In this document: positions 1 to 33,798 of the stretch, piece after piece
Position numbering within the stretch: position 1 is the first letter of the stretch
Layout of the letters: the number at the start of each line of letters is the position of its first letter
Source: an uncultured Armatimonadota bacterium
GTDB taxonomy: Bacteria > Armatimonadota > Fimbriimonadia > Fimbriimonadales > Fimbriimonadaceae
Assembly: GCA_903833215.1 (NCBI GenBank)
Contig: CAILEM010000098.1
Span: 1-33,798 of the forward strand
Length of the DNA: 33,798 bases
Direction of reading: 5' to 3'
Made by a program: the position numbers and the translations under genes
The notes under the pieces: generated by a model
Seen by the model: only the letters and a program-made list of their open reading frames with translations
Database searches by the model: none
Told to the model about the DNA's origin: nothing

Positions 1-1
1 C

Positions 2-43
2 CCGGAATTTGAACTCGGCAGTAAACCTGCGACGATTCTTTAG
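2..43 (+). CDS. Possible C-terminal end of a gene cut by the window edge
   Basis: Frame 2 is open from the left edge to a TAG ending at base 43 and encodes PEFELGSKPATIL. A G/C stem-loop follows about 25 bases later. Thirteen residues are too few to recognise a family, and the frame could be open by chance. It is listed only because a gene may enter from the left. Confidence 0.2.
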   Translation, partial: PEFELGSKPATIL

Positions 44-66
44 CTTTTCTGTAGGCACACTTACTC

Positions 67-88
67 CTAGGGGGTGATACCCCCTTAG
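67..88. other. G/C-rich stem-loop
   Basis: CTA-GGGGG, loop TGATA, CCCCC-TTAG forms a compact hairpin with five G:C pairs extended by CTA/TAG around one bulged T. No U-run follows on either strand, so it is not a standard intrinsic terminator. It may end transcription of a gene lying to the left. Confidence 0.4.
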
Positions 89-200
89 ACAGGTGGCGAA
101 AAACTCGGGATATTACAGGCATCATCGGCGCCGTGCTCTCGTGGAATCGACTGGACAAGTTGACAGCGGAGGTGCAGTATCGAACAGTCAAAGCCTGAGA

Positions 201-250
201 ACTCTCGATTTTACGGGAGCTTTGCGCCACCGATGCCCTCTACCGCGTCC
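201..250 (+). repeat. 50-bp direct repeat, copy 1 (partner 511-560)
   Basis: Bases 201-250 align without gaps to 511-560 at 39 of 50 positions, including a nearly exact core CGATGCCCTCTACCGCGT. The copy runs into the left end of the MITE-like element. The second copy has no matching inverted partner, so it looks like a solo end. Confidence 0.5.
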
Positions 251-437
251 AAGCGGGCGGAGGGTCGGGTGGGGGTGATCCGGTTTGAAAGTTGTGTCGC
301 GACGTAGTCCTGACACCATATTTCCGGGAGGGACGAGCGTTTCCAGAGATCAGGAGTCCCGGCTCCGCCGAGACGCGTGGGTGGCATAATCCCCACCCGA
401 CCCTCCCCTTTTTGAAAAAAGGAGAGGGCATCAGCGG
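227..437. mobile_element. MITE-like element with two-part terminal inverted repeats, no gene
   Basis: The 211-bp segment has long imperfect inverted repeats at both ends. The outer part at 227-240 is matched inversely by 424-437 (12 of 14). The inner part at 259-279 (GGAGGGTCGGGTGGGGGTGA plus T) is matched inversely by 386-406 (19 of 21). Between the two parts the arms differ. The right arm also contains a local hairpin, 401-428, built on CCCTCCCCTTTTT / AAAAAGGAGAGGG. The centre encodes nothing recognisable. No transposase is in the window, so it would be non-autonomous. No target-site duplication was identified. Confidence 0.45.
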
Positions 438-510
438 CGTTCTGCTCCTGTGAGATCGGAGGAATTTATGGCCGATAGTAATCAATCGGACGGAAAACCC
501 GCGACCGAAA

Positions 511-560
511 ACCTTCGATTCCACGGAAGCAAGTCGCCAGCGATGCCCTCTACCGCGTTC
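511..560 (+). repeat. 50-bp direct repeat, copy 2 (partner 201-250)
   Basis: This is the partner of 201-250 at an offset of exactly 310 bases. It lies just beyond the 3' end of the minus-strand uvrA and contains the conserved core CGATGCCCTCTACCGCGT. It is probably a fragment of the same dispersed element. Confidence 0.5.
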
Positions 561-584
561 AGGATGCCGGACGGTGAGCAAACC

Positions 585-3638
<3,054 letters not shown>

Positions 3639-3673
3639 AAGTCGATATTTCCGGGGAGTTAGTAGACAGAGAT

Positions 3674-3686
3674 GCACATATTGTGC
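3674..3686. promoter_or_regulatory. 13-bp palindrome upstream of uvrA (candidate operator)
   Basis: GCACATATTGTGC is a perfect palindrome around TAT, 36-48 bases upstream of the uvrA start, where a repressor site would sit. It does not match the classical E. coli or B. subtilis LexA boxes. The role is inference. Confidence 0.3.
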
Positions 3687-3720
3687 GCCGTCTCACGGTT
3701 GGGACTCAACTATCTACGAG

Positions 3721-3740
3721 GAACTTTTCAAAAAAAGTTC
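3721..3740. promoter_or_regulatory. 20-bp inverted repeat between uvrA and thyX
   Basis: GAACTTTT, spacer CAAA, AAAAGTTC is a perfect inverted repeat in the divergent uvrA/thyX intergenic region. It could be an operator, or a weak hairpin. The GAAC/GTTC ends recall Gram-positive SOS half-sites, but the 12-base spacing is wrong for them. Confidence 0.3.
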
Positions 3741-3861
3741 AGCACCTTCGGCCCAGAACCTTCGAATGGGAAAGTGGGCAAAAGGATGCCACGAAATTAT
3801 CGCAAAGGAACACCGCTGTGATCGCCCCTTACCCTTGCGGTCTTGAGTGCATCCCGCCCCA

Positions 3862-3867
3862 TACTAT
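3862..3867 (+). promoter_or_regulatory. Putative -10 hexamer of thyX (leaderless spacing)
   Basis: TACTAT ends 6 bases before the thyX ATG at 3874, and no Shine-Dalgarno is visible. If it is a -10 element, transcription would start at or next to the start codon. Confidence 0.4.
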
Positions 3868-3873
3868 GGCTCC

Positions 3874-4752
3874 ATGCCCCGTATTATCGTGGAAGCCGCA
3901 GAGGCGTTGCTTGATCAGGAGATCAAAGTTCTCGACAAAGGATTTGTCCGCCTTGTGGATTACATGGGTGGCGACCAACGGATTGTTCAAGCGGCGAGGG
4001 TTAGCTACGGCTCCGGCACCAAGTCTTACCGCCAGGATCGGGGGCTTATTCACTACTTGATCAAGAACTGGCATACCAGCCCTTTTGAACAGGTGCAGCT
4101 CACTTTTCACACCAAGATGCCGATCTTCGTGGCCCGGCAGTGGGTCCGGCACCGAACCGCACGATTGAACGAAATCTCTGGCCGTTACTCGGTGATGAAG
4201 GACGAGTTCTACCTACCGGATCCAGAGCACATCCGTCCTCAGAGCGACAACAACAAGCAGGGAAGAAGCGACGAGCGATTTACCGAGGACGAAGAGCAAG
4301 AGATCATTCGACTCTTTGCCGATGAGCAGCGGAGCGTGTATGCGAATTACGAGCAGCTTCTGGAAAAGAATGTAGCTCGCGAATTGGCTCGAAACAACCT
4401 TCCTCTGAGTCTGTATACGGAGTGGTACTGGCAGATCGACTTGCACAACCTGTTCCACTTCATTCGGCTTCGAATGGACCCACACGCTCAGTATGAGATT
4501 CGTGTCTACGCCGAGGCGCTGGCCCAGTGTGCAAAGGCCGTTGCGCCGATCGCCTATGAGGCGTTTGAGGAGCACATTCTAGGGTCGGTTAACTTTAGTC
4601 GCGCCGAGTGCGAGGCTTTGGCAACGATGCTCGCGGGTGGGGTTCCGGAATTGACCGGAAAGAACCTGCAGGCATTCGAAGGGAAGCTCGCAAAGCTCAA
4701 GTCGGCGGTGCCAACCGATACGCCTGAAGAACCGGTCCCGCCGACTCCTTAG
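3874..4752 (+). CDS. thyX: Flavin-dependent thymidylate synthase ThyX
   Basis: Makes dTMP from dUMP using methylene-tetrahydrofolate, FAD and NADPH. The diagnostic ThyX motif RHRTARLNEISGRYS is at residues 92-106 of the 292-residue product. The surrounding order (LDKGFVRLVDYMGGD, ARVSY, NWHTSPFEQVQLTFH, then a downstream REL/NLP segment) is that of the long bacterial ThyX form. The proline-rich tail (about 15 residues) is probably disordered. The ATG at 3874 is chosen because it has a -10-like hexamer 6 bases upstream. A GTG at 3847 would add nine residues. The stop overlaps the convergent 4749-5366 gene by four bases. Confidence 0.95.
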   Translation: MPRIIVEAAEALLDQEIKVLDKGFVRLVDYMGGDQRIVQAARVSYGSGTKSYRQDRGLIHYLIKNWHTSPFEQVQLTFHTKMPIFVARQWVRHRTARLNEISGRYSVMKDEFYLPDPEHIRPQSDNNKQGRSDERFTEDEEQEIIRLFADEQRSVYANYEQLLEKNVARELARNNLPLSLYTEWYWQIDLHNLFHFIRLRMDPHAQYEIRVYAEALAQCAKAVAPIAYEAFEEHILGSVNFSRAECEALATMLAGGVPELTGKNLQAFEGKLAKLKSAVPTDTPEEPVPPTP

Positions 4753-5366
4753 GGGCGCTTGCCTTGCTTTTGGATGCTCGGCTTCTGGGTCAGATACTTT
4801 GGCGCTGGATAGAGCTCGTTGAGTATCTGGAGCCCCGGCTCGTGCGACCAAATGGCAAGGCATTTTTCGCGTCGACCGACTTGGCCATCCAGTCCGAGTT
4901 TGAACTCAAAGGCAATGCCAGATGCTTGTTCATCAAAAAGGGCGACCTTGGTTGAGAACTGCGGAGACTGGTACTCGGCAATCTTTGCGATCTTCGGAAA
5001 TTTCTTTCGAACATCTCCAAAGGTGCTGCCAACCTTGATCTTCTCTCCAGTGGTGAACGTTGGAGAAGTGGATCGAATAAGGCGGATTTGATAGTCGCCC
5101 GCGTCATTGACGGATGAGTAAACATCAAGACTGTTAATGATTTTGTTGTTCCTTGGGTCAGGCTTTTTAGCTTCCCACGTCTGCCACTGATGACCGGAGG
5201 CAGCATCACCGTAGTCGGGCTTCTTAAGCCACTTCATGTTGCCGATCACGTCGCCAACATTCATCTTGCCAAGTTGCTTTCCTGGCGTGATCTTCTTTGG
5301 ATCCGCTTGAGCTCCGGCAATGACTACCGCGCAAATCAGCCCGACGCAAGTAACGATTCGGTTCAT
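4749..5366 (-). CDS. Secreted hypothetical protein
   Basis: I do not recognise a family. The 205-residue product opens with a clear signal peptide (MNRIVTCVGLICAVVIAGAQA, cleavage after AQA likely), so it is exported. The mature part is soluble-looking and mixed alpha/beta, with KVGSTFGDVRKKFP (about 120), the kind of segment seen in small periplasmic domains that measure an initial slope or offset. This is a resemblance only. An alternative ATG lies six bases upstream at 5372. A TATAAC hexamer stands 9 bases before the chosen start. It lies 78 bases downstream of the SGNH esterase on the same strand and might be co-transcribed. The 3' end overlaps thyX by 4 bp. Confidence 0.75.
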   Translation of the reverse strand: MNRIVTCVGLICAVVIAGAQADPKKITPGKQLGKMNVGDVIGNMKWLKKPDYGDAASGHQWQTWEAKKPDPRNNKIINSLDVYSSVNDAGDYQIRLIRSTSPTFTTGEKIKVGSTFGDVRKKFPKIAKIAEYQSPQFSTKVALFDEQASGIAFEFKLGLDGQVGRREKCLAIWSHEPGLQILNELYPAPKYLTQKPSIQKQGKRP

Positions 5367-5375
5367 GATCATTGA

Positions 5376-5381
5376 GTTATA
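5376..5381 (-). promoter_or_regulatory. Putative -10 hexamer (TATAAC) of the secreted hypothetical gene
   Basis: On the minus strand TATAAC stands 9 bases before the ATG at 5366 and 3 bases before the ATG at 5372, without a Shine-Dalgarno. This favours the downstream ATG and a very short or absent leader. Confidence 0.35.
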
Positions 5382-5444
5382 CGCGCCAGAACCCCAGAAG
5401 GAACGGCGCGAATTCTCAAGAGTTTGGATGATTGAGCGATCCGA

Positions 5445-6506
5445 TTACCAGCCAAGATCGGCGCGAATGGCTTGAACGAGTCTTGCCGCCATGTTTTGAT
5501 GGGTCTTTATGTTCGGGTGCCAGTCAGAACCGATCCCGTCGCGCTGTTCGTTTTGAGTCTCGAATTCGATGACTTTGATCTTGTGATCCCCTACCGAGGC
5601 ACGCAGAGCCACGACTTTCTGGATGTACTTGCGCAAGGTTGTCAGGGCCTGATTCTTAGGTGGCCAATTGTCCGTCATCATTGGGCCAAGGGCGCAATAC
5701 ACCGTGGCGTTTGGTGACCGCTTGCGAAGTCGGTCGATGAATGCCGAGTAGGCCGAGGTCCAGCCTTTCTCATCGGGGTTTGCCTTCCCGAAATCGTTTG
5801 TCGCGAGATTGATCACGAACACATCGGGCGTTTGTTGCTTGAGGTCCCACGTGGTCGTCCTTATGTCGGCAATGGCGAGGTCGTAAATCTCGGGAATCGA
5901 GTTGTCCGGCCACATCTTTCTGCCGGACCAGGCGATGTCGACAAGGTCGGCCTTTAGGGCTCGTGCCGCTATAGCCCCGTAAGTCATGTAGGCGTTCTCG
6001 GTCTCGTTGGAGAAGTGCTCTTCCTTAACCTTGCCTTCGTTCCCGTAGCCACAGCTGATGGAATCGCCGATGACCTCAATAATGTGCTTTGGCTTCTTTG
6101 GCGTCAAAAGGGTTCCTGTGACGTCGAATCCGAGGAATTGGCTCGCACCGGTGAAGGTCTCCGTGCGTTTCACGAGCTGAACAAGGTGGCTACCCGTGCT
6201 CAGGTTCGAAGCCACCGTGTATTCCAGCGTTCCTTGCTGAAGCTTGAGGACCTGGGTGGGTGTTCCATCAACGATCACTTCGAAGCGATCTTTGCCACCG
6301 TCGCGGATTTTCGCTTTGAGGGCGGAGCCCCGGAAAGCGATCTCAACCGTACTGGCTGGCCATGCGCACCGTGGACCCGCGGCATCATGGTAGTCGAATC
6401 GTCCCACATAGCGGATGTGAGGATCGGTCGGCTTAACTTCCGACGCAACCGCGGCGGAGGTTCCTACGACGGTGGTGAGAACCAGGAGGAGACGGAATGG
6501 CTTCAT
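5445..6506 (-). CDS. Secreted SGNH-fold carbohydrate esterase (CE2-like)
   Basis: Probable de-acetylating esterase on polysaccharide. The 353-residue protein has a signal peptide (1-22), an N-terminal beta-sandwich region (about 28-130) and a C-terminal SGNH hydrolase domain. That two-domain order is typical of CE2 acetyl esterases. Visible blocks are GDS (Ser149 in EVIGDSISCGYG), the LATND block (Asn240, Asp241), and SDWHPN with the catalytic His330. The short acidic-residue-free spacing before His resembles the CE2 Ser-His arrangement, but substrate cannot be told from sequence. It may work with the other exported carbohydrate-related proteins at 19323-22510. It is divergent from the photolyase gene across a 166-bp intergenic region. 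Confidence 0.85.
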   Translation of the reverse strand: MKPFRLLLVLTTVVGTSAAVASEVKPTDPHIRYVGRFDYHDAAGPRCAWPASTVEIAFRGSALKAKIRDGGKDRFEVIVDGTPTQVLKLQQGTLEYTVASNLSTGSHLVQLVKRTETFTGASQFLGFDVTGTLLTPKKPKHIIEVIGDSISCGYGNEGKVKEEHFSNETENAYMTYGAIAARALKADLVDIAWSGRKMWPDNSIPEIYDLAIADIRTTTWDLKQQTPDVFVINLATNDFGKANPDEKGWTSAYSAFIDRLRKRSPNATVYCALGPMMTDNWPPKNQALTTLRKYIQKVVALRASVGDHKIKVIEFETQNEQRDGIGSDWHPNIKTHQNMAARLVQAIRADLGW

Positions 6507-6672
6507 TGCGTTTTTATTGTGTCATGCGGCGCGCACACTGGGCGTAATTTGCGTGTGTTCCATCTTGCGCTTATCCTTCCGTGGGTTCGTTATGCAATTC
6601 CCTGATGGGCACATGGTGCGTCAGTGCTGCCGGTTTTGGTGACGCCTTCGGAATTGGCACGTAGAAACGGTG

Positions 6673-8103
6673 ATGCCCACCGTTCCACGTAGAGCGCTTT
6701 GCTGGATTCGGCGTGATCTTCGCTTGCATGATCACGCGGCACTCACGTTGGCGACTCAACTCGCTGATGAGGTGGTCGTTACTTTTGTGTTTGACACAAC
6801 CATCCTGGACCTCTTGGTTGACAAGGATGACAAGCGTGTCTCTCTCATCCATCAGTCCCTGCAAGAATTGGATTCTAAGTTGCAGCGTCACGGGTCGAAA
6901 CTTGTCGTTCGGCATGGCGATCCGGTTGTTGAGATTCCAGCGTTGGCCCAAGCATTAGGTTGCACAGATGTCATTGCCGGACGTGACTATGAACCGTCAT
7001 CAATTCTCCGAGATGCGTCGGTTGTGACTGCACTAGGCGCGGCTGGCATACAATTTCAAACGGTCAAGGATACAGTTATCTTTGAAGGGGGAGAGATGCT
7101 GAGTCAGAGTGGTACTCCCTTCCGGGTCTACACCCCTTACTCGAACGCTTGGCGTGGAAAATTTGATCAGGAGACTTGTGCGGGACCTCTTAACCCAGAT
7201 CTGAACAAACTCGTTCCGGCGGCGGACCTAGAATCTCATTCAAGCAGTTGGTCCTTCGAGGACCTAGGGTTTTCTGAGAATTCTCCTTCCGTCCCTGCCG
7301 GTGAAGACGTGGGCCTGGCCTCTCTTGACCGCTTTGTTGGGGTTGTTCCTCGCTACTCTGAAGATAGGGATTTTCCAGCGAAACAAGGCACCAGCGGCTT
7401 GTCTGTCCATCTGCGGTTCGGCACGATTTCAATTCGAGATGCCGTGAGGATGGCCCTCAGTCAGGACTCGAAGGGAGCAGACAAGTGGCTCGCCGAATTG
7501 ATTTGGCGAGATTTCTACCAGGACTTGCTCTTCCATAATCCGCATGTGGTCACCCATGCTTTTCAGCCTCAGTTCGACTCCGTCGAATATCCTGGCGAGA
7601 CCTCATGGTTTGATGCATGGTGTGAGGGGCAAACGGGGTACCCGTTGATCGACGCGGCGATGCGATGTCTTCTTGCAACGGGTTGGATGCACAACCGACT
7701 GCGAATGGTGGTCGCCAGCTTCTTGACGAAGGATTTGCTCATCGACTACCGGCGGGGTGAATCTCACTTCGCCCGATACTTGCTGGATTTCGACCTTGCC
7801 TCCAATAATGGTGGCTGGCAGTGGGCAGCCTCAACCGGCGCCGATGCCCAGCCATATTTCCGAATCTTCAACCCGGTGCTTCAGAGTCTAAAATTCGATC
7901 CGGATGGGGAGTTCATCCGAAAATGGGTTCCGGAGCTTTCAATGCTCTATGGCAAGTCGATTCACTGGCCCCACGAAGCATCGGCAATGGAGCTTGGAGG
8001 AGCAAACGTTGTGATCGGTGAGACCTATCCGCACCCGATCGTGAACCACCACCTCCAGCGCGACAAAGCGATCAGGCTACTCGAAACAGCCAAGAAGCAG
8101 TAA
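6673..8103 (+). CDS. phr: Deoxyribodipyrimidine photo-lyase (class I CPD photolyase)
   Basis: Light-driven repair of cyclobutane pyrimidine dimers with FAD. The 476-residue product starts with the antenna-domain motif CWIRRDLRLHDHAAL and ends with the C-terminal FAD-binding region. The most diagnostic segments are GWMHNRLRMVVASFLTKDL, the following DYRRGESHFARYLLDFDLA, and NNGGWQWAASTGADAQPYFR, all characteristic of class I CPD photolyases rather than cryptochromes of the DASH type. The ATG at 6673 is taken; a GTG directly before it (6670) is also possible. The gene ends four bases from the convergent MFS gene. Together with uvrA it gives this segment two DNA-repair genes for UV damage. Confidence 0.95.
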   Translation: MPTVPRRALCWIRRDLRLHDHAALTLATQLADEVVVTFVFDTTILDLLVDKDDKRVSLIHQSLQELDSKLQRHGSKLVVRHGDPVVEIPALAQALGCTDVIAGRDYEPSSILRDASVVTALGAAGIQFQTVKDTVIFEGGEMLSQSGTPFRVYTPYSNAWRGKFDQETCAGPLNPDLNKLVPAADLESHSSSWSFEDLGFSENSPSVPAGEDVGLASLDRFVGVVPRYSEDRDFPAKQGTSGLSVHLRFGTISIRDAVRMALSQDSKGADKWLAELIWRDFYQDLLFHNPHVVTHAFQPQFDSVEYPGETSWFDAWCEGQTGYPLIDAAMRCLLATGWMHNRLRMVVASFLTKDLLIDYRRGESHFARYLLDFDLASNNGGWQWAASTGADAQPYFRIFNPVLQSLKFDPDGEFIRKWVPELSMLYGKSIHWPHEASAMELGGANVVIGETYPHPIVNHHLQRDKAIRLLETAKKQ

Positions 8104-8107
8104 GTAG

Positions 8108-9352
8108 CTAATCGGCTCGCAGGGGCTTACCGCGTGTCTCTGGAGCAAACGGTAGAACCAACAGACCGAAGAGATAGATGCATCCGGCGATCAATACGCC
8201 AGCCGCGATGCTTCCATTCAGGCTGGCGATGACCAAGCCCGTAAGCCACGGGATCGGAGCCGAAAAGATTCGTCCCACGTTGTAACCAAGGCCAGCCCCG
8301 GTTGCCCGCAATCTGGATGGAAAAAGTTCTGGGAAGTACAACACAAAACCGGCGCTGACCCCGATGGATAGGAATGTTGCGAACGGAAGCAGCAGGAGCA
8401 GTCTGTTGTAGTCCGTACCACCATAAAGGGCAAGGGCTGTCGCAACTGGGCTTAACGCAAAGAATAGACCAAACGCGCGCTTGCGGCCGATTCTCTCAGC
8501 TAGCAAGGGGAAGGCAAATACCCCGAGAAGAGTGCCGACGTGAATGGCCATTGTGGCGTTACTCGTTCGGTGCCTAATGGCGATTTCAGCCATACCATGG
8601 CTCGCCTCTTTCACGAGGTTTGGAATCCAGAACGGAACCACACCCGCACCGGTGACGCCTACAACACCAATTCCCATCGCAACGATGGCGTTGCGCCGCA
8701 GTTCCTTGTTGCCGAAAAGCTCGGACAGCATCGCAAGCGGAGATTCAGGGTTCGATTTTCTAGCTGTACGTTCTGGCTCCGGCACCTTGGTGCGAATGAG
8801 GACGCACAGAAACGCTGGAGCAATTCCGACCAAGAACAGCATTCGCCAAGAAGAGCCTGCGAGTCCAATGTTAGCGAGAGCGGCAAGGACTGGCCCTATC
8901 GCTGCCGCAGTCTGCAGGAAGGAAGCCGCTCTTGCCCGCAAACCGTCTGGCAGTGATTCGGCAACAAGGGCCGCCCCTGCCGCCCATTCGCCGCCTATTC
9001 CGAGAGCGGTAAAGAAGCGCGCTACCATCACTTGCTCCGGTGTGCGGCACAGGGCGGTGAGCCCGGTAAGGCCACAGTACATCAGGATGGTGACGATCAG
9101 CGTTCGGGTCCTGCCCCATCGATCGGCAAGGATGCCAAAGATCAGTCCACCGAGGGCCCATCCAACCAAGAACCAAGTTTGAATCTGGCCCTCCCACCGC
9201 GGACCCTCAAGTTTGTAGCGGACAGCCCCAAGCATTTCCGTCATCATCGGGACCTTGGCGAAATTGAACAGAGCCGTATCCATGATGTCGAAGACCCAGC
9301 CGAGCCATGCAACCAGCAGAATTGTCCATTGCAGGCGAGAAAGAGAGTTCAT
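8108..9352 (-). CDS. MFS transporter (metabolite:proton symporter type)
   Basis: Inner-membrane major facilitator protein of 414 residues with about twelve hydrophobic segments. The MFS motif A appears after TM2 (GILADRWGRTRT) and again in the second half (LLAERIGRKRA), and the C-terminus PFAPETRGKPL is typical of the sugar / aromatic-acid porter branch. An insertion of about 20 residues follows TM1 (PMMTEMLGAVRYKLEGPRWE), seen in some members that face a periplasmic loop. Substrate is not predictable. It is divergent from plsC with only 28 bp between starts, so promoters overlap, and convergent with phr. Confidence 0.9.
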   Translation of the reverse strand: MNSLSRLQWTILLVAWLGWVFDIMDTALFNFAKVPMMTEMLGAVRYKLEGPRWEGQIQTWFLVGWALGGLIFGILADRWGRTRTLIVTILMYCGLTGLTALCRTPEQVMVARFFTALGIGGEWAAGAALVAESLPDGLRARAASFLQTAAAIGPVLAALANIGLAGSSWRMLFLVGIAPAFLCVLIRTKVPEPERTARKSNPESPLAMLSELFGNKELRRNAIVAMGIGVVGVTGAGVVPFWIPNLVKEASHGMAEIAIRHRTSNATMAIHVGTLLGVFAFPLLAERIGRKRAFGLFFALSPVATALALYGGTDYNRLLLLLPFATFLSIGVSAGFVLYFPELFPSRLRATGAGLGYNVGRIFSAPIPWLTGLVIASLNGSIAAGVLIAGCIYLFGLLVLPFAPETRGKPLRAD

Positions 9353-9366
9353 GGGGCCGTAGTCGA

Positions 9367-9372
9367 TATAAT
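9367..9372 (+). promoter_or_regulatory. Consensus -10 TATAAT in front of plsC
   Basis: A perfect TATAAT ends 8 bases before the ATG at 9381, with no room for a Shine-Dalgarno, so the mRNA is probably leaderless or nearly so. No good -35 is visible. The same 28-bp gap must serve the divergent MFS gene. Confidence 0.5.
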
Positions 9373-9380
9373 TCTCAGCA

Positions 9381-10070
9381 ATGAGTGGGCGACACCCTGT
9401 ATGGTACGCGTTTGTCCGAGCGGTGTTGAAGTATCTCTACTTTGGCACGCACGGCGGCATCAAATCTGTGGGGCAAGAAAACATCCCTAAGTCCGGCCCC
9501 GTCCTTGTCGCTCCCCTTCACCTCAGCCATTTGGATCCCCCGGCAGTTGCGTGCGGAATGCGCCGTCGTATGCGGTTTATGGCCAAGGAAGAGCTGTTCC
9601 ATCATCGACTTTTTGGAGCGTTGATTGCATCCATTGGCGCGTATCCCGTTCGACGAGGCGAGACAGACCGCGAGTCGATTCGTAAGTCGATCACCTTGCT
9701 TGAAGAGGGAGAGGCATTGCTTGTGTTCCCCGAAGGCACTCGCGGTGACGGTGTGGAGATCCAAGAGCTCAGTCGCGGAGTGGAGATGCTGGCGCGTAAG
9801 ACGAAAGCTCTGGTCGTGCCAGTTGGAGTGATTGGGACCAACGTCGTGATGCCTAAAGGGAAGCGCAAAGGTCAGAAGTGCCTTGTGATTCTCGCCTACG
9901 GAAAACCATTCACCTACGAGGAGGTCGCAACTTCCAGCAGCGAACGAGAGAATCGTGAACTGTTTGCCAACGAATTGAGGAACCGGATCGTCGCTCTATG
10001 CCACGAAAACGGTTCGCCCATCAAAATCGGCCAGAAGCACTTAGACTCAGCAACGTCTCTTGATTCCTGA
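9381..10070 (+). CDS. plsC: 1-acyl-sn-glycerol-3-phosphate acyltransferase (PlsC family)
   Basis: Adds the second acyl chain in phosphatidic acid synthesis, or acylates a related lipid. The 229-residue product has the HX4D catalytic motif HLSHLD at 47-52 and the substrate motif FPEGTR at 116-121, plus the intermediate block IGAYPVRRGETD. Size fits bacterial PlsC. A short hydrophobic stretch at the N-terminus would place it on the inner membrane. Its last 50 bases overlap the 3' end of the convergent gene 10021-10632, so the last ~17 codons of both genes are read from the same DNA. plsC is the best name, but other acyltransferases of this superfamily cannot be excluded. Confidence 0.88.
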   Translation: MSGRHPVWYAFVRAVLKYLYFGTHGGIKSVGQENIPKSGPVLVAPLHLSHLDPPAVACGMRRRMRFMAKEELFHHRLFGALIASIGAYPVRRGETDRESIRKSITLLEEGEALLVFPEGTRGDGVEIQELSRGVEMLARKTKALVVPVGVIGTNVVMPKGKRKGQKCLVILAYGKPFTYEEVATSSSERENRELFANELRNRIVALCHENGSPIKIGQKHLDSATSLDS

Positions 10071-10632
10071 CAATAAACCGGAGTGACATTCTGGGAGAGG
10101 GCCGAAACTCAATCCCGGTATTGAGTCGGAATCCGCTGTCTTCAGCGAGCAAATACACGCTCGGTGCGAATGGGACGGCGACGCCGACAAACGGCGACGT
10201 TTTACTTCCGACCTGAAATCCAAGGGTGATGTCGGCGTAAACGCTTCCTGCGATTTCGTCCATCGTGTTTCGGAAGGTCGTTACGGCGAAGAAACGTCTT
10301 CCGTCCTGCGTGAGGTTTGAGCCATCCTGCACACCCAAGCTGATCCCAGGGATTTCTCCCCCAGGAAATGCCGCCATGAAGTTGTACGAAAAATCAAAGC
10401 TGGTGACAGGTGACATTCCGTAGTCCTGGACTTCCCGAATATCCAGTTCAAAGGATTTTCCAAGGCCGATTCCCAAGAAGTGCTGCATATCGCCCTTTGT
10501 GATCGGCTGAGCACGGAACTCGTAGCGGAAGTCTTCCGTGGCAATCTTTCTAGCAGTCGGAATGTCGATCAGTTCGTCGGCAAAGGCGATGCCACAGACA
10601 AGCGACAAACAGGAGACAGCCAAGAGACGCAT
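10021..10632 (-). CDS. Small outer-membrane beta-barrel-like protein, hypothetical
   Basis: I do not recognise a specific family. The 203-residue product has a signal peptide (MRLLAVSCLSLVCGIAFADE). It continues with alternating polar/hydrophobic strands rich in G, F and Y, such as FSYNFMAAFPGG, ADITLGFQVG and FIVRNQETLLSLSASGRF. The last residue is Phe, the usual C-terminal signal of outer-membrane barrels. The segment SPFVGVAVPFAPSVYLLAEDSG resembles YjbH- or TraF-like barrel proteins. It starts 18 bases after the rtcA-like stop, yet has its own -10-like hexamer 6 bases before ATG, so it may be transcribed separately from the cluster upstream. Its 3' end overlaps plsC by 50 bp. Confidence 0.7.
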   Translation of the reverse strand: MRLLAVSCLSLVCGIAFADELIDIPTARKIATEDFRYEFRAQPITKGDMQHFLGIGLGKSFELDIREVQDYGMSPVTSFDFSYNFMAAFPGGEIPGISLGVQDGSNLTQDGRRFFAVTTFRNTMDEIAGSVYADITLGFQVGSKTSPFVGVAVPFAPSVYLLAEDSGFRLNTGIEFRPSPRMSLRFIVRNQETLLSLSASGRF

Positions 10633-10638
10633 CGTGCC

Positions 10639-10644
10639 AACATA
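10639..10644 (-). promoter_or_regulatory. Putative -10 hexamer TATGTT of the barrel protein gene
   Basis: On the minus strand TATGTT ends 6 bases before the ATG at 10632. No Shine-Dalgarno is visible in the 18-base gap after the preceding gene. Confidence 0.35.
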
Positions 10645-10650
10645 CCAGAC

Positions 10651-11715
10651 TTAGCCCCGCTGAATCGTTACTGTTCCTTGTCCGTTTTCCGAACCGCGAA
10701 CAGTGATGTGGATGGGCAGGAACTGCTTCACAACCCAAACGATGGTTAGGAAGCGTTGCGTCAATCTTGAGACAGTGAAGGTTGAAGAGGTTTCGGCCAT
10801 CACTAGCGGCAGCAGAATTTGATCGGCCAAAAAAGGATCTGTGGTACTTGTCCCCCGCATCCATTCGAATAACTCTTCGAATGCGGTTTGGGCGAGTGTC
10901 TCAGCACGTACGCTAGTGGAACCCATTGCGGTCCCTCCACCCATGCCGCGATCATACGTAGCCCAGGTCGTCACAAAGATCCCTCGACTTTCAGCGTTCG
11001 ATTCCCCAATCTCGATCCGCACCTTGACACCTGCATTGAGTGCCAAGCGTGAAAGATGGGATGCGACGCGCTCACCCACTGTCGGGGGGAGCGACGCCGT
11101 CGTGACTAGGGCCCTGACGCCCTTGAGAACTCCGCGATCCGACCACTCAATCCCTGAAAGGCTGCTTGGCTCTACATCGAGACTGACTTCGCCGCTGGAT
11201 TCTCTGCCAAACCCTGGTCGGAGTAGCTCGGGAAAGCCGTACAGCCCCGCCTTCTGAAGGGTTGGAAGAGTGACGTTCGCAAAGTAGTCGTAGCTGAGGG
11301 CATTCGATCCGTAAGTTTCCCCCTCAACGGTAATGCTGGAGTAGACGCCGCTTCGGGCCAGAACTGGGAGCAGGCTGCCGAGGACGACAAGGGCATTGGC
11401 ACCTCGTTTGGATTCGTTCCGCACGGACAGGACTTGGCCTTTGTATCCGCGAGGTCGCGATGTTGGAAGGAAGCTGACTGCCGTTGATCCCAGTTCAACG
11501 CCGACGGTCTCTGCACCCGAAATATCGGCAAGGATCCTAAGGAGTGTAATGTCCTCAGCATCGAGCCCTGGATACTTGGTGCCCGCTCGAATGTCCTGAA
11601 TTCGAGTGGGCTGTTGGGTGAGCACAGACATCGCAAGGGCAGTTCGAACAAGTGCCCCTCCCCCCTCACCGTGGGATCCGTCGATAAGAACGAGTGTTTG
11701 GGACCCGTTGCGCAT
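10651..11715 (-). CDS. RtcA-like RNA 3'-phosphate cyclase homologue lacking the nucleophilic histidine
   Basis: The 354-residue product aligns along its length with RtcA: GEGGGALVRTALAMS (16-30), IRAGTKYPGL (42-51), LADQILLPLVMA (296-307), FTVSRLTQRFL (313-323) and VVKQFLPIHITV (328-339). In E. coli RtcA the adenylylated His309 lies in FTVAHPSCHLLTN; here the same column is Arg321. The family signature RHGxxPxGGG has become RPGFGRESSG (166-175). Canonical RNA-AMP chemistry is therefore unlikely. Loss of this His is known in eukaryotic Rcl1, which acts in rRNA processing. Function here is unknown; RNA binding or a structural role is inference. Its ATG overlaps the upstream stop (TAATG), indicating translational coupling to the membrane protein gene. 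Confidence 0.85.
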   Translation of the reverse strand: MRNGSQTLVLIDGSHGEGGGALVRTALAMSVLTQQPTRIQDIRAGTKYPGLDAEDITLLRILADISGAETVGVELGSTAVSFLPTSRPRGYKGQVLSVRNESKRGANALVVLGSLLPVLARSGVYSSITVEGETYGSNALSYDYFANVTLPTLQKAGLYGFPELLRPGFGRESSGEVSLDVEPSSLSGIEWSDRGVLKGVRALVTTASLPPTVGERVASHLSRLALNAGVKVRIEIGESNAESRGIFVTTWATYDRGMGGGTAMGSTSVRAETLAQTAFEELFEWMRGTSTTDPFLADQILLPLVMAETSSTFTVSRLTQRFLTIVWVVKQFLPIHITVRGSENGQGTVTIQRG

Positions 11716-12776
11716 TAAACCTTGATCTTAAAGATCGCGAACTCCAGGAGTTTCATTGTGTACGTGAGCGCAATGAGCATGACAACCGCGAGCATGGCTT
11801 CGACGAACATATCGGGTGGCTTGTAGTTTCCGCCAGCGCCCAAAGTCGCGTGATTAACAACTCCGTTGATTCGGATCAGCAATCCGTTCACTGCTGCGAA
11901 AAGCAGACCATGCAAGACGGCGTAGCTCACAAAGAACCCTGGGACCGTAATCCACATGCCGACTTTGTATTTATGTCGCTGATGCTCGTTGTAGATTACG
12001 CAGCTATAGCAACGAGACTTTTTCTGCTCCGTCGACAGCTTGTGGTTTTGTGGGATGAACTTGGCAGCAAGGAGTTCGTCTTTCGGGATGGCTTTATTTT
12101 CCATCGCATTCCGAATGACTTGCTCTTCGCACATACAGCCGACAAGTTCCTTCCAGCATGTCCTTCGAGCATGATAAATGGGGCACTTGTCACGAACAAA
12201 TGTTCGGCAGTACGGAAGCTGCCAGCACTTGCCCATAAGGACATTCTTCTTCTGGCCCTCTTCCTTAATGCCTTTGCCCAGCTTGATGTGGTCAGCCTTT
12301 GCGCCTGTCTTCACTCGCTGGTTGACGCGAATGGCGATGTCCGTGAGTAGGACCAGCATGCCAAGAACGCCAAGGATCGTGCCGCCGGTTTGGAGTGCGG
12401 CAAGTGCACTCTCGCTTGCCTGGTTGGTTTTGTCACCAACGATACTTGGCAAATAAAGGGGAGCAAAGAACAGGGCTGCCGCAATCATCAGTTGACCGGC
12501 ACCAAGGAGTTCCTCTCCCCAAAACAGGAAAGTTGAACCCACAGCAAGCCCAATCACGCCAGCCACGAGAACCTTCTGGAAGATCTCTACATTGCGCACT
12601 GCATCTGCGACTTGGCTGGCAGATCCTGCGTCCCCGCCTACTCGGAAGCAGGTGAAAACGAGCAGGCCAATGGAAATAAGAGTCGCAACTGCGCCAAGCC
12701 CTGCAACTACTTTTGCAGTGCCGCTGAGGAGTTCCTCAAGAGTCTCCGATAAATCTGCCGCCCCAAACCTGCTCAT
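11715..12776 (-). CDS. Polytopic membrane protein with an eight-cysteine cytoplasmic domain
   Basis: I do not recognise a named family. The 353-residue protein has about four N-terminal membrane segments (roughly 22-43, 69-88, 94-112, 131-149), a soluble region at 150-272 and two C-terminal segments (about 274-300 and 325-345). The soluble part carries eight cysteines: 184, 190, 198, 207, 214, 216, 256, 259, in the pattern CWxxxYC...KCP...TCW...GCMC...CYSC. Such spacing suits Zn or Fe-S binding, perhaps two sites; this is inference. A positively charged KKNVLMGK precedes the first Cys. The gene begins 6 bases after efp and ends in the ATG of the RtcA-like gene, so all three are one operon. 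Confidence 0.75.
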   Translation of the reverse strand: MSRFGAADLSETLEELLSGTAKVVAGLGAVATLISIGLLVFTCFRVGGDAGSASQVADAVRNVEIFQKVLVAGVIGLAVGSTFLFWGEELLGAGQLMIAAALFFAPLYLPSIVGDKTNQASESALAALQTGGTILGVLGMLVLLTDIAIRVNQRVKTGAKADHIKLGKGIKEEGQKKNVLMGKCWQLPYCRTFVRDKCPIYHARRTCWKELVGCMCEEQVIRNAMENKAIPKDELLAAKFIPQNHKLSTEQKKSRCYSCVIYNEHQRHKYKVGMWITVPGFFVSYAVLHGLLFAAVNGLLIRINGVVNHATLGAGGNYKPPDMFVEAMLAVVMLIALTYTMKLLEFAIFKIKV

Positions 12777-12782
12777 AGGCCT

Positions 12783-13352
12783 TTACTTCTTGACGCGCTC
12801 TAGATACGAGTCGGTGCGCGTATCTACTTTAACAATATCTCCTACGTTGATATGGAAGGGAACATTGATCGTGGCACCAGACTCAAGCTTTGCAGCCTTC
12901 GTGCTTCCGCCGCTAACGGTGTCTCCTTTGAACCCTGGATCAGCTTCGACGATTTCTAGCTCAACAAAGTTCGGTAATTCATAACCAAGGGTTTCGCCAT
13001 TAGCCGTAAGAGCAATAATTTCTACGTCCTCTTTCAAATACTTCGCTTGGGCGCCAACCGTTTCTTCAGCGATGGGAATTTGCTCGTACGTGTCCAAATC
13101 CATCACGATAAGGTCGCTGGCCTGACGATACAGGAACTGCATTTTGACCTTTTCGACAAAGGCTGGCTCGACGCGCTCGCCTGATCGGAAAGTTTTTTCA
13201 AGTTGCTGCCCCGTTTTAATCTTTTTTAATCGTGTTCGGACAAACGCCCCACCCTTGCCTGGTTTGACGTGTTGAAACTCGACGATGGTGTATACATCGC
13301 CGTCCAAATAGAAGTGCATCCCGTTCTTAAAATCGCTTGTATCTATAGCCAA
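12783..13352 (-). CDS. efp: Elongation factor P
   Basis: Relieves ribosome stalling at polyproline by binding between the P and E sites. The 189-residue product has all three beta domains at normal length. The loop reaching the peptidyl-transferase centre is VKPGKGGAF, with the usually modified lysine at Lys33. The enzymes that might modify it (EpmA/EpmB or others) are not in this window. The start is TTG at 13352, supported by a GAGGAG Shine-Dalgarno eight bases upstream and by the family N-terminus. First gene of the cluster with the 8-Cys membrane protein and the RtcA-like gene. Confidence 0.96.
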   Translation of the reverse strand: MAIDTSDFKNGMHFYLDGDVYTIVEFQHVKPGKGGAFVRTRLKKIKTGQQLEKTFRSGERVEPAFVEKVKMQFLYRQASDLIVMDLDTYEQIPIAEETVGAQAKYLKEDVEIIALTANGETLGYELPNFVELEIVEADPGFKGDTVSGGSTKAAKLESGATINVPFHINVGDIVKVDTRTDSYLERVKK

Positions 13353-13360
13353 TCTAACCG

Positions 13361-13366
13361 CTCCTC
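13361..13366 (-). promoter_or_regulatory. Shine-Dalgarno that fixes the TTG start of efp
   Basis: The minus-strand sequence GAGGAG stands 8 bases before TTG at 13352. No ATG or GTG in frame with similar support exists, so the TTG start is credible. Confidence 0.7.
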
Positions 13367-13628
13367 GAGGGTCATCCCCGAAACAAGCATTAATTGTGAC
13401 ATGGCGAAACCACAGCCATGCGCGTTATGGGTGTCACAACGCCTCCGGACGCACACGAAGAGAGTAACTGATGAGCAGGCGTTGCGTTACGGTGAATGTT
13501 CTAAGCATTTTTGTTTGACTCTCATTAGTCGAGATTTGAGGGTGTTTCGTTCAAACATTCCTGCCGAGGATTGGTGATATTTGACCAATCGAGTGATGCA
13601 GGCGTAAGTACAATACGTGGGTTCCCTA
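13367..13628. other. Divergent intergenic region efp / CBS-DUF1385 gene
   Basis: About 260 bases with no gene I can support. A TACAAT hexamer at 13609-13614 is a candidate -10 for the plus-strand gene and would give a leader of roughly 8 bases before the ATG at 13629. Nothing else stands out. Confidence 0.4.
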
Positions 13629-14765
13629 ATGACGAAATCTCAGTCGACCCAAGCTCCTTTTCTGGCTCTATCTGCGCCAGTGGGTCACTTAATGCGTCCG
13701 GCCCAGTGGGCTGACGCTCAAGATTCGCTTGGGGTCGCGATTGACGAGTTTCGTCGCAATGGCGGCGGATTGCTCCCAGTTGTGTCCGAAGGCATTCTCG
13801 TAGGAGTTTTGACCGAAGCGATTCTTGCCGAATCTCTTGGATCAGGTGCGAACCTCAATGACGCATGTGTCGGGTTCATTTCAGAACCGTTCACTATCGC
13901 ACCGTATGCAAGCGGTGCCGAAGCCTTAAGACTCTTATCGGAGATGGATTTGATGACGCTTGTCGTCGTGGACGACAACTATGGCGTGGTCGGGCTGATC
14001 AGCCCATCAGATTTGTATCCCCGACGTCGCGAGATGCAGCGGCCCTCGCCGGTCGGTGGCATGGCAACTCCTTTCGGCGTTTACCTCACGAGTGGGGGGC
14101 TTCACGGTGGCGTGAGCCTTTACGCCGTGATGGCAACGGGGGCAGCAATGTTCTCGATGTTCACAGTGAGCATTATTCTTGTCAGCCTGGCCCTCTCACC
14201 TTTGAGCCATACGCGTTTGACGAATGACGCCCAGATAGCAATTATTCAGGGCGTGTCCTTACTTGGCTTTTTGGCGATCATGCGACTCGTGCCCCTTTCG
14301 GGAACCCATGGCGCAGAACACATGGTTGTGCATGCGATGGAACGAGGGGAAGATTTGACCCCCGAAATCGTGGCACGGATGCCGCGAGTGCATCCGCGAT
14401 GCGGAACGAACCTTGCCGCAGCCGCATTTCTGTTCCTAGGCGTTTTTTCGCTGCCAGTGCTGGACGACAGTTCGAGATTTATCATCGCAGCGCTATTAAC
14501 GATGTTCCTTTGGAAACCAGTAGGCTCTTTTACCCAGCAGTACATCACAACCCGGAAACCCACTGACCGCCAGTTGCGTAGCGGTATCAAGGCTGGAACG
14601 GAGTTGATTGAGAAGTACTCAACCGCCCGCCACAGCACGGCCAGCATCCCAAAGAGGATTTGGAACAGCGGTTTGCTACACGTGATGACGGGCTCTGGAC
14701 TCGCTTTCCTTGTGGTCAAAGGAATCACGTTGTTGTTCCACTTCAATCTCCCAGGTTTGGATTAG
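13629..14765 (+). CDS. CBS-pair / DUF1385 fusion membrane protein
   Basis: The 378-residue product joins two CBS motifs (about 18-70 and 80-130, ending VVGLISPSDLY) to a DUF1385 domain (about 140-345). DUF1385 is recognised from GGMATPFGVYLTSGGLHGG, the GTHGAEHMVVHAMERGEDLTPE segment (225-246) and RVHPRCGTNLA (253-263). The His/Glu/Cys residues in these blocks suggest a metal site. Membrane segments follow the first block (about 165-190, 203-222) and the HPRCGT block (262-300, 345-370). CBS pairs normally sense adenosine nucleotides, so they may regulate the membrane domain. Homologues such as B. subtilis YqhQ are uncharacterised and lack the CBS pair. ATG at 13629 is preferred; a GTG at 13617 also exists. 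secG follows 44 bases downstream. Confidence 0.85.
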   Translation: MTKSQSTQAPFLALSAPVGHLMRPAQWADAQDSLGVAIDEFRRNGGGLLPVVSEGILVGVLTEAILAESLGSGANLNDACVGFISEPFTIAPYASGAEALRLLSEMDLMTLVVVDDNYGVVGLISPSDLYPRRREMQRPSPVGGMATPFGVYLTSGGLHGGVSLYAVMATGAAMFSMFTVSIILVSLALSPLSHTRLTNDAQIAIIQGVSLLGFLAIMRLVPLSGTHGAEHMVVHAMERGEDLTPEIVARMPRVHPRCGTNLAAAAFLFLGVFSLPVLDDSSRFIIAALLTMFLWKPVGSFTQQYITTRKPTDRQLRSGIKAGTELIEKYSTARHSTASIPKRIWNSGLLHVMTGSGLAFLVVKGITLLFHFNLPGLD

Positions 14766-14809
14766 GTCATCGGCAAGGTACAATCAACAATTCGAGGTCC
14801 AATACTTCC

Positions 14810-15106
14810 GTGCATACCGCCTATAACGTTCTACTTTTCCTAGCCCTCATCGTGGCCACAATGTTTTCCGTCTTGGTTCTGATTACCGGAAAGGGCGATG
14901 CAATGTCGGGCGGCGGCAGTATCCGAACCTCTTTCAAAGGTAAAGCGAGCTTTGACGACTATATGTCGAAGTTGACTTTGATCCTCGGTGCTTCGTTCTT
15001 CGCATTGATGCTGCTTATCGACGGCGTGAGCAATCGCATTGACTCTGCTGCCCAGAACGGTCCAACACCAGCGCCCGTAAAGTCCACTACCAAGACTGGC
15101 AAGTAA
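14810..15106 (+). CDS. secG: Preprotein translocase subunit SecG
   Basis: Small membrane subunit of the SecYEG export channel. From a GTG start the product is 98 residues: a first membrane segment YNVLLFLALIVATMFSVLVL, the SecG-type polar loop GKGDAMSGGGS, and a second segment LILGASFFALMLLIDGV, then a Pro/Thr/Lys-rich tail. This order and size are those of SecG. A GAGGT at 14794-14798 lies 11 bases upstream of GTG 14810 as Shine-Dalgarno, and TACAAT at 14779-14784 is a candidate -10. An intrinsic terminator ends the unit. Confidence 0.85.
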   Translation: MHTAYNVLLFLALIVATMFSVLVLITGKGDAMSGGGSIRTSFKGKASFDDYMSKLTLILGASFFALMLLIDGVSNRIDSAAQNGPTPAPVKSTTKTGK

Positions 15107-15123
15107 GTCTCGAATTACAAAGT

Positions 15124-15161
15124 AAAAAGCCCCGGAGTCCAATGGATTCCAGGGCTTTTTT
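15124..15161 (+). terminator. Intrinsic terminator after secG
   Basis: AAAAAGCCC, then GGAGTCC / GGATTCC around an AAT loop, then GGGCTTTTTT forms a long stem with a U-run. It begins 17 bases after the secG stop. The A-run on the other side would allow it to act in both directions. Confidence 0.85.
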
Positions 15162-15581
15162 GTTCGGTCTGATGGCAAATGAACTTCCTAATATAGGAGG
15201 ATTTGCCCGCAATGTCGAAATTGTCGGCGTGGTTTCTTTTCCCCTTGCAGGGGTAGAAGGTCAGGAAGAGGGGTTAGCCACTTTCGGTTCCGACTCAGGC
15301 GGGACTTCCTTTTCGCATTTGGCCTCTAGAAAAGTACCAAAAAATGCCCGCTAAGACCCCAATCATTGTTGCTGCCGACCTTCAAGACTGCTTCACAATT
15401 TGAGCATTTCTTGGGTTAAGCAATTGCCCGAATCGATGTAGGAAAACTGAATTTTGGCGTCGGACGACTCAACTAGCGGTAGTTACCGCGATGTCAAGCC
15501 GAGCATCCATTCATCGTGAGTTTCCAGAAACAACGGAGCCAAAGGCGCATAGATGGCATTACCCTCACCTGGCCCCCTGTT
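15162..15581. other. Intergenic region without a supported gene
   Basis: About 420 bases with frequent stops in all frames. It holds a good Shine-Dalgarno (AGGAGG, 15195-15200) followed 11 bases later by ATG for a 14-codon ORF (15212-15256, MSKLSAWFLFPLQG). It also holds a small hairpin, GCGGTAGTTACCGC, near 15476. I see no coding gene or RNA family here. Confidence 0.4.
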
Positions 15582-15623
15582 AAAAAAGGAGAGGAACCCG
15601 CCTTAGAATTTGGGGGGTTCCTC
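15582..15623 (-). terminator. Intrinsic terminator of the YHS-domain gene
   Basis: On the minus strand GAGGAACCC (15623-15615) pairs with GGGTTCCTC (15599-15591) across a 15-base loop, and is followed by TCCTTTTTT. It lies about 50 bases past the stop at 15674. Confidence 0.7.
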
Positions 15624-15673
15624 CGAGAGTTTGCTGGCCTTCGCCCAACAGCATTGGCCACCTAACCAATTAA

Positions 15674-15958
15674 CTACTTGGTAGCTTTGGTTGCTTTTGG
15701 AGTTGGGATGTGAGGTGCCTTGGCGTACTTGGCTGGATCCTTCTTGAATGCTTCTGGGCAGCCGCCGCAGCAGAAGAAGTATCGGTTGCCTTTGTAATCG
15801 GCGAACATCTTGGTCTTGGTTGCTTTCTCAACGTCGACCGAATTCTTGGTCATGACAGCGCAAACCATCTTGGTGGTAGGAGCTTTCTTAGGGCCCTGGG
15901 CGCCAGCGAAGCCTGCGATGGCAGCAATGAGGAGGGTTGGAAGGATGATTTTGTTCAT
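15674..15958 (-). CDS. Secreted YHS-domain protein (probable metal binding)
   Basis: The 94-residue product has a signal peptide (MNKIILPTLLIAAIAGFAGA) and a YHS domain (about 30-80): VCAVMTKNSVD with Cys33, then YKGNRYFFCCGGCPEAFKKDP with Cys63, Cys64 and Cys67. YHS domains bind copper or other soft metals in P-type ATPases, CopA-like proteins and oxidoreductases. Here the domain is free-standing and exported, so a periplasmic metal-binding role is likely (inference). The Lys/Thr/Pro-rich tail is probably disordered. Divergent from the phosphoesterase gene at 16045. Confidence 0.85.
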   Translation of the reverse strand: MNKIILPTLLIAAIAGFAGAQGPKKAPTTKMVCAVMTKNSVDVEKATKTKMFADYKGNRYFFCCGGCPEAFKKDPAKYAKAPHIPTPKATKATK

Positions 15959-15981
15959 GGAAGTGTTTAGCCTAACTAAGC

Positions 15982-16011
15982 TTGCGCAACATTGCGCCCT
16001 GTAAGTATAAC
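15982..16011 (+). promoter_or_regulatory. Candidate promoter of the phosphoesterase gene
   Basis: TTGCGC (15982-15987) and TATAAC (16006-16011) are spaced by 18 bases. The -35 match is poor (only TTG), the -10 good. The site lies upstream of the chosen GTG at 16045 and argues against a TTG start at 15982, which would put coding sequence inside the promoter. Confidence 0.35.
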
Positions 16012-16044
16012 CTGGTTCCTTTGGGATGGCACAATGTCATTGCA

Positions 16045-16764
16045 GTGGGCATACGCATCCTTCACACCAACGACATGCACGGGACGCTGACGCCTCAAAG
16101 GTTTCAGTGGCTACAAAGTTTGAGGAGCGGAGCCGATCTCTACTTTGATACCGGGGATGCGATCAAAACGGGCAACCTCGGAATTCCCCTCCGGCCAGAG
16201 GCAGTATGGCCACTACTCGATCAGTTGAAATGCACCGCAAGTGTGCTTGGTAACCGTGAAACGCACGTTCTTGAGTCTGCATTCAAGGCAAAGCTCAATG
16301 GTTCCAAGCATCCAATTCTGTGTGGAAACCTGAGAGGGAAGGACAATTCTCGGCCTCTACCACGCACTTTGATTGTCGAAAGTCGCGGTTTGAAAGTGGG
16401 TGTCATCGCCGTCATGGTGCCGATGGTGACAGAGCGGATGGCCACCAAAGCGGCCAGTGCCTATCTGTGGGACCCACCGATTCCAATTGCCTGTGAACTT
16501 TCTAAGGTTTTGCGACCAGAGGTCGATTTGCTCATTTGCCTCTCACATATTGGGCATCGGCAAGACTTGGAGTTGGCCGAAAAGTGTCCCGAATTGGATG
16601 TGATATTGGGTGGGCACTCCCACACGGTGCTACAGTCTCCGGTTAAAGTTGGGAACGTCTCGATCTGTCAAGGCGGATCGCACAACCGCTTTGCTGGTAT
16701 CTACGATTGGAGCCCAGGGAAAGGGATCGTGGGAACCCTGATGGCCGCTCCTGCGCAGAAGTAG
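16045..16764 (+). CDS. Calcineurin-like phosphoesterase related to 5'-nucleotidases, altered GNHE motif
   Basis: The 239-residue product carries the metallophosphoesterase blocks HTNDMHG (7-13), FDTGD (34-38), SHIGH and GGHSH (189-193), arranged as in the N-terminal domain of UshA-type 5'-nucleotidases. The C-terminal substrate-binding domain is absent. The block that should read GNHE reads GNRE (69-72, VLGNRETH), so the usual catalytic His, and the Asp normally three residues later, are missing. Activity may be weak or different. No signal peptide is seen, so it is probably cytoplasmic. The start is GTG 16045; TTG codons at 16021 and 15982 are alternatives. It is convergent with argB with one base between stops. 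Confidence 0.78.
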   Translation: MGIRILHTNDMHGTLTPQRFQWLQSLRSGADLYFDTGDAIKTGNLGIPLRPEAVWPLLDQLKCTASVLGNRETHVLESAFKAKLNGSKHPILCGNLRGKDNSRPLPRTLIVESRGLKVGVIAVMVPMVTERMATKAASAYLWDPPIPIACELSKVLRPEVDLLICLSHIGHRQDLELAEKCPELDVILGGHSHTVLQSPVKVGNVSICQGGSHNRFAGIYDWSPGKGIVGTLMAAPAQK

Positions 16765-16765
16765 G

Positions 16766-17623
16766 TTAGCGACCACCAACGATCATTGTTCCGACGCCTG
16801 AGTGAGTGAAGACTTCGACAAGCAGCGCATTGGGCAACCCGCCATTGATAAGGTGAACACTCCCGACGCCATGATCAATGGCGTGCAGCGCGCCTTCCAA
16901 TTTAGGAATCATTCCGCGGTCTGCCTTGCCTGAGGTGATCATCTCGCGCGCCTCGGCGGCACCAAGTTGAGAAATGGTGGAATTCGCGTCGTGTTTATCT
17001 GCCAAGACACCGTTGGTGTCGGTAAGCAGGATGAGCTTAGAGGCTCCTACCGCTGCAGCAATGGCGGCAGCCGCGCTGTCGGCGTTCACATTTAGAGCCC
17101 GCTTCTCGAAATCTGTCGCGACACTGCAAACCACCGGAATGAAGCCGGCTCCAGTCGCGACGGTTAGCACGTGGGCGTTCACTTTCACCACGTCACCAAC
17201 TCTGCCGAGTTCGTCGGAAATTCGCTCCGCTTCCAGGAGATCTGCGTCACGCCCAGAAAGACCGATGGCTTGGCCGCCTGCCTTTTGCACCGCCGCCACA
17301 AGCGCTTTGTTTGCTCGCCCAGCGAGTGCCATCTCGACGACATCCATGGTGTCATCGTCCGTGACCCGAAGTCCATTCAGTGTCTTCTTTTCGATGCCCA
17401 GTCGCCCGAGCCATGTATCAATCTCGGGCCCACCGCCGTGAACCAAGATCGCTCGAATTCCGACGAGTTGAAGCAGCAAGACGTTGCGGATGACGCCTTC
17501 CATAAGACTTGCATCACGCATCGCGCTACCGCCGTACTTGACGACGAACGTTTGGCCACGAAATTCTTGTATGTAGGGAAGCGCCTGGTTTAGGACGTCG
17601 CCTTGAGTCTGTGCATCGACCAC
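16766..17623 (-). CDS. argB: N-acetylglutamate kinase
   Basis: Second step of arginine synthesis: phosphorylates N-acetyl-L-glutamate with ATP. The product, 285 residues from the GTG at 17623, has the amino-acid-kinase blocks FVVKYGGSAM near the N-terminus, LVHGGGPEID, SGRDADLL, NVNADSAAAAIA, ILLTDTNGVL and GMIPKLEGALHAI, all at family spacing. The GTG gives the usual N-terminus (VVDAQTQGDVLNQALPYIQEF); a TTG at 17671 would overlap the upstream gene. The start lies 7 bases after the K+ channel stop, so both are probably co-transcribed, although no functional link is obvious. No other arg gene is present. Confidence 0.94.
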   Translation of the reverse strand: MVDAQTQGDVLNQALPYIQEFRGQTFVVKYGGSAMRDASLMEGVIRNVLLLQLVGIRAILVHGGGPEIDTWLGRLGIEKKTLNGLRVTDDDTMDVVEMALAGRANKALVAAVQKAGGQAIGLSGRDADLLEAERISDELGRVGDVVKVNAHVLTVATGAGFIPVVCSVATDFEKRALNVNADSAAAAIAAAVGASKLILLTDTNGVLADKHDANSTISQLGAAEAREMITSGKADRGMIPKLEGALHAIDHGVGSVHLINGGLPNALLVEVFTHSGVGTMIVGGR

Positions 17624-17630
17624 ATCCCGA

Positions 17631-19256
17631 TTATGCCCCAGGGTTCTGCGGATGATGGAGCTGGGTCGCAAGTATCGTAAGGATTCCCTTTACCGGGTCC
17701 TCCATAACGATGGTTTCGCCGTTGGCAAGGGCTGAATCCTGCTCAGACAGAGATCGAGAGAACACTGTGATCAGAAATCCACGCACAACAAATGATGCCA
17801 GCGAACCGGGATAAGCGGCACTTCCCAAGAATGTTGGAGCCGCAATTCGGGAAGCGCTAAGAGCACCGTCAAATGCCACCGTCGATTGCACCTTGCTTGC
17901 GAACCGGTCGTCAAAGATACGTAGCACAATGCGCTGTTGGCCAGGCTCCTCTCTTGCGAGCAGGCCCACGCTCAAGTTGACGATGTCGTCACTTGTCGTA
18001 CAAATGACGGCTGCGGCGTTTTCGAAATTGGCTTGCTCAAGTATTTCGGGTTCTCGGGCATCGCCAGTGATAACCGCCATTTGAGTTCTGAGCGTGGTTA
18101 CGAATTTGGCATTTTCTGCCAAGTCGATACCTACAGGATCAATTCCAAGCCTCAGTAACTCTTCGCAAGTGCGAAATCCCACATCACCAAGCCCGACCAC
18201 GATAACGTGACTGGACTCGGGCACGGCATGACCAATCGTCAATTGTCGGAATCGTGCCGAAATGAGGGCATCTGTGATAATCGAATACAGCGTTGCGACT
18301 GCCGCTGATCCAACGAGCATCACCAAGCAGGTGTAGAGCTTGAGCCAGATCGAAGCATCTTTCGGGGTGATGTCTCCGTAACCTGTAGTCGTCACGGTAG
18401 AGACTACGAAATAGAACGCATCAACTGGAGTCAAGCCAAGCCCAAGCCGAAACACGAGCGTACTCAGCATCATAAAGATGATTAATCCGAGCAGCAGGTA
18501 CTTCAAGTCGATCGGGGCATCGCGCCAAATGGTGCCGAGATCGACGCTTTGGAATGCACGCTTTTTCGCAGGACTGAGATCAGGCTCCGCGTGCTTTGGC
18601 AAGGTTCCAAGGGCAAGGATTTCAGCCTCAGGCCCCACGAACTTAATCGTTTCGTTAACACCGAGTTTGTGAGTCAAATCAGGGTGGATGGTGGGGTGAG
18701 ATTCTGAGTCCACAACGAGTAATGCCGAAAGGCCGGTCTCGTCTTGGACTTCCTTAATGGTCCTGCCAATGAACCGATGTCCACTCTTGAGGGATACACG
18801 AACCACGCCAAACCGCAATTCCTTCCACTTGAAAGAGGCAACCAACTCATCGCCGAAAGCAGCGGAAATGAAGGCGGGTGCGGCAAGCTGTGACATGGCC
18901 AAGACGCGGTCAATGCCAAAGCTGGACTCAAGTCGCGATGCGAGATATTGATCAAAAGCCCGAGCAACAGTTCGGACATGAGGATGCAATCGCTTCGCGT
19001 CGAGTGCGATTTCAATGTTCGTTAGGTCATTTGTCGTTGCAGATACCAGCCAACTGACATCTCGTAAACCCGCTGAAACAAGAAAGTCTTCATCGCGTGC
19101 GTCGCCAAGGAAGATCCTCGCTCCCGCAGCCCGCAACTCACGTTCCCACTCGGGTCGGGCGACGATGGTAACGACCGTAATTCGATGCCCAGATTGAAGC
19201 GCAAGGAGGGCAACCCGGTAGCCAACTTGCCCCAAACCGCAGATCATTCCATGCAT
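17631..19256 (-). CDS. Potassium channel with RCK domains on both sides of the pore
   Basis: The 541-residue product begins with a TrkA-N/RCK Rossmann domain (GLGQVG at 7-12), continues with a TrkA-C-like region (about 145-215), then a two-helix pore (TM 252-274 and 303-328) with the K+ selectivity filter TTTGYGD at 289-295. A second RCK domain follows (GLGDVG at 355-360) with a second C-terminal lobe. The usual bacterial order is pore then RCK, so the N-terminal extra module is unusual. Ligand binding (NAD(H), ADP/ATP or Ca2+) is known for RCK domains; which applies here is unknown. TATCGT lies 7 bases before the ATG. argB follows directly. Confidence 0.9.
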   Translation of the reverse strand: MHGMICGLGQVGYRVALLALQSGHRITVVTIVARPEWERELRAAGARIFLGDARDEDFLVSAGLRDVSWLVSATTNDLTNIEIALDAKRLHPHVRTVARAFDQYLASRLESSFGIDRVLAMSQLAAPAFISAAFGDELVASFKWKELRFGVVRVSLKSGHRFIGRTIKEVQDETGLSALLVVDSESHPTIHPDLTHKLGVNETIKFVGPEAEILALGTLPKHAEPDLSPAKKRAFQSVDLGTIWRDAPIDLKYLLLGLIIFMMLSTLVFRLGLGLTPVDAFYFVVSTVTTTGYGDITPKDASIWLKLYTCLVMLVGSAAVATLYSIITDALISARFRQLTIGHAVPESSHVIVVGLGDVGFRTCEELLRLGIDPVGIDLAENAKFVTTLRTQMAVITGDAREPEILEQANFENAAAVICTTSDDIVNLSVGLLAREEPGQQRIVLRIFDDRFASKVQSTVAFDGALSASRIAAPTFLGSAAYPGSLASFVVRGFLITVFSRSLSEQDSALANGETIVMEDPVKGILTILATQLHHPQNPGA

Positions 19257-19263
19257 CGGCTAA

Positions 19264-19269
19264 ACGATA
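19264..19269 (-). promoter_or_regulatory. Putative -10 hexamer TATCGT of the K+ channel gene
   Basis: On the minus strand TATCGT ends 7 bases before the ATG at 19256, without a Shine-Dalgarno in between. It fits the leaderless spacing seen at other first genes here. Confidence 0.35.
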
Positions 19270-19322
19270 CACCTAATGGTCTATGAACGCATTCCATCAC
19301 ATCCGTTACTAGGGAATTCCGA

Positions 19323-21296
19323 ATGATTTTCGGGGGTAACGTTAGCTTGATGCTGGCTTGTATGGCTTTGCTCGTCGTCGGTGCAACTGGATCTCAAAAA
19401 GAGATCTTTGTCGCGCCCAATGGTGCGGACAAGAACCCCGGTACTTCAAGATCACCCCTTGCAACTTTGGCTGCGGCCCGAGACCTTGCTCGAGCTTCAC
19501 ACTGTCATCAAATTGTGCTCAAAGGCGGCGTCTACCGGCTCATGGATTCGGTGAAGTTGGAGGCAGCGGATAGTGGACTGACGATTCGAGCTGGTTCAGG
19601 TTCACGCCCTGTGGTTTCGGGTGGCATCGATGTTCCGCTCAATCTCGTTCACCCATGCCAGGATTCCACCGTTTTGAGCCGAATCATCGATTCGAGCGCA
19701 CGTGGAAAGGTGCTTGAAGTCGATCTCAAGGCCCTGGGGGTTTCGACCATTGCCACGATTGAGCCGAGGGGTTTTCCTCATCAAGCCAACAGCAGTCCGA
19801 ATGAGCTGTTTCAGGGCGACTCTCCGATGAACATTGCAAGGTGGCCAAATACGGGTTATGCGAAAGTTGGAAAGGTCACTGAAGCAGGAAATGGCGAGCA
19901 CGATCATGACAAGCCGAAGCGCTTGCCCGTGTTTTCTATCGGCGAGCGATCAAAGGGTTGGCTGAAAGCTGAAGAAGCATGGATGTACGGCTACTGGCAT
20001 TTTGACTGGGCGGATGAGAGTATCCGAGTCAACAAGATCGACCCTACTACTGGGACGATAACCCTACAGGAGCCAGCGGTCTACGGGGTCGATACGGGAA
20101 TGCCTTTCTTTGCCGAAAACTTGCTCGAAGAACTCGATGCACCGGGTGAATACTATGTGGATCGCCAGACCTCTCATTTGTATTTCATCCCGTCACGTCC
20201 GTTGAGCGCCAAGGAGCCGCTAACACTTTCTATCACCTCGCAGCCGTTCATCACGGTCACAGATGCCGCAAACGTTACCGTGCGGGGTATCGACTTTGGG
20301 TTCTCACGGGGCACGGCCGTCCGTATTCACAATGGCGATCACGTAACGTTTGAAGCCTGTCGATTCAAGGATCTCGGTGGTCGAGTCGCGGAAGTTGAAC
20401 TCGGGCACGATTCCGGATTCCGCAGTTGCGACATGTGGGACACGGCAGAAGGTGGTGTTGCTCTTTCCGGTGGAGATCGTAAGCTCCTGACGCCAGCTCG
20501 AAACTTCGTTACGAACTGCGAGTTTAAGAATTTCCAGAGAAGGTCGCAAACTTACCGCCCTGCGGTTTGGATCGACGGCGTCGGTAACATCGTTTCCCAC
20601 TGCTACATGCACGATGCCCCCCACTCGGCGATCATCTATGGTGGTAACGACCACGTCATTGAGAACAACCGATTCTCTCGTCTCCTTGCCCTGACGGGCG
20701 ACGGTGGTGCCGTTTACACCGGGCGCAATTGGACGGCACGAGGGACGACCATACGAAACAACTGGTTCGAAGACAATTTTGGCCAACGAAAGTGGGAGCC
20801 AGCAATCTACGTCGACGACCTAGGCAGCGGTATCAAAATGATTGGCAATCTGATCGAACGCTGCCACTGGGGCTTCTTGATTGGCGGCGGGCGAGACAAT
20901 ATCCTTGAGGGCAACATTCTTGTGGATTGCAGCCTCGCTTTTGCTTGTGACGCACGCGGTCTCGGTTGGGCAGCAGATTCACGCCCGACAATGGTTGCGG
21001 GCCTAGACGCAGTTCCTTACCAATCGGCGATCTGGAGAACGCAATATCCGATGCTGCCGAACATCCTCAACGAGAACCCAATGGCACCTTCAGCCAACGT
21101 TCTTAGAAATAACATCCTCTATCGCTCAGGAACGACGACCAAGCAGATGGAGGAGCCATTCAAGAAGACGGCAATGATCGAAGGCAACCGAGAAGGAACA
21201 ACGATCTCTCCGGCAGACCAGGCTAACATCAAGAAGATCCGTGAGAACGCCGGCCTCCAAAGAGACCGGCTGAGGGATTCGCTCAAAGGCAAGTAA
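19323..21296 (+). CDS. Secreted right-handed parallel beta-helix protein, GH141-like
   Basis: Probable polysaccharide-acting enzyme outside the cytoplasm. The 657-residue product has a signal peptide (about 1-23), then IFVAPNGADKNPGTSRSPLA and LKGGVYRLMDSVKL, openings typical of beta-helix proteins such as GH141 and polysaccharide lyase folds. EYYVDRQTSHLYFIPSRPL (around 280) is also typical of that group. The helix proper runs through about 315-560 with repeats of the type N-x-(V/I)-x-x-(C/N)-x-(F/M). The known GH141 activities (alpha-fucosidase, xylanase) cannot be assigned from this. AGGGA about ten bases before the ATG serves as Shine-Dalgarno. It is convergent with the CE1-type esterase. 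Confidence 0.8.
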   Translation: MIFGGNVSLMLACMALLVVGATGSQKEIFVAPNGADKNPGTSRSPLATLAAARDLARASHCHQIVLKGGVYRLMDSVKLEAADSGLTIRAGSGSRPVVSGGIDVPLNLVHPCQDSTVLSRIIDSSARGKVLEVDLKALGVSTIATIEPRGFPHQANSSPNELFQGDSPMNIARWPNTGYAKVGKVTEAGNGEHDHDKPKRLPVFSIGERSKGWLKAEEAWMYGYWHFDWADESIRVNKIDPTTGTITLQEPAVYGVDTGMPFFAENLLEELDAPGEYYVDRQTSHLYFIPSRPLSAKEPLTLSITSQPFITVTDAANVTVRGIDFGFSRGTAVRIHNGDHVTFEACRFKDLGGRVAEVELGHDSGFRSCDMWDTAEGGVALSGGDRKLLTPARNFVTNCEFKNFQRRSQTYRPAVWIDGVGNIVSHCYMHDAPHSAIIYGGNDHVIENNRFSRLLALTGDGGAVYTGRNWTARGTTIRNNWFEDNFGQRKWEPAIYVDDLGSGIKMIGNLIERCHWGFLIGGGRDNILEGNILVDCSLAFACDARGLGWAADSRPTMVAGLDAVPYQSAIWRTQYPMLPNILNENPMAPSANVLRNNILYRSGTTTKQMEEPFKKTAMIEGNREGTTISPADQANIKKIRENAGLQRDRLRDSLKGK

Positions 21297-21308
21297 ACCT
21301 GCTCCCTT

Positions 21309-21383
21309 GTAGGGGCTGGGCGTGCCCAGCTAACCCTAGGTTGGGCTGTTACAGCGGTCTCAAGAAGCGAGGCACGCCCCTAC
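21309..21383. terminator. Nested hairpin between convergent genes
   Basis: GTAGGGG (21309-21315) pairs with part of GGCACGCCCCTAC (21371-21383), enclosing a perfect small hairpin GCTGGGC-GT-GCCCAGC (21315-21330). It sits between two convergent stops. No U-run is seen, so termination is inferred from position. The arm sequence resembles dispersed intergenic palindromes known in many bacterial genomes. Confidence 0.4.
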
Positions 21384-21388
21384 TTGAG

Positions 21389-22510
21389 CTAGTTCTTGAA
21401 CAATAGCTGGGAGAAATCGATCAGATTTCTTCGCCATACCATCCATGCGTGACGCCCCGGAGTCTCGTGGTATTGGACTTTGACGTTCTGATTCTGAAGC
21501 CACTTGTAGAGTTCGCGGTTGAAACCAATCAGCCCGTCATCGACTCCGCACGAGATCCAAAGTGATTTGAGTGCCTTGTTAGCCTTGGCTCCGTCAAACC
21601 CTGGGAGGTCTTTGTCGAAAGTGGATGGGAGATTGCCTGAACTGAATGCCCCAACGTAAGAGAACTTGTCGAGATTGTTCAGTCCGACGAAGAGTGTTTG
21701 AGCGCCGCCCATTGACAGGCCTGCGATAGCCCTTTGAGACTTACTTGAGGAGGCCCTATACTCTTTTTCAACGACAGGGATGACCTCGGAGAACAGTGCC
21801 TGACGATAAAGTTCGAAGTTCTTGGACCGGATATTTGAACCTGCGTAACCGCCTCGAGTTGGGCTGGCAAAGTCCGGTACCCCGTAGCCAAGCGTCATCA
21901 CCACAATCATGGGCTTGGTCTTGCCTTGGGCGATGAGGTTGTCTAGGATCGTGTGAGCCATGCCGATCGCCGTCCAGCCATTCGTCATGTCGCTGAATCC
22001 GTGCAGAAGGTAGAGAACGGGGTACTTCGTGCGCCCTGAGGCCTGGTAGCCAGGGGGCGTGTAGACAAAGAAATCCCGTTCGTCTCCGATCACACCCGAC
22101 CTGTAAAAGTGTCGATGAAGCTGACCATGTGGAACATTTTGAACTTCCCAGGGCAGGGGTGGATTGCCGGGCACAGTGACCATATTGCCGCACCAAATGA
22201 GGTTGGGTTTGAACGCTGAGTTATGGATATCCATGCGTGTTTCGCCATCTGCGGTGAAGCTGTAGCCATAGATATCGGGTGCAAGCGGGGCAGTTGTAAG
22301 TGTCCAGATGCCGTTTGCTCCCTTGGCCATGGGCACAGGATCTGAACCTTCGAGTGAGAGTTCCACCTTCTTTGCCGTCGCGTCTCGGTACCGAAATGTG
22401 ACGGTGCGATCGGCATGGACTTCCGGTGAAACGATCGGTGCTTGAGTTGCAGCTGCGGCCGCCGCCAAGACCGGAATCAACAATGATAAAACGAGCCCGG
22501 TTAACGCCAT
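21389..22510 (-). CDS. Secreted esterase, alpha/beta hydrolase (CE1 / esterase D-like) with N-terminal early-set domain
   Basis: The 373-residue product has a signal peptide (1-22), an N-terminal immunoglobulin-like early-set region (about 28-115) of the type found before CE1 feruloyl and acetyl esterases, and an alpha/beta hydrolase domain. The nucleophile Ser266 is in GLSMGG (264-269). Asp324 or Asp325 (CGVDDG) and His354 (GRHAW) complete the triad. YPVLYLLHGFSDM supplies the oxyanion region. Probable action is hydrolysis of ester side chains on plant polysaccharide (known for the family). Together with the neighbouring beta-helix protein and the CE2-like esterase it suggests use of decorated plant polysaccharide, by inference. 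Confidence 0.87.
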   Translation of the reverse strand: MALTGLVLSLLIPVLAAAAAATQAPIVSPEVHADRTVTFRYRDATAKKVELSLEGSDPVPMAKGANGIWTLTTAPLAPDIYGYSFTADGETRMDIHNSAFKPNLIWCGNMVTVPGNPPLPWEVQNVPHGQLHRHFYRSGVIGDERDFFVYTPPGYQASGRTKYPVLYLLHGFSDMTNGWTAIGMAHTILDNLIAQGKTKPMIVVMTLGYGVPDFASPTRGGYAGSNIRSKNFELYRQALFSEVIPVVEKEYRASSSKSQRAIAGLSMGGAQTLFVGLNNLDKFSYVGAFSSGNLPSTFDKDLPGFDGAKANKALKSLWISCGVDDGLIGFNRELYKWLQNQNVKVQYHETPGRHAWMVWRRNLIDFSQLLFKN

Positions 22511-22571
22511 AACGAACCCAGTCTATCTCCACGTGCCCCATTGGTAACCGCAAACAGAGGTTCGTTTCCGC

Positions 22572-22577
22572 TAACAT
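22572..22577 (+). promoter_or_regulatory. Putative -10 hexamer TAACAT before preT
   Basis: TAACAT ends 6 bases before the preT ATG at 22584, and no Shine-Dalgarno is present. If real, the pyrimidine operon begins with a leaderless gene. Confidence 0.4.
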
Positions 22578-22583
22578 TAGGTA

Positions 22584-23906
22584 ATGGATCGGGAAGAAGT
22601 GCGTCCGGACCCGCTGGCAGAGCTATTGCCAGCACTAAGCGACCATGAGGCGACCCTTGAGGCTAACCGGTGCCTTTTTTGCTTTGATGCGCCTTGCACA
22701 CACGCTTGTCCGACCCACATAGACGTCCCGAACTTCATTAAGAAGATCGCCACAGGAAACCTGATCGGATCGGCGTCCACGATTCTCAAATCCAACCTTC
22801 TCGGTGCGACGTGCGCGCGTGTTTGTCCTGTTCAAGAGCTTTGCGAAGGGGCGTGTGTGCTTGGCGCAGAACATCGGCCAATCACCGTCGGACGACTTCA
22901 GCGTTATTCGATGGATTTCGCTTCCGACAAAGGACTCGAACTGATCCGTCCAGGAAATCCCACAGGAAAGCGGGTTGCTATTGTGGGCTCCGGCGCTGCT
23001 GGGCTCTCATGTGCGGGCGAATTGCGGAAGCTTGGGCATGAAGTCGTTGTGTTTGACAAGCGGGGATTGCCTGGCGGTCTTTCGACTTACGGGATCATCA
23101 AGCTGCGAGAGCCCATTGAGGTTGCCTTGGCGGAAGCAGACATGATCAGCAGCTTGGGTGCCCACTTCGAATATGAGCGGGAGCTGGGGCAGAATCTTGA
23201 TTTCAAAGAATTACAGGCTGAGTTCGATGCAATATTCCTTGCGGTTGGTCTTGGTTGGACTCCAAGATTAGGCATTCCGGGCGAAGAGCTTATTGTCGAC
23301 GGTCTCGCTATGATTGAGCAGTCCAAGACGGACGAAAAAAGGGTCGTCGTTGGTGACAAAGTGCTTGTGATAGGAGCCGGAAATACGGCGGTTGACTGCG
23401 CCACGATTGCCAAACGCCTCGGAGCACGCGCCGTAACGATGGTTTATCGTCGAACCGAATGCGAGATGAGTGCCTACGACCATGAATATGACTTTGTGAA
23501 AGCAGAAGGAGTCCGTTTCAAGTTCTTGACCCAACCTGTGGCCGTTCTCCACGACGGTGAAAAAGTAGTTGGGCTTGAGTGCCGCTCAATGCAGTTAGGT
23601 GAGCTCGATGAATCTGGGAGGGCAACACCAGTTCCGATTGAGGGTTCCGAGTTCATCATCGAAACAGACCAAATCATTAAAGCGATTGGGCAGGAAAAGC
23701 CTGCTCTTGCCGCATTACTGGGAATCGATACAATCCGTGGATTCCTAAAGGTCAACGAAGAATTCGAGACAAATCTTCCAAACGTTTTTGCCGGTGGCGA
23801 TTGTATTCGCGCCACTGGTTCGGCCTCAACGGTGATGGCTGTGCAAGACGGCAAAATGGCCGCCGACTCCATCCATAAGAAACTGAGCTTGTCGTCAGGA
23901 GGTTAA
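22584..23906 (+). CDS. preT: NAD-dependent dihydropyrimidine dehydrogenase, subunit PreT
   Basis: Electron-transfer subunit that takes electrons from NAD(P)H through FAD to Fe-S clusters for reduction of uracil and thymine. The 440-residue product has the N-terminal cysteine region of the GltD/DPYD family (CLFCFDAPCTHACP and CARVCPVQELCEGAC, about 30-92) and an FAD site VAIVGSGAAGLSCAGEL (about 131-147). The nucleotide site is VLVIGAGNTAVDCA and the C-terminal FAD block is FAGGDCIRATGSAS. Length is near that of E. coli PreT (about 412). First gene of the pyrimidine operon; its last codons (TCA GGA GGT TAA) contain the Shine-Dalgarno for preA. Confidence 0.92.
   Translation: MDREEVRPDPLAELLPALSDHEATLEANRCLFCFDAPCTHACPTHIDVPNFIKKIATGNLIGSASTILKSNLLGATCARVCPVQELCEGACVLGAEHRPITVGRLQRYSMDFASDKGLELIRPGNPTGKRVAIVGSGAAGLSCAGELRKLGHEVVVFDKRGLPGGLSTYGIIKLREPIEVALAEADMISSLGAHFEYERELGQNLDFKELQAEFDAIFLAVGLGWTPRLGIPGEELIVDGLAMIEQSKTDEKRVVVGDKVLVIGAGNTAVDCATIAKRLGARAVTMVYRRTECEMSAYDHEYDFVKAEGVRFKFLTQPVAVLHDGEKVVGLECRSMQLGELDESGRATPVPIEGSEFIIETDQIIKAIGQEKPALAALLGIDTIRGFLKVNEEFETNLPNVFAGGDCIRATGSASTVMAVQDGKMAADSIHKKLSLSSGG
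23897..23902 (+). promoter_or_regulatory. Shine-Dalgarno for preA inside the end of preT
   Basis: AGGAGG lies within the last codons of preT and 8 bases before the TTG start of preA. This decides the TTG start and implies translational coupling. Confidence 0.75.
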
Positions 23907-23910
23907 ACCG

Positions 23911-25293
23911 TTGGCTGATCTATCCACCGTTTTCGCAGGAATCAAATCCCCAAATCCATTTTGGCTTGCCTCGGCTCCCCCGAGCAATTCCGGGGAACAA
24001 GTACACCGAGCCTTTGAAGCGGGTTGGGGCGGTGCGGTGTGGAAGACAATCGGTGCGCCGGTTCTGAATGTTTCCAATCGTTACGGCGCGTTTCATTACG
24101 GCGGCCAAAAAATGGTTGGGATCAACAATGTCGAGTTGATTTCCGATCGCCCCCTTGATGTGAACTTGCGAGAGATCGCCGAAGTGAAGCGAGCTTGGCC
24201 AGATAGGGCGTTAATCGTCTCTGCGATGGTCGAGTCGAATCCGGATGCCTGGCGTCAAATCGTCAGGCAGATCGAAGACACCGGAGCAGATGGGATCGAG
24301 CTGAATTACGGGTGCCCACATGGCATGAGTGAGCGAGGCATGGGGAGCGCCGTCGGACAGGTGCCCGAGTACTGCGAGCAGATCACGAGTTGGGTGAAAA
24401 ACGTCGCGACCATTCCGGTCATCGTAAAGCTGACGCCAAACATCACCAATATTGTCGGCCCCGCGCGGGGAGCTGTTGCCGGTGGCGCCGATGCGATTTC
24501 CCTAATCAATACGCTCAACTCGATCACGGCTGTCAATCTCGATAACTTCGAGATCTCCCCCAACATTGGCGGCAAGGGTGGCCACGGAGGTTTCGCCGGA
24601 CCCGCTGTGAAGCCGATTGCGCTCAATATGTTAGCGGCAGTAGCGTCTGATGAGGTCATCGTGCGATCAGGCGTGCCGATTTCGGGAATGGGCGGAATCA
24701 GCGCTTGGAGAGACGCTGCAGAGTTTGTGCTCTTGGGAGCATCAAGTCTTCAGGTCTGTACCGCCGTTATGCACTACGGTTTTCGGATTATCGACGATCT
24801 TTGTGATGGGCTTTCGAATTGGATGGACTCAAAGCAAATTGAGAGTCTGAACGATATCCGAGGAAAGAGCTTGTCGAGGCTGTCTGCTTTTCAGGATCTT
24901 GACCTGGCGTTTCGCGCCGTCGCGAGGATCGATCAAGAGAAATGTATCCAATGCAACCTCTGCTATGTGGCTTGCAACGATACCGCTCACCAATGCATCG
25001 ATTTACACAACGCGATTGGGCAAGTAGTTCCGCCCGGACATGATGTGAGATCAAACGGAAAGAAAGAAGCGACTGTGAATCGCCCTCGTCCCGTGGTCCG
25101 CGAAGATGACTGCGTCGGCTGCCGCCTATGTCATAACGTTTGCCCTGTCGAAGGTTGTATTGAGATGGTCGAATTACCTCCAAGCCGACCGGCAGTCACT
25201 TGGAGTGAGCTATCTCACGTTCGGCCCGACATCACACAGGATTGGGACGCGATGAAGCGTTACCGTGAGGAAACTGGAATCCACATCCACTAG
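23911..25293 (+). CDS. preA: NAD-dependent dihydropyrimidine dehydrogenase, subunit PreA
   Basis: Catalytic FMN/Fe-S subunit that reduces uracil or thymine to the 5,6-dihydro form. The 460-residue product has a dihydroorotate dehydrogenase-like TIM barrel (about 1-315) and two [4Fe-4S] ferredoxin motifs at the C-terminus, CIQCNLCYVAC and CVGCRLCHNVCPVEGC. The active-site loop is NYGCPHGMSERGMG (132-145), with Cys135 in the place of pig DPD Cys671 and His137 in that of His673. The Ser670 position is Gly134. The direction in vivo (reduction) is inferred from the catabolic neighbours. TTG start with AGGAGG 8 bases upstream. Confidence 0.94.
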   Translation: MADLSTVFAGIKSPNPFWLASAPPSNSGEQVHRAFEAGWGGAVWKTIGAPVLNVSNRYGAFHYGGQKMVGINNVELISDRPLDVNLREIAEVKRAWPDRALIVSAMVESNPDAWRQIVRQIEDTGADGIELNYGCPHGMSERGMGSAVGQVPEYCEQITSWVKNVATIPVIVKLTPNITNIVGPARGAVAGGADAISLINTLNSITAVNLDNFEISPNIGGKGGHGGFAGPAVKPIALNMLAAVASDEVIVRSGVPISGMGGISAWRDAAEFVLLGASSLQVCTAVMHYGFRIIDDLCDGLSNWMDSKQIESLNDIRGKSLSRLSAFQDLDLAFRAVARIDQEKCIQCNLCYVACNDTAHQCIDLHNAIGQVVPPGHDVRSNGKKEATVNRPRPVVREDDCVGCRLCHNVCPVEGCIEMVELPPSRPAVTWSELSHVRPDITQDWDAMKRYREETGIHIH

Positions 25294-25300
25294 CGAAGGA
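25294..25300 (+). promoter_or_regulatory. Shine-Dalgarno of hydA
   Basis: CGAAGGA/GAAGGAG overlaps the space after the preA stop and stands about 8 bases before ATG 25309. It favours that ATG over an in-frame TTG at 25303. Confidence 0.6.
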
Positions 25301-25308
25301 GTTTGTTC

Positions 25309-26685
25309 ATGCCATTACTCATCAAGAATGGGGAGATCGTTACTGCCGACTCTCGGTACTACGCAGATATTTACGTCGCTGACCAGACGATCTCGCAGAT
25401 CGGCAAAGACCTTGAGGTTCCGCCAGACACGGAGATCATCGACGCCGCTGGCAAGCTGATCTTTCCGGGTTTTATCGACCCTCACGTTCACATCTATCTC
25501 CCGTTTATGGCGACCTTCGCCAAAGATACTCACGCGACGGCGAGCAAGGCCGCTCTGGTTGGAGGCACCACGACCTTCATCGAGATGTGCTGTCCGTCGC
25601 GACTCGACGATGCATTGGAAGGCTACGCGCTTTGGAAATCAAAGGCGGAAGGAAATACCGCCTGCGACTACACCTTCCACATGTCGGTGACCAAATTCGA
25701 CGACAAGACAGAATCGCAACTACGGGAGATCGTGGCTGACGGCATCAACTCCTTCAAGATCTTCCTCGCGTATAAGAACTTCTTTGGGATCGACGACGGT
25801 GAGACGTACGAGACGATGAAACTGGCAAAGAAGCTAGGTGTGATTGTCACCGCCCATTGCGAGAACGCGGAGCTTGTGAGTCGACTCCAGGCGAGCCTTT
25901 TGGCAGAAGGCAAAACCGGACCCGAGTGGCACGAGCCAAGCCGACCGGAATCCGTCGAAGCGGAAGGTACGAACCGATTTGCGACATTCCTTGAAAACAC
26001 AGGAGCAACCGGTTATGTCGTTCATCTGTCGTGTCAACCAGCACTGGATATCGCGATCGCGGCAAAGGCACGTGGCGTCAAGTTGTTCGTGGAGTCGGTA
26101 CTGCCGCACTTCCTCCTCGACAAGACCTATGCAGAACGCCCTGGAGTAGAGGGATTCAAGCATGTGATGTCCCCACCGCTCCGCGATAAGCGAAACCAAT
26201 CCGCGCTTTGGAATGGGCTGTCGGCGGGATTTATCGACACGGTTGGCACCGATCATTGTCCGTTCGATACCTCGCAGAAGGAACTCGGCAAAGACGCTTT
26301 CACCCAAATCCCGAACGGCATTCCTGGAATCGAAGAGCGCGTGAACCTCCTTTACACTTACGGGTACAAAGCTGGCTTGATCGACATTCACCGATTTGTC
26401 GATGCAGCCAGCACCCAGGCGGCCAAGATTTTTGGACTCTTTCCCCGCAAGGGCACCATCGCGGTGGGCAGTGACGCTGACTTGGTGATTTACGACCCGA
26501 AATACCGTGGTGTCGTCTCCGCCAAGACTCAGCACACGAACAACGACTACAACGGCTTCGAAGGGATGTCGATTGAAGGGCGACCGTCGGTTGTCACCGT
26601 CCGGGGCAAGATTCAAGTCAAGGATGGCGAGTTTGTCGGCGAGGAAGGCCGCGGACAGATGATCAAGCGGGAGCCTATTTACTAG
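25309..26685 (+). CDS. hydA: Dihydropyrimidinase / D-hydantoinase
   Basis: Opens the ring of dihydrouracil or dihydrothymine to the N-carbamoyl beta-amino acid. In the 458-residue product the binuclear-zinc ligands are all present: His59 and His61 (DPHVHI), Lys150 (SFKIFLAYK, the carbamylated lysine), His183 (TAHCEN), His239 (VHLSC) and Asp315 (GTDHCPF). From recollection of the family these residue numbers coincide with those reported for bacterial D-hydantoinases. Tyr155, which contacts the ring, is also present. Third gene of the operon, just after preA. Confidence 0.95.
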   Translation: MPLLIKNGEIVTADSRYYADIYVADQTISQIGKDLEVPPDTEIIDAAGKLIFPGFIDPHVHIYLPFMATFAKDTHATASKAALVGGTTTFIEMCCPSRLDDALEGYALWKSKAEGNTACDYTFHMSVTKFDDKTESQLREIVADGINSFKIFLAYKNFFGIDDGETYETMKLAKKLGVIVTAHCENAELVSRLQASLLAEGKTGPEWHEPSRPESVEAEGTNRFATFLENTGATGYVVHLSCQPALDIAIAAKARGVKLFVESVLPHFLLDKTYAERPGVEGFKHVMSPPLRDKRNQSALWNGLSAGFIDTVGTDHCPFDTSQKELGKDAFTQIPNGIPGIEERVNLLYTYGYKAGLIDIHRFVDAASTQAAKIFGLFPRKGTIAVGSDADLVIYDPKYRGVVSAKTQHTNNDYNGFEGMSIEGRPSVVTVRGKIQVKDGEFVGEEGRGQMIKREPIY

Positions 26686-26695
26686 GACTCAAACG

Positions 26696-27943
26696 ATGAG
26701 CATTGATCCAAAACGAACGATCGCCGAACTCAAGGAACTGCGTGCCCTGACCGGCGACGAAAATGGCGCCCAGAGAGTGGCTTGGACCGACACTTGGCTG
26801 AAAGCAAGAGCCTGGTTTGAGGAGAAGTTGGCCGATCTTCCCGTCGAACAACACTACGATGCAGCTGGAAATGGCTGGGTGACTCTCAAAGGCGAATCGG
26901 AAAAAGCGCTCATTATTGGTAGCCATCTCGACTCCGTTCCCAACGGAGGTTGGCTCGACGGTGCCCTTGGCGTGCTTGCCGGACTTGAGATCCTTCGCCG
27001 TTTTGCCAAGGAGTACAACGGTTGTCCTCCGGTGACCATTCGAGTGGTGGATTGGGCCGATGAAGAGGGTGCGAGATTCGGAAGGAGTCTGCTGGGATCC
27101 TCTGCGTTTGCCGGAACCGCATCTATCGAAGCCGACCGAATTCGGGTCGATAAAGACGGCATCCGACTCGAGGATGCCCTTCGTCGCTGTGGAGTCGACG
27201 TTGATCGCTTCAAAGAATCTGAACAGGAGCAGGCCAATGCAACCGCCTACCTTGAACTCCATATCGAACAAGGGCCTGTATTGGAAAGACTAGGGCTGCC
27301 CCTTGCCGTCGTGCTGGGGACGAAAGGCGTTGAGCGCCATGCGATTACGTTTCATGGGCAGGAAGCACACTCTGGCTCGACTCCGATGGGAGATAGGCGC
27401 GATTCACTCGCTCCACTCGCGAAGCTTGCGTTGGAGATCTACTCGATTGCGGGCAAGCATAAAGACGCCGTCTGTACGATTGGCAGTGTGAAGACTTATC
27501 CCGGAATTGTCACTGCCGTTGTTGGCCGTTGCGAGGCGACTCTAGATCAACGGGATCTCGACCCTGACGCTCTTGCTCAGATGTACCGAGAAGCAAAGTC
27601 CGCAAGTGAGCAGTTCGCGGCAGAGCACGGATGTTCGGTCGAGTGGTCGAAGATTTGGAGCATCGAACCGATTCCATTTCATCCGAAGCTCTTGGAGTTC
27701 TGCGAGGCAGCGATTCAAGAAACCTCTTGTGAGTTCGTCGTTTTGCCTTCTGGGCCCCTACACGATGCGGCAGAAGTTTCTCGGGCAGGAATTCCCACCG
27801 TGATGATGTTTGTTCAGTCGCTGCACGGAATCAGCCATAACAAGATCGAAGATACGAAGGAAGAACATCTTGAATTGGCCATCGACGCAATGGATAAATT
27901 GGCGACCAAAACGGTCGCTTGGATTAAAGAGTTGAACTTATGA
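26696..27943 (+). CDS. N-carbamoyl-beta-alanine amidohydrolase (beta-ureidopropionase), M20 family
   Basis: Likely hydrolyses N-carbamoyl-beta-alanine or N-carbamoyl-beta-aminoisobutyrate to the beta-amino acid, CO2 and ammonia. The 415-residue product is of the allantoate amidohydrolase / L-carbamoylase group. Metal ligands are visible at His77 (GSHLDSV), Asp88 (GWLDGALG), Glu123/124 (DEEGARF), His189 (ELHIEQG) and His381 (SHNKIEDT). Sequence alone cannot separate beta-ureidopropionase from L-N-carbamoylase or allantoate amidohydrolase; the position between hydA and mmsA decides for the first. Start is 10 bases after hydA. The final TGA overlaps the mmsA ATG (ATGA). Confidence 0.9.
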   Translation: MSIDPKRTIAELKELRALTGDENGAQRVAWTDTWLKARAWFEEKLADLPVEQHYDAAGNGWVTLKGESEKALIIGSHLDSVPNGGWLDGALGVLAGLEILRRFAKEYNGCPPVTIRVVDWADEEGARFGRSLLGSSAFAGTASIEADRIRVDKDGIRLEDALRRCGVDVDRFKESEQEQANATAYLELHIEQGPVLERLGLPLAVVLGTKGVERHAITFHGQEAHSGSTPMGDRRDSLAPLAKLALEIYSIAGKHKDAVCTIGSVKTYPGIVTAVVGRCEATLDQRDLDPDALAQMYREAKSASEQFAAEHGCSVEWSKIWSIEPIPFHPKLLEFCEAAIQETSCEFVVLPSGPLHDAAEVSRAGIPTVMMFVQSLHGISHNKIEDTKEEHLELAIDAMDKLATKTVAWIKELNL

Positions 27944-29457
27944 CAACCGATAACACGGGCAATGAAGTGCGTACGATCGATCACTGGATCGATGGCAAAT
28001 TCACGGCTTCGCAGTCCGGTCAATATGCGCCAGTCTGGAACCCAGCATTAGGCACAATTCAGGCCCAGGTCGGACTGGCAGATGCTGGTGAAGTCGATCT
28101 AGCAGTAGCCGCCGCGAAGAAGGCATTTCCAGAGTGGAGGGCAACTCCGTTATCTCGACGCGCGGAGACGATGTTTCGACTTCGAGAGTTGATCGATCAA
28201 AACCGCTCCAAAATTGCTGCCCTGCTGACTTCCGAACATGGGAAGACCCTCGCAGACGCGGGTGGGGAAGTCGCCAGGGGCCTTGAGAATATTGAGTTCT
28301 CCTGCGGTGTTCCAAATCTCCTCAAGGGCGGATTTACCGAGCAGGCCAGTCGAGGCGTCGACGTTTACCAAATACGTCAGCCCCTTGGAGTTGTTGCCGG
28401 AATCACGCCGTTCAACTTCCCCGCGATGGTCCCGATGTGGATGTTCGCAAATGCGATCGCATGTGGGAATACATTCGTGCTCAAGCCTTCCGAACGTGAC
28501 CCCTCAGTAAGTCTTTTTCTGGCAGAGCTGATTCAGCAAGCCGGCATCCCTGATGGCGTTTTCAACGTCGTTCAAGGCGACAAGATCGCGGTCGAAAGGT
28601 TGCTGGAGCATCCTGACGTGAAGGCGGTCAGCTTTGTCGGGTCGACTCCCATCGCTCGGCATATCTATCAGACGGCTACTCAAAATGGCAAGCGTGTTCA
28701 AGCGCTCGGTGGCGCAAAGAACCATATGCTCGTTTTGCCTGATGCTGATATCGGTATGGCAGCTGATGCCGCCATTTCTGCTGCTTATGGATCGGCGGGT
28801 GAAAGGTGCATGGCGATCTCGATCGTTGTCGCGGTTGGCAATGTCGCGCAACCGCTGATTGAGGCGATCTGTGAGCGAATCAACAAAGTTAAGATCGGCC
28901 CCGGCAATGAGCCAGGCAATGAAATGGGGCCGCTCATTACGTGCGAGCATCGGGATCGAGTCGCTTCGTACGTGGCCAAAGCCGAAACTGAGGGTGCAAA
29001 CCTTGTTGTCGATGGCCGTGCAAACCCATCGGCTCAACGCGAAGGATTTTTTCTTGGGTGCTCGTTGATCGACAATGTTCGACCTGGAATGCAGTGCTAT
29101 GACGATGAGATTTTCGGACCTGTTCTTGGGGTCGTTCGCGTCGAGACCTACGACGAAGCTCTCAGCCTGATCAACGACAACCCCTACGGCAATGGCACCG
29201 CGATCTTCACTCGCGATGGAGGCGCGGCTCGACAATTTCAGTTTGATGTCGAAGTTGGCATGGTGGGAATCAACGTTCCAATTCCGGTTCCGATGGCTTA
29301 TTACAGCTTTGGAGGATGGAAAGCGTCGCTCTTTGGCGACCTCCACATGTATGGCCCCGATGGCATCCAGTTCTATACACGGGCGAAGTTGGTCACCAGC
29401 CGTTGGCCCGATCCCGGCACCAGCAAAGTCGATTTAGGGTTTCCGCAAGTAAGATAG
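27940..29457 (+). CDS. mmsA: Methylmalonate-semialdehyde / malonate-semialdehyde dehydrogenase (CoA-acylating)
   Basis: Converts methylmalonate semialdehyde to propionyl-CoA, or malonate semialdehyde to acetyl-CoA, with loss of CO2. The 505-residue aldehyde dehydrogenase has the catalytic Cys290 in GERCMAISIVVAVG. GGAKNHMLVLPDAD (258-270) shows Asn in place of the usual general-base Glu, a hallmark of the CoA-acylating MMSDH branch. The C-terminal block MAYYSFGGWKASLFGDLHMY is also diagnostic. Reads on from the amidohydrolase by an ATGA overlap. Its place in the operon means it acts on the semialdehydes made by the following transaminase. Confidence 0.95.
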   Translation: MTTDNTGNEVRTIDHWIDGKFTASQSGQYAPVWNPALGTIQAQVGLADAGEVDLAVAAAKKAFPEWRATPLSRRAETMFRLRELIDQNRSKIAALLTSEHGKTLADAGGEVARGLENIEFSCGVPNLLKGGFTEQASRGVDVYQIRQPLGVVAGITPFNFPAMVPMWMFANAIACGNTFVLKPSERDPSVSLFLAELIQQAGIPDGVFNVVQGDKIAVERLLEHPDVKAVSFVGSTPIARHIYQTATQNGKRVQALGGAKNHMLVLPDADIGMAADAAISAAYGSAGERCMAISIVVAVGNVAQPLIEAICERINKVKIGPGNEPGNEMGPLITCEHRDRVASYVAKAETEGANLVVDGRANPSAQREGFFLGCSLIDNVRPGMQCYDDEIFGPVLGVVRVETYDEALSLINDNPYGNGTAIFTRDGGAARQFQFDVEVGMVGINVPIPVPMAYYSFGGWKASLFGDLHMYGPDGIQFYTRAKLVTSRWPDPGTSKVDLGFPQVR

Positions 29458-29519
29458 TTCTGCCGAAGCTTTTGGTGGTTTGCAGCCACTGACGCGGAAG
29501 CGCAAATTGTAGGTGAAAG

Positions 29520-30803
29520 ATGTCTGACACAGTCCGCAAACATAAAGAGTTCCTGTTTCCCGCCGTAGCGATGTACTACAAAGAGCCGTTGGCGCTCGTG
29601 AGCGGAGAGGGAATGTATGTTTGGGATGAAGCGGGAGATAAGTATCTCGACTGCTTTGGTGGCGTCCTTACGATCAGCGTCGGCCATGCCAATCCCGCCG
29701 TCGTGAAGGCGGAGGTCGAGCAGCTTTCACGCCTGTCGCACACGTCGACGCTTTACGCAAATCACAACCACGCCGATCTCGCAGAAAAGATGGCGGGCAT
29801 CACGCCAGGTCGCCTAAAGAAGAGCTTCTTCAGCAACACCGGAACTGAGGCTGACGACATGGCAGTGTTGGCTGCAAAGCTGCATACCAAGCGGCACGAG
29901 ATCATCGTGTTGCGCCACAGCTACAGCGGACGATCGGCAACCGCACTTTCTGCGGTCGGTCATTCTTCTTGGAGGCCCATCGCCTCCCAAGTAGCAGGCA
30001 TGGTTCATGCCCACGCCCCGTATTGCTACCGCTGTCCATTCGGCCTGAAGTACCCAAGCTGCGGAATCAAGTGCGCGGAAGACATCAAGAACCTCATCGA
30101 CACGACAACTACCGGCGAAATTGGCGCGTTCATGGCCGAGCCGATTCTCGGTGTGGGTGGTTTCATTGTTCCCCCGCCCGGTTACTTCGAGATGGCAGTC
30201 GGAATCGCACGAACTCACGGCGGCCTCTTCATCGCAGATGAAGTTCAGACCGGCTTTGGACGAACCGGCGACAAGTGGTTTGGCATCGAGCATTGGGATG
30301 TCGAACCCGACATTCTCACCACAGCCAAGGGCATGGGCAACGGCGCTCCGATCGCTGTGACGGTTGCGACCCCTGAAGTTGCTGACAGCTTCCCCAGCGT
30401 CACCTTCTCAACCTTCGGCGGAAATCCCGTTTCCACCGCCGCAGCGCTGGCCGTCATCAAAGAGATCGAGGATAAAGACCTCCGAGCGAACGCGAAGGTC
30501 GTCGGCGACTACTTCCGAACTCGTCTTGAGGAACTGAAGGATAAGCACCCGGTCATCGGTGATGTCCGAGGTATGGGTCTGATGCAGGGTGTCGAGTTGG
30601 TCAAGGATCGCGAAACCAAAGAGCCCGCCCCTCAAGCCGTCGCCCAAGTCTTCGAAGAAACCAAGAAGCGCCGTGTCCTGATCGGCAAGGGCGGCCTCTA
30701 CGGAAACGTCCTACGCCTCGGCCCACCACTCATCGCCGATAAGAGCAACATCGACGAACTCATCGAAGCCCTCGACGCCGCGTTTTCGACAGTGCAGTTA
30801 TAG
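29520..30803 (+). CDS. Class III PLP aminotransferase, AGXT2-like (beta-alanine / beta-aminoisobutyrate transaminase)
   Basis: Probably transfers the amino group of beta-alanine or 3-aminoisobutyrate to pyruvate or glyoxylate. The 427-residue product has the PLP lysine Lys270 (TTAKGMGNGAP) and Asp240 (IADEVQTGFGRTG). The unusual cysteine-rich insertion APYCYRCPFGLKYPSC (166-181) and MAEPILGVGGFIVPPP are typical of the AGXT2 / (R)-3-amino-2-methylpropionate-pyruvate transaminase group. It starts 62 bases after mmsA, with AGGTG about 5 bases before ATG, so it may have its own promoter, but order and strand fit the operon. Confidence 0.92.
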   Translation: MSDTVRKHKEFLFPAVAMYYKEPLALVSGEGMYVWDEAGDKYLDCFGGVLTISVGHANPAVVKAEVEQLSRLSHTSTLYANHNHADLAEKMAGITPGRLKKSFFSNTGTEADDMAVLAAKLHTKRHEIIVLRHSYSGRSATALSAVGHSSWRPIASQVAGMVHAHAPYCYRCPFGLKYPSCGIKCAEDIKNLIDTTTTGEIGAFMAEPILGVGGFIVPPPGYFEMAVGIARTHGGLFIADEVQTGFGRTGDKWFGIEHWDVEPDILTTAKGMGNGAPIAVTVATPEVADSFPSVTFSTFGGNPVSTAAALAVIKEIEDKDLRANAKVVGDYFRTRLEELKDKHPVIGDVRGMGLMQGVELVKDRETKEPAPQAVAQVFEETKKRRVLIGKGGLYGNVLRLGPPLIADKSNIDELIEALDAAFSTVQL

Positions 30804-30841
30804 TTTTGAATCGCCATTGGAAGGCGGTCCTTCACGAACGC

Positions 30842-30880
30842 TGATGCCTCCAGCCGAAGCGATAGCGGAGCTTGGAGGCT
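30842..30880 (+). repeat. REP-like palindrome, copy F
   Basis: GATGCCTCCAG, an inner hairpin around GCGATAGC, then TTGGAGGC: stem GCCTCCAG/TTGGAGGC with one G:T pair. It belongs to the family clustered at 33293-33702 and lies 39 bases past the aminotransferase stop, where it may help to end transcription or protect the mRNA. Confidence 0.65.
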
Positions 30881-30999
30881 CTCGATCCGACCAGCAATCG
30901 AAGGCGTTTCCTGAATGTGGGCACCAACGCATTTGGCCATGGCTGGGGAATGAACGATGCGAAACAGCCCCAAACACCAAAGGTGTTTTGTCATCAAAG

Positions 31000-31033
31000 C
31001 CCAGGGATGCGTCCCCGAGGACGCTTCCCTGGG
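31000..31033. other. Long perfect hairpin
   Basis: CCCAGGGA-T-GCGTCC, loop CCGA, GGACGC-T-TCCCTGGG forms a stem of 14 pairs with one internal T/T position. No U-run follows. It is part of the hairpin array after the pyrimidine operon. Confidence 0.6.
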
Positions 31034-31307
31034 TTCAGTAGCAGGCAAACGATCAACGCTGAAAGTGTTGAGTCCCTAAGCGGCCGACGAGAACATGTTT
31101 TCGATTTATCTCGCAACTCCGAGCATTTGCCAAGTCGCGAGGCCGGTGACGCAACACCTTCAGTGTTGATCGGATAGGGAATACCCATCCCAGTGTAGCC
31201 TCGCTTCGCGACGCAACACTGGGCTTTGGGGACCGAACACCTTCGGCGTTCGACCAGATCGCGATTTATCATTCCCTTAGGGTACGTCAGCAAGCCGCAT
31301 GGTCTTT

Positions 31308-31973
31308 CTACGGCTTTTCCAAACCGGTGTTCGAGTTCGCCGTCGAGATGGCGGCGAGGGATTTGATCCATTCACCGTCTTTGTAGAGGTCCTGCCGGTA
31401 GAGGCACTCGGGGGAGGCGACGAGGACTTTGTCTTTGGTGACGGTCCAGGCAAACTGGCCGTGGGGACTCTTCATGTCGAGTCGGAGTCCGGTACTCACT
31501 CGGTAAGTTGCGAATTCACCTGAGGCATTTCGTTCGTCGAGATCGACGCGCTCGAAGTATTGAGGACCGAGTTTGATTTCAAGCGACCGGGGCCATGTGT
31601 ACGGTTTGCGACGTGTGAACACGGCGACGACCGAAAATATCCCGTTCTCACCTTGGGCAATGTCGACATGCTTGGTGAGGAATCCATCCATCTCAATCAT
31701 TCGCAACGGTAGGGGTTGCTTCTGCGTGAATTCGACGATGGCATCGACCATCCCAAGGGTGTGCTGACCGTTGTAATACTGGTCGAGCGCCAGTCTTGTC
31801 CTCTCAGCAGTCGCCAATTTGGCAAAGCTCTGCCGAACCTTCTGGGTCTCGCTCGACTCTTTGGGTAGTGGCGGCGGCGAAAAACTTCGACTTACCCCCA
31901 TAAAGAACCCAAACCATACGCACCCAAGCGCGGCACAAATGAGGAAACCGCGCATTTTCGAAATCACAAACAT
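31308..31973 (-). CDS. Membrane-anchored hypothetical protein
   Basis: I do not recognise a family. The 221-residue product has one N-terminal hydrophobic segment (about residues 8-30, GFLICAALGCVWFGFFMGV). A Ser/Pro-rich linker (SRSFSPPPLPKESS) and a soluble outer part with many charged and aromatic residues follow, so it is anchored in the membrane and faces outward. An ATG at 31955 (residue 7) is an alternative start. The 3' end lies against the hairpin-rich region. It reads away from the M28 gene's terminator on the same strand and may be independent. Confidence 0.6.
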   Translation of the reverse strand: MFVISKMRGFLICAALGCVWFGFFMGVSRSFSPPPLPKESSETQKVRQSFAKLATAERTRLALDQYYNGQHTLGMVDAIVEFTQKQPLPLRMIEMDGFLTKHVDIAQGENGIFSVVAVFTRRKPYTWPRSLEIKLGPQYFERVDLDERNASGEFATYRVSTGLRLDMKSPHGQFAWTVTKDKVLVASPECLYRQDLYKDGEWIKSLAAISTANSNTGLEKP

Positions 31974-32010
31974 TCGACGCTCAATGTAAGCCCGGGGGGC
32001 GCACCAGAAT

Positions 32011-32049
32011 CAAAAATAACTGGGTGCCAGCATAGTTGTTGGACACCCT
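32011..32049 (-). terminator. Intrinsic terminator of the M28 protein gene
   Basis: On the minus strand GGGTGTCC pairs with GGCACCC across a 12-base loop (one bulged base) and is followed by TTATTTTTG. It lies about 55 bases past the stop at 32104. Confidence 0.6.
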
Positions 32050-32103
32050 TCAAAGGCCCAAGTGCTCCCTAAAATGTGAACCCCAGATCTATCCACTCTC
32101 GGT

Positions 32104-33156
32104 TCAAGGCTTGAAATAGGGAGTTCGGAGAAGAAAGCTCTCAAGTGCGATGCCCGTCGCGACTAAGGATTCCTTGGAACAATGAGCAGGAGTGTCGTCC
32201 TGAGTGTGCCATTGGTCGTAGCGGAAGTCGATCAGGTCGAGCGTTGGAACACCACGTTGGATAAGTGGCCAGTGGTCGTCTTCGATATCATCCGCCTCTT
32301 GATCAGGGAACGTCTTTCCTAAGCCGACCTCTTTAGCGTTGGCAAAGAACGCCTTCGTCAGTTTCTCAGCGTACTTCAGACTCTCAATCTCCTCACCAAC
32401 AACCATATCTTTCTTCCCGATCATGTCGAGCAAAATTCCGTAGTCTGGCTTGGGGGACGGCATGTTCTTGGCGAAGTAGTCCACTCCCAGTAGCATCTCT
32501 GACATGTCTGGACCAAGGTCCTCGCCATCGTCGAGCAGATAGAGAATGCCTACATCGGGGTGGCGACCCTTGAGTGCTTTGGCGAGTTCGAGAAGAACGG
32601 CAACGCCGCTTGCACCGTCGTTGGCACCGGGAATCGGTTTGTAGGGATACGGTTTGGTGCGGTAGGAAAGGGGGGAGTTCGGTCCATCCGCAAACGGGCG
32701 GGAATCCCAGTGGGCAAGCAGAACGACACGGACTTTTGCATCCTTCCAATTTTGCGTGCCAATAACGTTGTAGATGGGGACGACCTTGTTGGTGAAAGCC
32801 CACCTGTGACTCAACTCCTGAATATGAGCGTCGTCACAGCCTTTGCGAAGTTCTTCAAGCAGGTATTCCTTGCATTTCTCCTGGGGAGGTGTGCCCGGAA
32901 CTCTTGGTCCAAAGGCCACTTGCTTCACCAGGCTATCCCATGCCGCTTGACCGTCAAACTTCCATTTCGTCTCAGCCCTTTGTGGTGAGGCGCCTTGTGG
33001 TGCAGCATTCTGAGACGCTCCACACGCAGCGGCAACGCTCAAACCCACGAAGCCGATGGCTACAGCCAAAGACCTACCCTTCACGTTGGACGTGAATCGC
33101 GAGACGGACTGAAATCTACTTCTGAAGTGACTCATCTGTTTCCATATACGACGCAT
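32104..33156 (-). CDS. Secreted M28-family protein, glutaminyl-cyclase-like
   Basis: Zinc-dependent M28 fold, either peptidase or glutaminyl-peptide cyclotransferase. The 350-residue product has an N-terminal hydrophobic segment ending AAACGAS (Cys45), a weak lipobox, so it may be a lipoprotein. Zinc and active-site blocks are LLAHWDSRPFAD, PGANDGASGVAVLLELAKAL, LLDDGEDLG, LLDMIG and DDHWPLIQRGVPTLDLIDF with WHTQDD. WHT-DD after DDH-P is the glutaminyl cyclase pattern, which favours that activity over aminopeptidase. An ATG at residue 8 (33135) would give a shorter signal region. A terminator follows on the same strand. Confidence 0.82.
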   Translation of the reverse strand: MRRIWKQMSHFRSRFQSVSRFTSNVKGRSLAVAIGFVGLSVAAACGASQNAAPQGASPQRAETKWKFDGQAAWDSLVKQVAFGPRVPGTPPQEKCKEYLLEELRKGCDDAHIQELSHRWAFTNKVVPIYNVIGTQNWKDAKVRVVLLAHWDSRPFADGPNSPLSYRTKPYPYKPIPGANDGASGVAVLLELAKALKGRHPDVGILYLLDDGEDLGPDMSEMLLGVDYFAKNMPSPKPDYGILLDMIGKKDMVVGEEIESLKYAEKLTKAFFANAKEVGLGKTFPDQEADDIEDDHWPLIQRGVPTLDLIDFRYDQWHTQDDTPAHCSKESLVATGIALESFLLRTPYFKP

Positions 33157-33292
33157 GAGAAGCCGTGAAGCGTCACGGGACGAATTTTCGCGTAGTCATT
33201 TGCTGGAAGCGAGAGTTCATTGTGTCTTGGCAGGGCTATTCATATGCTGGAGTCAACAAGCTTCGGACCGAAACCTGCGGAGTAGCGCTAGC

Positions 33293-33334
33293 GATGATGC
33301 CTCACGCCTGAGCCATAGGCGAAGCCGTGAGGCT
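33293..33334 (+). repeat. REP-like palindrome, copy A
   Basis: Outer stem GCCTCACG/CGTGAGGC, inner stem GCC-ATA-GGC, preceded by GATGAT. Both stems differ from copies B and C by paired, compensating changes. Confidence 0.7.
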
Positions 33335-33382
33335 AAGAGACCGACCAGCCATCGGAGGTAAGTCCGAAGGAACACCACCTGC

Positions 33383-33423
33383 GATGATGCCTCCAGCCGA
33401 AGCGATAGCGGAGCCTGGAGGCT
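33383..33423 (+). repeat. REP-like palindrome, copy B
   Basis: GATGAT, outer stem GCCTCCAG/CTGGAGGC, inner GC-GATA-GC. Nearly identical to copy C; both are preceded by ACCTGC. Confidence 0.75.
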
Positions 33424-33475
33424 CGAACCGACTGTTTTCGATGGAGACCGCATGTGCATCACAAATACGACCTGC

Positions 33476-33516
33476 GATGATGCCTCCAGCCGGAGCGATA
33501 GCGGAGCCTGGAGGCT
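33476..33516 (+). repeat. REP-like palindrome, copy C
   Basis: Same outer and inner stems as copy B, with one substitution (CCGG for CCGA). It lies 93 bases downstream of B with the same ACCTGC flank. Confidence 0.75.
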
Positions 33517-33574
33517 CGAATCACCTGCTTTCGAACACGAACGCGCCGTTTGCCTTCCGAGCACTCTGTCATTT

Positions 33575-33614
33575 AGCCTCACGGCTTCGGCGGTGCCTCA
33601 GGCGTGAGGCATCA
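33575..33614 (-). repeat. REP-like palindrome, copy D (inverted)
   Basis: Read on the minus strand: TGATGCCTCACG ... CGTGAGGC with inner stem GGC-ACC-GCC. It shares the outer stem with copy A, and its inner stem is a third paired version. Confidence 0.7.
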
Positions 33615-33660
33615 ATGTGGAGGGTGGCTGAAAGGTTCGCCTGCCGAGCACTCTATGAGG

Positions 33661-33702
33661 AGCCTTCACGCTCCGCCGATGGCTCCGGGTGGAGGCATCA
33701 TC
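33661..33702 (-). repeat. REP-like palindrome, copy E (inverted)
   Basis: Read on the minus strand: GATGATGCCTCCAC ... GTGAAGGC with inner stem GCC-ATC-GGC. The outer stem has one mismatch, so it is the most diverged copy. Confidence 0.65.
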
Positions 33703-33723
33703 GCGGCTGGTGTTCGGTAAACA

Positions 33724-33763
33724 CAGAAACGCGAGGTCCATTGATTTGGACCTCGCGTTTCTG
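33724..33763. terminator. Perfect 17-bp hairpin, probable bidirectional terminator
   Basis: CAGAAACGCGAGGTCCA pairs perfectly with TGGACCTCGCGTTTCTG around the loop TTGATT. A short T-rich tract (CTGTTTT) follows on the plus strand. It probably ends a gene lying to the right, or the region in general. Confidence 0.65.
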
Positions 33764-33798
33764 CTGTTTTGGGGTGAATCGTTAGGGACTAGTTTCGG

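Follow-up and report, generated by a model that had tools for sequence, protein, structure and literature searches.

Dispersed REP-like hairpins with covarying stems in an Armatimonadota genome, and palindromes with the same foot beside a RAYT clade of related genomes

The genome of an uncultured Armatimonadota bacterium (Fimbriimonadaceae; GCA_903833215.1, 6.22 Mb in 168 contigs) holds about 110 copies of a short hairpin repeat, of which 109 copies at 56 places were analysed. The stems keep their pairing while their letters change, the copies are dispersed and follow a set order in arrays, and palindromes with the same foot lie beside a clade of RAYT genes in related genomes. Our preferred explanation, to which we give a probability of roughly 0.78, is that of a REP/REPIN family whose copies, as single-stranded hairpins, are the substrate of a RAYT of that clade, the family being now orphaned or its enzyme unassembled.

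The starting point was a sequence-only reading of contig CAILEM010000098.1 (C98; 33798 bases, analysed whole and referred to as the window). It had described five copies within 410 bp and a sixth at 30842-30880, and all six were found. The window contains the following parts, with scores in bits against the covariance model R1 described below:

30842-30880, + strand: REP copy 1, a singleton with a beta-type tail, apical part GC-GATA-GC; 59.4 bits
33295-33334, + strand: REP copy 2, outer stem GCCTCACG/CGTGAGGC, apical part GCC-ATA-GGC; 60.2 bits
33335-33384: direct linker between copies 2 and 3, 50 nt, running from a beta-type tail to a head flank
33385-33423, + strand: REP copy 3, outer stem GCCTCCAG/CTGGAGGC, apical part GC-GATA-GC; 62.2 bits
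33424-33477: direct linker between copies 3 and 4, 54 nt, running from a beta-type tail to a head flank
33478-33516, + strand: REP copy 4, outer stem GCCTCCAG/CTGGAGGC, apical part GC-GATA-GC; 63.8 bits
33517-33574: REPIN centre, 58 nt, with a beta tail on the left and an alpha tail on the right
33575-33614, - strand: REP copy 5, outer stem GCCTCACG/CGTGAGGC, apical part GGC-ACC-GCC; 54.7 bits
33615-33660: direct linker between copies 5 and 6, 46 nt, running from the alpha-type tail of copy 6 to the head flank of copy 5
33661-33700, - strand: REP copy 6, outer stem GCCTCCAC/GTGAAGGC with one mismatch, apical part GCC-ATC-GGC; 57.9 bits

The inner stems were as first described. The head TGATGCCTC opens all six copies, with a further GA preceding it in four of them. 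Two details had to be amended. The two outer-stem types named at first stand, with the mismatched copy 6 (a C.A mismatch) adding a third type, and the pairing of the copy at 30842 includes one G.T pair (CCAG/TTGG).

The covariance model R1 was built from 34 copies, obtained with a simple pattern and its neighbourhood; the simple pattern itself occurred at 22 places, vs. 0 in the reversed control. Genome-wide, R1 gave at least 118 matches at E<=1 and at least 109 at E<5e-4, counts that are lower bounds, with 150 of the 5114 first-look candidates scored, and that include the 34 training copies, which match by construction. The sequence-only reading had proposed such a search, with a model of the six copies, as a check; the search with R1 revealed copies dispersed over the genome and not limited to the window locus.

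We have then examined whether the pairing outlasts letter change. In a model-aligned set of 110 copies (83 distinct), 96.6% of the cells were paired vs. 84.2% after shuffling, 80 cells were changed on both sides vs. 17.2 in shuffles, and the covariation score was 0.286 against a maximum of 0.023 for slid versions, in which 27-50% of the cells were paired. Two of the five measures remained at shuffle level (6 pairs with a double change, 5.6 in shuffles, and 14 further pair types, 13.6 in shuffles), and the excess lies in the frequency of double changes and not in the number of pairs or pair types. Because the model alignment leans to the model, we have also parsed the copies by fixed offsets from both ends, which could be done for 104 of the 109 copies having a usable length (77 distinct). 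At the five variable pairs, 354 of the 385 cells were paired vs. 267 (maximum 292) in shuffles that leave the kinship among copies in place, three outer subtypes making up most of the copies. The swaps observed were C-G/A-T, A-T/C-G and G-C/C-G in the outer helix and G-C/A-T and C-G/G-C in the apical part. Stem-breaking changes, sought as a refutation, were a minority (3.4% of cells unpaired in the model alignment, 31 of 385 at the five variable pairs). The claim of a dispersed REP-like family whose pairing is preserved despite letter change is thus supported by these counts.

Each unit runs from TGAT through an 8-bp foot helix, a five-versus-five internal loop, an apical stem of 2-3 bp and an apical loop of 3-4 nt to a closing T, forming an imperfect palindrome of mostly 38-40 nt. 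Among the 104 copies, the 5' tag was TGAT in 88, CGAT in 7, GGAT in 3 and AGAT in 2, and the 3' T was present in 95. The foot helix consists of GCCTC followed by three variable pairs. Its first five pairs (GCCTC/GAGGC) hardly vary, and the variable ones define the subtypes CAG/CTG (58 copies), CAC/GTG (14) and ACG/CGT (14), 86 together. The internal loop is purine-rich (CCGGA/GGAGC with coupled variants), with A17 in 101 and G27 also in 101 of the 104 copies. Its facing positions are C.C, C-G, G.A (82/104), then G.G or A.G or G.A, and lastly A.G (98/104), three of the five being paired in at most 5 of 104 copies. T15 was found in 14 copies, all with the 5' ACG stem, and 12 of the 14 ACG/CGT copies had both T15 and the A variant opposite. 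This loop variant travels with the ACG/CGT stem, which suggests that foot and internal loop are read together.

Folding of the six window copies as single-stranded DNA, two of them also as bottom strand, gave mixed results (z from -0.7 to -5.5). The predicted minimum was the family fold for copies 2 and 5 and nearly so for copy 1; for copies 3 and 4 the foot was formed with a different upper pairing, and copy 6 adopted another fold.

The 56 clusters comprise 22 singles, 19 pairs, 12 triples, 2 fours and 1 five. Their 53 neighbouring pairs were +- in 26 cases, -- in 16 and ++ in 11, with -+ in none, which gives the order +..+ -..-; the pairs more than 100 nt apart were four +- and one --. Spacing was narrow, the gap being 56-61 nt in 21 of the 26 +- pairs and 44-50 nt in 23 of the 27 direct, head-to-tail pairs, which step by ~86 nt and account for 27 of the 53 pairs. 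The hairpin is followed by one of two tail types, alpha or beta, and the centre between opposed copies is asymmetric. Based on a thresholded typing script, which left one centre and three direct pairs untyped and omitted the 5 of 53 pairs over 70 nt apart, 20 of the 21 typed centres joined alpha to beta and 21 of the 23 direct neighbours had one common type. The head flank is conserved to ~20 nt upstream (80 outermost heads). In 21 dimers, the hairpins were 79% and 88% identical and the centres 63%. We have considered tandem duplication as a possible origin of the head-to-tail neighbours: their hairpin identity (0.827, n=26) was close to that of random pairs (0.811), though their tail types agree as given above.

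The repeat family that belongs to the RAYT on contig C99 begins ~15 nt or less from a focal REP tail at three loci (L191 on C163, L176 on C110 and L170 on C97), as though inserted into the REPIN centre. A candidate empty site at the tail flank of one C163 copy was discarded, its matches elsewhere being the start of this other family.

Regarding genomic placement, only 1 of the 56 clusters overlapped a coding-like ORF as defined by a rough ORF caller. Clusters with both neighbours called lay between tandem (10), convergent (6) or divergent (2) genes, and five clusters had no called neighbour. Where one neighbour was called, the 3' end of the gene pointed toward the repeat in 25 of 32 cases (hand count, crude ORF finder). 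The left neighbour of the window cluster, as roughly called, points away from it.

RAYT genes elsewhere in the genome, which the sequence-only reading had recommended looking for, are present, and there are several. Seven Y1_Tnp matches were found, and the REP_Tyr_transpos model added two places at E<1e-6 (C134 and a second one on C109) and a weaker one on C101. The fetched flanks of the seven Y1 genes gave no R1 match at E<=1, and by eye they hold other palindromes or inverted repeats of their own; the best R1 match in the flanks of the further RAYT-like places had an E of 0.47. Four IS200-like genes carry a Y...Q..HH motif resembling TnpAY1 subclass 1.2, listed as lacking REPs in the classification given in PMC6006769. 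Profile searches of this genome recovered no clade RAYT, intact or broken. With the clade profiles, the best resident hits, on C99 (E 1e-7) and C109 (E 3.8e-8), were RAYTs that belong to a different clade and have palindromes of their own, and a weak match on C134 (E 0.015) was set aside as a RAYT-like gene near a contig end and without the repeat. The absence of a clade RAYT may reflect an assembly gap, since 11 of the 56 clusters sit within 350 bp of a contig end vs. 1.06 expected if placed at random; the assembly could lack a RAYT locus of ~1 kb lying between two such clusters. For some of these breaks, a repeated gene end is a better explanation than the REP cluster.

The evidence for an enzyme partner comes from the relatives. 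R1 matches occurred in 7 of 61 genomes, that of the window included; G033 and G026 are two of these relatives, and a profile of the RAYT lineage that they carry matched strongly (E<1e-37) in 17 of the 85 family genomes. Palindromes of the form ATGCCTC..GAGGC lie beside clade RAYTs in eight genomes (G033, G026, G029, G071, G025, G018, G001 and G081), on both flanks of the gene in G033 and G026, and the foot GCCTC/GAGGC with its 5' AT recurs beside the clade under other upper stems. R1 itself matched at E<=0.004 beside six of the 16 clade RAYTs tested (L109, L110, L113, L115, L118 and L119). The clade had a support of 99/94 and excluded the RAYTs of the window's genome that were put in the tree (L027-L029). 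Its members qualify as RAYTs: the HuH H.H, catalytic Tyr and NP columns were invariant in the 15 rows of alignment A6, all three proteins tested scored over the cut-off of NCBIfam REP_Tyr_transpos (NF047646), and the profile matched the solved structure of E. coli TnpArep (PDB 4er8) with an E of 2.8e-10.

Of the 22 clade loci, 14 had a foot-type palindrome at a distance of 700 bp or less, compared with 4 of the 35 other Y1 loci; the Fisher p of 7e-5 is optimistic because the pattern was set after viewing some of the loci and related genomes were counted as independent. In this test L130 was absent and L082-L084 were removed as duplicates of L109-L111, with L134, L103 and L104 omitted from the tree only. 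The remaining 8 of the 22 clade loci had no foot-type palindrome according to the script, and on the tree the label required 8 changes, not one (14.0 in shuffles). The strict motif AT-n-CCTC..GAGG-n occurred at 10 of the 23 clade loci, against 1 of the 44 control loci (hit positions approximate) and 3 of 77 distant named loci, and a tighter ATGCC stem scan of 80 named loci returned 0. At the genome level, 8 of the 12 palindrome-rich genomes had a strong clade RAYT, compared with 9 of the 73 others (p 1.6e-4, with thresholds chosen after the counts had been seen). Two of the palindrome-rich genomes, G066 and G091, had no strong clade RAYT, with a partial match in G066 only; their ATGCCTC..GAGGCT places numbered 62 and 29, respectively, vs. 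2 and 2 in the reversed control.

The most similar repeats were found in a genome of the same genus (G009), which had 56 R1 matches, mostly of 38-45 nt and alike in head and foot; by eye, one kind has a CCGAAG..CGAAGC-like loop. Its clade RAYT is apparently split into two pieces, each at a different contig end, and longer palindromes of the GCCTC..GAGGCT type adjoin it. The 27 Y1 matches of this genome had no R1 match nearby, five repeat loci given as positives being recovered (27 sources, with C116 given twice and two C23 matches in one source), and beside an extra piece on C274 the best R1 match had an E of 0.6.

Host selection, and not movement, might instead maintain the hairpins, whose main role would then be that of RNA or chromosome elements, acting at mRNA 3' ends, in transcription pausing or in the binding of gyrase or the nucleoid. 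This would be compatible with their near absence from coding-like ORFs (1/56 clusters), the gene 3' ends facing them (25/32), the better conservation of hairpins than of centres and the presence of G-U type pairs. However, the linkers and centres listed have no T-run after the stem, so the repeats are not ordinary terminators, and the window had no Rfam match at the gathering score. In addition, conserved tail types and head flanks outside the hairpin would be needless for an RNA hairpin alone, and the link to the RAYT clade also argues against this reading, which we consider unlikely.

Alternatively, a resident RAYT or IS200-like transposase could mobilise the repeat in trans, and the genome does encode candidates (the seven Y1 matches and the two RAYT-like places at E<1e-6). 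The idea is at odds with their flanks, which hold other palindromes and no convincing R1 match (none at E<=1 for the seven, 0.47 at best for the others), and with the published REP systems covered in PMC6006769, where each enzyme is matched to its own REP family; we find it improbable. Even the paired changes could have another source, namely template switching in replication, with one arm copied onto the other and no selection on the fold. A process of this kind is described for RNA hairpins in the cited part of PMC8794818. But arm-to-arm copying should erase the non-complementary internal loop, whose retention in nearly all of the 104 copies argues against such copying as the only cause, and three outer-stem types covering 86 of the 104 copies look more like the spread of subtypes. 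Such an origin seems very improbable to us.

We return to a REP/REPIN family served by a RAYT of the relatives' clade. Each copy, as single-stranded DNA, can fold into a double hairpin made of the 8-bp foot helix, a purine-rich mismatch loop and the 2-3 bp apical hairpin. The clade RAYT, as an HuH/Y1 single-strand endonuclease, would recognise the 5' AT together with the foot and the internal loop, and probably copied or moved the unit into intergenic sites by single-strand cleavage. Copies still able to fold would survive or replace others, which we propose as the reason for the paired changes. That an enzyme of the clade acted on the window's own copies, and that its gene was lost or left unassembled here, is likewise the probable course of events. 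The original claim of movement by RAYTs is partly supported: it is favoured by the same-foot palindromes flanking the clade in relatives, on which mobilisation has to rest because the resident loci tested have no flanking repeat, and it is weakened by these loci and by the TGAT tag.

Published REPs are palindromic repeats of 20-40, up to ~65 nt, with many copies and a mainly extragenic location, a description that fits 109 copies of mostly 38-40 nt in 56 clusters. The opposite-orientation pairing of REPINs is also present (26 of 53 pairs), and a cognate RAYT flanked by the same REPs was not found in the same genome, assembly gaps being possible. The unit carries neither the GTAG superfamily tag (GTAG, GYAG, GYRG, GTRG, GTMG or GTGG unpaired at one end) nor the CGTC tag (CGTC unpaired at one end) of Di Nocera 2013. 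The family is REP-like by its mode of working and is neither a GTAG nor a CGTC REP. REPs are already known, from the cited sections of PMC3733652, PMC6006769 and PMC8266576, to have complementary swaps of stem letters, apical parts of the GC/GC and GGC/GCC kind, inverted pairing and RAYT partners; what sets this family apart is its tag, the foot common to a RAYT clade, its array order and its phylum.

The closest comparisons can be drawn with three systems. Like the GTAG-3 REPs of enterobacteria with TnpAREP (subclass 2.2), as outlined in PMC3733652, the unit has non-complementary bases between the stem and an apical part closed by GC/GC or GGC/GCC, occurs as inverted pairs and has a putative RAYT partner; unlike them, it has TGAT in place of GTAG, the foot GCCTC/GAGGC and many head-to-tail neighbours, and no cognate RAYT was found in its genome. 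With the Pseudomonas fluorescens SBW25 REPINs, in the account cited from PMC3116915, it shares REP pairs at a set distance, intergenic dispersal and clusters beside RAYT genes, differing in the tag, the +..+ -..- order, the ~86 nt steps and the absence of -+ (0/53). It also resembles the atypical REPs beside TnpAY1 subclass 2.6, mostly of Bacteroidetes, in having no GT[AG]G, and by eye the clade motifs recall the subclass 2.6 entry (WQ, YIH.NP), a likeness of motif only (entry as given in PMC6006769). The present family differs from these in belonging to Armatimonadota, in its clearly covarying fold and in an HuH motif that reads EHLH, HHIH or NHIH among others. A literature search combining Fimbriimonas with repetitive extragenic palindromic found nothing, and one combining Armatimonad with RAYT returned nothing on the subject, judging by titles and the opening of abstracts.

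A broader model can be put forward tentatively, and we hold it as possible but doubtful. In one Armatimonadota RAYT clade, a foot code (5' AT, n-CCTC/GAGG-n, 3' T) would be largely fixed while the upper part turns over, from a simple 11-bp hairpin to a double hairpin with a purine loop. In growing arrays, each new unit would insert at the 5' head flank of a copy already present, on either arm, and this would yield +..+ -..- and never -+. Of the 85 family genomes searched, that of the window's species would then hold the largest population of this kind, with the clade enzyme absent from its assembly. The 83 distinct natural variants, together with sister systems that swap the upper stem, could show which parts of a REP are read by a RAYT, and the system could show whether REP populations outlive their own enzyme. 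The setting is one of a non-GTAG tag in a phylum for which the literature searched, as far as titles and abstracts tell, contains no REP or RAYT study; the REP recognition work in PMC8266576 concerns, in the part cited, GTAG-tagged systems.

Further features of the window were observed. The cluster and its flank (33290-33798) are 88.7% identical over 512 bases to C138:57-566, a duplication of the cluster together with an adjoining gene end. The last 109 bases of the window (33690-33798) include a strong 17-bp inverted repeat at 33724-33763 next to an apparent gene end entering from the right on the - strand, and recur in whole or in part on C138 (97%), C143 (two places), C17, C80, C41, C124 and C131. 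Since this stretch recurs near contig ends of C138, C143, C17, C80 and elsewhere, the repeated gene end with its putative terminator seems to break the assembly at the right edge of the window. A second palindromic repeat cluster, with AACACCTTCAGTGTT and CCCAGTGT..ACACTGGG types, occupies 30973-31262; its part at 31130-31262 has 38 genome matches including itself and shares 85% identity across 112 bases with the flank of the IS200-like Y1 gene on C50 (L025).
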